Assembly (NCBI GenBank): GCA_029257385.1
Contig: JARIBS010000073.1
Coordinates: 1-64,000, forward strand
Direction: 5' to 3'
DNA: 64,000 nucleotides
Source: Thiorhodococcus sp.
GTDB taxonomy: Bacteria; Pseudomonadota; Gammaproteobacteria; Chromatiales; Chromatiaceae
Shown here: positions 1 to 64,000 of the stretch, piece by piece
How positions within the stretch are numbered: the first letter of the stretch is position 1
How the letters are laid out: each line of letters opens with the position of its first letter
Notes under the pieces: model-generated
Seen by the model: only the letters and a program-made list of their open reading frames with translations
Database searches by the model: none
What the model was told of the DNA's origin: nothing
Made by a program: the position numbers and the translations under genes

Positions 1-750
1 GCTCGCGGGGATAGGCCCTAGCACTTCCCAGCCGCATTGTGTGGGTCGGTGTTTCCCCCGCGCTCGCGGGGATAGGCCCTGCACTGATCGCGATAGAGAG
101 GAGGTATTTCAGTTTCCCCCGCGCTCGCGGGGATAGGCCCAGTGCAGGATCGCCCTTGAAGTACCCACGCGAGTTTCCCCCGCGCTCGCGGGGATAGGCC
201 CCAGATTGCAGTCGGGGCCGAGCCGCCGCGCTCGTGTCCCCCGCGCTCGCGGGGATAGGCTCATCATACCGCTTATATAGCCGCATCCGCCCCTGTTTCC
301 CCCGCGCTCGCGGGGATAGGCCCGGCACTTCACGTACCTGCTCTGACTCGAAAGTGTTTCCCCCGCGCTCGCGGGGATAGGCCCCGAATCGGGCGTGCCA
401 TTTTCATGATGACAAAGTTTCCCCCGCGCTCGCGGGGATAGGCCCGGATCATCGTCGGACTGAGCATCGCCAGGGATGTTTCCCCCGCGCTCGCGGGGAT
501 AGGCCCACGGTCGGCGCGCTGCGATGGACGCTTGCATCGTTTCCCCCGCGCTCGCGGGGATAGGCCCTTTGCTTCGGTGAGGTCTGGATCTTCGGGAACG
601 TTTCCCCCGCGCTCGCGGGGATAGGCCCTCCAAAAAGGTCGCATGATTTCACCCATAGCGGTTTCCCCCGCGCTCGCGGGGATAGGCCCCGTTTCGATGA
701 GCTTAGATCCCTTTTTTAGAGGTTTCCCCCGCGCTCGCGGGGATAGGCCC
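1..750 (+). CRISPR. CRISPR array, type I-E-like repeat, trailer end
   Basis: Twelve full 29-nt repeats start every 61 nt at 51, 112, 173, 234, 295, 356, 417, 478, 539, 600, 661 and 722. A partial repeat at 1-18 is cut by the window edge. Twelve unique 32-nt spacers lie between them. The repeat opens GTTTCCCCC, contains the palindrome CCCCGCGCTCGCGGGG and ends ATAGGCCC, closely resembling the E. coli type I-E repeat in this orientation. Transcription is therefore inferred on the plus strand, with the leader and any cas genes to the left, outside the window. The repeat at 234-262 differs at two positions (GTGT start, GGCTC end). All others, including the last, match the consensus. Reading frames across this array are artefacts. 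Confidence 0.98.
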
Positions 751-772
751 AAAAAACCCGCCGAAGCGGGTT
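751..772 (-). terminator. Rho-independent terminator pointing into the CRISPR array
   Basis: AACCCGC (755-761) and GCGGGTT (766-772) form a perfect 7-bp stem with a CGAA loop. Six A residues (751-756) abut the last CRISPR repeat. Read on the minus strand this is a GC stem followed by a run of six T, a textbook intrinsic terminator. It would stop antisense transcription just before the array. On the plus strand no T tract follows the stem. Confidence 0.65.
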
Positions 773-830
773 GGTGTCGCGTACTAACAATTTGGTTGTG
801 TCACGCCCTGATCGTGCATACAATTAGCCC

Positions 831-1109
831 GTGATCACCTGGGACGACACGAAGCGCCACCGCAACCTTGCCAAGCACGGCCTGGATTTCGTGGGTGCCG
901 AGACGGTTTTCGATGGCCCGGTGATGACAGAGGACGATGCGCGCCTGGCCTATGGCGAGCAACGTATCAACCTGATCGGTCTGCTGCACGGGCGGGTGGT
1001 CAGCATGACCTACACCGAGCGCGGCAACGATCTGCACATCATCAGCCTGCGACAGGCAACTAGCCATGAAGCACGACAATTTGCCCGCTGGGTTTCCAGC
1101 CACCCCTGA
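831..1109 (+). CDS. brnT: BrnT family toxin
   Basis: This 92-aa protein matches the BrnT (DUF497) family of small ribonuclease toxins with a RelE-like fold. The N-terminal WDDTKRHRNLAKHGLDF block (about residues 4-20) and the later YTERGNDLHIISLRQA block (about 61-76) are the two hallmark regions. The length is normal for the family. It starts with GTG at 831. In the family BrnT cleaves RNA and is neutralised by BrnA, which also represses the operon. Its 3' end overlaps the following antitoxin gene by 44 nt in another frame, the usual toxin-first order. It lies 80 nt beyond the CRISPR array. All motif regions appear intact. Confidence 0.88.
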   Translation: MITWDDTKRHRNLAKHGLDFVGAETVFDGPVMTEDDARLAYGEQRINLIGLLHGRVVSMTYTERGNDLHIISLRQATSHEARQFARWVSSHP

Positions 1110-1434
1110 AGAATGGGAGAAGATCATCGCCGAGGCGCCCGAGCATGTGAATGACCCGGAGTGCCCCTATGATCCAAACGATCCTGACGCCGTCGATGCC
1201 TTTTGGGCCGACGCCATCGTGACGCACGGCGGCGGCGTGGCGGCAACACTTGCCGAGCTGCGCGCCACAAGAGAAGCGCGACGGCGCACTCGCGGCCCGC
1301 AGAAGGCGCCCAAAAAGGTGCCGACCACGATCCGCTTCGACGCCGACGTGCTCGCGGGGTTGCGCGCGACCGGCCGGGGCTGGCAGACGCGCGTCAACGA
1401 GGCGATGCGCGAGTGGTTGGCGCATCAGCAGTAG
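1066..1434 (+). CDS. brnA: BrnA family antitoxin
   Basis: The 122-aa product ends in a BrnA-type ribbon-helix-helix module: the strand VPTTIRFDADVLAGLRA (about residues 83-99) is followed by GWQTRVNEAMREWL. This is the DNA-binding and autoregulatory part of BrnA. The N-terminal 50 residues are acidic (PECPYDPNDPDAVDAFW) and probably wrap the toxin, with a basic linker between. It overlaps brnT by 44 nt, so the pair is almost certainly cotranscribed and translationally coupled. The family is known to bind and inhibit BrnT. The family call is secure; the toxin-binding role of the N-terminus is inferred. Confidence 0.85.
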   Translation: MKHDNLPAGFPATPEEWEKIIAEAPEHVNDPECPYDPNDPDAVDAFWADAIVTHGGGVAATLAELRATREARRRTRGPQKAPKKVPTTIRFDADVLAGLRATGRGWQTRVNEAMREWLAHQQ

Positions 1435-1437
1435 CAT

Positions 1438-1671
1438 GAGGACATCAGTCTAGATGCGGCGAAGCCGGGCCAGGTGCGGTTGCGCCACACCGCCATCGGG
1501 GCCAACTATCTGGATGCCTATAATCGTCCGAGATGCGACAGTTCTGGTGCTGTCAAAATAAAGGTCAATCAGACATATCCGCTGGCAGATGCCGTGAAGG
1601 CGCATCAGGATTTGGAAGGCCGCAAAACGATCGGCTCAACCGTGTTATTGCCATCGCGAGGAGGGCACTGA
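1438..1671 (+). pseudogene. Quinone oxidoreductase remnant with large internal deletion
   Basis: The translation joins an N-terminal piece of a zinc-independent NADPH:quinone oxidoreductase (KPGQVRLRHTAIGANYLDAY, from about 1462) directly to its C-terminal piece (KIKVNQTYPLADAVKAHQDL, from about 1555, then KTIGSTVLLP). The family is about 325 residues long, so roughly 240 middle residues, including the nucleotide-binding Rossmann fold, are gone. There is no clear start codon before the N-terminal piece, which follows the brnA stop directly. It ends in TGA at 1669-1671, in the same frame as the UvrA-like gene that follows. It is non-functional as an oxidoreductase. Confidence 0.75.
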
Positions 1672-4197
1672 ACAATCGCCACAAATAAACTCAACGACGT
1701 CCCATGCGATCCTGAACACTGCATTCAGGTACGGGGTGCGCGCGTCCATAATTTAAAGAACATCGACGTCAATCTGCCTCGCAACGCCCTTGTCGTTTTT
1801 ACTGGTATCTCCGGGTCTGGGAAGTCATCGCTTGCGTTCGGAACACTGTTTGCCGAATCGCAACGCCGTTATCTTGATTCCGTGTCGCCCTATGCGCGTC
1901 GGCTGATTGACCAGGTGGGTGAGCCAGACGTCGATGCCATTGAGGGACTGCCGCCAGCGGTCGCACTACAACAACAGCGGGGAGCACCGTCAGCCCGCTC
2001 ATCAGTCGGTAGCGTCACGACGATTTCCAACGGTCTTCGCATGCTGTATTCGCGTACAGGGCAGTACCCTCGCGGCCAGCAAATATTGTATGCAGAATCG
2101 TTCTCGCCCAACACACCCGAAGGTGCCTGTCCCCGATGCTATGGTATCGGGCGCGTGTTCAACGTGACTGAAAAGTTGCTCGTTCCTGATGACACGAAAA
2201 CCATTCGAGATCGCGCTATCGCGGCGTGGCCACCGGCGTGGCAAGGTCAGAATCTGCGCGACATCCTAGTTTCACTCGGGCACGACATCGATAAACCGTG
2301 GAAGAACCTGCCGCAAAAAACCCGAGACTGGATCCTGTTTACCGACGAAACACCCATTGTGCCGGTTTATGCTGGGTTCAGCCCTGATGAAACGCGCGTG
2401 GCAAAGGAGCACAACCTAGCGCCCAGTTACATGGGCACATTTACCAGTGCGCAGCGCTATGTATTGCACTCGTTTGCGACGACACAAAGCCATCGCACCA
2501 AAAAACGCGTGTCTCAGTTCATGGAGATTTCCGAGTGCCCGGTCTGTAACGGTAAAAAGCTGAAACGCGAGTCGCTGTCAGTAAAATTTACAGGGCTGGA
2601 TATTGGTGAGTTGTCGCGGCTCACACTGAGCGAGCTTGCCAAACGATTGCGGGATACGGCCAATGCAAAACCCGTAGCGAGCGATTTGAACCCGGAAAAG
2701 GTGATCGTGGCGCAGCGAATTACCGGCGACATTCTGGCCCGTGTCGAAGCGCTCACAAAGCTTGGCTTGGGCTATCTATCGCTCGAACGCAGTACGCCAA
2801 CCTTGTCTCCCGGCGAACTACAACGCCTTCGGTTGGCCACGCAAATTCGGTCACAACTGTTTGGTGTGGTCTATGTTCTTGACGAGCCGTCGGCTGGGCT
2901 GCACCCGTCTGACACGCTGGCATTGTTGGGGGCGCTGGATGAGCTCAAGCGCGCTGGCAACTCATTGTTCGTTGTCGAGCATGATGACAGCGTTATTCGA
3001 CATGCCGACTGGATTGTGGACATTGGGCCAGATGCCGGGCAACAAGGTGGCGAAGTTGTCTACAACGGCCCGATAGACGGCCTGCGCGAGGTCAAGAAAT
3101 CGCATACCAGGCAATATCTGTTCTCGCCCGAGAGCGTTGTGAATCGCACGCCACGACAACCGACAGGCTGGTTGAGGTTGGAGGGGATTGAGCGAAACAA
3201 TCTCAAGGGGCTGGACATTGAGCTTCCTATCGGCGTTTTGACAACAGTCACTGGCGTGTCGGGTTCGGGCAAATCGAGCCTTGTCAGTCAGGCCCTGGTT
3301 GAACTTGTCGGCGAATCCTTGGGGCAAAAGAAAACCATTGAGTCTCCCGATAGCGAAACCGATTTGTTGGAACGAGAACTGGAGACGTTCACCGCTGGGC
3401 GGATTGTTGATGGCATGGAGCACGTTCGGCGATTGGTGACCGTTGACCAAAAAGCGATTGGTCGTACACCACGATCCAACCTTGCCACGTACACTGGTTT
3501 GTTCGACCACGTTCGCAAGTTGTTCGCGTCGACTCCCAAAGCGAAGGCACGCCGCTACGATGCCGGTCGTTTTTCATTCAATGTGGCGAAAGGACGTTGC
3601 CCGAAGTGCGAAGGGGCCGGTTTTGTCAGCGTGGAGTTGCTTTTTCTTCCCAGCGTTTATACGCCCTGTCCAGCGTGTCAGGGGCAGCGTTACAATGCCA
3701 AAACGCTGGAGATCACCTACCGCGACAAGAATATTGCCGAAGTGCTCGACCTGACCGTCGAATCCGCACACGCGTTCTTTGTAGATGAAACCCCGATTCT
3801 CCGTGCCCTTGAGGCTTTGTTACAGGTCGGCCTCGGCTATCTGCGACTCGGTCAGCCCGCAACCGAGTTGTCGGGCGGCGAAGCGCAACGAATAAAGCTC
3901 GCAACCGAGCTACAACGCGCACAACGAAGTGACACGCTCTATGTGCTGGATGAACCAACCACCGGCCTACATCCGGCAGACGTGACGATGCTGATGGCAC
4001 AGTTGAGTGGGTTGGTCGACGCAGGCAACACCGTCATCATGGTCGCACACAATATGCTGGTTGCCAGAAGCAGCGACTGGATCATCGACATTGGCCCTGG
4101 CGCTGGTGATGAAGGCGGACTCATCGTCGCCCAAGGTCCACCTGCGAGTGTGGCAAGGTCGAAGACCAGCCTAACCGCTCCCTTCTTGTTCCCGTAG
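1672..4197 (+). CDS. Class II UvrA-like ABC ATPase (UvrA2), start codon apparently lost
   Basis: Two tandem UvrA-type ABC modules are visible. The first has Walker [10 protein letters not shown] (1804-1830), zinc cysteines around CPRCYGIGR and CPVCNGKK, signature [12 protein letters not shown] and Walker [13 protein letters not shown]. The second has [18 protein letters not shown] with [16 protein letters not shown] and [12 protein letters not shown]. At about 841 aa it is shorter than UvrA proper, as expected for the UvrA2 class implicated in DNA damage tolerance. Homology begins near 1700, but no ATG, GTG or TTG is in frame between the TGA at 1669 and GTG at 1882. Starting at 1882 would remove the first Walker A. 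Either a rare start is used (ATC at 1675, ATT at 1726) or the start was lost by mutation. Confidence 0.8.
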
Positions 4198-4293
4198 CGC
4201 AAGTCGCCAAGACATCGCCTGACTCTAGAAATACCCAAAAGAATCGAAACGATTGGCGATTTTCGCGGCTTAAGCGGTATTGTTTCCGAGCAC

Positions 4294-4320
4294 AAAAAAA
4301 CGGGACCAATGGTCCCGTTT
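4294..4320 (-). terminator. Rho-independent terminator after actP
   Basis: A perfect 10-bp stem, AAACGGGACC (4298-4307) and GGTCCCGTTT (4311-4320), has a 3-nt loop. On the minus strand it continues into seven T residues (A run 4294-4300), so it terminates the yjcH-actP transcript. On the plus strand it is followed by the weaker TTTCTCTT and could also stop uvrA2 transcription. Confidence 0.85.
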
Positions 4321-4399
4321 CTCTTACCTCAGATTCAATACTTCCGAAATCCGAGACATCCTTGTCTCATACTCGGTTGAATCCTGATGCTACCGCACG

Positions 4400-6127
4400 T
4401 TAGTGCGATGCGGCGCCGTCGGCTCCGATGCCGGTCTCGCAGCGCACTCTCTGTGCCTCGAATGCACCACGGTCGAGCTTGGCGCGATCAGAGTTATCAA
4501 GCAGCGAGACGATCCAGATGGTGGCAAAGGCCAGCGGTATCGAGATGATCGCCGGGTTGTTGAGCGTGATCAGCCCAATGGCCACTTCCTGGCCATCGAC
4601 GATCGCCGTATTGCCCAGTACATCACCCCACACGGCCTTGGACACGATCGTCAGCCCGACCGCCGAGATGAGTCCGACGAAGCCGCCGAACAGTGCGCCG
4701 CGCGTGGTCATCTTGCCCCAGAAGATGGAGGCGACCAGCACCGGGAAGTTGGCGCTCGCAGCGATGGCGAAGGCCAGTCCCACCATGAAGGCGACGTTCT
4801 GGCTCTCGAAAACGATACCCAGACCGATGGCCAACAGCCCCAGGCTTAAGGTTGCGACCCTGGAGACGCGGATCTCGGTGCGCTCGTTGCTGCGACCGCG
4901 TGCAATGACATTCGCGTAGAGGTCATGCGAGATGGCCGATGCGCCAGCTAGGGTCAGACCCGCAACCACCGCCAGAATGGTAGCGAAGGCGACCGCTGAG
5001 ATGAAGCCCAAGAACAGATTGCCGCCCACCGCCTCGGCGAGACGGATAGCCACCATGTTGGTGCCGCCATCAAGACCTGAGATGAGTTGGCCCTTGAGGA
5101 TGGTGCCATCGGCGGCGAGCGCTTCCGGCTTGTAGAACTCGGGATGCTGGAGCAGCAGCACGATTGACGAGAAGCCGATGATGAAAGTGAGGATATAGAA
5201 GTAACCGATGAAACCGGTCGCGTAGAAGACCGACTTACGCGCCTCTTTGGCATCCGGGACGGTGAAGAAGCGCATCAGGATATGCGGCAGACCAGCCGTG
5301 CCGAACATCAGCGCCAGACCGAGCGAGATGGCGTTGATCGGATCGGTGACCAGGGAGCCGGGCGACATGATCTCGGCAGCCTTGGGGTGAACCTCAACGG
5401 CTTGGCGGAACATCTCCTCGGGCGAATAGCCGAAGGTCGACAGCGCCACGACAGCCATGAAGGTCGCGCCCGAGAGCAGCAAAATCGCCTTGATGATCTG
5501 CACCCAGGTCGTTGCGGTCATGCCGCCGAAGATGACATAGACCATCATGAGCACACCGACCGAGACGACCGCCATCCAGTAGTCCAGGCCGAAGAGCAGC
5601 TCGATCAGCTTACCGGCGCCGACCATTTGCGCGATCAGATAGAAGGCGACGACGACCAGCGAGGAGGTGGCCGCCATGATGCGGATCTCGGTCTGACCGA
5701 AGCGATAGGCGCTGACATCGGTGAAGGTGAACTTGCCGAGATTGCGGATCTGCTCGGCGATCAGGAACATGATCACCGGCCAGCCGACCAGGAAGCCGAT
5801 GGCGTAGATCAAGCCGTCGTAGCCGGAGGCGAACACCAGCCCGGAGATACCCAAAAACGAGGCCGCCGACATGTAGTCACCGGCGATCGCTAAGCCGTTT
5901 TGAAATCCGGTGATGCCGCCGCCAGCGGTGTAGAAGTCCCTAGCCGAGCGGGTGCGCTTGGAGGCCCAGTAGGTAATGCCCAGGGTTCCTGCGACAAAGA
6001 TCAGGAACATGTAGATGGCGGTGTAGTTCACCGGCTGCTCGGCGGCACCGCTCAGCGACGGCGCGGCGACCAAAATGAAGGGGGCGAGCAGGGCCAGGAG
6101 CACGCCCCAGGTAGCGTAACGTCTCAT
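4400..6127 (-). CDS. actP: Cation/acetate symporter ActP
   Basis: This 575-aa sodium:solute symporter family protein has the ActP signature. A cleavable-looking N-terminus is followed by about 13 membrane segments, the [20 protein letters not shown] region (about residue 65) and the [14 protein letters not shown] loop. ActP takes up acetate and short carboxylates with a cation across the inner membrane. Its start overlaps the end of the upstream yjcH-like gene by 4 nt, the conserved yjcH-actP arrangement. The acetyl-CoA synthetase gene acs, which precedes this pair in E. coli, is absent here. A strong terminator follows. The length is normal and no lesion is seen. Confidence 0.93.
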
Positions 6128-6432
6128 TGCATGTCCTCGCGCACGGCTTTGGTCAAGGCATCGAACTTACCGTTGGCCTTGGCCACGTAGATCCCGGTCA
6201 GCAGAAAGGCGCTGAGAATGATCGTAACGCCGACGGGTATGCCAACGGTCATCGCTGCGCCCTCGGAGATGGGGGTGCCCAACCACTCGGGAAAGAAGGC
6301 GATGGTCAGGATAAAGCCGTAATAAATAATGAGCATAAGCGCCGTCAAGATCCAGGCGAATCGCTTGCGTGAACGCACAAGCTCCTGGTAATGCGGATTC
6401 GCCTTAATGGCATCAACCGAGTCTTGTTGCAT
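6124..6432 (-). CDS. yjcH: DUF485 inner-membrane protein, YjcH-like
   Basis: The 102-aa protein has the DUF485 pattern: an N-terminal [18 protein letters not shown] stretch, two hydrophobic helices (about residues 30-50 and 62-82) and a short charged tail ending [15 protein letters not shown]485 proteins are encoded with actP in many proteobacteria and are thought to accompany the symporter, though their exact role is not settled. The gene overlaps actP by 4 nt, so translational coupling is likely. It heads the transcription unit, and 525 nt of noncoding DNA lie upstream. Confidence 0.9.
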
Positions 6433-6957
6433 AAGAATTCCTTACGATGAGTTGGGATGGTTCGGTGAGATCAAACGGCGTGGACGAGCCTCCAGTTGCT
6501 GGCCGTGGCAGGAATAATTTCAGCTTCGCTTTTGCTAGTGCGCACATGGCCGCTGCTGCGTCTCTGAGACGAGTGCGGTGTCCCCCTTGTTGTTGATTGT
6601 GTGCGCAGGATTTTGAAGCCGACGAAGTGTGTTAGCACGGAAAGGGTGCGTCAACGCCACGCCGATTGATTATATCAATATTAATTATATTAAATAAATC
6701 TCTCTTTTCGTGCACACATGCCAGCGCGCGCGGCATGGTGCTCAAGCGCAGTCGCCAATGAAAGTGGACTGATCGAGCGCCAAGAGCTTTGGATGGTGCG
6801 CCGGAGCGAACTCGATCTATAAACCTACTAAACCATCGATTGCGACGCACAGGGCGCTCACCCTAAGCGTCTATCCTTGATAAATCCAGTGTGCCATTAT
6901 CAGATCATTTTAATGCATGCTCGCCCTCTGGCGAATGCGTGATGATACGGATTGTAG
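6433..6957. promoter_or_regulatory. Divergent intergenic region with AT-rich tract and inverted repeat
   Basis: This 525-nt region separates yjcH-actP (minus) from rimI (plus), and no convincing gene is seen in it. It contains an AT-rich island at about 6665-6710 in otherwise GC-rich DNA. The island starts with the inverted repeat ATTGAT (6665-6670), TAT, ATCAAT (6674-6679). This resembles an FNR/CRP-family operator, but the spacer is 3 nt rather than the 4 nt of a consensus FNR box. The island is a plausible promoter or regulator-binding area for the acetate uptake genes; that is inference. Confidence 0.4.
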
Positions 6958-7416
6958 ATGCTTGAGCCGATGCTGTTTAGACCGATGCGCGACGATGACG
7001 TGGCCGCCGTCTATGCCACGGAGTGCGCCGCCTGTGCCTTCCCCTGGACGGATGGCATCTTCCGCGATTGTCTGCGCGTGAATTACGCCTGCTGGGTCGG
7101 CGTACGCGCCCGCGAGATCGTCGCCCACGGCATCATGTCGGTGGCCGTCGGCGAGTGTCACATCTTCAACCTCTGCGTTCACCCCGAGCATCAACGTCAA
7201 GGACTTGGCCGGTGCATGCTCAGACATTTGCTGGCGCAGGCGCTCGGGCATCGGGCCGAAACGGCCTTTCTGGAGGTTCGTGCGACCAACACCGCCGCGC
7301 GGGCGCTCTACGCGGCCGAGGGGTTTTGCGAGATCGGCGTACGCCGCAATTACTATCCCGCCCGCAAGGGGCGCGAGGATGCCATCGTTCTGGGATGCGA
7401 ACTCACCGGAGCATAA
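6958..7416 (+). CDS. rimI: Ribosomal protein alanine N-acetyltransferase RimI
   Basis: This 152-aa GNAT-fold acetyltransferase contains the acetyl-CoA binding loop HQRQGLGRCMLRHLL (about residues 80-94, the R-Q-G-L-G-R pyrophosphate motif). It also has the RimI-typical FLEVRATNTAARALYAAEGF block (about 103-122) and ends with the NYYPARKGREDAIVL element characteristic of RimI. RimI acetylates the N-terminal alanine of ribosomal protein S18. It stands alone on the plus strand and converges on the metallophosphoesterase gene, with 28 nt between the stops. The family is clear; RimI rather than another GNAT rests on the C-terminal motif. Confidence 0.88.
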   Translation: MLEPMLFRPMRDDDVAAVYATECAACAFPWTDGIFRDCLRVNYACWVGVRAREIVAHGIMSVAVGECHIFNLCVHPEHQRQGLGRCMLRHLLAQALGHRAETAFLEVRATNTAARALYAAEGFCEIGVRRNYYPARKGREDAIVLGCELTGA

Positions 7417-7444
7417 ACCGCGCTGCTTTAGCGTGGCGCCAGGC

Positions 7445-8914
7445 TCACGGCTCAAAGCGTCCGCTGCGCGCATAACGGTTGTAGACCTCCAGCAGCGGTT
7501 CGGTGGGATAGATCAGCGGGATCATCTGCTTATCGGCACGGGTGATGACACCGATCCAATTCGCATTGGCGCCAAAGAGCACATGATGATTGGCGATACC
7601 GGAAACATCCATCCAGTAGGTCTCACTCTGCGAGAGTGGTGTATGCCCGACGATGACCGCTACATCGCGCTTGACGCCAAGACATTTGCGCAGCCGCGCG
7701 AGATCGCCTGAGCCGTAGCCACTGGCCATGTTCGCACGGCGTAGCCGCACATGGGTCAGTTGGTGCGCCAGCTCTGGATGCGCCCCGATATCGATGAGCG
7801 CCTCGCGCGAGAACTTGGTGGTCGGTGGTCCGGCGTGGCAGGCGATATAACCGGCGGATACGGCAACGTAGGGCAGGTGGTCGTAGAAACGTTGCATGGC
7901 CTGCTGGTATGTGCTCCCCCGCTGCTCGTGTAGCGTCTGCTCCCAGAGCAGTCCCTGGGGAACGCCAGCCTTGCTGATGTCTTCGGAAAAGCTGTCGTGA
8001 TTGCCGCGCAGATAAAAGACACGCTCTGGAAAGCGCAGCTTGAGACGGAAGATGAGGTCCATCATCAGCATCGACGTCTCCATCTGATCCTCCTCGCCAG
8101 GGGCATCCGGCTGGACGGCGTCGCCGAGCAGAATCAGCATCCCGCTGCCGTCGAGCAGCGTCTCCAGAAAGCCGTTCTGGGTCAGGATGACCAGGAGGCT
8201 GTCGATGCACGCGTGCAGATCGCCGACGAAGATGGGTCGCGGGCGCTCGGGCAGCGACAACAGGCCGCTGGGACGTCCGGACGGATTGGGTACGCGGTAA
8301 GGCTCGCGCTCCATGAGCGCGATGACCTGCTCGATCAGCGCCAGAGACTGCGCGGACGATGCTGGCTCGATCGGCCCGCCGAGCACCTCGTGGAGCAACG
8401 CGATCTTCTTGCGGCGCCACGTGGCCATGCGCTCGACTAAGCTTTCGGCCGTGACGGGCGACACGCAGGTATTGGCATGTGCTGACTTGTTCTTCAGCGC
8501 CAGCCCCTTGCGCGAGAGCTTCAGGCGCACGTGCTGGTCGTCGACCACCTTGGGGTAGCGCAACAGCAGACGCTGCAGCTTATCGCCTCGGCCAAGGGTG
8601 AGAGTTTCGTCCTGGGTCAGACGCAGAAAACCACTGATTTTGGAGAAATAACTGGCAGGATCGAACAACAGATAGTCGCCGTCATGGCGCAGTTGACCGT
8701 CGCGCTCAAAGTGCAGCTCTGGATACAAGTGCAGGCGGTAGCCCTGCTCGCCGCCGAGCATGATCTGTAGCGGCAGCGTCGGCTGCGGAACCCGCACCTT
8801 TTCGGTGCTGAGGCGCAACGTGTCGCGCAGATCGACGTCCTCGCAGTTTTCCAACTCTTGCACGACATCGCGAAAACGCTCAAGAAAGCCCTTGGGGGAG
8901 TGCTGTTGCGTCAT
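7445..8914 (-). CDS. Calcineurin-like metallophosphoesterase with large N-terminal domain
   Basis: In this 489-aa protein the C-terminal half (about residues 225-470) carries metallophosphoesterase motifs: FVGDLHACIDSLL, LILLGDAVQP, YLRGNHDSF, CHAGPP and VIVGHTPL. The second motif is GDAVQ rather than the usual GDxVDRG, so one common residue is replaced. The first about 220 residues are not recognised. They contain a basic stretch (MATWRRKKIALLHEVLGG) leading into the catalytic domain. The gene is on the same strand as, and 142 nt downstream of, the V-ATPase genes, in the place where subunits A and B might be expected. The substrate is unknown; protein phosphatase or nucleotide hydrolase are both possible. 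Confidence 0.8.
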   Translation of the reverse strand: MTQQHSPKGFLERFRDVVQELENCEDVDLRDTLRLSTEKVRVPQPTLPLQIMLGGEQGYRLHLYPELHFERDGQLRHDGDYLLFDPASYFSKISGFLRLTQDETLTLGRGDKLQRLLLRYPKVVDDQHVRLKLSRKGLALKNKSAHANTCVSPVTAESLVERMATWRRKKIALLHEVLGGPIEPASSAQSLALIEQVIALMEREPYRVPNPSGRPSGLLSLPERPRPIFVGDLHACIDSLLVILTQNGFLETLLDGSGMLILLGDAVQPDAPGEEDQMETSMLMMDLIFRLKLRFPERVFYLRGNHDSFSEDISKAGVPQGLLWEQTLHEQRGSTYQQAMQRFYDHLPYVAVSAGYIACHAGPPTTKFSREALIDIGAHPELAHQLTHVRLRRANMASGYGSGDLARLRKCLGVKRDVAVIVGHTPLSQSETYWMDVSGIANHHVLFGANANWIGVITRADKQMIPLIYPTEPLLEVYNRYARSGRFEP

Positions 8915-9056
8915 GGTCGTTGATCCTGGCCCTCTGTATCGCCGCCGCCCTTGGAAACGCCGCTTTGTGCCTGGCCCTAGTGCTTAGGTGAAGGTCGTCT
9001 TAAACAGATACAACAATAGGCTATTGGCCACCGCCGCGACGGATGGCGTGATTTGC

Positions 9057-9743
9057 TCAAGCCGCGAGCTGCTTCAGATCGACATCCGCGAGTGCGGCGT
9101 CGACAAGCTCGGCGAAACGCCGCTCGGCCTCATCACCATCGTGACTGGTCCAGCGAGCGATCAGATCCCAGCGCATCAAATAGATGACAACCGCCTCGAA
9201 ATCAAAATAGTGTCCGTCGCTGATGCGCTCCAGATGCGACCAGACGACGCCCAGCAGCAATCGCTCGAGTGCGAGTGCATCGTTGGCGACGATATGGCGC
9301 TCGGCCTCGGCGAGCCAGGGGAAAACGCCTTCGAGCCGAAAGCCCGGCTCGCTCCAGTTGCGGCGGATCTGCCCAAGCCAACGCCCGAAGCCCCAGCGAT
9401 TATTGTGTGGCGAGGGTTCGCCGTGATGGCGCCGGCGCAAGGCCGCAATCAGCGTGCGCAACTCGAGCCGCCACACCACCAGATCACGCGCGAACGCATT
9501 GTCGATCTCGGCGACTTGATCGCGCGCCCAGGCCATGATTTCGATGTCGCTGCGGGCCTGTTCCTGGTGCGTCCAGTCCAGCAATTGACTGACTGTGGCG
9601 AGGCGGGTGGCATCCTCTGGCTCCAGCAGCCGCAACCGCTGTTGGAGACGAAGCCGCGACAGCGGTGTCTGCTTGGCAGCAAACAGCGACCCATGATAGG
9701 GCAGGGTGTTCATGAGCATGGCGTAACGATGAGAGTCGGTCAC
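9057..9743 (-). CDS. DUF2764 family protein, V-ATPase associated
   Basis: The 228-aa protein has the features of DUF2764, a family found in bacterial V-type ATPase operons. These are an N-terminal YAMLMNTLPYHGSLFAAKQT segment and a helical WARDQVAEIDNAFARDLVVW body. Such proteins resemble the archaeal/V-type C subunit in being helical and encoded next to subunit E, and a structural or assembly role is inferred, not proven. Here it follows subunit E with a 14-nt gap. In related operons it is followed by subunits A and B, which are absent here. No signal peptide or membrane segment is seen, so it is cytoplasmic or peripheral. Confidence 0.75.
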   Translation of the reverse strand: MTDSHRYAMLMNTLPYHGSLFAAKQTPLSRLRLQQRLRLLEPEDATRLATVSQLLDWTHQEQARSDIEIMAWARDQVAEIDNAFARDLVVWRLELRTLIAALRRRHHGEPSPHNNRWGFGRWLGQIRRNWSEPGFRLEGVFPWLAEAERHIVANDALALERLLLGVVWSHLERISDGHYFDFEAVVIYLMRWDLIARWTSHDGDEAERRFAELVDAALADVDLKQLAA

Positions 9744-9757
9744 CAGCGGGTTGCTCC

Positions 9758-10459
9758 TTACTTGACCGTACCTTCGAGAATGGCGCGGAAGCGTGGCTGT
9801 AGATGCGCCAGCAGCAGCGCCGCGACCTTGTCGTCAGTCAGGTCGATGTGCACATTTTTGTCCTTGAGATACAGCCGGATGCCCTTGTCCGCGTGCGCGT
9901 CCACCGCGAAGGTCAGCCCCTCGGCCAGCACGTTACCCGCCAGCGAGAGCACGAAATGCGAGAGCGATCCCTCGCGCAGCTCTAGCGGATTGCGGCGTAG
10001 CTCCTCGGGGCTGACCAGCGCCTTGGGGAGTTGGACCTCTACCGCCTGACCGCTGTCGATGCCCGACTCAGCACGCGCCTGCGCGGCCACTTCGAGAATC
10101 AACTGGCGCAAAAACTCCTCCTGCTCCAACTCCATGGAAATGAGCCGCTGGACCTCATCGCTGAAACGATTCGCCAGCTCGACCTTGAGACGCAGGACGG
10201 TATCGCGCATGGCGATGCGCAGTGACTCTTCACCGCCCTTAAGGAGCGCCTCGGCCTCGTGCCGTGCCGACTCGATGATCTGTTGGGCGCGTGTCTCGGC
10301 CTCGCGCAGTTGCCGGTTGGCCTGTTTTCTGGCCTCGGTCTCGATGCGCTCGGCCGCGACGCGCCCGGCCGCGACGCCTTCGTCGCGCAAGCGCTCGATG
10401 AGCGTCTCAACGCCGGATGAGGCCAGTTCCTGGGTGCGCTTTTGCTCCACTGTCGTCAT
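9758..10459 (-). CDS. ntpE: V-type ATP synthase subunit E
   Basis: The 233-aa protein has the layout of the V-ATPase peripheral stalk subunit E. A long N-terminal charged coiled coil (GVETLIERLRDEGV then heptads rich in A, E, R and Q, about residues 15-120) is followed by a C-terminal globular domain ending LLLAHLQPRFRAILEGTV. Subunit E forms the stator that links the catalytic head to the membrane subunit I. It lies 21 nt after subunit K and 14 nt before DUF2764 on the same strand. No partner G/H gene is visible, as in other compact bacterial V-ATPase operons. Confidence 0.88.
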   Translation of the reverse strand: MTTVEQKRTQELASSGVETLIERLRDEGVAAGRVAAERIETEARKQANRQLREAETRAQQIIESARHEAEALLKGGEESLRIAMRDTVLRLKVELANRFSDEVQRLISMELEQEEFLRQLILEVAAQARAESGIDSGQAVEVQLPKALVSPEELRRNPLELREGSLSHFVLSLAGNVLAEGLTFAVDAHADKGIRLYLKDKNVHIDLTDDKVAALLLAHLQPRFRAILEGTVK

Positions 10460-10480
10460 GGCGATGGTCTCTTGTCCTGA

Positions 10481-10927
10481 TCAACTGGGGATCGCGCCGG
10501 CCAGCACCAGCGCGAAGACGAAGGCAAACACCGCAAAACCCTCGACGATAGCCGCTGGCGCCAGCGAGAGACCGAAGATCTCGGGCTTGGTTTTGCTCGC
10601 ATGGATGGCCGATGCGCAGGCTTGCCCCTGGCGCACCGCCGAAACCAGCAGCGCCAGACCCGCCAGGAGTCCGATACCAAAGAGCGCGGGTGCGGTTGCG
10701 GGCGTGACCGCGCGTTCGAGGGTGAACATGATCACGATGCCATAGATGACCTGGGAGGAGGGCATCACCGAGACACCGATATAGCGCCCATACCCCGAGT
10801 CCGTATCGACCATTGCGCCGATCGCGGCTTGTCCGGCCACGGCGCAGCCGATCATGCTGCCGATTGCCGACAACGCCATGACTCCGTAGAGTCCCGCCCA
10901 GCCCAGGGCGACCACGAATTCATTCAT
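10481..10927 (-). CDS. ntpK: V-type ATP synthase subunit K (membrane rotor proteolipid)
   Basis: This 148-aa protein has four membrane helices arranged as two hairpins, the duplicated V-type c-ring subunit. The ion-binding Glu lies in the last helix (SLAPAAIVEGFAVFAFVFAL). Residues equivalent to the E. hirae NtpK sodium ligands also seem present: S and Q in MPSSQVIYG (helix 2) and Q in AVRQGQACAS (helix 3). This suggests a sodium-binding rotor, by inference from alignment by eye. The ring needs many copies per complex. A stem-loop that covers the ribosome binding site lies just upstream. The gene sits between subunits I and E. Confidence 0.9.
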   Translation of the reverse strand: MNEFVVALGWAGLYGVMALSAIGSMIGCAVAGQAAIGAMVDTDSGYGRYIGVSVMPSSQVIYGIVIMFTLERAVTPATAPALFGIGLLAGLALLVSAVRQGQACASAIHASKTKPEIFGLSLAPAAIVEGFAVFAFVFALVLAGAIPS

Positions 10928-10929
10928 CA

Positions 10930-10960
10930 GTTTCTCCGCGAGAAACCCCGCACATCAGGG
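10930..10960 (-). promoter_or_regulatory. Tandem stem-loops upstream of ntpK, one covering its ribosome binding site
   Basis: In the 92 nt between ntpI and ntpK there is a perfect 7-bp hairpin at 10930-10946 (GTTTCTC and GAGAAAC with a 3-nt loop). Next to it is a GC stem pairing CCCCGC and GCGGGG at about 10946-10965. In the minus-strand mRNA the first hairpin's 3' arm holds the GGAGA Shine-Dalgarno sequence, only a few nt before the ntpK start at 10927. It could modulate translation of K, or protect a processed 5' end. The function is inferred. Confidence 0.5.
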
Positions 10961-11019
10961 CGGGGAGGGATAGTGACCGCACGCGATCACCGTCATGACA
11001 CGCCGCGTTGGCGCTTGCG

Positions 11020-12825
11020 CTACTCTCCGGCCTGCGCCTTCCTGAACGGTTTGAACGGATAGCCCTCGCCGGACAGTGACCAATTGTAGAACTCGATAAA
11101 GTTCAGCCGCAGCCCATGGACCACACCACTCATCAGCGCCAACGACAGATTGAGCAGGTGGCCGATCAGCAGGATCAGTAGCGCGAGAAATAACCCCGTT
11201 CCCGGCACGTTTTCAACGACCTGGCGCGCCAGGTCGTTGAAGGTGATGGCCAGCGAGGACGAGGCCAGCCCGAGCGCGAACAGACGCAGATACGACAGGA
11301 CATCGCCAAAGACCTGCGTGACCTTTACGAGATGCGCGAGTCCGTCGAGTATGCGCAGTGCAAACGACTTTACGCTATCGAGCGGACGGTCGCTGCCGAA
11401 CAGAAACACCGTCGCGAGTCCGCCGAGCCCTAGAATCTGTCCGCTCAGTGACAGCCAATTGCCGGGCTGGCCGTTGCTGCCGAGCCAAAAACAAAAGCCC
11501 CCGACCAGCCCCGCGATCCAGCCGATCGCCACCCGCCCGACGGCACTGCGGCGGTTGCTGAACGCCATCTCGGCGTTGGCGAGGACCAGATGCATCACAC
11601 CGATACCGACCGACAGGCGCATCATGGTCGTGAAGTCGTGGATGTCGAGAACCTTGAGCTGACCCAAGATGCCGTCCGGGGCGGGTGTGACGCCGAAATA
11701 GCTCCCGATCAGGATACCCCAAATCAGCGAGCCTCCAGCCAGGGCCGCCGCCAGCACACGCAGACGCTGACCAAGATCGCTGCGCCCGAGCCGACGCCAG
11801 AACCCAGCGATCAGCACCCCGAGCACCATGGCATAACCGGCATCGGAGAGGATCAGCGCGAAAAAGGCCGTGAATGAGAAAAACAGCACCCGCGATGGGT
11901 CCCAGGTATGGTACGCCGGCATCTGATAGAAGCCGACCAGATCTTCTCCGGCGGCCAGCGCGGGCGGATTATCGAGTAAGGTCGGCGGGCGATCCTGCGC
12001 TCCCGGTGTCTCCAGGATGAGCGCCAGCCCCTGTGCATCGGCCAATGCGCGCACCCCGGCGACATCGCGCTCGGCAACCCAGCCCTGGACCAGAAACAGC
12101 GCCTCCTCATCAAGGGTCTGCGCTTCGGCAAAGCGCAGCCGGGCGGCGTTCTCGACTTGTGCGAGATCGCTCGACATCAGATAGATCCAGCGGGTGAGGG
12201 CGTGACGCTGGGCTTGGGTCTCTTCCAGTTCGAGTTCGGCGCTCTCGAGTTGGCGGCGCACTTCGCTCAGCCTGAGCGAACCCGTATGGGCGCGTGGGAC
12301 CGGCAAGGCATCGCGCGCGGGCTCCTCGGGACCGATGACCACTACCCAGGATTGGCGATGGTCGCGATGCACCACCTGCCAGGGCAGATCCAAGTCCGCC
12401 AGCTCGCTCATCTGGCGCTGTGGAACGATGTAGAACCAGAGCTTGAGGTCGGCGAAATCACGCTGCGCCGGTAGCCTGAAATCACCCCAGGGTTCGAGTT
12501 CGGCTATGCGCTGGCGCAGCGCGTCGCGCCGGTCGGTTAGATCGCGCAGTCGCTGCTGATTGGCCAGCACGCGCCGAATCGTGATGCTGACGTCGAAGTC
12601 GGGATCATCGCGCACCTGGCGGCGCTTCTCGCGCAGATCGCCCAGATAGCGCAATGCCTTGCGGGCATCGACGGCATGTGCAGGCGGCTCGCGCTCGGGT
12701 TGCTTCGGGGCCGGGCCGAGCGGCAGCAGATGAATGCACCCGAGTGACTGGAGCTGCTCGAGCACCGTCTGTCTTTCATGGATCAGCCCAGCCAGTGTCA
12801 GCTTGTAGAGCGGTAGAATACTCAT
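11020..12825 (-). CDS. ntpI: V-type ATP synthase subunit I (a-subunit)
   Basis: The 601-aa stator membrane subunit has a soluble, partly coiled-coil N-terminal half (about residues 1-300). The hydrophobic C-terminal half has about seven to eight helices. The hallmark VLSYLRLFALGLASSSLA stretch (about 510-527) supplies the arginine region that faces the proteolipid ring. The final segment, SGVVHGLRLNFIEFYNWSL, is also typical of V-type I subunits. The protein conducts ions between the membrane halves with subunit K. Its start overlaps the end of subunit D by 4 nt. The length is normal for bacterial I subunits and no lesion is visible. Confidence 0.93.
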   Translation of the reverse strand: MSILPLYKLTLAGLIHERQTVLEQLQSLGCIHLLPLGPAPKQPEREPPAHAVDARKALRYLGDLREKRRQVRDDPDFDVSITIRRVLANQQRLRDLTDRRDALRQRIAELEPWGDFRLPAQRDFADLKLWFYIVPQRQMSELADLDLPWQVVHRDHRQSWVVVIGPEEPARDALPVPRAHTGSLRLSEVRRQLESAELELEETQAQRHALTRWIYLMSSDLAQVENAARLRFAEAQTLDEEALFLVQGWVAERDVAGVRALADAQGLALILETPGAQDRPPTLLDNPPALAAGEDLVGFYQMPAYHTWDPSRVLFFSFTAFFALILSDAGYAMVLGVLIAGFWRRLGRSDLGQRLRVLAAALAGGSLIWGILIGSYFGVTPAPDGILGQLKVLDIHDFTTMMRLSVGIGVMHLVLANAEMAFSNRRSAVGRVAIGWIAGLVGGFCFWLGSNGQPGNWLSLSGQILGLGGLATVFLFGSDRPLDSVKSFALRILDGLAHLVKVTQVFGDVLSYLRLFALGLASSSLAITFNDLARQVVENVPGTGLFLALLILLIGHLLNLSLALMSGVVHGLRLNFIEFYNWSLSGEGYPFKPFRKAQAGE

Positions 12826-13427
12826 GCCAAGCCTTCGCGTCGGCGTTTGTTCTTGGCGATCTTGGAGCGCACCACCGCGGCGCGCTCGGCGTCCGATAGA
12901 TGGATGCGAATTTTCTTGATATTCGCCTGCGCCTGCGGGATGAGCACTTTTTCAAACAGATTCACCCGCTGGGTCATTTTGCGCACCGCCTCTTCGAGCA
13001 CGCTCACACGACGCTCACGCAACGCGAGCAGGACGCGCAGCTCAAGCATCCGCACCAGCGTCTCGACGAGTGTATCGACCCAATGCGGTTTGGTCATATA
13101 ACCGTACTCCTGTCGCTCAATATCCACGCCGAGCAGCACTGGCAAACGTGTCCCCATGAGATTCTCCTCATCGAGCCGCACCGCGCGCACCCGCACCAGG
13201 GTGTTCAGCTCCATCTCCCGATTGGCGATCATCGGCAGATTCTGGCGCACTTCCTGGCGCAGTGCGGCAATGGCTGCGGTTGTGTGCGAGCGCTCGCGCA
13301 GCGCCTTGGCGCGCTCCATCATCAACTGCTTGCGCTTGAGATCGAGCGCGGGCAAAAAGCGCTCGAAGCGCTTAAGCTGCTGGGTCTGCTTGGTCAACGA
13401 GGATTTACTCAGACTCAGGCGGGACAT
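12822..13427 (-). CDS. ntpD: V-type ATP synthase subunit D (rotor axle)
   Basis: The 201-aa protein is predicted to be mostly helical and matches V-type subunit D. It has an N-terminal SLTKQTQQLKRFERFLPALD helix that enters the catalytic head and a matching long C-terminal helix (VNLFEKVLIPQAQANIKKIR, ending in a basic tail). Subunit D is the central shaft that couples ATP hydrolysis in A3B3 to the K ring. It is the first gene of this minus-strand block. In related operons subunit B precedes D, but here only a 269-nt noncoding stretch and an unrelated lipoprotein gene lie upstream. Confidence 0.9.
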   Translation of the reverse strand: MSRLSLSKSSLTKQTQQLKRFERFLPALDLKRKQLMMERAKALRERSHTTAAIAALRQEVRQNLPMIANREMELNTLVRVRAVRLDEENLMGTRLPVLLGVDIERQEYGYMTKPHWVDTLVETLVRMLELRVLLALRERRVSVLEEAVRKMTQRVNLFEKVLIPQAQANIKKIRIHLSDAERAAVVRSKIAKNKRRREGLA

Positions 13428-13650
13428 GACGGAAGATCCTAACGGACGATGAAATGGGGTAGATCGCGTTTAGAGATCGCTAGTGTAGCGGTCAAACGCC
13501 CTGCGAGGCGAATGCTGCCGTTGCTGCCCCATGGGCGGGGCACGCGCCTACTGAGCGTCAGTCGGATTGAGTTGGCGGTAGCGCCGTTGAGCTTTACGGC
13601 GCATCAGTGCGAATGAGCGCGTGTGCTCAAGACAGAATCATCAGCCGGTG

Positions 13651-13677
13651 TCCTGCCTGAGATTGCAGCAGGCAGGA
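13651..13677. other. Stem-loop downstream of glycine-zipper lipoprotein gene
   Basis: TCCTGCCTG (13651-13659) and CAGGCAGGA (13669-13677) form a perfect 9-bp stem with a 9-nt loop, about 20 nt beyond the end of the minus-strand lipoprotein gene. It lacks a T tract, so it may stabilise the 3' end or act as a weak terminator. The rest of the 269-nt gap upstream of ntpD holds nothing else recognisable. Confidence 0.4.
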
Positions 13678-13696
13678 TTGGACTTCAGCGGGCCTT

Positions 13697-13987
13697 TTAA
13701 TAGCGGCTACCGCGATAGTAACCATCTCTCTGGTCGTAGTAATCGCGCCGATAGTTGCGCTCGCGCTCCTTCTGGTTTGCGTCATGGACTGCGCCACCCA
13801 CACCGCCCGCCGCACCGCCGATGAGCGCGCCTTTGCCCGCATTGCCAGTCAGTGAACCGACCGCGGCACCGGCTGCGGCACCGCCCAAGGCGCCGGTGGA
13901 AACACGCGATCCCGTGGTCGATCCGCAACCAGCCAGGGTGAGAGCGGTTGCAACTGCCGTCACGGCAAACAGCATTTTCATATTCAC
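13697..13987 (-). CDS. Glycine-zipper outer-membrane lipoprotein
   Basis: The 96-aa precursor has a lipoprotein signal peptide ending in the lipobox LTLAGC (Cys about residue 21). It is followed by a glycine-zipper segment (GALGGAAAGAAVGSLTGNAG and GALIGGAAGGVGGAV) and a tail rich in Tyr, Arg and Asp (RRDYYDQRDGYYRGSRY). This is the YMGG-like/OmpA-type glycine-zipper family, small lipoproteins that insert helices in the outer membrane. The specific role is unknown. It is monocistronic, with stem-loops on its 3' side. Confidence 0.8.
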   Translation of the reverse strand: MNMKMLFAVTAVATALTLAGCGSTTGSRVSTGALGGAAAGAAVGSLTGNAGKGALIGGAAGGVGGAVHDANQKERERNYRRDYYDQRDGYYRGSRY

Positions 13988-14189
13988 AAGTAAGTCTCCA
14001 CTACGAAAAATTTCAGTTGAGTAATGCCTACGCCTCTACCGCACGGCTATGAGCGGTCTCGGCGGCGTCATAGCTTAAGCATAATACTCGCCAGCGGCCA
14101 GTGTGCAGGCTAGATCAAGCATGCGGCTCAGTACCAGCGCAGTCGCCCGAACGCCACGCCGAGAATCGGCCCAATTGCACCCGCAGTGC

Positions 14190-14238
14190 GTGTAATACAC
14201 CAGTAACAGTCCTCGGAAAAGCCGGGGGATTGTTACTG
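14190..14238. other. Palindrome and long stem-loop after the DUF421 gene
   Basis: GTGTA-A-TACAC (14190-14200) is directly followed by a 38-nt stem-loop at 14201-14238. Its CAGTAACA and TGTTACTG arms enclose an inner TCC-CGG/CCG-GGA stem and an AAAA loop. It lies 11 nt beyond the stop of the minus-strand DUF421 gene and probably serves as its 3' end structure, though there is no clear T run. The rest of 13988-14248 shows no gene. Confidence 0.5.
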
Positions 14239-14248
14239 TCTCTGAGCG

Positions 14249-14797
14249 CTAGGCGGCTCGGTTGTCGGCTGTTGAAAAGTGCTTGACATCCGCCAGGCTC
14301 GATGGCCCAGTTCCTTCATCCTTTTTGATCACACTAAACGAGCCATTCGTCTCGAGAACCACCGCCTCCACGGCCCCAAGATCGCCCAGTCCGGCAGATC
14401 TGACAGCAGCACGCACCTCATCTTCGGTTACCCGCGCACTCATGAGTGCCGAGGAGAGAAATTCGCCTTGTTTAAGCAGCAACTGCGGCTCACCCGTGAT
14501 GGAGCGTCGCAACCACGGGACGCGAATGCTCGACCAGGTAACAATAAACTGGAGAGCGATCAGCACGGCGAGCGCGAGAACTCCTTGAGCCAGAGATACG
14601 GCTTGGATGAGTAAGGTCGAGGCCAGAACGGAACCGATGGAGACGTTCACGATCAGGTCGAAGGTGTTCATGCTCGATAGGGTGCGGTTCCCGGACCACC
14701 GCAAGAAGAAGATTAAAGCGGCGTACGCCAACACGCCGAAGACGAGGGTACGAGTCAGCGCTTCCTCACCACCGAAAAAGATCAGATCTGTGTTCAT
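14249..14797 (-). CDS. DUF421 (YetF-like) membrane protein
   Basis: The 182-aa protein has three N-terminal membrane helices (about residues 13-33, 45-65 and 70-90) followed by a small cytoplasmic domain. The motif RWSGNRTLSSMNTFDLIVNV, the linker GEPQLLLKQGEFLSSALMSA and the ending GAVEAVVLETNGSFSVIKKD are typical of the DUF421/YetF family. YetF proteins are linked to envelope or spore stress, but their biochemistry is poorly defined. The gene appears monocistronic, with a stem-loop just past its stop. No abnormality is seen. Confidence 0.87.
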   Translation of the reverse strand: MNTDLIFFGGEEALTRTLVFGVLAYAALIFFLRWSGNRTLSSMNTFDLIVNVSIGSVLASTLLIQAVSLAQGVLALAVLIALQFIVTWSSIRVPWLRRSITGEPQLLLKQGEFLSSALMSARVTEDEVRAAVRSAGLGDLGAVEAVVLETNGSFSVIKKDEGTGPSSLADVKHFSTADNRAA

Positions 14798-14929
14798 CTT
14801 ACATGCTCCCTCTTGAGAGAATTGTTAGGCGCGATCATGCGTCGAAATGCTGCGGTGTTTGGCCATCTCCAAACACATTTACATCCACAGCAAAAATCGA
14901 GCCACTGTACGAGCGTTTAAAACAGGTGC

Positions 14930-16213
14930 TCAGAGAATCGGTGTCAGCAGGCGCGCCCCACGGATCTTGATCCAGTCGAGCCGTGATTGCGGCAATAGGT
15001 CTTGGTGATCGAGTTCCTTGGCGTATGCGAGATCGTCAATGAAACGTTGTTCGAGATACTGCGCGGTGGACTCGTCGCGGATGATCAGGGCAACCTCGTC
15101 ATTGAGCTTCATCGAGCGGTTGTCGATGTTGAAGGTGCCCACGGTCGCCCAGCACGTGTCGGCGACGAAGGTTTTGGCATGCATCATCCCCGGCTGATAT
15201 GCGTAGATGCGCACCCCTGCATCAATGAGCCGCCCATAAATGGCGCGCCCAGCGTGCCAGACTAGGGGCTGATTGTTGTTGTGGCCCGGCGTGAGAATGC
15301 GCACGTCGACGCCTCGATCCACCGCGTTCATCAATAGCCAGCGCATGTCGCGGGTGGGAACAAAATACGCGCTGGCGATGTAGATACGCTCGCGCGCCGA
15401 GGTGACCGACAGGAAGAAGAAGCGCTCGGCGTTGGTGCTGCCAAGCGACGGCGAGCAGGCCATGATGCCGGCCGCCTTCGGCTCGCTGGCGGGGGGCATG
15501 ACTGCGAAAGGGGTGATCGCGTCGCCGATCAGGAGGTCGCCAGTGGCTTCCGACCAGTTGGTGGAAAAGGCCGCTTGCAGCTGCATCACGACGGGTCCTG
15601 CGATGCGCACATTGGTATCGCGCCACTGACCTTGGTCGCGTCCGTTGCCGAGCCATCGATCGGCAATCCCGAAGCCACCCGTGAAACCGATGCGCCCGTC
15701 GATGACGAGGGCGCGCATGTGCATGCGTTGTTGAAACTTGTACGCCTCTTTCAGTCGAAAGGGCCGGTAGATGGCCACCTTCGCACCAGCGGCCGTCAGG
15801 CGCTGTCGATAGCTCTTGGGCATCTGTCCGGCGCCGATGGCATCGAGCAACACCAGCACCTTCACGCCTGCCTGAGAGCGCTCGCTGAGGATACGTAGCA
15901 GCTTATCGGCAACCTGGCCGGGATTGACCTCGAAGACATGCACGCAGATGACGTGCTTGGCGCTCTCGAGCGCCTTCCAGATGCTCGGAAAGGTCTCGTC
16001 GCCATTGAACAAGACCTCGATCTCGTTGCCGCCCACCACATGGGTGGACGTCAGGAGACTGAGATGCATGTTGAATTTGTCCTCGCGAGCATCGAGGATA
16101 TCCGGTTGCCAACCGAAGGAGCGCGTACGTTTGATGGCAGTCGTGCGCGTGAGATAGGCGAGCAGCATTCCAAGCAAGATCGCCAGAAGGACATAGCCAA
16201 GTAGACTCAACAT
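14930..16213 (-). CDS. Cardiolipin synthase-like phospholipase D family protein
   Basis: The 427-aa protein has an N-terminal membrane anchor (about residues 1-22) and two PLD domains. The second has a canonical HKD motif, MMHAKTFVADTCWATVGTFN (about 343-362). The first reads MHMRALVIDGRIGFTGGFGI (about 167-186), with Arg replacing the motif Lys. In PLD enzymes the His residues act as nucleophile and acid, and the Lys binds phosphate, so an Arg substitution may be tolerated. Cardiolipin synthases transfer phosphatidyl groups between phosphatidylglycerol molecules at the inner membrane. A related transphosphatidylase role is possible. The gene is flanked by noncoding DNA on both sides. Confidence 0.82.
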   Translation of the reverse strand: MLSLLGYVLLAILLGMLLAYLTRTTAIKRTRSFGWQPDILDAREDKFNMHLSLLTSTHVVGGNEIEVLFNGDETFPSIWKALESAKHVICVHVFEVNPGQVADKLLRILSERSQAGVKVLVLLDAIGAGQMPKSYRQRLTAAGAKVAIYRPFRLKEAYKFQQRMHMRALVIDGRIGFTGGFGIADRWLGNGRDQGQWRDTNVRIAGPVVMQLQAAFSTNWSEATGDLLIGDAITPFAVMPPASEPKAAGIMACSPSLGSTNAERFFFLSVTSARERIYIASAYFVPTRDMRWLLMNAVDRGVDVRILTPGHNNNQPLVWHAGRAIYGRLIDAGVRIYAYQPGMMHAKTFVADTCWATVGTFNIDNRSMKLNDEVALIIRDESTAQYLEQRFIDDLAYAKELDHQDLLPQSRLDWIKIRGARLLTPIL

Positions 16214-16471
16214 TGATAGAGGCTCGGTGTCTCGGGATCAGCGGGGCCGTCAGTGCCAAATGGCATTTGCATCGAGCGTCCAGTCATGATCATGCGTTTC
16301 ATTGACCCCAAGCAAACATAGTGCCAATGGCGTTTAACCCAGTATCCCCAGGCGCGGCGGTTCGACCCGCTCGCGAGTAGCGCACGCGGGTTGGGGGATG
16401 CGCACCAGTGGTGGGTCAAATGCCTTGTTGCCTGATCGACTCGGCTGGTTTTAGGACGCGAAATGCGGCGA

Positions 16472-16870
16472 TCAAAACCTGTGCGCGATGCGCAGATGAC
16501 TCCCCGGAGGCGGATCGATCATGAGTCGCGCGTTGAAATGGGCCGATTGCGCCTGGCGGTTCCTGCGCATGGGGTGCGTGTCGGTTGCCGCCAGGATGGT
16601 GCCGTCCGAGCCGATGAGCGAGATGTCGACGGATCCCGGAATCGCTCCGCGACGCGGGATCTTGCGTTTGACGGTGCCGTGCACCGTGATAAAGCCATCG
16701 TACGGTCTGACCTGAACCAGCGCGACCTCGAATCGGCTCGACGCAACACGCTCAATGCGCATGGAGTCATTGGCTTGCAAAGGCAGATCCGCCGCGCAGC
16801 CGGTCCCTGTTGCGAGGAGCAGGGCCGCGCCCAGAGTCGTTGAGACAAACCATTGTTGCTTTGAAATCAC
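16472..16870 (-). CDS. Small exported protein of unknown function
   Basis: The 132-aa protein has an N-terminal signal peptide, FVSTTLGAALLLATGTGCAA. It is either a lipobox (TGTGC, Cys about residue 25) or a cleaved signal at CAADLP. The mature part appears beta-rich (VASSRFEVALVQVRPYDGFI, VHGTVKRKIPRRGAIPGSVD, ISLIGSDGTILAATDT) and may be a small periplasmic beta-sandwich. I do not recognise a family. It lies just downstream of the CzcA/DUF3240 genes on the same strand, so it may be a periplasmic accessory of the metal efflux cluster; that is only suggested by position. Confidence 0.6.
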   Translation of the reverse strand: MISKQQWFVSTTLGAALLLATGTGCAADLPLQANDSMRIERVASSRFEVALVQVRPYDGFITVHGTVKRKIPRRGAIPGSVDISLIGSDGTILAATDTHPMRRNRQAQSAHFNARLMIDPPPGSHLRIAHRF

Positions 16871-16938
16871 GGTCTTGTTACTCCGTCGTGTTGAAGTGAT
16901 GATCGATTGCAGTCGGGCACCTGAAAGACCTTGCTATA

Positions 16939-17244
16939 TCAGGCTTTCAGCCGACCGGCTTCCAGTGCCGGAAGCAGCCAGTAATGGATGCCGCTGTCAT
17001 TGAAGTCCTCGCCCAGTGCGGCGAGTACGGATTGGGCAACGGGCGTTTGCAGATGGATGAAGAACATCACCCGTCGGCTGCGCCCAGCCACCTGCTCGGC
17101 CAGGGTCATGGAGCGCTCCGAAGAGCCGTGTCCGGAAACGGGGACGCTGGTGAATCCGGGAACGTCATCGCGTTCGAGCAGCCATTCGGCGACGGCATCC
17201 TCGGCCTCGGGCGGAACGATCAGATTCAGTAGTGTGTTGGGCAT
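16939..17244 (-). CDS. DUF3240 family protein, RND-efflux associated
   Basis: The 101-aa cytoplasmic protein fits DUF3240, short ferredoxin-fold proteins often encoded after CzcA/CusA pumps. The start LLNLIVPPEAEDAVAEWLLE and the segment VPGFTSVPVSGHG resemble the P-II/CutA-like fold. A regulatory or metal-sensing role is possible but not demonstrated. It follows the RND pump gene by 54 nt on the same strand and is probably cotranscribed. No cysteine-rich or histidine-rich metal site is obvious. Confidence 0.75.
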   Translation of the reverse strand: MPNTLLNLIVPPEAEDAVAEWLLERDDVPGFTSVPVSGHGSSERSMTLAEQVAGRSRRVMFFIHLQTPVAQSVLAALGEDFNDSGIHYWLLPALEAGRLKA

Positions 17245-17298
17245 TGTGAGTGACCCCTGGTGAGTGGTCGCTGGCGCGCGTGATAGCGCTGCGCGCCG

Positions 17299-20200
17299 TC
17301 AAGTGACGCGCGCCCCGCCAAAGCGCCGATAGAGAATGGGCAGCAGGATCAGGGTCAACAGGGTCGCCGTCACCAGCCCCCCGATGACCACGATGGCCAG
17401 TGGGCGCTGAATCTCCGAGCCGGGGCCGGTCGCAAACAGCAGCGGCACCAGTCCGAAAGTCGAGATGGTGGCGGTCATCAGGACCGGCCGCAGCCGTCGA
17501 CGCGCCCCTTCGACCACGACCTCCTCCATGGGCCGCCCGAGCGCGCGCAACTGGTTGAAATAGGTCACCATCACCACGCCGTTGAGCACCGCGATACCGA
17601 GCAGGGCGATGAAGCCGACTGAGGCCGGAACCGAGAGATATTCGCCGGTGAGCGCCAGCGCGAAGATCCCGCCGATCAAGGCAAACGGGATGTTGGTCAA
17701 CACCAGCACCGCCTGACTCACCGAGCGGAAGGTCGAAAACAGCACCAGAAAGATCAGCCCGAGCGCGACCGGCACGACCAGCGCGAGTCGCGCCGAGGCG
17801 CGCTGCTGGTTCTCGAACTCCCCGCCCCATTCCAGCCAGTAGCCGGTGGGCAGTTCGACCTGCTCCATGACGGCCTGGCGGGCCTCCTCGACAAAGCCCA
17901 CCAGGTCGCGTCCCTCGACATTGGCGATGGCGACCGCCATGCGATTGCCCTGCTCACGCGTCAGGGCGACCGGTCCCTCAATGCGTTCCATACGCACCAG
18001 ATTGGCGAGCGGCGCGACGCGCCCGTCCGGCAGGGCGATCTGGAGTCCGGCGAAGCGCGACGGCGAGTGACGTTGCGCCTCGGGACCGCGAATGACCAGC
18101 GGACGGCGCTTGCCTTCCAGATAGATGGTGCCGACGGTCAGACCCTCGACTTGCGCACGCAGGGCGTTGCCCAGGATATCGGCGTCGACGCCGAGCCGAC
18201 CGGCTTCCAGCCGATTGATGACCAGATTCAGGTATTGGGCGCCTTCGTTGCGTCGTGTATAGACGTCGCGCGCGCCCTCAATGCCTTCGAGGACCGCCAC
18301 GATGGCCTCGGCGGTGTGATCGAGCTGGTCCTGTTCGGCGCCGAAGAGCTTGACGGCCAGATCGCCGCGCACGCCGGTCAGCATCTCGGAGACGCGCATC
18401 TCGATCGGCTGGGTAAAGGCGTAATCGACGCCGGGGAAGCGTTCCATCACCGCGCGGATCGCTTCGGTGAGTGCCTCCTTGGTCGCGAAACGCCACGCCT
18501 CAATGGGTTCGAGCACCAGAAAGCTGTCGGTCTCATTCAACCCCATGGGATCGAGACCCAACTCATCGGAGCCGGTGCGGGCGATGATCGCTTTGACCTC
18601 CGGCACCTCCTCAAGGATGGCGCGCTGGACCCGCTGATCGATGGCGAGCGATTCGGCCAGACTGATCGAGGGCAGTTTTTCGAGCTGCACGATCAGATCA
18701 CCCTCGTCCATGGTCGGCATAAAGGATTTGCCGATCAGGGTGTAGACATAGCCCGCGACCAAGAGCAGGGCGAGCGCCGCACTCACCACCACGCGCTGGT
18801 GGCGCAGGGACCAGCCCAATACCGGCATATAGACTCGGCTCAGGAGCCGTGGCAGCCAGGGTTCGTGCTCTCCACCGCCGGCGCCGAGCAGGTAAGAGGC
18901 CAGCACCGGAATCAGCGTCAGCGACAGCACCAGCGAGCTGGCCAGGGCAAAAACGATGGTGAGCGCCACCGGCACGAACAGCTTGCCTTCCATACCCTGT
19001 AGCGTCAGCAGCGGCAGGAACACGATGATGATGATGAGAATGCCCGAGGACATCGGCACCGCCACCTCGCGGGTGGCCCGATAGATCAGGTTCAGACGTG
19101 GCAGGCGCCCGCCCGCCGCACGGCGATTGAGCTGGGTGACGATGTTCTCGACCACCACCACGGCGGCGTCCACCAGCATGCCGATGGCGATCGCCAGCCC
19201 ACCCAGCGACATGAGATTGGCCGAGAGTCCGAACTGGCGCATGAGAATGAAGGTCGCCAGCACTGACAGGGGCAGAATCAGCGCGACGGTCAGGGCCGCA
19301 CGCAGATCGCCCAGAAACAGCACCAGCAGGATGAGGACCAGCACCGTTGCCTCGATCAGCGCCTTGGATACGGTGTGAATGGCCTTGTCGACCAAAACGC
19401 CGCGGTCGTAGAAGACATCGATGGAGACGCCGTCTGGAAGCCCCGGCTCAAGCATGTCGAGCTTCGCCCGCACCCCGGTGACGACCGCTTTGGCATTGGC
19501 CCCGCGCAGCCCCAGTACCAGACCCTGGACCGCTTCGCCCTCGCCATTGCGGGTGACCGCGCCATAGCGGGTCAAGGCGGACAGGCGCACCTCGGCCACG
19601 TCGGCGACCCGTACCGGCTGGCGCTGGTCGCCGCCGACCACGATCGCGCTCAGGTCGTCGAGGGTCAGGATTGCGCCCTCGCTGCGCACCAACAGGGCCT
19701 CCTCGCCCTCGACCAGACGCCCGGCGCCGTCATTGCGATTGCTGGCCGCGAGCGCCGCGCTCAGGGCCTCTAGACTCACGCCCTGGGCCGCCATGCGGGC
19801 GTTGTCGGGCACCACCTCAAAGCTCGTCACAAAACCGCCGAGCGCATTGACGTCGGCCACGCCCGGCACCGAGCGCAGCGCCGGGCGGATGGTCCAGTCG
19901 AGCAAATCGCGTCGCTCGGCCAGGCTCAGGTCGCCGCCCTCGATGCTGAACATGAACATCTCGCCGAGCGGTGTCGTCATCGGCGCGATCCCGCCCTCGA
20001 CGCCTTCCGGCAGGTCGGCCCAGACGGCGTTGAGCCGCTCGGCGACCTGTTGACGCGCCCAGAAGATGTCGGTCCCTTCGACAAAGTCGACGGTGATGTC
20101 GGTGAGCGCATATTTGGCGATCGAGCGCAGCATGGTCTGTTTCGGGATGCCGAGCATCTCCACCTCGATCAGACTGGTGATGCGTGTGCCGACCTCATCG

Positions 20201-20373
20201 GGCGTCATCCCCGGCGCCTTGACGATGATCTTGACCTGGGTGGTGGAGACATCGGGAAAGGCGTCGATCGGTGTCTGCTGGATCGCCTTCCAGCCGCCGC
20301 CGATGAGCAGCAGCGCCACCAAGACCATCAGCAGGCGCTGGGTCAGGGCGAACTGGATTAACCGCGCCAGCAT
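17299..20373 (-). CDS. CusA/CzcA family heavy-metal RND efflux pump
   Basis: This 1024-aa inner-membrane RND transporter uses the proton gradient to export metal ions across both membranes. The ATG at 20373 overlaps the stop of the adaptor gene by 1 nt and is preferred over an upstream in-frame start at 20391. Two halves each carry a first helix (QRLLMVLVALLLIGGGWKAI), a large periplasmic loop and about five further helices. The helix-4 motif GMLVDAAVVVVENI keeps the Asp and Glu of the proton relay in a CusA-like pattern. The metal cannot be fixed from the sequence; Cu/Ag or Co/Zn/Cd are both possible. It is cotranscribed with the adaptor and outer-membrane genes. Confidence 0.93.
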   Translation of the reverse strand: MLARLIQFALTQRLLMVLVALLLIGGGWKAIQQTPIDAFPDVSTTQVKIIVKAPGMTPDEVGTRITSLIEVEMLGIPKQTMLRSIAKYALTDITVDFVEGTDIFWARQQVAERLNAVWADLPEGVEGGIAPMTTPLGEMFMFSIEGGDLSLAERRDLLDWTIRPALRSVPGVADVNALGGFVTSFEVVPDNARMAAQGVSLEALSAALAASNRNDGAGRLVEGEEALLVRSEGAILTLDDLSAIVVGGDQRQPVRVADVAEVRLSALTRYGAVTRNGEGEAVQGLVLGLRGANAKAVVTGVRAKLDMLEPGLPDGVSIDVFYDRGVLVDKAIHTVSKALIEATVLVLILLVLFLGDLRAALTVALILPLSVLATFILMRQFGLSANLMSLGGLAIAIGMLVDAAVVVVENIVTQLNRRAAGGRLPRLNLIYRATREVAVPMSSGILIIIIVFLPLLTLQGMEGKLFVPVALTIVFALASSLVLSLTLIPVLASYLLGAGGGEHEPWLPRLLSRVYMPVLGWSLRHQRVVVSAALALLLVAGYVYTLIGKSFMPTMDEGDLIVQLEKLPSISLAESLAIDQRVQRAILEEVPEVKAIIARTGSDELGLDPMGLNETDSFLVLEPIEAWRFATKEALTEAIRAVMERFPGVDYAFTQPIEMRVSEMLTGVRGDLAVKLFGAEQDQLDHTAEAIVAVLEGIEGARDVYTRRNEGAQYLNLVINRLEAGRLGVDADILGNALRAQVEGLTVGTIYLEGKRRPLVIRGPEAQRHSPSRFAGLQIALPDGRVAPLANLVRMERIEGPVALTREQGNRMAVAIANVEGRDLVGFVEEARQAVMEQVELPTGYWLEWGGEFENQQRASARLALVVPVALGLIFLVLFSTFRSVSQAVLVLTNIPFALIGGIFALALTGEYLSVPASVGFIALLGIAVLNGVVMVTYFNQLRALGRPMEEVVVEGARRRLRPVLMTATISTFGLVPLLFATGPGSEIQRPLAIVVIGGLVTATLLTLILLPILYRRFGGARVT

Positions 20374-21575
20374 CACTCGCCCCCCAGCCAAACGGCCTTG
20401 ATGGCCACCACGCCGCTGATGGCGATCTGGTCTCCGGCGTTGAGTGTGCCTTGCACCACGGCGCTCTGTTCTTCCTGCGCGAGCACTGTCACCGGCAACG
20501 CCTCGAAGCCCCCTTCACGGGCGACGAAAATATGCACCGCGCCCGACTGACGCACCAGTGCGCTGGCTGGGAGTCGCCAGCTCTGGGTGGATGCGCCCCG
20601 AGACGCCGAGGAGATCTGGCCGATCTCCGATGGTCCGATCGGTGCGATCAACTGCACCTCGACGAACTGTCCGGGACGCAACCGAGCGACGCCCTCGTGG
20701 ATTTCCGCCCGCACCAGGACACCCTGGTCCTGCCCGTGAACCATGCGCCCGATGGTCACGACCTTGCCCGTGGTCTCCTGGCGCGTCAGCCACACCGGGG
20801 CGCCGACGACGAGTCCCTGGAGCTGATCGACCGGGACATGAATCTCCAGCCATAACGGGTCTAGCTCGGCGATCCGATACAGCGGCGCCGCGGTGGCGAC
20901 GGACTGGCCGGTGCTGACCATCTGCTCAAGCACAATCCCGCTGATTGGGGCGCGCACCGACAGGGTGCTGGTCAATCGACGGGTGCGGGTCAGGGTGGCG
21001 ATATCCTTGGGGGCGAGTCCTGCCAGCTCCAGTAACTGGCGGCGCTGATCGAGCAGGTTGGCAAACTCGCGCTGTTTGGATTGACTCTCCAGCAGGCGTC
21101 GCTCGGCGATGATGCCCTCCTGATGGAGCTTGCGGTCACGCGCCAGTTCGCTCTCGGCCAGCTCGAGACGGATCACCGATTCCAGATAGGCGCTCTGGGT
21201 GTCGACGACCTCGGGGCTGCGCAGCTCGGCGAGAACCTGTCCGGCGGCGACCGACTCGCCCTCGGCCACGCGCAGCGTTTCCAGCACGCCGCTCTGCGGC
21301 GCCGCGACGACACGCAGTTGCCGATTCGGCACCGCCACCTCGGCGGGATAACGCCGCGACAGCGTCTCGTCGGCGGAGATGGGTGCCACCAGCTCGACCC
21401 CGAAGGCCCGCTGTTGGTCGGCGTCCAGCGCGATAGGGGCGGCTGCGACGGTGAGGACGGGCAGCAGGAGGGTCGCGCAACAGACTAGAGCAGCGACGCC
21501 CGGTCGGACTCGCCTGGCGGCTGCATCGCTCGGAAAACGGCGGTCGGCTGGCAAGGAGTGATGGATCGCATTCAT
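20373..21575 (-). CDS. RND efflux periplasmic adaptor subunit (CzcB/CusB-like)
   Basis: The 400-aa membrane-fusion protein has an N-terminal signal/anchor (GVAALVCCATLLLPVLTVAA, about residues 26-45). It also has a lipoyl-like half-motif (VAAPQSGVLETLRVAEGESV), a helical hairpin (LAESELARDRKLHQEGIIAE), the second lipoyl half (RAPISGIVLEQMVSTGQSVA) and beta-barrel and membrane-proximal domains. It bridges the RND pump and the outer-membrane channel. No N-terminal His/Met-rich metal chaperone stretch is present. It overlaps the upstream TolC-like gene by 4 nt and the pump gene by 1 nt, consistent with tight translational coupling. Confidence 0.92.
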   Translation of the reverse strand: MNAIHHSLPADRRFPSDAAARRVRPGVAALVCCATLLLPVLTVAAAPIALDADQQRAFGVELVAPISADETLSRRYPAEVAVPNRQLRVVAAPQSGVLETLRVAEGESVAAGQVLAELRSPEVVDTQSAYLESVIRLELAESELARDRKLHQEGIIAERRLLESQSKQREFANLLDQRRQLLELAGLAPKDIATLTRTRRLTSTLSVRAPISGIVLEQMVSTGQSVATAAPLYRIAELDPLWLEIHVPVDQLQGLVVGAPVWLTRQETTGKVVTIGRMVHGQDQGVLVRAEIHEGVARLRPGQFVEVQLIAPIGPSEIGQISSASRGASTQSWRLPASALVRQSGAVHIFVAREGGFEALPVTVLAQEEQSAVVQGTLNAGDQIAISGVVAIKAVWLGGE

Positions 21576-22801
21576 TTGGGAACGACTCCCAGGGCTTGAT
21601 TGAGTCTGGCCCCTGCTCGACCCTGTTCCAGGCCGCGCAGCTCCAGGGCGACGCTCGCTTCGCGGGCGCGCTCTTCGGCGCGCAGCAGGGTGGTGAGATC
21701 GGCCTCGCCCAGATCGAAGGCGCGCCGCATCAGGTCCAATGCCTCGCGTGCGAGCGCATGACGGCGTTCAGCGACCGCGCGGGCCGCGCTCGCACCGCGC
21801 CGATCGAGACGCGCCGAGGCGAGCACCAGCTCGGCCTCGCGGCGGATGTGATGCAGCTCGGTGGTGCGCTCGGTGTAGGTGCGTTGCGCTGCGGCCAGCG
21901 CGGGCGCGGACTGGCTCGCAAGTCCGAAGGGGATGCTGACCTCCAGTTGCATCGCCTCGGTGGAATCGACGCCGCGCGCATCGCGGACAGTCTGTCCGCC
22001 GAAGCTCAAGATCGGATTGCCCACGCGATCGCGCTGCGTTTGGGTGCGCTCGGCACGGGCCAGCGCCAGGGCGCTGTCGGCTTCGTCGAGCAGGGGATGA
22101 TCGGTGGGGAGCGCTTCCAGGTCGGCAACGGTCTCGACGAGGGTGTCGGGCAGACGCGACTGACCGGTCAGGTGCCGGTAGCGGGTCAGGGCCGCATCGA
22201 CCTCGCGCTGGGCGGATTGGCGTTCTGCCGCGCGGTCCAGCGTCTCCTGACGGGCCACCAAGAGATCGACCCGCGCCAATTCGCCCGCCGCGAAGCGTTT
22301 GTCTACGGTCGCCGCCAGCGCCTCGGCGCTGGCCAACGCCTGTTCGGCCTGGCGCAGTCCGCCCTGGGCTAGGGCGACCTCCCAAACCGTCTCGCGCACA
22401 CGCCCGGTCATCTCCCAGCGCAGCAGACGCTCCAGCCCCTCGGCTTGGCCGTCGAGTGCCGTGGCGACTCCCCGGCGTGCAGTGCGCTGACCCGGCATCC
22501 AGAGTGGCACATCGAGCATCGCCTCCCACTCGTAGGCGCCGGTATCATCGGTGAGTCGATCGGAGAGATATGTGGCGCGCAGCGCCGGATCTTGCGCGAC
22601 TAAGCTCCCGGCCTGGCGTCGCACGGCGTCGCCCTCGCCACGGATGGCGGCGATGCGCGCCTGCTCGGCGGCCAGTACCAGCGCATTGGAAACCGCCTCG
22701 CCCAGACTTGCAGCGCCAGCCCCGGTGCTTGTGAACAAAAGCAGCAGCAGGCCGATGGCCCGGTCTCGGTGGCTGCACTGGGATGACATTGGATGATTCA
22801 T
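21572..22801 (-). CDS. TolC-family outer-membrane efflux channel (CzcC-like)
   Basis: The roughly 409-aa channel has a signal peptide (AIGLLLLLFTSTGAGAASLG) and then long alpha-helical hairpins rich in Ala, Glu and Arg in two repeats, as in the OEP/TolC family. It completes the tripartite CBA metal efflux system. The ATG at 22801 is taken as the start; a TTG at 22822 is also in frame. Its end overlaps the adaptor gene by 4 nt. It lies 95 nt downstream of the sensor kinase gene on the same strand, so the whole metal cluster may form a single operon. Confidence 0.9.
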   Translation of the reverse strand: MNHPMSSQCSHRDRAIGLLLLLFTSTGAGAASLGEAVSNALVLAAEQARIAAIRGEGDAVRRQAGSLVAQDPALRATYLSDRLTDDTGAYEWEAMLDVPLWMPGQRTARRGVATALDGQAEGLERLLRWEMTGRVRETVWEVALAQGGLRQAEQALASAEALAATVDKRFAAGELARVDLLVARQETLDRAAERQSAQREVDAALTRYRHLTGQSRLPDTLVETVADLEALPTDHPLLDEADSALALARAERTQTQRDRVGNPILSFGGQTVRDARGVDSTEAMQLEVSIPFGLASQSAPALAAAQRTYTERTTELHHIRREAELVLASARLDRRGASAARAVAERRHALAREALDLMRRAFDLGEADLTTLLRAEERAREASVALELRGLEQGRAGARLNQALGVVPK

Positions 22802-22896
22802 TGGGACAGCGTATGGCCCCAAGATGAATTCAGCCTGAATTGCGAGCAGGCTTGCTCGGGTCAGGTCCGAACAGGCTTATCGTGGCGCGTCCGCGC

Positions 22897-24249
22897 TCAG
22901 CCAGATTCGACGGGACAACCGTGCAGCGGCAGGTGCGCCTCGGCGCGCAGTCCGCCGAGCATTGGCGCGACTCCAAAGCCGAGCGTGCCGCCATAACCCT
23001 CGACGACCTCCTTGACGATCGCCAGCCCCAGGCCATGGCCGCTGACCTGTTCGTCGAGCCGCACACCGCGCTCGGTGATGGCCGCGAGCGCATCCGGGTC
23101 GCAGCCGGTGCCGTCATCGTCGATTCGGAACACCAGGGTTTCGCCGGTGATGAAGATCTCGCCGTGCACCCGTGTGTGCGCCCATTTGCAGGCGTTGTCG
23201 AGCAGATTGCCGAGCAGTTCCAGCATGTCCTCGCGATCGAGGTCGAGCGCACCCTCGGTGGCGTGCTCAAGGCGTATCTCCAGCGTTTTGGCGGAATGCA
23301 TGCGTTCCAGCAGGCGTGCCAGGATAGGCAGCTCGGCGGCGGGGTCAAAGAGCACTCCGGCCCCGCCCGCACCCGCCAGACGGGCGCGCTTGAGCTGGCG
23401 TTCGGCGATCTGGCGCAACCGCTCCACCTGCTCGAGCATGACGGTGCGCGTGCGTGAATCCAGCGGTGTCGACGGGTCTTGAAGTTGCTGGCGCAGCAGG
23501 CTGAGCGGTCCCTTGATGGCGTGGGACAAATTACCGGCGGCGGTGCGCGAGCGTTCCAGACGCTGGGTGAGCAGCGCCAGCAGGCGATTGAGTTTGCGCA
23601 CCAGCGGCAGGATTTCGCCCGGCACCTGTTCGGTCAGGCCGGTCGTTTGGCCGCGCTCCAACCGTTCGATGTCGCGATAGACGGGGGTCAGGCTGGCGAA
23701 GGTCCGGCGCAGGATCAGCCGTTGGGTGAGCAGGCTCAGCGCCAACCCGACACAGGCCATGAAGGCGAACAGTCGCTCGAAGAAAACCAGCTCGGCGCTC
23801 AGTGGCGTGATGTCCTCGGCCACGGCGACCACCAATTCGCACGCGCCGATGCGGTAGCCACCGGCCCACGCTGTCAGGCGTTGATCGATCGGACCGGGCA
23901 TCTCCCAGACACGGGTTTGCCCTGGCTCGAGGTCGGGAACGGCAAGATCCATGTCTCCCAGTGAGTCAGAGCGCAGTCGCTCGCCTAGCTTGAAGTCGAT
24001 GACGAAATAGTGTCCCGAATAGGGTTGTTGATAGACTGGCGTCAATCCGAACGACGCTCGGCGCTGCGGTCTGCGCAATTTGCGCTCAAGGCCGCGGAGC
24101 AGCCCCTCGGCGTCATGCTCCAAACGCGAGACCACGAAGGCATGGGCGGTGTGGTGCAGCGCCGCGTGCCCTAGCCACCAGGCCACGCCGATCAGCAGCA
24201 CCAGGCTGATCGTCAGGCCGATACGCAGCCGGTTCTCAAGTGATCTCAT
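22897..24249 (-). CDS. Sensor histidine kinase of the metal efflux cluster
   Basis: The 450-aa two-component sensor has two membrane helices (about 11-29 and 157-175) bounding a periplasmic domain of about 125 residues, and a short HAMP-like linker. The H-box NLSHAIKGPLSLL has the phospho-acceptor at His243. The ATPase domain shows N-box residues (LLGNLLDNACKWA), DDDGTG and GHGLGLAIVKEVV. The architecture resembles PhoQ-type kinases. It overlaps the response regulator gene by 4 nt. Its position directly before the Czc-type genes suggests it senses a periplasmic metal or envelope stress and controls the pump; that is inferred. Confidence 0.9.
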   Translation of the reverse strand: MRSLENRLRIGLTISLVLLIGVAWWLGHAALHHTAHAFVVSRLEHDAEGLLRGLERKLRRPQRRASFGLTPVYQQPYSGHYFVIDFKLGERLRSDSLGDMDLAVPDLEPGQTRVWEMPGPIDQRLTAWAGGYRIGACELVVAVAEDITPLSAELVFFERLFAFMACVGLALSLLTQRLILRRTFASLTPVYRDIERLERGQTTGLTEQVPGEILPLVRKLNRLLALLTQRLERSRTAAGNLSHAIKGPLSLLRQQLQDPSTPLDSRTRTVMLEQVERLRQIAERQLKRARLAGAGGAGVLFDPAAELPILARLLERMHSAKTLEIRLEHATEGALDLDREDMLELLGNLLDNACKWAHTRVHGEIFITGETLVFRIDDDGTGCDPDALAAITERGVRLDEQVSGHGLGLAIVKEVVEGYGGTLGFGVAPMLGGLRAEAHLPLHGCPVESG

Positions 24250-24905
24250 CGCGGAAACAGATAGCCCTGACCACGCAGGGTGCGAATCCGCTCCTTGCCG
24301 ATCTTCTCGCGAAGTCGCCGGATGTAGACCTCAATGAGATTGCTGCCGCGATCGGCCTCCAGCTCATAGACATGCTCCATGAGCTGTGACTTGGAGAGGA
24401 TGCGCCCAGGGTTGAGCATCAGATAGCGCAGTAGCCGGAACTCGGTCCCGGTCAGCTCGCGCGGCGTGCCATCGGGCAGGATCGCCCGTTGCAGGTCATC
24501 ATCCAGCCTGAGTCCGCCGACGACTAGGGCGGGATGCGGATTGCCCACGGCTCGCCGCGTCAAGGCGTTGAGCCGTGCGATCAGCTCCTCGACGTGGAAG
24601 GGCTTGCCGAGATAGTCATCGGCACCGGCCTTGAGTCCATCGACCCGCTCGTGCCAGGCATCCCGCGCGGTGAGAATCAGCACCGGGGTGGCCAGCCCAC
24701 GTTCGCGCCAGTTGCGCAGGACCGCCAGCCCCGGTCGTTTCGGCAGTCCGAGATCCAGCACGATGATATCGTAAGGTTCGTGATCGCCTAGGGCCTCGCC
24801 GATGATGCCATCAGCGGCCTGGTCGACCGCGAAACCGGCTGCGTTGAGCATTGGCAGGAGGGCCGCGATCTGCTCGGGGTCGTCTTCGACAAGAAGTAGA
24901 CGCAT
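24246..24905 (-). CDS. OmpR-family response regulator
   Basis: The 219-aa regulator starts MRLLLVEDDPEQIAALLPML, so the ATG at 24905 is chosen over longer frames. Its receiver has acidic residues D8 and D9, phospho-acceptor D51 (IIVLDLGLPKRPG) and K101 (GADDYLGKPF). The C-terminal winged helix ends YELEADRGSNLIEVYIRRLR then EKIGKERIRTLRGQGYLF, typical of the PhoP/QseB group. It is the first gene of the kinase-efflux block and overlaps the kinase by 4 nt. Only 33 nt separate it from the divergent glycosidase gene, so both promoters overlap that gap. Confidence 0.93.
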   Translation of the reverse strand: MRLLLVEDDPEQIAALLPMLNAAGFAVDQAADGIIGEALGDHEPYDIIVLDLGLPKRPGLAVLRNWRERGLATPVLILTARDAWHERVDGLKAGADDYLGKPFHVEELIARLNALTRRAVGNPHPALVVGGLRLDDDLQRAILPDGTPRELTGTEFRLLRYLMLNPGRILSKSQLMEHVYELEADRGSNLIEVYIRRLREKIGKERIRTLRGQGYLFPR

Positions 24906-24938
24906 GATGTGGGACGACCTCAAAGAATAAGACTCTAA

Positions 24939-25793
24939 ATGATACGCCGATCCACGAAGCGGGAAAGACGAGCGCCGTTCAGACCCTGGGGCGCATTGCT
25001 GGTGCGATTGCTCTGGCCGCTGTGCGTGTGTCTGTCGGCGACCACGATCGCGCTGGCTGACACCGGGCAGCCAGCCGGGGACGTGCCCCAGCAGCAAGCC
25101 CGCTCGGCGGATCTCGTCTATGTCCAGCGCAGCGCGGTCTGCTCGGCAAATGCCCGGGCGATCAGCGCGCATCTGGTCTTATTCAGCTCCCGGGCTTTTC
25201 GCCTGGAGGTCATCGATCTCGGCGCGGTTGCCGATTCGCGCACGCGAAGCCTTGCGCAGGCGTTTCGATCAGGCGAATGCGTCGCCGGAGTCAATGGCGG
25301 TTTCTTCCACCCGGATGGACGGCCGCTGGGGCTGATGATCGCCAGTGGACGCCGCGTCAACCGATTTGAATCCACAGCATTGCTCAGCGGGGTGCTCTAC
25401 GGTGACGATCGGGGTATCCATCTCGTGCGGCGCGCTCGGTTTCAGGATCATCGCGGCATCGACGCCCTGCTGCAGAGCGGTCCCTATCTGGTGGAGGACG
25501 GGCGGATGGTGCGCGGTTTGTCCTCCGCAGCCAGCGACCGCCGTACCTTTGTCGCCACCGATTGGCGCGGACATTGGGCGCTTGGTGTCACCCGAACCCC
25601 GGTGACTCTCGCCGAACTCGCCGAATGTCTGGTCGCACCAGGGGTGCTGACGCCATGGGCGAGCGAGCGCGCCCTCAATCTCGATGGCGGCTCTTCGAGC
25701 GGGTTCTTTTTTGCGGGCGATAGTGAGCGGGCGCCAGTGGTCTTATCGCCCTGGAAGCCGGTGCGTAACCTGCTTGGCATCCGCCCACGCTGA
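24939..25793 (+). CDS. Phosphodiester glycosidase (NAGPA/DUF2233) family exported protein
   Basis: The 284-aa protein begins with a basic tail and signal helix (LVRLLWPLCVCLSATTIALA, about residues 20-40). The rest matches the NAGPA family. Characteristic pieces are CVAGVNGGFFHPDGRPLGLM (about 105-124), GIDALLQSGPYLVEDGRMV, RRTFVATDWRGHWALGVT and ALNLDGGSSSGFFF near the end. Family members hydrolyse phosphodiester-linked sugars, sometimes on surface polymers. The substrate here is unknown. The gene is transcribed divergently from the metal response regulator, with 33 nt between starts, so the two may share regulation. Confidence 0.82.
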   Translation: MIRRSTKRERRAPFRPWGALLVRLLWPLCVCLSATTIALADTGQPAGDVPQQQARSADLVYVQRSAVCSANARAISAHLVLFSSRAFRLEVIDLGAVADSRTRSLAQAFRSGECVAGVNGGFFHPDGRPLGLMIASGRRVNRFESTALLSGVLYGDDRGIHLVRRARFQDHRGIDALLQSGPYLVEDGRMVRGLSSAASDRRTFVATDWRGHWALGVTRTPVTLAELAECLVAPGVLTPWASERALNLDGGSSSGFFFAGDSERAPVVLSPWKPVRNLLGIRPR

Positions 25794-25901
25794 GTCTGGC
25801 GCACGGTTCAGAGCGGCTGGCCAGCATCTTTGCCATGTCGGCTGTCACTGTCGGCTTTCACTCAGTGGCCTGAATGGCCCAAGGCATGATCGAATCATCG
25901 A

Positions 25902-26528
25902 ATGACGACAGAATATCTCGTGACCGGAATCATTTTGGGCCTCTCGGCCGGGCTCGCTCCGGGGCCGCTACTGACGCTCGTGATTACCGAGACATTTCAG
26001 CACGACATCAAGGCTGGCATCAAAGTCGCCTTTGCGCCCGTCATCACCGATCTGCCACTCATCTTGTTGACCGTGTTGGTGTTGTCGAAGCTCGCTGATT
26101 CCAATCAGATTCTTGGAATGATCTCGCTCGCGGGCAGTGTGTTTGTGCTGTGGCTGGGGTATAGCAGCCTGCGTATCCGGGGCGTCGCGCTCCAGACTGG
26201 CTTAGCGGGATCGCAATCGCTCATGAAAGGCATCTTGGCCAATGTGCTGAGTCCCTATCCTTATCTGTTCTGGCTGAGCGTCGGCGCGCCACTAATGACT
26301 CAGGCATGGACCTTGGACGCACGCTTCGCGGTTGTGTTCATCACCAGTTTCTACGGGGTGCTGGTCGGCTCAAAAATTCTGTTGGCCATCGCGGTCGGAC
26401 ACTCAAAATCCGCGCTCATGGGCAAGCCGTACATCTACATCATGCGCGCGCTCGGTGTGTTACTGATCGCGCTGGCCGGCGTTCTGTTGCACGACGGACT
26501 GGTGTTGCTGGGCGTGATGCCCCCATAG
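25902..26528 (+). CDS. LysE family exporter
   Basis: This 208-aa inner-membrane protein has five to six helices and the LysE/RhtB signature near the start (GLSAGLAPGPLLTLVITETF, about residues 10-29). It also has the FAPVITDLPLILLTVL region and FVLWLGYSSLRI. Family members export amino acids or related small solutes using the proton gradient. The variant APGPLLTLVI with the D-x-P region (ITDLP) is of the LysE-translocator type, and the substrate cannot be predicted. It converges with rsgA, with 23 nt between the stops, and has no obvious operon partner. Confidence 0.87.
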   Translation: MTTEYLVTGIILGLSAGLAPGPLLTLVITETFQHDIKAGIKVAFAPVITDLPLILLTVLVLSKLADSNQILGMISLAGSVFVLWLGYSSLRIRGVALQTGLAGSQSLMKGILANVLSPYPYLFWLSVGAPLMTQAWTLDARFAVVFITSFYGVLVGSKILLAIAVGHSKSALMGKPYIYIMRALGVLLIALAGVLLHDGLVLLGVMPP

Positions 26529-26551
26529 CGCATGGCGTTCTCCCGCTCTCG

Positions 26552-27544
26552 CTACCCTAGCAGATGCTGGAAGTTGGCCAGGCGCTCCTCGGCGATGGCT
26601 CCGTCGGCGACGGCTTGGCGGATTGCGCAATCGGGTTCATGGTCGTGTCTGCAATTGGCGAAACGACAGCGTCCGACATAGGTTTGGAACTCGCGAAAGC
26701 CCTGTTCGAGCTGCGCGCGCTCGAGCTTTCCGAGACGGAAGCTGCGCACGCCGGGCGAGTCGATGAGCACACCGTCGCCGGGGAGGCGGTAACAGGTCGC
26801 CGCCGAGGTGGTGTGACGACCCAGCCCGGTGGCCTTGGAGAGCCGCCCGATCTGAATCTCACGATCCGGCAGCAACGCTTTCACCAGCGAGGACTTGCCA
26901 ACGCCCGACTGGCCGACGAGCACGCTGGTCTGGCCCGCAAGCGCAGCGGTCAGTTCGCGGATCGAATCCGGCTCCTGGACACTGATCCAGAACGTGGGAT
27001 AACCGATCGCCGGATAGTGCGCGAAGCGGCGCTGAAAGCTGGTGCGCGCCTCGCCCACGAGCAGATCCATCTTGTTGCCGACAATCAGGGCCTCGACCCC
27101 GATACTCTCGGCGGCGACCAGATACTGATCGACCAGATAGCCGCTCGGCTCAGGCTCGGGCGCGATGAGAATCACCAGCCGTGTGAGATTGGCGGCCAGT
27201 GGCTTGTCGTGACCGCCATAATCGGGTCGGCTCAGGACGCTGACGCGTGGGAGGATGGCGGTGACCACGCCCTGGCCGTCGGCGATACGCTGCCAAACCA
27301 CCCGGTCGCCGCAGACTGGATGGCCAATGTTCTGTCGACAGAGGCAGTGAATGATGTGCGCGCGGTCGTCCTCCACGACCAGACTGGCGCCATGACGCAC
27401 GACGATGCGCCCTTCCTCGGGTTCGGCCTCGGCGTCCAGCTCGGCCAGCGCCATCTCCGGGCCGGCGGCGAGCCGCTCACGACGACGTTCCTGGATGGCG
27501 CGGATGCGCTCGATCTGACGTGCGGACAGGCGACGTTTGGGCAT
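26552..27544 (-). CDS. rsgA: Ribosome small subunit-dependent GTPase A
   Basis: The 330-aa circularly permuted GTPase assists late 30S maturation. An OB-fold region (GRIVVRHGASLVVE) precedes the G4 motif VGNKMDL, then G1 GQSGVGKSSLVKALLP, the switch LGRHTTSAA, and G3 LIDSPGVRSF. A C-terminal zinc knuckle follows (CRFANCRHDHEPDCAI). The ATG at 27544 (MPKRRLSARQIERIR) is chosen because upstream sequence in this frame is antisense to nothing conserved and overlaps the cytochrome gene. It starts 4 nt after the cytochrome c stop. rsgA next to orn is a conserved gammaproteobacterial pairing. Confidence 0.95.
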   Translation of the reverse strand: MPKRRLSARQIERIRAIQERRRERLAAGPEMALAELDAEAEPEEGRIVVRHGASLVVEDDRAHIIHCLCRQNIGHPVCGDRVVWQRIADGQGVVTAILPRVSVLSRPDYGGHDKPLAANLTRLVILIAPEPEPSGYLVDQYLVAAESIGVEALIVGNKMDLLVGEARTSFQRRFAHYPAIGYPTFWISVQEPDSIRELTAALAGQTSVLVGQSGVGKSSLVKALLPDREIQIGRLSKATGLGRHTTSAATCYRLPGDGVLIDSPGVRSFRLGKLERAQLEQGFREFQTYVGRCRFANCRHDHEPDCAIRQAVADGAIAEERLANFQHLLG

Positions 27545-27548
27545 GGGA

Positions 27549-27842
27549 TCAGTGTTTGAAGTGATAGAAACGCTGGTCCAGATAGTCGCTGACGCGCGCG
27601 ACATCCTCGTCGAACCAGCCAAGCTCAAGCGAGAGCTCGCAGCGCCGCACCTGGCGCGTGAGTCCGTCGTAGGAGGTGATCTTGCGATCATCACGCGTAT
27701 AGACCTCGCTCCCGTGACAGGCGGTGCATTGCTCCTGATAGAGTGTGTCGATCTCGTCGGCGGCACGGCCCTGGGCGGGGTTCAGGACGGCCGCGAGGAC
27801 TCCAGTCGTGGCGAGGGCGAACGGCAATGAGCGTACATTCAT
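27549..27842 (-). CDS. Small periplasmic c-type cytochrome
   Basis: The 97-aa precursor has a signal peptide ([20 protein letters not shown]) and one heme-binding CTACH motif (Cys39 to His43). The rest is a compact helical domain ending [20 protein letters not shown]. After the heme motif no methionine is present, so the usual Met sixth ligand of class I cytochromes is missing. His, or an open coordination site, is possible. The redox partner is unknown. It lies between orn (divergent) and rsgA (4 nt downstream, same strand). Confidence 0.85.
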
Positions 27843-27959
27843 CGGTCTTGGCTCCTGGGTTGGCTATCAGTGGATAGTGTAGGGCATTCCGCGCGGCTCC
27901 AGCCTGAGATAGACTTCAGCCAGCACGGTTACAAGGCGGCAAGCAATGGACATCACAGC

Positions 27960-28502
27960 ATGAGCATGAGTGAGAATAACCTGATTTGGATCGATCTGGA
28001 GATGACCGGCCTGGACCCGTTCCAGGATCGCATCCTGGAGATCGCGACCATCATCACCGACAGCGAGCTTCGGGTCATTGCCGAAGGGCCGGTTATTGCG
28101 ATCCACCAGGAGGCGCACATTTTGGCCGCGATGGATGACTGGAATCGCCATCATCACGGCAACTCCGGCCTCGTCGAGCGCGTCGGCGCGAGCCTCTATT
28201 CGGAGTCGGACGCCGAGGCGCTCACGCTTGATTTCATCACCGGCCATGTGCCCGCCGGAGCATCGCCGCTGTGTGGTAACAGCATCTGTCAGGATCGACG
28301 CTTTCTGGCCCGCTGGATGCCCAGGCTGGAGACCTACTGCCACTATCGCAACCTCGACGTCAGCACGCTCAAGATACTCGCCCAACGCTGGGCGCCCGGG
28401 GTTGCCGACGGATTTAAGAAAGCGTCCAGTCACCAGGCGCTCGCGGATATTCGCGAATCCATCGAAGAGCTGCGCTTCTACCGGGCGAACTTCATTCGCG
28501 CC

Positions 28503-28508
<6 letters not shown>
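27960..28508 (+). CDS. orn: Oligoribonuclease
   Basis: The 182-aa DEDDh exoribonuclease degrades 2-5 nt RNAs and pGpG. Motif I is [20 protein letters not shown], and later acidic and His residues appear in [16 protein letters not shown] and [20 protein letters not shown]. The length equals that of E. coli Orn. The start is taken at ATG 27960; ATG at 27966 ([10 protein letters not shown]) is equally good. Its TAA stop overlaps the stop of the convergent queG gene within the palindrome TTATAA. Orn is usually essential and completes c-di-GMP breakdown, which is notable given the GGDEF and EAL remnants elsewhere in the window. Confidence 0.96.
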
Positions 28509-29603
<1,095 letters not shown>

Positions 29604-29689
29604 CGTCAGGTCACCTTTGCGGGCGGTCTCGGACGGAGTTTCCGAGTCCACTGTGTCATTTTCCTTAAATAAATAGGAGTCGCGCCGCC

Positions 29690-31201
29690 ATGCCGCGTTC
29701 CATGCCGGAGACCGATCGTCTCCCCCACGCGCTCTATCGCGCCGAGCAGGTACGCAATCTCGATCGTACCGCAATCGAGGCGTTCGCTATCCCTGGAATC
29801 GAGCTGATGAATCGGGCCGGGGCGGTCGCTTATCAAATCCTGCGCGCGCGTTGGCCGACGGCGAGCCGCCTGACGGTGCTTGTCGGGATCGGCAACAACG
29901 GCGGTGACGGCTACGTCGTCGCGCGTCTTGCGCATGTCGAGGGGCTGTCGGTGCGGGTGCTCCAGCTCGGTGACGCCGAGCGCCTGCATGGAGACGCAGC
30001 GCTCAGTTGCACAGCCTACCGCAACGCGGGCGGGCGGATCGAGACTTATCAAGGACTGCCGCGCGACACGGATCTCTATGTCGACGCGCTGTTTGGAACC
30101 GGTCTGGAGCGTCCCGTCGAGGGTCAATGGGCGGAGGCTATCGCCGCGCTCGCCGATCAACGCGCACCGGTGCTGGCGCTCGACATGCCCTCGGGGCTGC
30201 ATTCCGATACCGGGTGTGTGTTGGGCGTGGCAGTCAAGGCCAGTGCAACGGTCAGCTTCGTCGGTCTGAAACAGGGCTTGTTCATCGGGGCTGGACCTGA
30301 ATGTCGCGGCGAGCTGTATTTCAGCGCGCTGGAAATCCCAGCCCCGGTCTATGCGCGCGAGATTCTATCGCTGCGCCGCATCGACTGGGCGCAACAGACC
30401 ACGACGCTGAAGCCGCGCTCGCGCATCGCCCACAAAGGCGACTTCGGGCATCTGTTGATCATCGGCGGCGCGCCTGGGATGTCGGGCGCTGCACGTCTCG
30501 CAGGCGAGGCGGCGCTGCGCGCAGGGGCCGGTCTGGTGACGATCGCCACCCATCCACAGCATGCACACTGGCTCAATCAAGACCGCCCCGAACTGATGGT
30601 CGCCGGGGTCGAGTGCGCCGATGATCTCACCCCATTGATCAAGCAGGCGGACGTCGTCGCGATCGGCCCTGGACTCGGGCAGGGAGATTGGGGCCGTCAG
30701 CTTTGGGAATACACGCGGACGCTGAGTTTGCCGTTAGTCGTGGACGCCGATGCCTTGAATCTACTCGCCGCATCGCCGATGACTGGACCCGATTGGGTAC
30801 TCACCCCACATCCGGGCGAGGCCGCTCGGCTGCTCGGTGTATCGACGTCCGAGATCGAGCAGGATCGTCTGACCGCCAGCGCGCGTATCCAGAAACGCTA
30901 CGGTGGTACGGTGGTGCTCAAAGGGGCGGGGACGCTGGTGCACGGCCCATCGCACCGCCCGCCCGCGGTCTGTAGCGACGGCAATCCCGGCATGGCGAGC
31001 GCGGGCGCCGGCGACGTGCTGACCGGTGTCATCGCCGCATTGCGCGGGCAGGGGATGGATGCCGAGCAGGCCGCGTGCGCGGGGGTCTGTCTGCATGCCG
31101 CAGCGGGCGATCGGGCCGCGCGCATGGGCGAGCGCGGGCTTATCGCCAGCGACATCATCGCCGCCCTGCGGCCAGTTGCCAACAGCATTGAGGTGAGCTG
31201 A
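29690..31201 (+). CDS. nnrD: Bifunctional NAD(P)H-hydrate repair enzyme
   Basis: The 503-aa fusion repairs NAD(P)H hydrates. The N-terminal YjeF_N epimerase domain (about residues 10-220) has the VLVGIGNNGGDGYVVARLA motif, VDALFGTGLERPVEG and LALDMPSGLHSDTG. The C-terminal ADP-dependent dehydratase domain (about 235-500) has KGDFGHLLIIGGAPGMSGAA, VLTPHPGEAARLLG and the catalytic GNPGMASAGAGDVLTGVIAA block. The length is normal. Its stop shares 1 nt with the start of tsaE (TGATG), so they are coupled. The gene order queG/nnr/tsaE/amidase/mutL is conserved in gammaproteobacteria. Confidence 0.96.
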   Translation: MPRSMPETDRLPHALYRAEQVRNLDRTAIEAFAIPGIELMNRAGAVAYQILRARWPTASRLTVLVGIGNNGGDGYVVARLAHVEGLSVRVLQLGDAERLHGDAALSCTAYRNAGGRIETYQGLPRDTDLYVDALFGTGLERPVEGQWAEAIAALADQRAPVLALDMPSGLHSDTGCVLGVAVKASATVSFVGLKQGLFIGAGPECRGELYFSALEIPAPVYAREILSLRRIDWAQQTTTLKPRSRIAHKGDFGHLLIIGGAPGMSGAARLAGEAALRAGAGLVTIATHPQHAHWLNQDRPELMVAGVECADDLTPLIKQADVVAIGPGLGQGDWGRQLWEYTRTLSLPLVVDADALNLLAASPMTGPDWVLTPHPGEAARLLGVSTSEIEQDRLTASARIQKRYGGTVVLKGAGTLVHGPSHRPPAVCSDGNPGMASAGAGDVLTGVIAALRGQGMDAEQAACAGVCLHAAAGDRAARMGERGLIASDIIAALRPVANSIEVS

Positions 31202-31662
31202 TGGAGATTCGGCTCGATACCCCAGAGGCTCAAATGGCCTTCGGCGCGCGTCTGGCCCAAGCCATGCAGCCCCCGTGCGTGCTCTATCTTGAGGGCGATC
31301 TGGGCACCGGCAAGACCACGCTGGCGCGCGGCATCCTACGCGAACTGGGGCACCAGGGGGCGGTGCGAAGCCCAACCTACACACTCGTCGAACCCTACGC
31401 GCTGGCTGGGACGGACCTCTACCACTTGGATTTGTACCGTCTTGGCGATCCGCAAGAGCTGGAGTATCTGGGGCTGCGCGACTTTCTCGCAGAAGACGCA
31501 CTCTGGATCATCGAATGGCCAGAGCGCGGAGCGGGGATGCTGCCTCCGGCCGATATCCTGATCCAGATCAGCTACCGATCACAGGGGAGAGGGCTTTCCA
31601 TCACGTCGTTGACCGCTTCGGGAGAGGCCGTCCTCGCTCGAATTGGGGGTTTTCCGGGTTGA
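31201..31662 (+). CDS. tsaE: tRNA threonylcarbamoyladenosine biosynthesis ATPase TsaE
   Basis: The 153-aa protein has the TsaE P-loop EGDLGTGKTTLARGIL (about residues 31-46) and the SPTYTLVEPYALAG switch-like segment. It also has HLDLYRLGDPQELEYLGLRD and the Walker-B-like ALWIIEWPERG. TsaE binds the TsaB-TsaD dimer and powers formation of t6A at tRNA position 37. It is coupled to nnrD by a 1-nt overlap and precedes the amidase gene. The intervening 155 nt contain a likely promoter for the amidase. Confidence 0.95.
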   Translation: MEIRLDTPEAQMAFGARLAQAMQPPCVLYLEGDLGTGKTTLARGILRELGHQGAVRSPTYTLVEPYALAGTDLYHLDLYRLGDPQELEYLGLRDFLAEDALWIIEWPERGAGMLPPADILIQISYRSQGRGLSITSLTASGEAVLARIGGFPG

Positions 31663-31752
31663 TAGGATTAAGATTTTTATAACGACGTTTCTTTTGCGCA
31701 ACACACCCTGACGGTTGATCAGGGAAGTACGGCTCATTACCGGCCCTTTCTT

Positions 31753-31782
31753 TTGAAATTCATTGCCATCCAGTGCTATCTT
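31753..31782 (+). promoter_or_regulatory. Probable sigma-70 promoter of the amidase-mutL unit
   Basis: TTGAAA (31753-31758) is separated by 18 nt from TATCTT (31777-31782). The TG of an extended -10 lies directly before it (TGCTATCTT). It sits 36 nt before the amidase start. A stem formed by CCCTGA and TCAGGG near 31705-31725 lies upstream and may mark the end of the tsaE transcript. Confidence 0.45.
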
Positions 31783-31817
31783 TAAACCGACGTCATGAGA
31801 CAAAGACGCATCGGTGA

Positions 31818-33206
31818 ATGTGTGTGAATAAGTTTTTTGTATTCTTCCTGCTACTGATCTCCCTGCCTGTCGCTGCGGCACAGGTCGATGTGCAATGTAC
31901 CGGCGTCACCAGCGAGGCGGCGGGCAAGGTCCGACTCGTCCTCGATTCCACATCGCCCGTCTCACATCAGATTTTTACCCTCGACGCCCCAGACCGGGTC
32001 GTGATTGACATCCCCAACGCGCGCTTGACCGGGAAACTGCCCGATGCGCAGGCCAAGAATCCGACCTTGATCGGACTGCGCAGCGGCGTGCGCAACACGG
32101 GTGACCTGCGTATCGTCCTGGATCTCAAACGCCCGGTTCGGGTCAAGAGCTTTCCTCGGTCGAACGGGCGGGCATCCGGGCAGCGTCTGCTCATCGACCT
32201 CATCCCCGATGACCGGCACGCGCGCGACCGCGCGGTCAAGGTCGAGCACAGGGCTGACCCGAAGCAATTGCGTCGCTCAAGCCGTTCGCGCACGGCCATC
32301 GTTGCCATTGATGCCGGACACGGCGGCATCGATCCCGGCGCCATCGGCGCAAGCGGCACCCGCGAGAAAGACGTCACCCTGGCAATTGCACGCAAACTGG
32401 AGCGCCTAGTGGCCAAGGAGCCAGGGATGCGTGCGGTGATGATCCGCGACGATGACTCTTACATCGCGCTGCACCAGCGCATTCTGCGGGCGCGCGAGGC
32501 CAAGGCGGATCTGTTCATTTCGATCCATGCCGATGCGTTTAAAAACCCTGAGGCGCACGGTTCCTCGGTCTATACCCTGTCGCAGGGCAGCGCCAGCAGC
32601 GAGGCCGCCAACTGGCTGGCCGATCGCGAGAACAGCGCCGACCTGATCGGCGGGATCGATCTTTCCAGCAGCGACGAGCTTCTCGCCACCGTGCTGCTGG
32701 ATATGACCCAGAACGCGACCCTCGAGCACAGCACTGAGGCTGCAAACGCCGTGCTGAAATATCTCAAAACCGTCGGCGATGTCCACAAGCACGATGTGCA
32801 GCGTGCCGGTTTTGTCGTGCTGAAGTCGCCGGACATTCCGTCGATGCTGGTCGAGACGGCCTTCATCAGCAACAAAAGCGAAGAACAGCGTCTGCGCAGT
32901 AACGCCCATCAACAACGCCTGGCGAGGGCGATTCTTGCTGGGATCAAATCCTATTTCGGGAAGTACCCGCCGCAGGGCTACTTGAGCGCCGATGCCGGAG
33001 AGGGTCTGGAGGCGATTACGACCACCTCGCGTCCCACGGCGGTTGCTGGCACATCACGCGAATATGTCATTCACCCAGGGGATACGCTCTCGGAGATCGC
33101 TAAACGCCATCGCGTGAGCCTGAGTTCGCTGCGCGCCGAGAATGGACTCGACGAGGGCGACTATATTCGCGCCGGACAGGTGCTCTCCATCCCCGCCGGC
33201 TCCTGA
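31818..33206 (+). CDS. N-acetylmuramoyl-L-alanine amidase (AmiB/AmiC type) with AMIN and LysM domains
   Basis: The 462-aa exported amidase cleaves septal peptidoglycan during cell division. A signal peptide (FFVFFLLLISLPVAAAQ) is followed by an AMIN domain (about 25-130) and an Amidase_3 catalytic domain (about 155-385). That domain holds zinc ligands in VAIDAGHGGIDPGAIG, EKDVTLAIA, FISIHADAF and MLVETAFISN. A C-terminal LysM domain (YVIHPGDTLSEIAKRHRVSL, about 412-455) binds peptidoglycan. The first start is GTG at 31818; GTG at 31824 would give MNKFFVF and fits better with the signal peptide. Position before mutL matches amiB of E. coli. Confidence 0.93.
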   Translation: MCVNKFFVFFLLLISLPVAAAQVDVQCTGVTSEAAGKVRLVLDSTSPVSHQIFTLDAPDRVVIDIPNARLTGKLPDAQAKNPTLIGLRSGVRNTGDLRIVLDLKRPVRVKSFPRSNGRASGQRLLIDLIPDDRHARDRAVKVEHRADPKQLRRSSRSRTAIVAIDAGHGGIDPGAIGASGTREKDVTLAIARKLERLVAKEPGMRAVMIRDDDSYIALHQRILRAREAKADLFISIHADAFKNPEAHGSSVYTLSQGSASSEAANWLADRENSADLIGGIDLSSSDELLATVLLDMTQNATLEHSTEAANAVLKYLKTVGDVHKHDVQRAGFVVLKSPDIPSMLVETAFISNKSEEQRLRSNAHQQRLARAILAGIKSYFGKYPPQGYLSADAGEGLEAITTTSRPTAVAGTSREYVIHPGDTLSEIAKRHRVSLSSLRAENGLDEGDYIRAGQVLSIPAGS

Positions 33207-33304
33207 TCCGTCCGGGCAGTCTCGCATCTGCTCCATCCTTTGCCAGCTCGGCCAGTGCCCGGACAACTTGCCGGGCGCTGGTGCTTCTGTTTTCATCGGT
33301 GGCC

Positions 33305-35104
33305 ATGGCCAATCCAATCCGTATCCTATCGAGCCACCTCATCAACCAGATCGCCGCAGGCGAGATGGTCGAGCGCCCGGCATCGGTGCTCAAGGAGCTG
33401 ATCGAGAATAGTCTCGATGCCGGTTGCACACGCATTACAATCGACGTCGAGCAGGGCGGGGTCAAGCGGCTGCGGGTGCGCGACGATGGCTGTGGTATCG
33501 CACCCGATGAGCTGGCGCTGGCGCTGGCGCCTCACGCCACCAGCAAACTCGCCCGACTGGCCGATCTGGACGCCGTTGCGACGCTGGGGTTTCGCGGCGA
33601 GGCATTGCCGAGCATCGCCTCGGTCAGCCGTCTGACATTGGCCTCGCGGATGCGTGCGGCAGAGCGCGATGTCGGTTGGGAGGTCGCCGTTGGCGTCGAT
33701 GGCCAACTGGTGGCGCCACGCCCGGTCGCGCATCCGATCGGCACCAGTGTCGATGTGCGCGATCTGTTCTTTAACACACCCGCGCGGCGTAAATTTCTGC
33801 GCACCGAGAAGACCGAACTCAATCACATCAATCAGGTCTTTCGGCGTATCGCTCTAGCCAGGCCAGCGATCGCCTTGCAGCTCACGCACAACGGGCGGAT
33901 TGTGCACGATCTGGTCTCGGCCGAGGGTGATCGCATCATGGCGCGACTCGACAGCCTGCTCGGTCAAGATTTCTCGGGCCGGTCGCTGGCAATCGATGAA
34001 ACCGCGCTCGACCTGAGACTCCATGGCTGGGTGATGCGCCCGGCATTCTCGCGCAGTCAGGCCGATCAGCAGTTTTTCTATGTCAACGCGCGCATGGTCC
34101 GCGACAAGCTGGTCAGTCATGCCATCCGTCAGGCATTCAGCGATGTACTCCATCACGCCCGCCATCCCGCCTATGTGCTCTTTCTCGACATTCCAGCGCG
34201 GCTGGTCGACGTCAATGTCCATCCGGCCAAGCACGAGGTTCGTTTTCGCGAGTCGCGACAGGTGCACGACTTCATCTTTCGCGCACTGCATCGACGTTTG
34301 GCCGTTGGGGCAGAGCTGGCTGGGCAGCCGCAGCTGTTGCCTGAAACGTTGCGTGACGAACCATCCTTGGGTGCGAGGCCCGGTCCGGCTCGAATTCCAC
34401 ACAGATCTGGCGTGCGCGATGACCACGGCGTCTATCAGGCAGATCTCGCCTTTCAACAACCCGCCGAGGTCTTGGCGCGCGCACCCGAACCCGCACCGCC
34501 AATGCGCGAGCCGGGAGAGATCCCGCCGCTGGGCTTCGCGCTGGGTCAGCTCAATGGCGTCTATCTGCTAGCTCAGGCGTCGGATGGTTTGATTTTGGTC
34601 GACATCCATGCCGCGCACGAGCGCATCGGCTATGAGCGTCTCAAGCACGCCTGGCACGATGGCCAAGTGCTGAGCCAGCCGTTGCTCGTGCCGCTGCGGG
34701 TGCATGTCAGCCCCAACGAGGCGGAGCTGCTCGCCGAGCATCAAGAGCATTTGGCGCGGCTGGGGCTGCGCATCGATCGGATCGATGCCGGGAGCCTGGT
34801 GGTGCGGGAGGTGCCGGCCATGCTGCGGCACGCCGATATTGAACGGCTGGCGCGAGACGTACTCGCCGATCTCGCGGAACATGGCGGCAGCGCGCGGGTC
34901 GAAGAGGCGATCAATGGAGTGCTCGCGACCATGGCCTGTCATGGTGCGGTGCGTGCCAATCGCCGTTTGACGCTCGATGAGATGAACGCCCTGCTGCGCG
35001 ATATGGAGAAGACGGAGCGAATCGATCAATGCAATCATGGCCGACCAACCTGGATCAAACTGACCCACGCGGAGCTCGATCGGCTGTTCTCGCGCGGGCG
35101 CTGA
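33305..35104 (+). CDS. mutL: DNA mismatch repair protein MutL
   Basis: The 599-aa GHKL ATPase coordinates mismatch repair. The N-terminus ([20 protein letters not shown]) sets the start at ATG 33305. ATPase motifs VRDDGCGI and [12 protein letters not shown] are present. The C-terminal domain has [12 protein letters not shown], a near match to the endonuclease motif DQHA(X)2E(X)4E. It also has ACHGAVRA and CNHGRPT, which contribute metal ligands in nicking MutL proteins. This suggests a latent endonuclease and a methyl-independent pathway, unlike E. coli MutL. That is inferred from motifs. Confidence 0.95.
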
Positions 35105-35126
35105 GCGGCCGCCACTCGCGCCTACG

Positions 35127-36089
35127 ATGACACAACCCGTCGATACGCGACCTTGGGCCATTCTCCTGATGGGCCCCACGGCCTCCGGTAAGACTGATCT
35201 GGCGGTGGACCTGGTGGAGCGTCTGCCGTGCGAGATCATCAGCGTCGATTCGGCCATGATCTATCGCGGCATGGATATCGGGACCGCCAAACCCAGCCCG
35301 CAGACCCTTGCCAGAGCGCCGCATCGCCTGATCGACATCCTGGACCCGAGCGAGTCCTACTCGACCGCGCGCTTTCGCGCCGATGCGCTTGCGGCCATGG
35401 CCGACATCACGCGCGCCGGTCGGATACCGCTGCTGGTCGGCGGCACCATGCTCTACTTTCGCGCACTGTGCCAAGGGCTGGCGGAGTTGCCCGGTGCCGA
35501 TGCGGCTTTGCGCCATGCCTTGCTTGAGGACGCCGAGCGTATCGGCTGGGCCGCCATGCACGCGCGTCTGGCCGGGATCGATCCGATGAGCGCGGCGCGC
35601 ATTCATCCAAACGATCCGCAGCGCATCCAACGTGCACTGGAAGTCTGTGCACTGAGCGGGCGCCCCATGAGCGAGCTGATCTCGGCCGCGCGCGCCGAGC
35701 CGCTACCCTATCGGCTGATAAAGCTCGCGCGGGCGCCCTATACACGCAGTCTGCTGCATGCGCGTATCGAACAGCGCTTTGGCGAAATGCTGGAGTTGGG
35801 ACTGGTCGAGGAGGTCCGCCAGCTCTGGGGGCGCGGCGATCTGCATGCCGATCTGCCGTCGATGCGCTGCGTTGGTTACCGACAGGTCTTGAAATATCTC
35901 ACCGGGGCGTACAGTTGGGAGGAGATGCTGCACCGCGGCATCGTTGCCTCACGCCAGCTTGCCAAACGCCAGTTGACCTGGTTGAGAGCGGAGCGCGAAT
36001 GCCATTGGCTGAGCGATGAAGCGGATCCACTGCCTGAGGTGCTTGATATCCTGCGATCGGCCATGATGGATGAGTCGATTCTCGCGTGA
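35127..36089 (+). CDS. miaA: tRNA dimethylallyltransferase
   Basis: The 320-aa enzyme transfers dimethylallyl to A37 of tRNAs that read UNN codons. The P-loop [18 protein letters not shown] (about residues 12-29), the [17 protein letters not shown] motif and [18 protein letters not shown] are typical, as is the tRNA-binding [20 protein letters not shown]. It starts 22 nt after mutL and precedes hfq by 280 nt, as in most gammaproteobacteria. A hairpin pairing TTGCCAG (36098-36104) with CTGGCAA (36116-36122) lies just after its stop. Confidence 0.96.
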
Positions 36090-36369
36090 TCGGCGTCTTG
36101 CCAGCTTGGCGCGTCCTGGCAACTCTCAGACCAAGGCTATGGTGCAACAGGGCGGTTTGAACGATACTGTGCTGATGGCCTGTTTTTTGCTTACTCTTGC
36201 AAGCGCATGACCAGATCACGAGACGTCTGTTCTTCCAAGTCTCTTTTCGGTGGGTGCACCTGTCCCGGCTGCGGCCCATTCGAGTCCGGTGCGGTCTTCC
36301 AGCGAGGCCTCGCGGAGATTTCAAGTCGGGCATTTACGCTTTTAACGACAACAACAAGGAGCCAATCCC

Positions 36370-36621
36370 ATGTCCAAGGGCCAAAGCCTGCAAGACCCTT
36401 TTCTCAACGCCCTGCGCAAGGAGCGTGTGCCGGTCTCGATCTTTCTAGTCAACGGCATCAAGTTGCAGGGCCAGATCGAGTCATTCGACCAATTCGTGGT
36501 GTTGTTGAAGAACAACGTCAGCCAAATGATCTACAAGCATGCCATCTCGACCGTCGTTCCGGTGCGCAACGTGAAGCTGCCGATGAGCGATGTCGACGTG
36601 CCTGAACTGGGGAATATTTGA
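36370..36621 (+). CDS. hfq: RNA chaperone Hfq
   Basis: The 83-aa Hfq forms hexamers that pair small RNAs with mRNAs. The Sm1 motif ([20 protein letters not shown], then [20 protein letters not shown]) and the Sm2 motif [10 protein letters not shown] are intact. The short tail ends DVPELGNI. A good AAGGAG ribosome binding site lies about 10 nt upstream (36357-36362). The 280-nt gap upstream probably contains hfq promoters; none is clear enough to place. Its end overlaps the hflX start by 4 nt (TTGA). Confidence 0.97.
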
Positions 36622-37985
36622 GCAAATTTTCTAGGATGTCCGCAGACAAGCAACCCGCAGGCACACCATCAGACGGGGCGACGCTCGTGTTCGAGCGCCC
36701 CTCGGCGGGTGAGCGCGCCCTCGTGGCCCATCTGGATATCGGCTCCGCCGCCGAGCAGGACGAACGCGACGAGTTCAAGCTGCTGGCGCAGGCGGCCGGG
36801 GCCGAGTTGGTCGGTGAGATCGGCGGCTCCCGGGCGGTGCCCGACCCGCGTCTCTTTATTGGTACCGGTAAGGCCGAGGAACTCAAGGCGCTCGTCGAGG
36901 CGACCCAGGCCGAGCTGGTGATCTTCAACCATCCCTTGTCGCCGGCTCAGGAGCGCAACCTGGAGCGTTTCCTGCAATGCCGCGTGGTCGATCGCGCTGG
37001 ACTGATCCTTGATATCTTTGCGCAGCGGGCGCGCTCCTTCGAGGGCAAGCTTCAGGTCGAGCTCGCCCAACTCAGGCACCTCTCGACCCGCCTGGTGCGC
37101 GGTTGGACGCACTTAGAGCGGCAGAAGGGCGGTATCGGACTGCGCGGACCGGGTGAGACGCAGCTCGAAACCGACCGTAGGCTGCTCGCCAAGCGCGTGG
37201 CCATGCTCGAGCGGCGCCTCGGGCGCATCGAAAGCCAACGCGCCCAGGGGCGCAAGGCGCGCGCCAAGGCCGAGTTGGCGTTGTTCTCGCTGGTGGGCTA
37301 CACCAACGCGGGCAAGTCGACGCTATTTAATCGGCTGACCGAGGCGGGAGTCTTTCAGGCCGATCAGTTGTTCGCGACGCTCGATCCAACCCTGCGTCGG
37401 CTCAGTCTCCCGACCGGTGAGCGGGTGGTGATCGCCGATACTGTCGGATTCGTCAGTGATCTCCCGCATGAGCTGATCGCCGCGTTCCGCTCGACGCTTG
37501 AAGAGACACGCAGCGCTTCGCTGTTGCTGCATGTGGTGGATGCGCCCGCGCCCGATCGGGCGCGGTTGATCGCCGATGTCGAGACGGTGCTGGGCGAAAT
37601 CGGCAGCATCGACATCCCCCGCCTTGAGGTCTTCAACAAGATCGACCTGATCGCGGGCGAGACGCCACACTTGGAGCGCGACGCCGATGGCCGCCCGGTC
37701 AGGGTTTGGCTCTCCGCGCGCACCGGAGCTGGCATTGAGCTGTTGTTCCAAGCCTTGAGCGAGCTGACTGGAACGCAGCGGGTGCAGCGCAGCGTTCGGC
37801 TCGACGCGCATCAAGGCCGGCTGCGAGCTTGGTTGCACGAACACGCCCAGGTGCTTTCCGAACAACCGACCGAGGCCGGAGGCTGGGAGATCGTGTTCGC
37901 CATCGCCAGCACCGATCTGGATCGGCTCCTGGCGCGCGAGAGCGACTTGGCGCAGACGCTCGTGGAGGATCCATCAGCTGCTTGA
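36618..37985 (+). CDS. hflX: Ribosome-associated GTPase HflX
   Basis: The 455-aa GTPase splits stalled ribosomes under stress. The N-terminal HflX domain contains [20 protein letters not shown] and the [20 protein letters not shown] linker (about residues 172-191). The G domain has G1 [16 protein letters not shown], the [13 protein letters not shown] switch, G3 [16 protein letters not shown] and G4 NKIDLI. The TTG start at 36618 overlaps the hfq stop, suggesting coupling. In E. coli the gene is likewise cotranscribed with hfq and followed by hflK. Confidence 0.95.
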
Positions 37986-38244
37986 AGCGTTGACGAAGTC
38001 GTCTAGGCGTTTGCTGTCGCTTGCCGGGTCACATACAATTCCGGCAGCGATCGATCTGGATTACTTGCTTTTGGCTTGTCCGAGCTTGATATCCTCCAGC
38101 AGAGTCGGCGTAGCTTTCCCTGGCGGGCGACCGTCACCGGCAGCCGATGCCAATGTCTCGCTGTCAAACACCGCGGCCCTTCATGCTCGACTTGTCGGCT
38201 GCTGGCGACGCACCTTTTTCATCACAGAGACGAACGGAGAAGCT

Positions 38245-39411
38245 ATGGCCTGGAACGAGCCAGGTGGCGGTAACAAAGACCCTTGGAGCGGCAAAGGCGG
38301 CAGCGATCAGGGTCCACCCGACCTTGACGAGGTCGTGCGCAAGATCCAAGAGCGTCTCGGCGGACTGTTCGGCGGCAATCGCCCACCCGATGGCGACGGC
38401 GGTCACTTTGGTGGCCCGGGTCGCCCGATTAGTTCTAAAGTCGTCGCCATCCTTATTGGTGTCCTCCTCCTCGTCTGGTTAGCGAGTGGTATTTATATCG
38501 TCGACCCGGCCGAGCGTGGCGTCGTCATGCGCTTTGGTCGCTATGTCGATACCACGGGTCCCGGTCCTCACTGGCACATACCAATACCGATTGAGCGGGT
38601 GGTCAAAGTCAATGTCGACGAGATCTCCACACTCACGCACAAGGCCGCGATGCTGACGCAAGACGAGAACATCGTTGAAGTCGAACTCACGGTGCAATCG
38701 CGCATCCAGGACGCCGGCGATTATCTGTTCCAAGATCAGGATCCCGAGCGTACGCTCAACGATGCGACCGTGACCGTGGTCCGTGTCACCATCGGCCAGA
38801 GCAAGCTCGACTTCGTCATGACCGAAGGGCGCAGCGCAGTGGCCGCGACCATCAAAGAGCGTATTCAGCAACTGCTTGATCGCTATAAGACGGGGCTCTT
38901 GGTCACTAGCGTCAATACTCAGCCAGCCAAGCCACCTGATCAGGTCAAGGCGGCTTTCGACGACGCCATCAAAGCGCGTGAGGACAAAGAGCGCCTAGAA
39001 AACCAGGCCGAGGCTTACGCCAATGAAGTACTCCCCAACGCGCGCGGACGGGCGGCACGCATCATCGCCGACGCCAAGGCCTATCGTGACCAGGAGATCG
39101 CGGAATCCGAGGGTGAATCCGCCCGCTTTACGGCAGTCCTTACCGAGTACGCCAAGGCGCCAGAAGTGACGCGCCAGAGACTCTATCTAGAGACCATGGA
39201 AGAGGTACTGAGTAAGAACGGCAAGATTCTTCTCGACGTCCAGGACGGCAGTAACAGCCTGCTCTATCTGCCCGTGGATCAACTGATTCAGCAGCGCAAG
39301 ATGCAGGACAAGGCGCCGCCTGCTCAGGACACACAGAGCAGCACGCTCGTTGTTCCAGATAACTCTAACCCGCCGCAGCGCATGGTGGATCGTGAGCGGA
39401 GTACGCGTTGA
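38245..39411 (+). CDS. hflK: HflK, FtsH protease modulator
   Basis: The 388-aa bitopic membrane protein of the SPFH/prohibitin family forms a cage with HflC around FtsH. The start is fixed by MAWNEPGGGNKDPWS at ATG 38245, giving the typical Gly/Asn-rich cytoplasmic tail (about 1-60). One membrane helix follows (VVAILIGVLLLVWLASGIYI, about 65-84), then the SPFH domain (VDPAERGVVMRFGRYV) and a long charged coiled coil. The frame is open upstream to 37990, but the 259 nt before the start carry no conserved coding. The stop overlaps the hflC start by 1 nt. Confidence 0.95.
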   Translation: MAWNEPGGGNKDPWSGKGGSDQGPPDLDEVVRKIQERLGGLFGGNRPPDGDGGHFGGPGRPISSKVVAILIGVLLLVWLASGIYIVDPAERGVVMRFGRYVDTTGPGPHWHIPIPIERVVKVNVDEISTLTHKAAMLTQDENIVEVELTVQSRIQDAGDYLFQDQDPERTLNDATVTVVRVTIGQSKLDFVMTEGRSAVAATIKERIQQLLDRYKTGLLVTSVNTQPAKPPDQVKAAFDDAIKAREDKERLENQAEAYANEVLPNARGRAARIIADAKAYRDQEIAESEGESARFTAVLTEYAKAPEVTRQRLYLETMEEVLSKNGKILLDVQDGSNSLLYLPVDQLIQQRKMQDKAPPAQDTQSSTLVVPDNSNPPQRMVDRERSTR

Positions 39412-40295
39412 TGAACCCCCAGTACAAAACTCTAAAATTCATCCTGCCGCTGTCGCTGATCGTGGTGGTGATCTTTTTCTCCAGCTTCATTTTCATCGTG
39501 CAGCAGTACGAGGTCGCGTTAAAGCTGCGCTTGGGTGAGATCATTTCTGACAGGTACGAGCCCGGCATCCACTTCAGGGTGCCGATCCTCCATCAGATCA
39601 AGAAGTTCGATCGAAGGATTCAGACGCTCGACTCGCAGCCGGAACGGTTTTTGACGGTCGAGAAGAAAGACGTGATCGTCGACTCCTACGCCAAGTGGCG
39701 CATCGTGCGTTCGGCGCAGTTCCTGCGATCGACCGGCGGTAACAGCGCGCGCACCGGCAGACTCCTGTCAGAGCGGATCAACACCAGTCTGCGCAACGAG
39801 TTCGGTAAGCGTACGATCCAAGAAGTGGTCTCCGACGACCGCCTGGCGCTCATGGAAACGCTGACCAAGGAGATTGACACCAATGCGCGGGATCTGGGCA
39901 TCGAAGTCATTGATGTCAGGGTCAAAAAGATCGATCTTCCACCCGAAGTCAGCGAGTCGGTCTATCAGCGCATGCGCGCCGAGCGTGAGCGCGTCGCGCG
40001 TGATCTCAGGGCGAAGGGCGCCGAGGCCGCCGAGCGCCTTCGCGCCGATGCCGACCGTCAGCGCACGGTGATCGTCGCCGAGGCCTACAAGGAAGCCGAG
40101 GAGACCCGAGGCGAGGGCGATGCCGCGGCCACTGAGATCTACGCCAATGCATTCAACGCAGATCCCAGCTTCTACGCCTTCTATCGCAGTCTCTCAGCCT
40201 ATCGAACGTCTTTGGGTGATGGCAATAACATCATGGTTCTGGAACCGGATTCGGACTTCTTTCGCTACTTTCGCGAGGCCGCCGGTCAGCCCTAG
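39411..40295 (+). CDS. hflC: HflC, FtsH protease modulator
   Basis: The 294-aa partner of HflK has an N-terminal membrane helix (LPLSLIVVVIFFSSFIFIVQ, about residues 10-29) and the SPFH domain (LGEIISDRYEPGIHFRVPIL, FLTVEKKDVIVDSYAKWRI). A coiled coil (RMRAERERVARDLRAKGAEA) and the tail ADPSFYAFYRSLSAYRTSLG follow. It regulates proteolysis of membrane proteins by FtsH. ATG at 39411 shares 1 nt with the hflK stop. A strong terminator follows 38 nt after its stop, marking the end of the hfq-hflXKC unit. Confidence 0.96.
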   Translation: MNPQYKTLKFILPLSLIVVVIFFSSFIFIVQQYEVALKLRLGEIISDRYEPGIHFRVPILHQIKKFDRRIQTLDSQPERFLTVEKKDVIVDSYAKWRIVRSAQFLRSTGGNSARTGRLLSERINTSLRNEFGKRTIQEVVSDDRLALMETLTKEIDTNARDLGIEVIDVRVKKIDLPPEVSESVYQRMRAERERVARDLRAKGAEAAERLRADADRQRTVIVAEAYKEAEETRGEGDAAATEIYANAFNADPSFYAFYRSLSAYRTSLGDGNNIMVLEPDSDFFRYFREAAGQP

Positions 40296-40333
40296 CGCCC
40301 CGATGTAAGGCGCTTGAATTGGTCATTCACACA

Positions 40334-40358
40334 GAATCCCCGTTAGGGGATTCTTCTT
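40334..40358 (+). terminator. Rho-independent terminator after hflC
   Basis: GAATCCCC (40334-40341) pairs with GGGGATTC (40346-40353) around a GTTA loop. The stem is followed by TTCTTGTT on the plus strand. It closes the hfq-hflX-hflK-hflC transcription unit. Confidence 0.85.
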
Positions 40359-40451
40359 GTTGGACAAAGTCCCTGCTGTCTGAAAAGATGGCTGTGCTTG
40401 GCCGTGCGCTCTTCATGCAGGCGGGGACTCCAGCGGCGGGCTTTTCACATC

Positions 40452-40634
40452 GTGCACGACATCCTGGTAGCCTTAGCGCTCATGCTCGTCATTGAGGGCA
40501 TTTGGCCTTTTCTCAGTCCTGGCAGCTTTCGTCGCGTTTTGGCCATGATGGCTCTGGAACCCGCACGCTCGCTGCGTATCGGCGGACTTCTCAGCATGCT
40601 GCTGGGTGTCGGTCTGCTCTATCTAGTGAATTAG
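40452..40634 (+). CDS. DUF2065 small membrane protein (YjeT-like)
   Basis: The 60-aa protein is predicted to have two membrane helices (ILVALALMLVIEGIWPFLSP and GGLLSMLLGVGLLYLV) with SFRRVLAMMALEPARSLR between them, the DUF2065 pattern. The start is taken at GTG 40452 (MHDILVALAL), which gives the usual family length; the frame is open further upstream. YjeT lies between hflC and purA in many gammaproteobacteria and its function is unknown. It ends 10 nt before hisZ. Confidence 0.85.
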   Translation: MHDILVALALMLVIEGIWPFLSPGSFRRVLAMMALEPARSLRIGGLLSMLLGVGLLYLVN

Positions 40635-40644
40635 AATACGCTCA

Positions 40645-41859
40645 ATGAACCAGGAACGGTGGCTCCTACCGGCCGGCATCGAAGAAGTGCTCCCGCCTCA
40701 AGCTAAGGTGATCGAACGCCTGCAGCGCGAATTGCTCGATCTCTACGCGGGTTGGGGCTACGAATACGTGATTCCCCCCTTTATCGATTATCTCGACTCG
40801 CTCCTCACCGGAGCCGGTCAGGATCTGGATCTCCAGACATTCAAGCTGACCGATCAGGTCTCGGGCAGACTGCTGGGCGTCAGGGCGGATATGACACCCC
40901 AGGTCGCACGGATGGACGCACACCATCTGCGTCGTGATACGCCAACGCGTCTATGTTATCTGGGTACGGTGCTCCATACGCGCCCCGACGGTTTCGGTGG
41001 TAGCCGCACTCCGCTACAGATTGGTGCCGAACTCTATGGCCATGCCGGTATCGGGAGTGATACAGAGATTCTGCGTCTGACGCTGCTGACCCTGAAGACC
41101 GCCGGAATCAACGAGTCCTATCTGGATTTAGGGCATGTCGGTATCTATCGCGGTCTGGCGCGTCAGGCCGGACTCGATTCCGTCCAAGAGCACGCACTCT
41201 TCGATGCCCTGCAGCGCAAGGCGGTTCCCGAGATCGAATCTCTGATCGGGCGCTTTGGCGTTAGCGGAGCGCCGGCAGACATGCTGCGCGTGCTTGCCGA
41301 ACTCAACGGCATTGATGCCCTGACGCGCGCCGAGCATCTGCTGCGCGCCGCCGACACCCCGGTTCGCGAGGCGCTGGACTATTTGCGCGAACTCGCCGAG
41401 GAACTCAGCCGTTGGATGCCCGAGCACTCGATCCACTACGATCTGGCCGAACTGCACGGCTACCGCTACAAAACCGGCGTGGTGTTCGCCGCCTTTGTCC
41501 CCGGCTGGGGGCAAGAGATCGCGCGCGGCGGTCGCTATGACGACATCGGCCGGGTATTTGGCCGCGCCCGCCCGGCCGTCGGTTTCAGCACCGATCTCAA
41601 GGGGCTGTTGCGCCACGGGCCGGGGCTGGCTGAGCGCTATCGGGCCAGCGCACCGATTTATGCGCCCTGGTGCGCTGATTCGGCTTTACGCGAGACGGTC
41701 CAACAGCTACGAGCAGCGGGGCGGTGCGTGATCAACGCGCTCCCTGGACTCGCACAGGACCCACGTCAGCTCGGCTGCCAGCAGATGCTGGTGGCGCGTG
41801 CTGGACGCTGGGAATTAACAGATATCGATCACATTGATCATACAGAGTGGGAAGCGTGA
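40645..41859 (+). CDS. hisZ: ATP phosphoribosyltransferase regulatory subunit HisZ
   Basis: The 404-aa protein resembles histidyl-tRNA synthetase catalytic cores but lacks tRNA-synthetase activity in the family. It supports short-form HisG in the first step of histidine synthesis. Visible blocks are WLLPAGIEEVLPPQAKVIER, the class II motif-like FKLTDQVSGRLLGVRADMTP and RLCYLGTVLHTRPDGFGGSR. YKTGVVFAAFVPGWGQEIAR and GGRYDDIGRVFGRARPAVGF follow. hisZ immediately before purA is the standard order in many gammaproteobacteria that use the short HisG. The gene ends 3 nt before purA. Confidence 0.95.
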   Translation: MNQERWLLPAGIEEVLPPQAKVIERLQRELLDLYAGWGYEYVIPPFIDYLDSLLTGAGQDLDLQTFKLTDQVSGRLLGVRADMTPQVARMDAHHLRRDTPTRLCYLGTVLHTRPDGFGGSRTPLQIGAELYGHAGIGSDTEILRLTLLTLKTAGINESYLDLGHVGIYRGLARQAGLDSVQEHALFDALQRKAVPEIESLIGRFGVSGAPADMLRVLAELNGIDALTRAEHLLRAADTPVREALDYLRELAEELSRWMPEHSIHYDLAELHGYRYKTGVVFAAFVPGWGQEIARGGRYDDIGRVFGRARPAVGFSTDLKGLLRHGPGLAERYRASAPIYAPWCADSALRETVQQLRAAGRCVINALPGLAQDPRQLGCQQMLVARAGRWELTDIDHIDHTEWEA

Positions 41860-43158
<1,299 letters not shown>

Positions 43159-43230
43159 GCCAGGGACGTGCAAGCGCCGCACATGGATGTGCGAGCGTCG
43201 GGTTACGCTGACCACTGTCAACTGTCCACC

Positions 43231-43451
43231 GCTCACGTCTTGCCCGACAAACACCTCATCTTGCGCGCCGTCCCCACCGGCATTCTGCTCGGCGCCTGGT
43301 GAAATGACGGCCAATCTTATCGGCGCCAATGTCCTCGGCAGCAGCGCGACAGAGCGCCGATCTGCTCAATGACTTCAAGGTCGGACACGCCATCGGGGTA
43401 CCGGCGCGGTTTCAGATAGTCGCTCAGCGCTGCGTTCGATCACGAAGCTAG
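43231..43451 (+). pseudogene. Remnant of an OPT-family oligopeptide transporter
   Basis: In three different plus-strand frames the sequence after purA gives, in order: AHVLPDKHLILRAVPTGILLGAW (frame from 43231, then stop), TANLIGANVLGSSAT (from about 43307), and RQSADLLNDFKVGHAIGVPARFQIVAQ (ending at a TAG at 43449). Together these match the consecutive first-helix region and the conserved QSADLLNDLKxGxLLGAxPR block of OPT transporters, with frameshifts, a stop and a large internal deletion. The other parts of the 43159-43556 gap show nothing recognisable. Confidence 0.55.
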
Positions 43452-43556
43452 CGCCCGTGGCGAGTGAATTGAAGCGCCGACTATGGGATTATCCACACTC
43501 ATGTAGCGCGTCCCGCACTCGCAACGGTCACGAGCATCGAGAGCAAAGCATTAGCT

Positions 43557-45770
43557 ATGGATCCCCGACAACAATCAGACGATTGGAGCCTTGCAGACAG
43601 GCTCAAGACCAAGACGAACGAATGGACCGTCGCCGATTTAATCGATTTGGAATATTACCTCGATGCCGATGAGCGTGAGCTGCGCGGGCAGCCCTCATCG
43701 CGCAAGACATTGTGCGAGCGAGACCGCGCTATCTATCGCAATGAGATCGAAGGCCACACGGGCGCTGCCAAAGCGCATTCGCCCAGCCACCGACGGATGA
43801 GTCTGCGACTGTGGCTCAAGGCCCGGCGCTCCAACGAAGATCCCAGCATCCGCGGTCTGTTGCCGGGCAATGCCTTCGGTGCCGCCCAGCGCATGAGTAC
43901 ATGGCTGCTCGCTGGAGTCGGATTCCTGGCTGGTATCGGCGTGGCCTCGACGCTGCTGAGCTATGATGGTCGCGCGCCTGTCAGTGTTCCCTGGTTCATC
44001 TTCTTGCTGGTGGTGGTGCAGTTCGCCTTCGTACTGGTCGCTAGCTGGACCTGGGGGCGACGCAGTCTGCGCCGAGACAAATTTGCAGCCGAGGAGTCCT
44101 GGCTGCTCGCTCATGCGATTCGCCCCTTACTCACGCGCGCCGCAAACTGGCTGCAACAGCAGCGCCTGGCACATGCGACTGATGAGATCCGCGAGCGCGC
44201 GCTGGCCAAGCAGGGGTTACTGCAGTCGCAGTACGCGGTCTATGGCCCGGTCTCTATTCTGCCGCTGCTCATTCCCGCTCAGGTGTTTGGGGTTGCCTTT
44301 AATGTCGGGGTCGTGCTCACCACGATCGCGCTCGAATGGTTCACCGACATCGCCTTCGGCTGGGGCACCTCTCTAGCGGTGCATCCGCAAACCGTCTTCG
44401 ACCTCGTGCGCATTATCGCCATGCCCTGGAGCTGGCTGTTTGGCGAGGGAGCCGGCTATCCGACGCTTGCCCAGATCGAAGGCTCGCGTGTCTACATGGA
44501 GCATTGGGCCTCTTTTGCACGGGGACTCAACCCCAACCCCGAGCATCTGAGGTCCTGGCGCTGGTTTCTGCTCCTGGCGGTGATCACCTATGGGCTGCTG
44601 CCACGGCTGTTGCTGCTGGGGGTCTCAGCGCTGGCGCAGCGTATTGCGCTCGCCCGGCTGCCATTCACGCACGGGCGCATTCAGGCGCTCTATGCGCGCA
44701 TGCTCACGCCGCAGCTCGATACTGATAGCTCGGGGTCCAGGCAAGGACCGGAGATGCCCATTCCGAGTGCGTTTGCACCACGCCCCAGAACCGGCCTGAT
44801 TGGCCCGTTGACGGAGGGCAAGTCGCCAGTCGGAAAGCGGCCTTGGCGCGAAGTGCCGCAAACGCCGGATACAGACGCCGCACCGACGCCAGAACCATCC
44901 CTGGATACGCCGACCACTGAGCAGATTTCCGTGCCGGGGGACGAGCGTATCGCGCTGGAGTTCGAGGAGGCGCGGGATCGGATCGCCGAGGAACGCTCTC
45001 GCTCCCAAGCTCAAGCTAGAGAGGAGATTACTGAGGATCCATCACCGCCGGCGATCGAGGAAGACACCCCATCAGTACGGCCCGAGACACCGGCTCCTAT
45101 AGAGCCGGACGAACCCGCCGAGGACACCACCCAGGCAGGCGAGCCTGATGAGGAACCGGAACCGGAACCGGAACCGGTATCGCCTCGACCCGCCGAAGCG
45201 GCAGAAACGCCGCACGCCAAACCGGCAGACATCATCGCCGAGCGCGATGAGGTGTCGCAACCTGAGCCTGAACCCTCGCCGCCCGCCGCTGCGCGCGATG
45301 GCGCGGTCGTCTTTGCCCCGGACGCCTGTCTTCTGCTCACACATGTCGACATTGATGACGTCCTGGAAAAAGAAGACCGGCCACGCCTGGAGCAGCTCCT
45401 GCGTCAGCTCAGCGGCTGGCGGGTGGGCGTCTATGCGACCTTCGGTGCCGGTAGCGCGATGACGGCGCAAGCGCTCGCGCAGCTGGAGGACGGTGACTGG
45501 CAGGCACCACCGCCACGGATTGCGATCGTTCAGGATGGCTCTCAGCCGCCGATCACCGAGAATTTGCTCTTCTTGCGCGAGGTGCGAGCCGCAGCCGGTC
45601 CGCGCGCGCAGATGCTCCTGGCGCTGGTCGGCGATCCCGAAGACGATGATCGGCTCCCGGCCCTGCGCACATTCGACTATACCGACTGGCAGCGCAAGAT
45701 CGACCAACTGGCCGATCCTTACCTGCGTCTGGAGATGCTGGCACCGTCCAGCGAGGATGGAGAAGACTGA
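43557..45770 (+). CDS. DUF2868 membrane protein with Pro/Glu-rich linker
   Basis: The 737-aa protein has an N-terminal cytoplasmic segment (WTVADLIDLEYYLDADEREL). About four to five membrane helices lie between residues 110 and 375 (STWLLAGVGFLAGIGVASTL, PVSVPWFIFLLVVVQFAFVL and others), as in DUF2868. A long acidic linker follows (about 390-580) that includes an EPEPEPEP run. The C-terminal domain (about 585-735) starts AVVFAPDACLLLTHVDIDDV and is not recognised. The stop shares 1 nt with the start of the DUF3482 GTPase gene, and DUF2868 and DUF3482 genes commonly occur together. A joint role at the membrane is inferred; the function is unknown. Confidence 0.8.
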   Translation: MDPRQQSDDWSLADRLKTKTNEWTVADLIDLEYYLDADERELRGQPSSRKTLCERDRAIYRNEIEGHTGAAKAHSPSHRRMSLRLWLKARRSNEDPSIRGLLPGNAFGAAQRMSTWLLAGVGFLAGIGVASTLLSYDGRAPVSVPWFIFLLVVVQFAFVLVASWTWGRRSLRRDKFAAEESWLLAHAIRPLLTRAANWLQQQRLAHATDEIRERALAKQGLLQSQYAVYGPVSILPLLIPAQVFGVAFNVGVVLTTIALEWFTDIAFGWGTSLAVHPQTVFDLVRIIAMPWSWLFGEGAGYPTLAQIEGSRVYMEHWASFARGLNPNPEHLRSWRWFLLLAVITYGLLPRLLLLGVSALAQRIALARLPFTHGRIQALYARMLTPQLDTDSSGSRQGPEMPIPSAFAPRPRTGLIGPLTEGKSPVGKRPWREVPQTPDTDAAPTPEPSLDTPTTEQISVPGDERIALEFEEARDRIAEERSRSQAQAREEITEDPSPPAIEEDTPSVRPETPAPIEPDEPAEDTTQAGEPDEEPEPEPEPVSPRPAEAAETPHAKPADIIAERDEVSQPEPEPSPPAAARDGAVVFAPDACLLLTHVDIDDVLEKEDRPRLEQLLRQLSGWRVGVYATFGAGSAMTAQALAQLEDGDWQAPPPRIAIVQDGSQPPITENLLFLREVRAAAGPRAQMLLALVGDPEDDDRLPALRTFDYTDWQRKIDQLADPYLRLEMLAPSSEDGED
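45152..45177 (+). repeat. Hexanucleotide tandem repeat inside the DUF2868 gene
   Basis: The unit GGAACC/GAACCG is repeated just over four times. It encodes alternating Glu-Pro in the linker of the DUF2868 protein. Copy-number changes would keep the frame and only alter linker length. Confidence 0.85.
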
Positions 45771-47206
45771 TGGCGGCGAAGATCCCGCGACTGGCGATCA
45801 TGGGCCACCCCAATGCGGGTAAGTCCTCCGTGGTGGCCACCTTGACCGAAAACGACTGCATCGCAATCGACAAGCGGGCGGGCACCACGACCCGCTCAGA
45901 CGTCTACCCTGTGGTCATTGATGGCCGCACGATAATCGAGTTTATCGATACGCCAGGCTTTCAGAATCCCAACGCGATTCTAGAATGGTTTCAGACCCAT
46001 GAGGGCAAGTCCGATCTGGCACGGTCCTTCGTCAACGCGCATAAGGCAGACCCGCTCTACGCACACGACACCGCCTTGCTGGAGCCGGTCGCAGAGGGTG
46101 CCGGCATCATTCTGGTCGTGGACGGCTCAAAGCGGATCAAAGAAAAGGACCGTGTCGAGATTGAGCTGCTGCGTCTTACAGCGCGCCCGCGCATGGCGAT
46201 CCTCAACAATCTGACACGCCAAAACCGTTATATGACTCAGTGGCAGAACGCCCTGAGTAAGGCCTTCAACTCGGTGCGTGAGTTCAATGCACACCGCGCG
46301 ACTTACTCCGAGCGCATCAGACTGCTGAGCGCGCTCAAGAGTATCGATCAGCGTTGGGAACCCCAAGTGGAAGAGGCGATCGACGCCTTCGCCTGCGACT
46401 GGCAGCGACGTACTGATCAGGCCGCCACCACCATTCTTGATCTGCTTAGGGATGCGCTGTCGTATAAGGTCTCGCGCTCGGTTAAAAGCAGCAAAACCAT
46501 CTTTCAGAGCGGTCGCGACAAAGTCAAGGGCGAGATCATGGACGCGTTCGAGGATGGACTACGCCAGCTGGAGTTTGACGCTCAAGCAGAGATTCGCAGC
46601 CATTTCCGTCACAATGTCTGGAACGTTGCGCCGGATTCTATTCTCGGACGGGATCTGCTCTCCGAGGATGTCAGCCAGGCACTGGGGTTGTCGCGGCGTC
46701 AGCTCGCGATGGTCGGCGTGGCCGCCGGTGCGGCCTCCGGCGTGACACTCGATCTAGCCACCGCCGGACATTCACTGGGTACCGGCGCACTGCTGGGTGC
46801 GGCAACCGGTGGCTTTCTCGGCGTGATGGGTGGCAAGGCACTGGCGAAGCTCAATATTGAGCGCGCACCCAATACCCATGTGTTCACCATCGGGCCGGTC
46901 TCCAATCCGCGTTTTCCCTTCGTACTGCTTGATCGCATCATGCTCTACAGCGCTCGCGCGATGAACTGGGCGCATGGCCGCCAGGCCGCCGAAGAGGACG
47001 CGCCCGAGCGAGTTCCAGACAAAGACATCGCCCGTAAGGGTTTCACCGAGGAACTCACGCCCCAGCAGCAGCGCACGCTGGCGAAGTTTTTCAATTCCGT
47101 GCGCCGGAGCAAGGAGTCTGATCTCGAGGAGGCGTGTCGCACCATCATTGCGGGCATCCTGCAGGGCGTCTCTCTAAGCGAGATCGATAGTCGCGGCGAT
47201 CTGTGA
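45770..47206 (+). CDS. GTPase with DUF3482 domain
   Basis: The 478-aa protein has an N-terminal Era-like GTPase domain: G1 [18 protein letters not shown] (about residues 8-25), G2 region [15 protein letters not shown]3 [18 protein letters not shown] occupies the G4 position instead of NKxD, so base specificity is uncertain. The DUF3482 C-terminal half (about 225-478) is helical and contains a glycine-rich membrane-like hairpin, [20 protein letters not shown]. It is coupled to the DUF2868 gene by a 1-nt overlap and overlaps bioA by 4 nt. The pair probably forms a membrane-associated GTPase system. Confidence 0.82.
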
Positions 47207-48522
47207 CGCTGACATCGCGCTTGATGGAGACTGAGTTGGACAGCGCCGAGATTCTCGCAATCGACCAGGCCCACGCCTGGCATCCCTATACCTCAACCAT
47301 CGATCGCGACCCGGTCTATCCGGTGCATTCAGCCCAGGGCTGTGAGATCGAACTCATGGATGGCCGCGTCCTGATCGACGGGATGTCCTCCTGGTGGTGC
47401 GTCATCCACGGCTACAGCCACCCGGTGCTCAACCGGGCCGCGCGCGATCAGCTCGAGCGCATGTCGCATGTCATGTTTGGCGGACTGACGCACGAACCGG
47501 CGATGCGTCTGGTGAAGTCCCTGGTGGAACTCACACCCGAGCCGCTTGAGCGCGTCTTTCTCTGTGATTCAGGCTCGGTCGCGGTCGAGGTCGCCATCAA
47601 AATGGCCCTGCAGTTTTGGATCTCCGCCGGACGACCCGAGAAGCATCGGCTCATGACCATTCGCGGTGGGTATCACGGCGATACCTTCGATGCGATGTCC
47701 GTGTGCGACCCAGTCACCGGGATGCATCATCTGTTCAGCCAGGTGCTGCCCCAACAGATCTTCGCTCCTGCCCCAGCCTGTCGATTTGGTGAACCCTGCT
47801 CGGGCGATGACATCGCGCCCTTCGTGGAGCTGATTGAGCGCTACCAGGGTCAACTCGCGGCCGTGATCCTGGAGCCGATCGTCCAGGGGGCGGGGGGGAT
47901 GCGTTTCTACAGCGCGGAGTATCTTGCCAAGGTCCGAGACCTGTGCAGCCGCTTCGACGTGCTTCTGATCGCCGATGAGATTGCCACAGGCTTCGGGCGC
48001 ACCGGGCGGCTGTTTGCCTGCGAGCACGCGGGCATCGCGCCGGATATCATGACGCTCGGCAAGGCCCTGACCGGGGGCTATCTGACCCTGGCCGCAACGC
48101 TCACAACGGGCGCCGTCGCTGAGACGATCTCTTCGGGCAAGCCCGGGGTCTTCATGCATGGGCCGACCTTTATGGGCAATCCGCTGGCCTGTGCGATCGC
48201 CAACGCCAGCATCGAGCTGCTGTTGGCGGGCGACTGGCGCGATAACATCCGCCGGATCGAGCGGGCGCTCTCTGCGGGACTCGCGCCGTGTCGCGCGTTT
48301 GGCGGTGTGATCGATGTGCGGGTGCTGGGCGCAATCGGTGTCGTGGAAATGCAAGAGCCGGTTGCGATGCGCGAAATCCAACGTCGTTTCGTCGAGCGCG
48401 GGGTATGGATCCGCCCCTTCGGGCGACTGATCTATCTGATGCCGCCCTACGTGATCTCCGACACCCAACTCGCCGCCTTGTGTGGAGCGGTGTGCGAGGT
48501 GCTCGGCGAGAACTCGGCCTGA
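47203..48522 (+). CDS. bioA: Adenosylmethionine-8-amino-7-oxononanoate aminotransferase
   Basis: This 439-aa fold-type I PLP enzyme converts KAPA to DAPA in biotin synthesis using S-adenosylmethionine. BioA-specific blocks are [60 protein letters not shown]-type [36 protein letters not shown] and the PLP lysine in [14 protein letters not shown] (about residue 287). The GTG at 47203 overlaps the upstream GTPase gene by 4 nt; ATG at 47224 ([14 protein letters not shown]) is an alternative start. No other bio gene is nearby. Confidence 0.95.
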
Positions 48523-48531
48523 AAACGCCCT

Positions 48532-50451
48532 TCAGCCGGACTGCTCGTCCGGCGCGGCGGCCGCTTCTCTGAATTCGCCACCGAGCAGGTGCCAATCGCG
48601 CAGGGTGTGCTGCTCGCCGCTGAAGATGTCGGTGCGCAGCGTCTCAATGGCCTTGACCCACTCGCCTGAGGCAGCGCAGGCGGGCGTGTCGGTGGGCATG
48701 TCGCGACAGACCTCGAGCGCGCTGTCGGCGAGTGTGAAGTGCATCCCCGGCAAGGGGCGGATACGCGCTTGGCCCTCCGTCTGAGCGGTCAGGTCCATGA
48801 TGCTCGGGCGTTGATCGCCAAGCAGTCCCAGCAGCAGCGCCGGTAGCTGATAGGCTGGAACCTCGCCGACGGCAACCGGGCCTTTCTGTCCGTCGATCAC
48901 GATCAATGGCGTCTCGACCAGCGTTCTGAACATGGCATCATCGAACTCGCCGCGCTGCTTGGCGAGCAGCGCCGACTGCGTATAGCCGCCGAAGTTGGGT
49001 TCGAGCGCAGGGAGATGATCGCCAAAGAGAACAATCAGCGCGTCGGGGTCGGTCTGGCGCAGGGTGCGCACAAAATCCATCAGCTCGCGTGACTTGTAAT
49101 AAATGGTATTGGCATAGGCGGCAACGATCTCATGGCCTTGTGCTGCGGTGATGACTGGTGGACGACGCTCGTTGAGCGGGTAGGGCAGATGACCGAAATA
49201 GGTCAGCACATAATTGAACACCGGTTTGGAGGCGCGCAGCTTGGGGTCCAAGTGGTCCAGAATCTGCCGGTAGAGCGATTCATCGCTCAGAAATGAGCGG
49301 TTCATATCATCGAGCGCGAAATCCTTATCGGCCAGATAGGTCTCGAAGCCGACACGCTGATAGGCATTGATACGGTTCCAGAAGGAGGCCGAGTTGGGGT
49401 GGGAAACAAGGCTGTAATACCCCAGACCACCAAGATGACGCGGCAGGCAAGGTGCGTCACGGCGCAGTCCAAACTCAAAATACACGTTGTCCTGGTTGAT
49501 CGGGAAGCCGCACAATACCTCGAACTCGGTATTGGCGGTGTAGCCACCGAACACTGGCGCGAGGAGGTGAGAGTGCTCGGTGGCAGCCCAGAGTGCGCGA
49601 AAGTCTGGATCCATGGGGTCGGCGGACAAGGCCGAGGCGGTCAGCACCGAAGGATCCCAAAAAGACTCAAGCAGAATGACGTGGATGTTACGCGGCTGCG
49701 CTTTGCTCGCAGACACATGGACGAAATTGCCTTTGCGCGCATTGTTGACCAGGGCCAGTGCATCGACGACCTCAGTGGCGCTCGGCGGCCTCACCCGGCG
49801 TGCGAGATTGCGTGCGCTCTCCTGAAGCAGGTGGATCGGCAGGCCCCGTGCTTGGTAGTTCGCCGGCTGATTCCAGACCGAGTTGCCGAACTGTTTGTCG
49901 AGCGTACCGAGGAGCGCTGCGGGAAACAGTGCGACCCCTGTCATGGCGAGTCCGAGAACCCCGAGACCGACCCATGCGCGCGGGCGCTTCCAGGCGATCA
50001 TCCAGCCGAGCAGGACGATCGGAGTCGCCACCAAAAACACAGCCCCGACGAGCAGCCAGCCGTCGAGTAGCAGAAACATGTTGCGCGCGGCAGCGAAGTC
50101 GTCGGGCATGATCGGGGCGCCCAGCACCGAGAGCTTGAGCGCGTTGCTTGCCGTCAGCGCGGTGAACAGCGCTGTCGCGGTGAGCATGAATCGCGGCAGC
50201 GAGCGCGAGATCCAGAATAGGAATGCGCCAATGACCAGATGCGCAACCAAGTCTCTCACATAGGCCGAATCCGCGAGCTTGACCTGAAAGAAAGCCTCAA
50301 GGGCCAACTGAGACAGGTGGTACCAGGCCAAGACGAACAGCAACGCGGCGCTCCAGGATAGGAAACGGCGTAGTCTGGGATTCGATCCTATCAAGCGCTT
50401 CGCTGTGGCGGTCACTGACTCACGAATCGCAGGGTTTTTTTGCATCGGCAT
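48532..50451 (-). CDS. LTA-synthase-like membrane sulfatase
   Basis: The 639-aa protein has five N-terminal membrane helices (about residues 30-200, e.g. FLSWSAALLFVLAWYHLSQL and GAVFLVATPIVLLGWMIAWK). A periplasmic alkaline-phosphatase-superfamily domain (about 265-560) follows. Motifs include NIHVILLESFWDPSVL, VFGGYTANTEFEVLCGFPIN, YFGHLPYP and VLFGDHLPALEP, which carries the metal-binding Asp-His. In gammaproteobacteria related proteins transfer phosphoglycerol or phosphoethanolamine to periplasmic glucans or lipid A. The substrate here is not clear. It converges on bioA with 9 nt between the stops. Confidence 0.85.
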   Translation of the reverse strand: MPMQKNPAIRESVTATAKRLIGSNPRLRRFLSWSAALLFVLAWYHLSQLALEAFFQVKLADSAYVRDLVAHLVIGAFLFWISRSLPRFMLTATALFTALTASNALKLSVLGAPIMPDDFAAARNMFLLLDGWLLVGAVFLVATPIVLLGWMIAWKRPRAWVGLGVLGLAMTGVALFPAALLGTLDKQFGNSVWNQPANYQARGLPIHLLQESARNLARRVRPPSATEVVDALALVNNARKGNFVHVSASKAQPRNIHVILLESFWDPSVLTASALSADPMDPDFRALWAATEHSHLLAPVFGGYTANTEFEVLCGFPINQDNVYFEFGLRRDAPCLPRHLGGLGYYSLVSHPNSASFWNRINAYQRVGFETYLADKDFALDDMNRSFLSDESLYRQILDHLDPKLRASKPVFNYVLTYFGHLPYPLNERRPPVITAAQGHEIVAAYANTIYYKSRELMDFVRTLRQTDPDALIVLFGDHLPALEPNFGGYTQSALLAKQRGEFDDAMFRTLVETPLIVIDGQKGPVAVGEVPAYQLPALLLGLLGDQRPSIMDLTAQTEGQARIRPLPGMHFTLADSALEVCRDMPTDTPACAASGEWVKAIETLRTDIFSGEQHTLRDWHLLGGEFREAAAAPDEQSG

Positions 50452-50590
50452 GATCGTCGTCCGTTGTCATGAAATTGCCTCTATCAGATGAACAATACGA
50501 CAATGAAACTGAACGATACCTTAACCGCGCTCAACGCAGCATGATGATGGAGCCGCAGATCGAGGATGTTTAATGCGAGCATTCAGTGAC

Positions 50591-51541
50591 TTATCGCGTG
50601 GCGACGCCCAAAAAGGTCCTGGCCGTATCGGCATCGCGTCGAATTTGTTCCTTGAGCGCGTCGAAGGACTCGAACTTCTTCTCGTCGCGGAGCTTGAGCA
50701 CCAGCTCGACCTCTAGGTGGCGGCCGTAGATCAGCCGGTCGAAATCGAACAGATGAACCTCGAGACGCGCATTGAGTCCCTGTACCGTTGGTCGCGTACC
50801 GATATTGGCCACGCCGGGCCAGGCATCTAGGCCCAGCCCGCGCACCTGTACCGCGTAGACACCGCTGACCGGACTAACTCGGCGATGCAGTTGGATGTTG
50901 GCGGTGGGGAAACCGATGGTCCGAGCGCGTTTATCGCCATGCACGACGCGTCCTTCGAGGGTATAGGGGCGCCCCAGCAAATACCGCGCCTGCTCAAGAT
51001 CGCCACGCGCGAGCGCCGCGCGAATCCGAGAGCTGCTAATGCGCACCTCACCCTGCGTGATGGTGTGCAGGCTTTCCACCGTAAAGCCTGAACCGCACTG
51101 AATGGCCTCACGACCCATGGATTGTAGGAGCGCGAAATCACCCGTGCGACCGTGACCGAACCGGAAATCGTCTCCAACGAACAGGAACTGCACACCGAGT
51201 CCGTCGATCAGGAGCCGCTGAACGAAGGTCGGCGCATCCATGGCCGCGAGCTTGGGGCCAAACTCTAAGAGCATGACACGCTCGATGCCGCTGTCGCTAA
51301 TTGCGTGGAGTTTTTCGCGCAAACGTGTCAGACGCGCAGGGGCCGCGTCTGGGGCGAAGAACTCCATCGGCTGAGGCTCGAAGGTGATGACGGTCGCAGG
51401 CAGACCCAGCTCGCGACCGCGCATCAACAAGCGTTGAAAGACCGTGCGGTGCCCTAGATGTACGCCATCGAAGGTGCCGATCGTTGCAACGCAGCCACGG
51501 TCGGTGGGAAGCAGATTATGTAAACCTCTGATCAGCCTCAT
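50591..51541 (-). CDS. ribF: Bifunctional riboflavin kinase/FAD synthetase
   Basis: The 316-aa enzyme makes FMN and FAD. The N-terminal adenylyltransferase domain has CVATIGTFDGVHLGHRTVFQ (about residues 18-37), FLFVGDDFRFGHGRTGDFAL and the ISSSRIRAALARGDLEQA motif (the GIGVSSTxIR-type element). The C-terminal kinase domain has GRVVHGDKRARTIGFPTANI (about 203-222), VSGVYAVQV and IGTRPTVQG. The length is normal. Upstream lie a GGDEF remnant and a divergent FAD-binding BLUF protein. In many bacteria ribF precedes ileS-lspA, which is not the case here. Confidence 0.96.
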   Translation of the reverse strand: MRLIRGLHNLLPTDRGCVATIGTFDGVHLGHRTVFQRLLMRGRELGLPATVITFEPQPMEFFAPDAAPARLTRLREKLHAISDSGIERVMLLEFGPKLAAMDAPTFVQRLLIDGLGVQFLFVGDDFRFGHGRTGDFALLQSMGREAIQCGSGFTVESLHTITQGEVRISSSRIRAALARGDLEQARYLLGRPYTLEGRVVHGDKRARTIGFPTANIQLHRRVSPVSGVYAVQVRGLGLDAWPGVANIGTRPTVQGLNARLEVHLFDFDRLIYGRHLEVELVLKLRDEKKFESFDALKEQIRRDADTARTFLGVATR

Positions 51542-51573
51542 GAAACTCTTGTAAATGGCGAACGGCGGGGGCG

Positions 51574-51832
51574 TCAGTATACGCGGGAAGCCGCTCCAGC
51601 GGCAGGGTCGACGTTCGCTGGCGCCGCAATCACCCGATTTTTGCCCTGGGTCTTTGACGCATACATCGCCCTATCCGCTAGTCTGATCAGATCCAGCAAG
51701 TCGCGTGCGTGCTCGGGGATAGAGCGCCACCCCGATACTGGCCGTCACGGAGTGCGCATTCCAGCGCATTGAGGAAATCCGGGTACGTATTATTTCGGCA
51801 ACTGCTTCAACATGTGAATCGGCCTTGATCAT
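51574..51832 (-). pseudogene. C-terminal GGDEF-domain remnant, frameshifted
   Basis: On the minus strand from ATG 51832 the frame reads a GGDEF tail, ADSHVEAVAEIIRTRISS and AHSVTASIGVALYP. It then shifts by one base within the CCCC run (51716-51719) to continue EHARDLLDLIRLADRAMYAS and KTQGKNRVIAAP before TGA at 51574-51576. This is the C-terminal third of a diguanylate cyclase domain, with the GG[DE]EF active site missing. It is a non-functional fragment. The remaining 51833-52033 stretch shows no gene. Confidence 0.75.
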
Positions 51833-52033
51833 CACACTTTACAGTGTTGCTATGACATGCCATTCAGAAAAAGCGATTCCAATCTTGGTTGAATCTAAAT
51901 AAGTTTACTGATCGCTGATGTTAGGCGGGCGAGCCTTGAAGCTGGCGGGTTGCGAGGACCACAAGAACCCGGCTTGCTCTCCGGCCATGCCGGACCCATG
52001 ACCGCGTTCGAGTCATTTTATTCGGAGCGACCC

Positions 52034-52480
52034 ATGAAGAATTGTCGACTCATCTATCGCAGTGACTGTACCGACAAGCTCATCGCGAACGAAGATCTGC
52101 GAGACATCTTGCAGCAGAGCGCGCAGCGCAATCGCGAAGCGGGCATCACGGGCCTGCTGGTGCTGTCGGGGGATCAGTTCCTCCAAGTGCTAGAGGGCCC
52201 ATCCGATGCCGTGAACACACTCTACTCCAAGCTCATCAGCGACACGCGCCACCATGATCTCAAGCTCATCTCCTATGAGTTGATCGCGGAGCGTTACTTC
52301 GACGATTGGGGCATGTCGCTGGTGGATCTCTATGATCTTCCCAAGGCCGAGCGCGACATCCTCCGCCGCAAGTACGCCTCCAATAAGGACGCAGTCGCGT
52401 TTCCCGAGCGTCTGCACGAGGTCTACGCGTTCTTGCTCGACGCTAAGGCCCTGTGCTCAGGTCGGCCTTGGGAGGAGTGA
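52034..52480 (+). CDS. BLUF-domain blue-light sensor
   Basis: The 148-aa protein starts at ATG 52034 (MKNCRLIYRS), where the BLUF fold begins. All key residues of the FAD photocycle are seen: Tyr8, Asn33 (RNREAGITG), Gln51 (FLQVLEG), Trp92 and Met94 (FDDWGMSL). The Gln-to-Trp distance of 41 equals that in AppA. BLUF proteins switch flavin hydrogen bonding on blue light. A short helical C-terminus (about 100-148) has no output enzyme, so it likely signals through partner proteins. It lies divergently from the ribF side and 15 nt before a DUF4124 gene. Light sensing is inferred. Confidence 0.9.
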   Translation: MKNCRLIYRSDCTDKLIANEDLRDILQQSAQRNREAGITGLLVLSGDQFLQVLEGPSDAVNTLYSKLISDTRHHDLKLISYELIAERYFDDWGMSLVDLYDLPKAERDILRRKYASNKDAVAFPERLHEVYAFLLDAKALCSGRPWEE

Positions 52481-52495
52481 CAGCGAGGCAAGACG

Positions 52496-53044
52496 ATGAT
52501 GATTCCAAGCTGTCAATGGCTGGCGCTGTTCGGGCTGCTCTCCTGGGTCCACATGAACCCGGTCGTGGCCGAAAACCTGTATCGCTGGAGCGACGACCAG
52601 GGACAGGTCCATTACAGCGACCAGCCGCCCGATCAGCCGCATGGCTCTGTTGACGTGCGAGCGTTGCCGCGAGCGACGCAGAGCCAACGCGCGGTCGGCG
52701 AGCGCTATTCCGTGATGGAGCAGGTGCGCCAGATGGAAGCCGAGCGCGCCGAGCGCGAGCGGGCGCGACAGGCTGAGGATATGCGCCGTCTGCAACTGCA
52801 ACGGCGTGTGTTCGAGGTCGAGGCCGCGCGCGCGAACGCCAACCAGGCGGCGCGTGCATCTGCGTCCCGGCCCTATTTTGTACATCCTCCGCCCCCGCCG
52901 CCACCGGGTCTTCACCCGCCCATGCCACCCGGCCAACACCCGCCGCCACCGCACGGGAGGCCCGCTCAGAACAGTCTGCGCTCGCTCACTGTGCCGGGGC
53001 GCTCGCTGACAATACCGGGGCGTTCGCTCCATCCACACCGGTGA
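52496..53044 (+). CDS. DUF4124 domain exported protein
   Basis: The 182-aa protein has a signal peptide (WLALFGLLSWVHMNPVVAEN) and then the DUF4124 motif NLYRWSDDQGQVHYSDQPPD (about residues 27-46). A charged coiled coil (about 75-120) and a proline/histidine-rich tail follow (PPPPPPPGLHPPMPPGQHPP). The tail ends in the near-repeats RSLTVPGRSLTIPGRSL. DUF4124 proteins are periplasmic and of unknown function. It follows the BLUF gene by 15 nt and may be cotranscribed with it. Confidence 0.8.
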   Translation: MMIPSCQWLALFGLLSWVHMNPVVAENLYRWSDDQGQVHYSDQPPDQPHGSVDVRALPRATQSQRAVGERYSVMEQVRQMEAERAERERARQAEDMRRLQLQRRVFEVEAARANANQAARASASRPYFVHPPPPPPPGLHPPMPPGQHPPPPHGRPAQNSLRSLTVPGRSLTIPGRSLHPHR

Positions 53045-53131
53045 GCGCCAGCCCCGGACACTATCAGGGGGCGAACTAGAGTATAAAATGCGCCTTGTTG
53101 ACTCGACAGAACGCATTCCGGACGGCCCGCC

Positions 53132-54613
53132 TTGAACCCGATCAAACGACTCGCCTCGCAGACCGCCATTTATGGTGTCAGCAGCGTCTTCGGACGCTTC
53201 CTCAACTATCTGCTGGTGCCCTTTCTGACCTACAGCTTCGCCCCGGCCGAGTACGGCGTGGTGGCGGAGTTCTACGCTTATATGGGCTTTCTGGCGGTGC
53301 TGCTCACGTTCGGGCTGGAGACCGGCTATTTCCGCTTTCGCGCAGGCGGCGATCATGCGCCCGAGGCCGTCTACGGCACCGTGCTGCGATTTTTGGTGAT
53401 CATCAACGCGCTGTTCGTGCTCGCGATCTTCCTGATGCGCGAGCCGCTCGCCGAGTTGCTGCTCTATCCCGATCATCCCGAGTACATCTGGTGGATCGCC
53501 GCCATTCTGGCCCTGGACGCGATCGGCGCGGCGGCCTTTGCGCGGTTGCGCGCCGAGAATCGCGCCGGGCGGTTTGCCTCGCTCAAGCTCATTGAGATCG
53601 GCGTGAACGTCGCTCTGGTGATCTTCTTCATCTATGTCTGCCGACGCGCTCACGAGGGCGATCCACAGTCGTTGCTCGGTCAGCTCTGGGATCCGGCGAT
53701 CGGCGTGGGCTATGTCTTCATCGCCAATCTGGTCGCGAGCGCCGTCAAGCTGGTGCTGCTGACGCCGCAGTTTCGCGACGGATTCGCCAACTTCGATGCC
53801 GTGCTCTTCAGGCGCCTGATCCGTTACTCACTGCCCATGGTGGTGATCGGATTCGCCGGCATCATCAACGAGATGCTAGATCGTGCGGCGCTCAAATATC
53901 TGCTGCCTTACGACAACGAGACCAACATGGCCCAGCTCGGCATCTACAGCGCCTGCTACAAGCTCTCGATCCTCATGTCGCTGTTCATCCAGGCGTTTCG
54001 CTACGCCGGAGAGCCGTTTTTCTTCAGCTATGCCAAACAGGCTGACGCGGGCCGCACCTATGCCATCGTGCTCAACTGGTTTGTGATCTGCTGTGTCTTT
54101 CTGTTCCTGCTGGTGACGCTCTACATGGATATCTTCCAGTACTTCGTCGGCGAGGCTTATAGAGAGGGGCTGCACGTCGTGCCGATCCTACTGCTGGCAA
54201 ACCTCTGTCTAGGGATCTACGTGAATCTGTCGATCTGGTACAAACTCACCGACCGCACGCTCATGGGCGCGGGCGTCTCGCTGATCGGCTCGGCCATCAC
54301 CATCGGATTGCTGCTCTGGTGGGTGCCCCTGTATGGGTACGAAGGCGCGGCCTGGACCCACCTGGCCTGTTATGGCTCCATGGTGGTCATGTCCTACGTC
54401 CTCGGGCGCATTTACTATCCGGTGCCTTACGAGATCGGGCGGGTGCTCGGCTATGTGGCGCTGGGGATCGGGCTTTATCTAGCAAGCGAATGGCTACAGC
54501 GTTGGACTGACTGGCACACGCTCCTGATCGGCACGCTCTGCCTGGGTGTCTTTTTGCTGGTGGTGTTAGTCGTGGATGTCCGCAAACTGATGCGTGATGG
54601 CGTGATGGCGTGA
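53132..54613 (+). CDS. Polysaccharide flippase (Wzx/MATE-like)
   Basis: The 493-aa inner-membrane protein has about 12-14 helices and belongs to the oligosaccharide flippase family. Typical pieces are the amphipathic start NPIKRLASQTAIYGVSSVFG and FLNYLLVPFLTYSFAPAEYG. YSLPMVVIGFAGIINEMLDR and GIYSACYKLSILMSLFIQAF also fit. It would move lipid-linked sugar units across the membrane for surface polysaccharide. The start is TTG at 53132; an A/T-rich box (TATAAA, 53090-53095) lies upstream. No glycosyltransferase genes are adjacent, so it is an isolated member. The 209 nt downstream hold only a weak hairpin (54654-54672). Confidence 0.88.
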   Translation: MNPIKRLASQTAIYGVSSVFGRFLNYLLVPFLTYSFAPAEYGVVAEFYAYMGFLAVLLTFGLETGYFRFRAGGDHAPEAVYGTVLRFLVIINALFVLAIFLMREPLAELLLYPDHPEYIWWIAAILALDAIGAAAFARLRAENRAGRFASLKLIEIGVNVALVIFFIYVCRRAHEGDPQSLLGQLWDPAIGVGYVFIANLVASAVKLVLLTPQFRDGFANFDAVLFRRLIRYSLPMVVIGFAGIINEMLDRAALKYLLPYDNETNMAQLGIYSACYKLSILMSLFIQAFRYAGEPFFFSYAKQADAGRTYAIVLNWFVICCVFLFLLVTLYMDIFQYFVGEAYREGLHVVPILLLANLCLGIYVNLSIWYKLTDRTLMGAGVSLIGSAITIGLLLWWVPLYGYEGAAWTHLACYGSMVVMSYVLGRIYYPVPYEIGRVLGYVALGIGLYLASEWLQRWTDWHTLLIGTLCLGVFLLVVLVVDVRKLMRDGVMA

Positions 54614-54822
54614 TGCGAGCGGGCCAGCCGTCGGTAAATGGAAAGGACTGCCAAGCGGGAATCTTGCCCGCTCGAACATGCGTCTAAGTGCTCCCGATGG
54701 TTCTTGCAGTCGCCCCAAAGCCCGAGACAGATTTGCTCGACCTTTACCACCACGTGCGACGACTTGCATCGGCGCGCGGATGGATGTGAGCGAGCAGAAC
54801 TCCTCGCCGCTCAGGCTGCTTG

Positions 54823-55185
54823 TCAGCCTTTGGTGGCCTTGTCTAAAGCGAGCAGGATATCCACTAGGCTTGCCGACAGGGTCATCATCTCCGTGACCGC
54901 GGCCTTGGAGCCGACGGCATCGCCGACCTCCTGCTTTGTGATGGCTTCTTGGCCAGCTTGGTGGAAGCGCTGGTGAGGTGCGAACAAACTCTCGAACAGG
55001 GCCACAGCTTCGGGCCCTACAGCTGCGGCTTCGGCTGGACCGTCCCCGTGAAGCCATTTTCCGAGCTTGCAATCGTGACAATCCGTCCCGCGGAAGTCCC
55101 CCTTGCCGTCCAGGGTCGCCTGGATCTTTCTCAAATACTGAATGTGATCGTTCAACCGGAGTAGAAAGTACGCCTTACCGTCCAT
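54823..55185 (-). CDS. Stand-alone CZB (chemoreceptor zinc-binding) domain protein
   Basis: The 120-aa protein consists essentially of a CZB domain. The zinc ligand pattern is His14 (LNDHIQYL), Cys39 (CKLGKWLHG), His71 and His75 (APHQRFHQAG), all in the expected spacing. CZB domains bind zinc tightly, sense hypochlorite or zinc, and regulate chemoreceptors or diguanylate cyclases. Here the domain has no output module, so it probably acts on a partner. Its start overlaps the end of the frameshifted V4R-like gene by 11 nt, and it is the last gene of the GTPase/roadblock cluster. Confidence 0.85.
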   Translation of the reverse strand: MDGKAYFLLRLNDHIQYLRKIQATLDGKGDFRGTDCHDCKLGKWLHGDGPAEAAAVGPEAVALFESLFAPHQRFHQAGQEAITKQEVGDAVGSKAAVTEMMTLSASLVDILLALDKATKG

Positions 55186-55511
55186 CAGAAAACCTCGTGT
55201 ATGCTGCTATGGGATCAGCGGGGGTGGCTTGCTCATGGCAAACGCCGCACGCATCTTCCCGCTCGATGAGTTTGACCTGAACCTTCTTGCCGATCATGCG
55301 GTAGAGGGTCTCTTCCACGAGACCGAAGCCGAAGTAGCAGATCGCTTGCTGACCGCTGTGTGTGGTGAACTGCGCAAAGGCACAGTCTGTGAATTCGATG
55401 CTGTAGGAGCCATCCTCATTCTGTTTGGCGAGTTCTGAAGTCGCCGAAACTCTTCAGCGCCGCGATACCCTCATGCATGATGCGCGCGGCCTCCTCGAAT
55501 GAGGCATTGCT
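55175..55511 (-). pseudogene. Frameshifted small V4R-like gene
   Basis: Reading the minus strand, one frame gives SNASFEEAARIMHEGIAALK then SFGDF. A +1 shift near 55437-55442 leads to SELAKQNEDGSYSIEFTDCA, FAQFTTHSGQQAICYFGFGL, VEETLYRMIGKKVQVKLIER and EDACGVCHEQ, ending at TAA (55175-55177). The second frame has no start codon of its own, so the gene is broken unless a programmed shift occurs. The cysteine and glycine spacing resembles V4R (vinyl-4-reductase-like) small-molecule binding domains, but that call is tentative. It sits between the roadblock and CZB genes. Confidence 0.6.
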
Positions 55512-55518
55512 GGGCGGC

Positions 55519-55881
55519 TCAGATCAGCTTGCTGATCTGCTCGGCGGCGCGCTTTACATCGAGAAAAATCAGACCCAGCTTGGCATTGGGCTTGGCTATG
55601 ACGGTGATTACGGCATCGTGACCGGCGTGCGTCATGAGCACATAGCCTTTGGCGCCCTTGATCAGAACCTGCTCCAGCTCGCCGCGGCCAAGCTCTTGCG
55701 CAGTCCGTTCGCCTAGAGAGAGCATGGCGGCGCTCATGGCGCCGACGCGGTCTTCGTCCATACTGGCGGGCAGTTGCGAGGCCATCATCAGGCCGTCGGT
55801 AGAGATGACCCCGGAGGCTTCGATATCGGCGGAGGTGCCATTAAGCTCTCCGAGCACGGAGTTGAGCATGTCAGCGCGCAT
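55519..55881 (-). CDS. Roadblock/LC7 domain protein
   Basis: The 120-aa protein is a canonical roadblock/LC7 (MglB-type) module: MLNSVLGELNGTSADIEASG, VISTDGLMMASQLPASMDED, VGAMSAAMLSLGERTAQELG and GYVLMTHAGHDAVITVIAKP. MglB-like proteins dimerise and act as GAPs or partners for small MglA/Arf-like GTPases, one of which is encoded about 0.9 kb upstream. The start is set at ATG 55881, preceded by a good ribosome binding site (GAGGAAATCACAATG). A 254-nt gap upstream to the next gene may contain its own promoter; no gene is seen in it. Confidence 0.88.
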   Translation of the reverse strand: MRADMLNSVLGELNGTSADIEASGVISTDGLMMASQLPASMDEDRVGAMSAAMLSLGERTAQELGRGELEQVLIKGAKGYVLMTHAGHDAVITVIAKPNAKLGLIFLDVKRAAEQISKLI

Positions 55882-56135
55882 TGTGATTTCCTCTTCCTTT
55901 TTTTGCGTTGCAGTGGTTGGTTTCAAAAGCGAATACTGGGGACTCGGTAGAACTCGGCCCCCATTAACAGCCAGGAATCGCACCGGCTCGGTGAAGCGAC
56001 CGTAAGGATTGCTGGGACTCCCGCTAAACACCGACTCGACGGACGGCTCGGGAGTCACATGCACGTCGCCTGCGTGCACGTTCAATGTCTGTTATCCGAA
56101 TCCAGACATCAGGCTTGTGGCCATGGACTTAGGTC

Positions 56136-56768
56136 TCATTGGGCATAGCGCTTGCTCAACGCCCAGACCAGCTCGGTCAGCGCCGGCTGGTTGAGGTGCG
56201 GCACGCCGCTGATGATGAGCACGAAGCGCTGCTCGGTGATGTAGAGCGGCCAAAAGCCGGTCTGGCTGTTGCCCGCCGCGTCCACCAGCGCCCAGGCGCT
56301 GGTGCTCAAGCCCATATTGCGCTTGAGCAGACCGCGATGGCGCTCGTACAGGGACGCCAAGTCCGCGCTGGCCGCCGAAAGCTCCACCGAGGTTTCGTGG
56401 TTGAAGCCGACGGACGCTATGTGGAAGCCCTGGGCATCGGCGAGAAGCGCCTTGCCGGTGGCCGAAAGCGGCTCCAGCAAGCCAGGGAGCACGTCTTCGA
56501 GCGCACCGTCCGGGGCCGTTTGCGGGTCGGCGAAGCCCTCTACCCAGCCCAACGTCTGAAGGTGATAGAGCAGACCGAGCGCCTCGTCCTCGCTCTGCGT
56601 GTCGGCCCATTCGGTCAGGGCGTCAAGCTCGAGCTGGTGGCTCGATTCCGTGCTGAGCAGACGTTGGAGCAAACGGCGTGGGGGATCCTGCTGCGGGTCC
56701 GCCACACTGTAGAAGGCGCCCGCAGGCGTGGGCAGAACAAACTGGTGATCGAGCAAGCGATAACGCAT
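56136..56768 (-). CDS. Protein of the GTPase/roadblock cluster, possible roadblock-like C-terminus
   Basis: The 210-aa protein is of uncertain family. The N-terminal half (about residues 1-95) looks like a small helical or winged-helix domain (ALGLLYHLQTLGWVEGF). The C-terminal half (about 110-205) has the strand-helix pattern of roadblock folds: GKALLADAQGFHIASVGFNH, a helix with LASLYERHRGLLKRNMG, then SAWALVDAAGNSQTGFWPLY and ITEQRFVLIISGVPHLNQPA. It may be a divergent roadblock partner of the GTPase whose gene lies 3 nt upstream. The fold call is by eye only. Confidence 0.55.
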   Translation of the reverse strand: MRYRLLDHQFVLPTPAGAFYSVADPQQDPPRRLLQRLLSTESSHQLELDALTEWADTQSEDEALGLLYHLQTLGWVEGFADPQTAPDGALEDVLPGLLEPLSATGKALLADAQGFHIASVGFNHETSVELSAASADLASLYERHRGLLKRNMGLSTSAWALVDAAGNSQTGFWPLYITEQRFVLIISGVPHLNQPALTELVWALSKRYAQ

Positions 56769-56771
56769 GGC

Positions 56772-57311
56772 TTACTCCACCTCGAGTCCCGGGTCGAGGG
56801 CAAAGAAGAGCGCCTCAAGGAGGATGGTGATGTCGGAGCGCTTGCGCGCATCGACCTCGAAGATCGGCACCACGAGTCCGCAGTGTTGCAGATAGTCGTG
56901 ATACACACCCAGCCGTGAACCGGGTCTGAGATCCGTCTTGGTGATCCCGACGGCGAGCTGGGTCTCACGGATAAAGCCATCGAAGGCGTTGACGAAAAAC
57001 TCCATGTCGCCGAGCGGATTGGGGCGCGAGTCGTCGATCAGCAGAACCAGCCCCAGGCCGCCTTTGGCGAGGATGCTCCACATGAAGTCGAAACGCTCCT
57101 GGCCTGGAGTACCGTAGAGATGGACCTTCTCCCCACCTCCGAGCTTCATCAGCCCATAGTCCATGGCCACCGTCGTGGTGGACTTCATGGACTGGGTCAT
57201 GTCGCTGGCGCGTGCGTCCGTGGAAACGGCCGGGGCATCGCTGACAGAGGCAATGGCTGTTGTCTTACCCGCCCCGACCGGGCCGGTGAATATGATTTTG
57301 TGATCTGACAT
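56772..57311 (-). CDS. Arf/MglA-like small GTPase
   Basis: The 179-aa GTP-binding protein starts at ATG 57311 (MSDHKIIFTGPVGAGKTTAI), with P-loop residues 10-18. It also has the switch I-like STTTVAMDYG, the switch II LYGTPGQERFDFMW (GTPGQ instead of DTAGQ, as in CvnD-like bacterial GTPases) and GITKTDL in the G4 position. Such GTPases pair with roadblock proteins in signalling and polarity switching. It is followed after 3 nt by a possible roadblock relative and later by a canonical roadblock protein. Nucleotide binding appears intact. Confidence 0.88.
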   Translation of the reverse strand: MSDHKIIFTGPVGAGKTTAIASVSDAPAVSTDARASDMTQSMKSTTTVAMDYGLMKLGGGEKVHLYGTPGQERFDFMWSILAKGGLGLVLLIDDSRPNPLGDMEFFVNAFDGFIRETQLAVGITKTDLRPGSRLGVYHDYLQHCGLVVPIFEVDARKRSDITILLEALFFALDPGLEVE

Positions 57312-57355
57312 ACCGTGCGCTTTGTCTCGGTGAGTGAGGTTGGCTCGTTTTTCTA

Positions 57356-58648
57356 TTAACTGCGCAGGTGCGACAGAATCCGGCGAAACAGACTGCGTTT
57401 CACCGGCTTTTCGGGCGTTGTCGAGCGCTTGAACTCGCAGCTCTTGCCCGGTGCTTGGTCTTTCGCGACCGCTTCCATAAGCCCGAGCGCCTCTGCGGCG
57501 GTAAAGAAGGCGAAGACGCAACGCTGCGGAACCTTGAGGATTCTGGCGGCATCGACCAGCGAGACCGGATCATGTGACAGGAAGGCGGTGATGCGCACCA
57601 CGTTGGGGAAGGCAGCCAACCGGGTTAAATTCGGCCACCGCTTGAGCCTGATCTTCGCCGTGATGTCGGTGCCCATCGGCACACGTCCACGCGAGGCGAA
57701 CAAGGCCGCGCTCCAGAGTAGCGATTCAAGCTGCCAGATCCGGTATCGAGGTACTTCCGAGAGATTGAAATGATCGACGAAATGCAGTGTGCTGCTCTCT
57801 TCGGTCAGCGGCACCACTGCCAGTGTTCGCAGCTGAAAGTGCTGCAGGTCGACCACCGCCAGCCCCGTGCGCGGCATCAGGGTGATGGAGCCATGCTCCA
57901 GCACCAGCCTGACGATACGGTCGTTGCTTATCGCCAGCTTGAGCGCTTGTCGAAGCTGTCCGATCAGATAGGCGTCGGGCTCGAACTGGGCCTTGGCAAG
58001 CTGCTGCGGATTCTTGGGGTCGATGTCCGGCGCCAACCCGATGAAGGTCTTGGTATCGTGCTCTGAGAATCTGTGACCGACGGACCCACGGGAGGTCGCG
58101 AGTACGGAACCGTTATTCAACTCCTCTCCCAGTTTGTGCGGTGGGTCTGGGACGGGTACGGGTGTCGGTCGGCTCGGCTCCACGTCGGAGCGGCCCTTGG
58201 GGACCGCTTGGTCAACGGAGACTGCCGGAGATTGTCGCCCGCCCGCCGCCTTCGTCGTTTCGACGCCGCTGCAGGCGGCCGCAGCCGTCAGGGCTTCAAT
58301 GAGATCCTGCGGTCTCAACGGCTTGCGCACAAAGTACGTCCGGCCCGTGACCTCGACCTCCTGCATCGAGAGCAAGATCATGGGCTGGCTGGGCTTGGCC
58401 TCGGCCTGCTTGATCCAAAGCTCCCGACCACCATAGCTGTCTAAGTCGATCAGATAGACATCGGCCTCGTTCGCGTCCGTGAATGCGAAGCGCCCGCTCA
58501 ATCGGCTCTTGAAGAGAAGCTCCATGGCGTTTTGCATACGCGGCTCGAAGCCAAGCGCGGCAATTGTGCACACGGCAGGATTTGCCTCCTGAGCGGCGTC
58601 GATCGTGCCCGGGGAGCTGGCAAACGTGTTGATCTGCAACATGGGCAT
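57356..58648 (-). CDS. Receiver-like protein with long C-terminal region, GTPase cluster
   Basis: The 430-aa protein has an N-terminal receiver-like fold (about residues 25-122). DVYLIDLDS carries a possible phospho-acceptor (Asp68/70), and ILLS (Ser94) and VRKPLRPQDLIEAL (Lys109-Pro110) complete the layout of a response-regulator pseudo-receiver. A Pro/Ser-rich linker (about 125-200) leads to a C-terminal domain (about 205-405). Its last part, SLVDAARILKVPQRCVFAFF then TAAEALGLM, resembles a helix-turn-helix or winged helix. The C-terminal domain is not recognised. It lies 44 nt before the GTPase gene in the same direction. Confidence 0.65.
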   Translation of the reverse strand: MPMLQINTFASSPGTIDAAQEANPAVCTIAALGFEPRMQNAMELLFKSRLSGRFAFTDANEADVYLIDLDSYGGRELWIKQAEAKPSQPMILLSMQEVEVTGRTYFVRKPLRPQDLIEALTAAAACSGVETTKAAGGRQSPAVSVDQAVPKGRSDVEPSRPTPVPVPDPPHKLGEELNNGSVLATSRGSVGHRFSEHDTKTFIGLAPDIDPKNPQQLAKAQFEPDAYLIGQLRQALKLAISNDRIVRLVLEHGSITLMPRTGLAVVDLQHFQLRTLAVVPLTEESSTLHFVDHFNLSEVPRYRIWQLESLLWSAALFASRGRVPMGTDITAKIRLKRWPNLTRLAAFPNVVRITAFLSHDPVSLVDAARILKVPQRCVFAFFTAAEALGLMEAVAKDQAPGKSCEFKRSTTPEKPVKRSLFRRILSHLRS

Positions 58649-58661
58649 GCGCTCCTGTTCG

Positions 58662-59471
58662 TTATCGTATCGTGAGCGGGTCGCCAGCGTCTGGAGTCGC
58701 GAACTGCTCGGTCCGGGATCTGTCTGAACTCGCCCGGCTAAAGTCGCAAAGCGCCTGCATACTCAGAAACTCCGCCGTCTCCAGCCAGGCGTCTGGCGCC
58801 GGGTTTTGCGCCGCGTCCTGCAATTTCCACAGTGCGTCGAAGCGCTCAAGATCCAGGGTTGCCCGATAGATCTCGAGCAGCTCCAAATGAAGCTCCAGGC
58901 GCGACGGCTCGCTCAGCAGCGCCTCTTCGAGCAGTCTCCGCGCTTCGTCCAACTGCCCGTATTCCAGATAGCTGCGGGCTTCGTCGAGCGGATCCCGTGT
59001 CTCGTGGCGGTCTAATCGCTCGACCAGGATGCGCGCGCCTCGCGTCCCCTTGCTGAGCATGGAGCCGGGCGCACACGGGATGGGATCGGCCGCATGCAGC
59101 CCGCTGTCGAGTTTGCGTACCAGCGCCTGATACTGTCCGCGCTCCAGCAGGCGTTTGGCGGTATCCAGCATTCTCTGTCGCAGCGACATGCCCTTGGAGC
59201 CGAGCGCGATGAACAGGTCGACCAGCGCAGCGTAGCTTCCACCAGCGTTCGTCTCGGCGACATGCAGGACGATGCGTTGTACGTGCACTTTGAGGTCACT
59301 CGGAAAGCGCGCGACCTGATGAGCGAGAAAGGCGCACGGATCACCGATATTCTGTGATTGCGCCAGCTGGAGTTCGCTGCTTCCGGGCAACACGAAGGCG
59401 CACTCCGTCCTGCCCGAGAGGCGCTGCTCAGAGCCGTTGCCGACCTCCTTGACGATCTCGACGAGGCTCAT
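58662..59471 (-). CDS. Tetratricopeptide-like protein heading the GTPase cluster
   Basis: The 269-aa protein is taken to start at ATG 59471 (MSLVEIVKEVGNGSEQRLSG), which follows an AAGGG ribosome binding site. The N-terminal half (about residues 1-120) is not recognised. The C-terminal half has a TPR/FimV-type repeat (DEARSYLEYGQLDEARRLLE, then EALLSEPSRLELHLELLEIY, about 175-215), suggesting a scaffold. It is the first gene of the minus-strand signalling unit and lies 13 nt before the receiver-like gene. Role inferred only from neighbours. Confidence 0.6.
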   Translation of the reverse strand: MSLVEIVKEVGNGSEQRLSGRTECAFVLPGSSELQLAQSQNIGDPCAFLAHQVARFPSDLKVHVQRIVLHVAETNAGGSYAALVDLFIALGSKGMSLRQRMLDTAKRLLERGQYQALVRKLDSGLHAADPIPCAPGSMLSKGTRGARILVERLDRHETRDPLDEARSYLEYGQLDEARRLLEEALLSEPSRLELHLELLEIYRATLDLERFDALWKLQDAAQNPAPDAWLETAEFLSMQALCDFSRASSDRSRTEQFATPDAGDPLTIR

Positions 59472-59704
59472 GGTGCGCACCCTTATGTCGCGACGCATTG
59501 GAAAGATGCCTACCCTCGATTGCCGCTTGCGTACTTGAGGGCGGACGACCTCGGACAATGATCTGAAAGTTTGTGCCATTTCAGTCATGTAGCGGTAGTC
59601 TAGGCAGGTCGGCAGAAAAAAATCGTGACTAATGTCCCTAATGCTTAAGGTTGTTTAGCCAATGACGAGGCGGTGAGGCGGGTACAGCGCAACGGCTTGC
59701 ATGG

Positions 59705-59797
59705 AACGTCGTGTAAGAAGGAGGGGTCGATCGGAAACTGCACGGGATGACTCAGCGACGAGTAGCCGGTCCAAAAGTCGCCGATCGCGATGCGGAT
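59705..59797 (-). pseudogene. EAL-domain remnant
   Basis: On the minus strand the segment reads IRIAIGDFWTGYSSLSHPVQ then FPIDPSFLHDV, a recognisable degenerate copy of the EAL phosphodiesterase block IDDFGTGYSSLSYLxxFPID...DRSFVxDV. A stop codon precedes it directly and a few residues are deleted near the end. The remainder of the 508-nt gap (59472-59979) has no other gene and may contain the promoter of the signalling cluster. It is non-functional. Confidence 0.6.
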
Positions 59798-59979
59798 CTA
59801 TCGCGTGGTTTCAACCAGACTCAGAACACTGGGACCAAAGGGGATGCTCAAGGATGAGCGGGAACCCTAGTGCGTCAAGGCCAACATGCGCATTACTGTG
59901 TTGACCCGGTCCATTAACAGCATATCGAATCTGGGTATATGTCTGTCAATTCTGGCTGAATGAGGGGTCTAGAGGTTTT

Positions 59980-60480
59980 TTACTCAGGACCGCTGGCCGC
60001 CTTGGCCCAGGGCTGGATCGCCACGGCCGAGACGCTGTTCTTGGGCGATCCTTCGATGACTCGGTCGCTATAGCTCAGGTAGACCAAGGTGTTGCGGGGC
60101 GCGTCATAGAAACGCACGACCTGGAGGCTTTTGAAGATCAGCGAGGTGCGTTTCTTGAAGATCTCGTCACCGTCGCGCTTGCCTGCCCGAACATCGTCCG
60201 GCAGGCTGATGGGACCGATTTGGGTACATTCGATGGCAGCATCCGAGGTGTCCTCGGCGACGCCGACGGCGCCCGAAACGCCGCCCGTCTTGGCCCGGCT
60301 GAGATAGCAGACGACCCCGGGGACGTCTTCGTCCTGGAAGACCTCAATGACGACCTTGTCATTGGGCCCCATCCATTTGAACTTGGTCGAGACGCTGCCG
60401 ATCTCCTCGGCAAAAGCCGTCGCCGACAGGGCAACTGCTGTCAGGGCCACCAGGGCCGGGGCAATGAGGGCGGCACGCAT
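59980..60480 (-). CDS. creA: CreA family exported protein
   Basis: The 166-aa protein has a signal peptide ([20 protein letters not shown]) and matches the CreA family throughout: [55 protein letters not shown] and [20 protein letters not shown]. CreA is a conserved periplasmic protein of unknown function. It is 24 nt downstream of the FAD oxidoreductase gene and may be cotranscribed with it. No lesion is visible. Confidence 0.92.
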
Positions 60481-60504
60481 GGATTCATCTCCATCAATTG
60501 AGGC

Positions 60505-61701
60505 TCAGACACCGAACAGACGATCGGATTCGCTACGGCTGCGAGTGAGGGCATCTTCCATCGAGACACCGAGGAACCAGTTTCCAGTCACTGCCAGACG
60601 CGTCCCAGCAAGGGTGGCATCCAAGCGTTGCATCAGATCGCTATGGCCGCTGCGCAGGGCAGGGAGGCGGTTGGCCAGACGTGACTGGGCCGCGATGCGT
60701 GTGGGATCGACCCCCAGCGCCTCGCAGGCGCGTTGCACCTGGCCATCCTCATCGAGCGCTCCGGGCTTGAAGTGGAAGGCGAAGCCCCGGTAGGTCGCAT
60801 CCGGCAGGAAGTCGCGCGAGACCATGGAGTAGAAGGCGTCTTCGACGGCGATCAGTCCGGCCATCGGCGCTAGCGCCAGATCGATCGCGCGAAACACCAA
60901 GACCAGAGTCTCGATCTCGGCCATGCCGATTCCGGAGATGGCCTCGCGTGCCGCGTCGAGTCCGTCGGGCATCAGCTTGGTTGCGACATCGGGTGGGACC
61001 GCCAACGTCAGCGCGCCCGCCTGCAACGCATTGCCGTCGGCCATGTGCAGCACGAAGCCGTCGCCGTCGCGCTGGATGGACTGGATGTTCTGGCCAGTGC
61101 GGACCTCAAGCCCGTCCTGAGCGGCGATGGCGGTCGGAATGGCCGAAATGCCCTCGGCAAAAGTAAATGCCTTGATGACGTCCTTGCGACGCGGCTTGCG
61201 TCTGAACAGCGCCTCGGCTGGATAGTCATCCGCCGGCTGGCAGATCACCGCCTGGAAGGCGTATTGAAGCAGATCCTGATAGTTACGCCGTCCGAGCACT
61301 TCGCTGTAGTAATCGCGCACGCTGCGCCCAGCCTTCGGCGCCTTGAAGATGCGTGGAATGGAGCGTGCCGCCTCCAGAACGTGCAGTGCGGAGGTGATCT
61401 TTCGCCGCTTGCCGTCCTTCCACAGCGAGTAGCCGATCTTGATCTTGGGCTGGACCTGGCTGGTCAGTCCCAGATCGTCGAGGATCGTGAGCAGGTTACC
61501 GTAGCTGTTGAAGCAGGTGTGTCCGCCGCCCTCGGTCCAGAAACCGCCGAGCGCGTCGAATCGCTGACTGTCGATGCAGCCGCCGATACGTTCGCTGGCC
61601 TCCAGCACTAGGGTGCTGAGTCCGCGACGTGCGGAGAAATGTGCGGCGCCGAGACCGCTGATGCCGGCGCCGATTACGATGTGATCGAAGTCTTTGGTCA
61701 T
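60505..61701 (-). CDS. FAD-dependent oxidoreductase, protoporphyrinogen-oxidase-like
   Basis: The 398-aa flavoprotein has an N-terminal FAD-binding Rossmann motif (HIVIGAGISGLGAAHFSARR, about residues 7-26) and GGCIDSQRF. Its C-terminus reads LAVTGNWFLGVSMEDALTRS, the FAD-closing element typical of HemY/amine oxidases. It resembles amine oxidase/protoporphyrinogen oxidase family proteins, and its substrate is not certain. The start is set at ATG 61701 (MTKDFDHIVIGAG) rather than a longer frame. It lies 10 nt after the neighbouring small gene on the same strand, suggesting an operon with that gene and creA. Confidence 0.82.
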   Translation of the reverse strand: MTKDFDHIVIGAGISGLGAAHFSARRGLSTLVLEASERIGGCIDSQRFDALGGFWTEGGGHTCFNSYGNLLTILDDLGLTSQVQPKIKIGYSLWKDGKRRKITSALHVLEAARSIPRIFKAPKAGRSVRDYYSEVLGRRNYQDLLQYAFQAVICQPADDYPAEALFRRKPRRKDVIKAFTFAEGISAIPTAIAAQDGLEVRTGQNIQSIQRDGDGFVLHMADGNALQAGALTLAVPPDVATKLMPDGLDAAREAISGIGMAEIETLVLVFRAIDLALAPMAGLIAVEDAFYSMVSRDFLPDATYRGFAFHFKPGALDEDGQVQRACEALGVDPTRIAAQSRLANRLPALRSGHSDLMQRLDATLAGTRLAVTGNWFLGVSMEDALTRSRSESDRLFGV

Positions 61702-61711
61702 GAGCGGGTCG

Positions 61712-62218
61712 TCAACGCGTGTCGTGGTCGTCAGGGCGTGCTTGCTCGTCTGCCAATCCGAGGTGACTGGTGTCAGGCGGATCGATCTCGGGAGTTTGCG
61801 GTTGGCAGTCCGCAAGCGTCCATTCGGGTTCGGATACTAGGCTGAGATGGCTGAGATCCAGCTCCGGCATCTTAACCTCCTGGGGTGCTTCGAGAAAGCC
61901 GCCCTGGGGTGCGAGGCGCAGCCCCGAGCCCTCGTCCCCGCCCGGCGCGGCTTCTGCGGTGTGCTCTGAACCCATGGTATCGGAGTCTAGGGGCACGACG
62001 CCGAGCACCGCTCCGGCCTCATCGAAGACCCGCGTATAGCGCGCCGCAGTTGCTGCGTCGACATTGCGCTTGATAAGGACTGGCTTGCCGGCGAAAAGGC
62101 GCGCCACGGCCTGTTCGTCGAGCTTGAAGACGGTGCCCAGATGCTTACGCGTCCGGTCCGGGTCGGCGCCTGCCTTGAGCGTTCCGTCAAAGCGAATGTC
62201 GAATCGTACGTCTGACAT
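61712..62218 (-). CDS. Small conserved protein with N-terminal domain common in proteobacteria
   Basis: The 168-aa protein has an N-terminal domain of about 75 residues (VRFDIRFDGTLKAGADPDRT, VFKLDEQAVARLFAGKPVLI, ARYTRVFDEAGAV). This domain is often found at the N-terminus of proteobacterial membrane and zinc-ribbon proteins and is of unknown function. The rest is acidic and probably disordered (MPELDLSHLSLVSEPEW, DPPDTSHLGLADEQARPD). It shows no membrane segment. It precedes the oxidoreductase gene by 10 nt on the same strand and follows the AAA-FHA gene by 34 nt. Confidence 0.65.
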   Translation of the reverse strand: MSDVRFDIRFDGTLKAGADPDRTRKHLGTVFKLDEQAVARLFAGKPVLIKRNVDAATAARYTRVFDEAGAVLGVVPLDSDTMGSEHTAEAAPGGDEGSGLRLAPQGGFLEAPQEVKMPELDLSHLSLVSEPEWTLADCQPQTPEIDPPDTSHLGLADEQARPDDHDTR

Positions 62219-62252
62219 GGGTGTGTGTATCTCCTAAAAACTTAACGTACGC

Positions 62253-63500
62253 TCAGCGAGATGTGTCGCGTTCCTTGCCAAGCATCAGACGCATGCGATT
62301 GCTGTCGATCGTGAGAATATCGCCGTCCTTGAGAAGTTGGCGAGCGATGATGCGCTCGTCATTGACATAGACGCCATTGGTGCTGCCGAGATCCTCAATC
62401 GAGAGATTCGCGCCATCTGCCGTAAGTCGCGCGTGATAACGGCTGACCTTGAGGCTGCGAATACGGATGTCGTTGTCGCTGGCGCGGCCGATAGTGATGG
62501 CCGCTTTTGTAATCGCAAAGGGTGTGTCCTGAGCGTACTCGAGGATCAGGCGCGGGTTATCTGTTTGGGACGCAGGCGATTTGGCGGCGGCTTTCTGCAT
62601 CGTGCCTAGCACCGGCTCCCACTGCAACGCGTTGAACGTGGTCTGTACCAGATCCGGGCTGATGTGGCGGATCTGTCCAAGACAGGCGTTGAAGAGGACG
62701 AAGTCACAAAGCGTATTGATCAGCCGCATACTCCCGCCGGTGAGCATGTACAGGCGGGCCATCGCGCGCTCGGTGAAGGGATTTTGCCGTGCTTTGGCGA
62801 GTTCGATGAGGTGGTATTGAATGTAGTCGCAGGTATCGGACTCGTTTAGGGGGTTCAGGTAGGTCTGGAATTCAACCAGATTCTTGACATCCGTGAGCGC
62901 CGAGTGCGCCAGGGTGCGCTCAAAGCCATCCTGGCCGATGAGCACAACGAAGAGCCCCCGCTTCTTTTTGGTTTTGGTTTTGGCCGTGTGCTCAATGAGC
63001 CGTGGCAACAGCGCTAGAAGCGCAGGCTTGAGATTTTGCGCCTCGTCGATCACCAGGATGACACGCCGTCCATCACGGTTTTGCTCATCGACGAATGCGA
63101 TGAAGCGCTCGATCATCCAGGCCGTGTCGAGCACCTCGGGATTGAGTTCAAATCCGTGGAGCAGAATCTGTAGAAAGTCCGTCTCAGCCGACAGGGTTCG
63201 GTTGAGTTTGGCAACACGAAAGCCCTCTCCACAACGGTCGACAGCATGATTGGCCAGGGTCGTTTTACCCGAACCCGGCGCGCCATTCACAACGATCAGA
63301 CCGCCTTCGGCATGCGTCAGAACTGACTCGATCTCCTTCAATGCAGTGCTCAGTTCGGCATTGAGGTAAGGAGCGGAGAGCTCCGCGCTACTTTTGAATG
63401 GAGGCAGGCCGAAACCGAAGAAGTCCAGATAATTGAGCTTGCCGATCAATGCGGTGCGCGACTGAGTCTCAAGCCCGGTCTTAGCCCTGACGGATGCCAT
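62253..63500 (-). CDS. ExeA/GspA-like AAA ATPase fused to an FHA domain
   Basis: The 415-aa protein combines two modules. The first (about residues 20-300) is an ExeA-type AAA ATPase: YLDFFGFGLPPFKSSAELSA, Walker A VVNGAPGSGKTTLANHAVDR, Walker B VILVIDEAQNL, arginine-rich MARLYMLTGGSMRLINTLCD. The second (about 325-405) is an FHA domain (TIGRASDNDIRIRSLKVSRY, LSIEDLGSTNGVYVND) that would bind phosphothreonine. Unlike ExeA it lacks the C-terminal membrane helix and peptidoglycan-binding domain. It lies between the V-ATPase A fragment and a small conserved gene. Role unknown; a phospho-regulated ATPase is suggested by the domains. Confidence 0.85.
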   Translation of the reverse strand: MASVRAKTGLETQSRTALIGKLNYLDFFGFGLPPFKSSAELSAPYLNAELSTALKEIESVLTHAEGGLIVVNGAPGSGKTTLANHAVDRCGEGFRVAKLNRTLSAETDFLQILLHGFELNPEVLDTAWMIERFIAFVDEQNRDGRRVILVIDEAQNLKPALLALLPRLIEHTAKTKTKKKRGLFVVLIGQDGFERTLAHSALTDVKNLVEFQTYLNPLNESDTCDYIQYHLIELAKARQNPFTERAMARLYMLTGGSMRLINTLCDFVLFNACLGQIRHISPDLVQTTFNALQWEPVLGTMQKAAAKSPASQTDNPRLILEYAQDTPFAITKAAITIGRASDNDIRIRSLKVSRYHARLTADGANLSIEDLGSTNGVYVNDERIIARQLLKDGDILTIDSNRMRLMLGKERDTSR

Positions 63501-63604
63501 GTGTCTATATCATCAATAGATAAGGGAGAGATAGAAGCAATTTGCGCAAACACCTGAGTGTCATCAGTGTAGCAGCACGAAGGCATTGACAGCATACCGC
63601 ACCA

Positions 63605-64000
63605 TTAGGCGCTCGGTGAGCGCTCTGTCGCAGTCTGTTCAAAATGTTCGGAGATGTGCTTAATCTCACCGATCAGACGCCCGAAATCGGGTGATTCGCT
63701 GGCCGTGTAGTTGAGGTTTTTGAACAGCCCGGTGAGACGGGTGAAGTATTGTCGAGCGAGCGTCTTGTCAGCGAATGTGCCCTCGTGCATAAGCAGCGTG
63801 TAGAGTAAATCGAAAGTCTGGCGCTGGCGCTCCATCGACACCGAGGCATCCACCGCGTCAAAGGCGTCCTGCTGGAGATACACCATGTCGAGCATGTTGG
63901 CCTTCTGAAGGTCGATATAGTCTTGGATGGTGATGCCTTCCTCGCCCGTGACCTGCATCATCTGCTGCACGGCGTCTCCGCGTGACAGAAGCGCCTGCAT
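63605..64000 (-). CDS. ntpA: V-type ATP synthase subunit A, C-terminal fragment (cut by window edge)
   Basis: The 131 visible residues match the C-terminal helical domain of catalytic subunit A. MMQVTGEEGITIQDYIDLQK is followed by MLDMVYLQQDAFDAVDASVS, the equivalent of the LQQNAFDPVD block of V-type A subunits, then YFTRLTGLFKNLNYTASESP. The gene continues beyond 64000. The Met at 64000 is internal. It is on the same strand as the D-I-K-E-DUF2764 block but about 50 kb away. The next gene after it is the AAA-FHA gene, 104 nt downstream, where subunit B would be expected. Confidence 0.78.
   Translation of the reverse strand: MQALLSRGDAVQQMMQVTGEEGITIQDYIDLQKANMLDMVYLQQDAFDAVDASVSMERQRQTFDLLYTLLMHEGTFADKTLARQYFTRLTGLFKNLNYTASESPDFGRLIGEIKHISEHFEQTATERSPSA

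Follow-up and report, generated by a model that had tools for sequence, protein, structure and literature searches.

What does an ExeA-like AAA+ protein do once it ends in an FHA domain, and is it still an ATPase? Both questions are raised by a gene close to the end of a 64,000-nucleotide stretch of Thiorhodococcus sp. DNA (contig JARIBS010000073.1, positions 1 to 64,000; referred to below as the window). A sequence-only reading had described its product as an ExeA-like ATPase without the usual membrane and peptidoglycan-binding tail that ends in an FHA domain, had suggested phosphothreonine control, and had seen no Ser/Thr kinase in the window. We examined these proposals by comparing domains, structures, genomes and gene neighbourhoods.

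Results

A soluble AAA+ protein that ends in an FHA domain

The open reading frame is complete and starts with ATG (Table 1). Pfam matches to AAA_22 at residues 65-197 (2.6e-15) and, above the gathering score, to FHA at residues 335-398 (PF00498; 4.2e-19, 69.2 bits against a cut-off of 20.7) confirm that an ExeA-like ATPase domain is joined to a C-terminal FHA domain. Pairwise dN/dS values of 0.17-0.32 for six orthologue pairs, from a simple count and at high dS, point to purifying selection on the gene.

Table 1. Features of the ExeA-FHA gene and its product, in window coordinates.
Feature	Position	Strand	Basis
CDS, ExeA-like AAA+/FHA protein, 415 aa	62253..63500	-	ORF call, Pfam, NCBIfam, orthologues
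N-terminal tail, residues 1-22, found in Chromatiaceae orthologues	63435..63500	-	model confidence low at 1-15
AAA+ domain, residues 24-293, ORC/Cdc6-TnsC-MuB type fold	62622..63431	-	Pfam, NCBIfam, model, structure matches
Walker A, residues 73-81 (GAPGSGKTT)	63258..63284	-	orthologue alignment, column comparison
Walker B, residues 149-154 (LVIDEA)	63039..63056	-	orthologue alignment, column comparison
Arginine-finger position, codon 208 (Leu)	62877..62879	-	column comparison; E. coli RuvB R174 alignment
Sensor-2 position, codon 259 (Arg), kept 9/9	62724..62726	-	column comparison
AAA+/FHA linker, residues 295-316	62553..62618	-	pLDDT <50 at 301-313
FHA domain (Pfam stretch, residues 335-398)	62307..62498	-	sole PF00498 match in genome

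An AlphaFold2 model built on an alignment of 36 sequences had a mean pLDDT of 86.4 and a pTM of 0.68, with weak stretches at residues 1-15, 301-313 and 410-415. In structure comparisons, run as a second pass over Foldseek's own matches, the AAA+ part was closest to Cdc6/ORC (top Z 21.2 over 254 residues), with ShTnsC (Z 19.3 over 249 residues) and MuB (Z 18.8) also matching well, and PHROGs returned weak transposition and clamp-loader matches, the top one a transposition protein at 55.1 bits. The protein thus falls in the same AAA+ fold group as the target-selection proteins MuB, TnsC and IstB, but differs from them in lacking an arginine at position 208 and in carrying an FHA tail; no transposase was found by Pfam among the neighbour proteins scanned.

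The likeness to ExeA/GspA of the type II secretion system, such as Aeromonas ExeA, lies in a homologous AAA+ domain with Walker A and B motifs. The window protein differs in having no transmembrane segment, no peptidoglycan-binding domain and a loss of family arginines (see below), and has an FHA tail instead. Pfam gave no PG_binding match in it, and a simple hydropathy measure over 19-residue windows predicted no membrane helix (maximum mean 1.37 overall and 1.12 past residue 250). The earlier description was therefore right that the tail is absent, but calling that tail usual overstated the case, since 64 of 96 sampled FHA-less ExeA-family proteins have no strong hydrophobic segment past residue 250 (mean <1.6); 13 of the 96 have fewer than 290 residues. 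The genome also encodes two ExeA-type paralogues, one on contig C56 (AAA_22 plus PG_binding_1, with an adjoining T2SSB gene) and one on contig C97. No GspB/T2SSB protein was found by Pfam in the nine neighbour proteins of the ExeA-FHA gene and two upstream ones.

The FHA pocket is conserved

The FHA residues that contact a phosphopeptide (Arg, Ser, His and Asn), to which the sequence-only reading had tied its proposal, are present and conserved. Among 36 FHA-bearing ExeA-family proteins, R339, S353 and H356 are kept in every one and N375 in 35, the exception, counted among the 36, being a protein (L013) with Ala at the Asn375 position. Arg354 (23/36) and Asn380 (24/36) are more variable, and in the first eight orthologues aligned, Gly338, Arg339, Ser353, Arg354, His356, Ser373, Asn375, Gly376 and Asn380 were invariant. 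With the pocket kept to this extent, the FHA domain should be competent to bind phosphothreonine.

This conservation bears on the idea that the FHA domain plays a structural part or docks independently of phosphorylation, as proposed for EssC in type VII secretion. EssC/EccC proteins of that system resemble the window protein in combining FHA with P-loop domains in a secretion motor, and PMC4925161 indicates that FHA domains on such motors can lack the phosphothreonine residues: those residues are absent from EssC-N, and no partner was found. EssC differs from the window protein in being a membrane protein with FtsK-like modules as well as in its FHA residues (PMC4925161). Since the binding residues of the proteins studied here are kept in 35-36 of 36 across Gammaproteobacteria, we consider phosphorylation-independent docking quite unlikely.

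The structures nearest to the FHA part, among them EmbR (Z 17.7, rmsd 1.7, 34% identity over 102 residues) and a GarA complex, DgcB and OdhI (Z 16.4-16.6), raise the different possibility that the domain recognises a phosphothreonine in the N-terminal tail of the same polypeptide, in the manner of GarA, OdhI and Bdellovibrio DgcB, and so switches the AAA+ domain. Self-binding has been published for DgcB, and GarA and OdhI are also called self-interacting in that paper (PMC6733907). Residues 1-22 form a partly conserved tail ahead of the AAA+ core in Chromatiaceae, modelled with low confidence, and are the candidate self-ligand. No tail threonine is shared by all nine Chromatiaceae proteins, however: the Thr12 position holds Thr in six, and Met or Ala in the other three. 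Apart from lacking a fully conserved threonine for self-phosphorylation, the window protein differs from GarA, OdhI, EmbR and DgcB in the domain to which its FHA is joined. We therefore set aside an intramolecular N-tail phospho-ligand as the main reading and retain it as an improbable rival.

One kinase, one phosphatase and one FHA protein

The genome assembly (3.38 Mb, 143 contigs, rated 99.99% complete) contains a single PF00069 match, a 312-aa Ser/Thr kinase on contig C138 between genes that we read by eye as rph and yicC. The earlier observation that the window holds no Ser/Thr kinase is thus borne out, and the search of the genome locates the one kinase outside it. A single PP2C phosphatase match (PF13672) lies on contig C93, and the only PF00498 match is the window protein itself. 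By comparison, three other genomes of the genus, of 5.7-6.3 Mb, have 5-9 FHA and 4-7 kinase matches. The smallest genome retains both the FHA protein and the kinase, which makes a functional pairing of the two plausible from gene content.

The kinase gene (L001:1387-2325, minus strand) encodes HLD instead of HRD and DLG instead of DFG. We take its motifs to be a VIK lysine, an HxDxKxxN loop and Asp-Leu-Gly.

Across the family, a related kinase was found in 171/210 genomes (E <= 1e-30) and the FHA protein in 9/210 (E <= 1e-40). All nine FHA-protein genomes carry the kinase, at 83-100% identity to that of the window genome. Neither genetic linkage nor a matching distribution connects kinase and FHA protein: in the window genome the kinase lies on another contig, and across the 210 genomes it is widespread where the FHA protein is rare, so that the kinase probably has other work. 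Phosphothreonine control, as originally suggested, thus stands as a possibility, given the conserved pocket, one Hanks-type kinase and one PP2C match, but no dedicated kinase-reader pair emerged.

Another candidate ligand for the FHA domain was the C-terminal tail of the kinase. All nine kinases from FHA-protein genomes have an extended tail that closes with (E/D)SR and two further residues; it is missing in five of six kinases from genomes without the FHA protein, and the sixth has a different, longer tail (the comparison covered 15 of the family-wide kinase matches). We rejected this candidate because the tail has a threonine in only six of the nine, and the split may follow phylogeny.

The Chromatiaceae branch has lost the arginine finger of the family

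To ask whether the AAA+ part is an intact ATPase, we compared alignment columns across 135 ATPase domains, comprising 99 FHA-less proteins, 27 other FHA-bearing proteins and the nine Chromatiaceae orthologues. The nucleotide-binding residues are intact: each of the nine orthologues has Walker A K79, T80 and T81, Walker B D152 and E153, sensor-2 R259, and N262. Several other positions that are nearly invariant elsewhere have changed in this branch. R208 is present in 99/99 FHA-less and 26/27 other FHA-bearing proteins but in only one of the nine Chromatiaceae proteins (G033). R166 (97/99 and 26/27) is Pro in all nine, and R230 (99/99 and 26/27) is Gln in eight and His in one. Likewise, P258 (99/99 and 25/27) is replaced by Met, Ile or Phe, and H50 (95/99 and 25/27) by Leu or Met, in all nine.

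In a profile alignment against a single RuvB sequence, position 208 aligns with R174 of E. coli RuvB (probability 92.2), a residue identified as an arginine finger in PMC10071043. In the model it sits at a helix/strand junction, at the end of helix 200-207 and before strand 209-215, and alignments of MuB and VchTnsC also place an arginine there. The arginine finger that precedes beta-5 in this ORC/TnsC/MuB type of AAA+ fold is absent from the window protein, where position 208 is Leu. From the RuvB alignment and the junction placement, the Chromatiaceae branch may be read as nucleotide-binding without a trans-acting arginine of its own. A nearby arginine could serve as a substitute finger; position 210 is Arg in four of the nine orthologues and Glu in the window protein. 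The losses are found in nine genomes of one family and may represent a single event. With the finger and other near-invariant residues gone, the label ATPase looks doubtful for the window protein.

These changes must be weighed against a more conventional view, that the protein is an ATP-hydrolysing ExeA/XrtA-type homo-oligomer for a secretin or for exopolysaccharide export, its FHA domain being a tag for regulation or localisation. In NCBIfam the ATPase part comes closest to TIGR03015, the XrtA/PEP-CTERM-associated ATPase, and some FHA-bearing relatives do lie in XrtA polysaccharide operons. Outside Chromatiaceae, XrtA-type polysaccharide export genes stand beside ExeA-FHA genes at four loci, including G065, where the ExeA-FHA gene comes after genes for XrtA/PEP-CTERM polysaccharide export (TIGR03027 at 200.7 bits, cut-off 180; TIGR03007 at 340.8 bits, cut-off 278.85). 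The intact Walker motifs also fit this view. The window protein scores below the curated TIGR03015 cut-off, however (130.1 bits against 324.5), and such sub-threshold scores are unspecific, as the T2SS ExeA of the same genome receives 263 bits. No XrtA operon was found beside the window gene, nor was such a context found beside the other Chromatiaceae genes, and the clade has lost the arginine finger that 26/27 other FHA-bearing relatives keep. A conventional ATPase is therefore, in our judgement, unlikely.

The gene neighbourhood does not single out a partner

The gene for the A subunit of a V-type ATPase lies directly upstream of the ExeA-FHA gene and runs past the end of the window. Three of the nine orthologue genomes, representing two genera, have the A gene directly ahead of the FHA-protein gene; G001 has it at the end of an unbroken V-ATPase operon, and G103 likewise has it upstream. 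This position could suggest a regulator of the adjoining V-type ATPase. That ATPase type is present in only 4/9 FHA-protein genomes, however, and is absent from G002, G003, G033, G035 and G051. When 14 A-gene loci were checked, three had the FHA-protein gene within reach, three (G093, G096 and G098) lacked it but had cysC and DUF2333 downstream of the A gene, and in the other eight the fetched flank contained none of cysC, DUF2333 and the FHA-protein gene. Since the cysC/DUF2333 order exists without the FHA protein, and five of the nine genomes are without this V-ATPase type, the adjacency is probably positional. On synteny we therefore reject V-ATPase regulation as the main reading, and we regard it as very improbable.

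Homologues of cysC and/or DUF2333 occur near the FHA-protein gene in seven of the nine Chromatiaceae genomes (checked by Pfam for G033 only), and ExeA-FHA genes outside Chromatiaceae lie near purE-purK at six loci (PurK checked by Pfam for L045 only). No neighbour common to all nine orthologues was found.

The V-type ATPase operon, contiguous in G001, is split in the window genome. Window positions 9057-13427 on the minus strand hold the D and I genes, along with genes in the places of K, E and a DUF2764-like gene (the first two assigned by eye). The A gene (L003:3606-5474; contig C100 63605-65473, minus strand) is separated from these by 50 kb and adjoins the FHA-protein gene; a B gene, 92% identical to that of G001, is on contig C13 (L042). 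Directly downstream of the ExeA-FHA gene, a 168-aa gene (61712-62218, minus strand) went unmatched in Pfam, NCBIfam and PHROGs at E <= 0.001. Further away, at 55519-59588 on the minus strand, a row of genes encodes a Roadblock/LC7 protein, a small GTPase-like protein that matches PF03029, and three proteins with no Pfam or NCBIfam match, which we take to resemble an MglA/MglB-type GTPase cluster.

The fusion occurs across Gammaproteobacteria and may have a single origin

Orthologues of 44-68% identity are present in eight further Chromatiaceae genomes. More broadly, repeated copies of the architecture, for which the earlier reading had proposed a search, proved to be spread among genomes, the window's own genome having the single FHA match. 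Matches running into the FHA part occur in at least 26 of 369 sampled gammaproteobacterial genomes, from a manual count of the rows that extend to profile position 401 or further; these include two partial at the start (G335 and G452) and two with in-frame stops (G284 and G411). Each of the latter matches (L198 and L200) has two in-frame stops in the search alignment, and in both genomes a 392-aa open frame still carries both domains and a second FHA-bearing open frame lies nearby. Of 30 class-level loci fetched, 24, including the window's own, encode an FHA domain in frame with the ATPase part, and the other six lack it.

When 73 ATPase domains were placed in a tree (36 FHA-bearing rows, 31 chosen FHA-less rows and six new ones), the presence of FHA required four label changes, compared with a mean of 24.8 on shuffling, and well-supported branches force at most one. 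Thirty FHA-less rows, including the T2SS ExeA and the C97 protein of the window genome, form one group at 100/99. The counts include L048 and L205-L210, which have no FHA domain though placed among FHA-bearing rows. An earlier tree of 109 rows (16 with FHA), which left out L020, L027 and L031 for having no ATPase match or one of insufficient length, gave two changes. In both trees the midpoint root is arbitrary and long rows (L211, L013 and the Chromatiaceae branch) are placed less certainly, and the proportion of 16 FHA-bearing proteins among 112 relatives is not a population frequency, as the sample was chosen partly by likeness to the query. With four changes, one gain and three losses of FHA would suffice, and the well-supported branches of the 73-domain tree, forcing at most one change, allow a single origin of the fusion.

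We found no publication on an ExeA-FHA or PEP-CTERM-ATPase-FHA architecture in a literature search of open-licence texts.

Discussion

We tentatively favour a reading in which the window protein is a soluble, cytosolic member of the ExeA family whose FHA domain docks on a phosphothreonine partner, and which works as an ATP-bound adaptor or as a subunit of a mixed assembly rather than as a classical ATPase. The one Hanks-type kinase of the genome would write the phosphothreonine and its one PP2C phosphatase would remove the phosphate. Docking of the FHA domain on the mark made by the kinase would bring the AAA+ module to its partner. ATP would be bound but not efficiently hydrolysed by a homo-oligomer, and the protein could then act as an ATP-bound adaptor. 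Alternatively, it could join a second AAA+ protein, for example one of the ExeA-type paralogues of the genome, as a subunit of a mixed ring or filament and rely on that partner for the arginine. The client would probably be an envelope or secretion-assembly process, as judged from the family of descent.

A bolder version of this reading, which we regard as doubtful, is that the Chromatiaceae protein is a phosphorylation-gated pseudo-ATPase. It would bind ATP and lack a complete site as a homo-oligomer, and its FHA domain would carry the kinase signal to a mixed ExeA-family assembly. One kinase, one PP2C phosphatase and one FHA protein may then be the whole phosphothreonine circuit of the organism.

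Two well-studied parts, an envelope-assembly AAA+ domain and a phosphothreonine reader, are united here in one soluble protein. The fusion is spread over many gammaproteobacterial families, and one branch, in Chromatiaceae, has discarded the arginine finger of the family. With a single kinase, a single phosphatase and a single FHA protein detected in the genome, what a bacterial FHA protein reads becomes a directly testable question.
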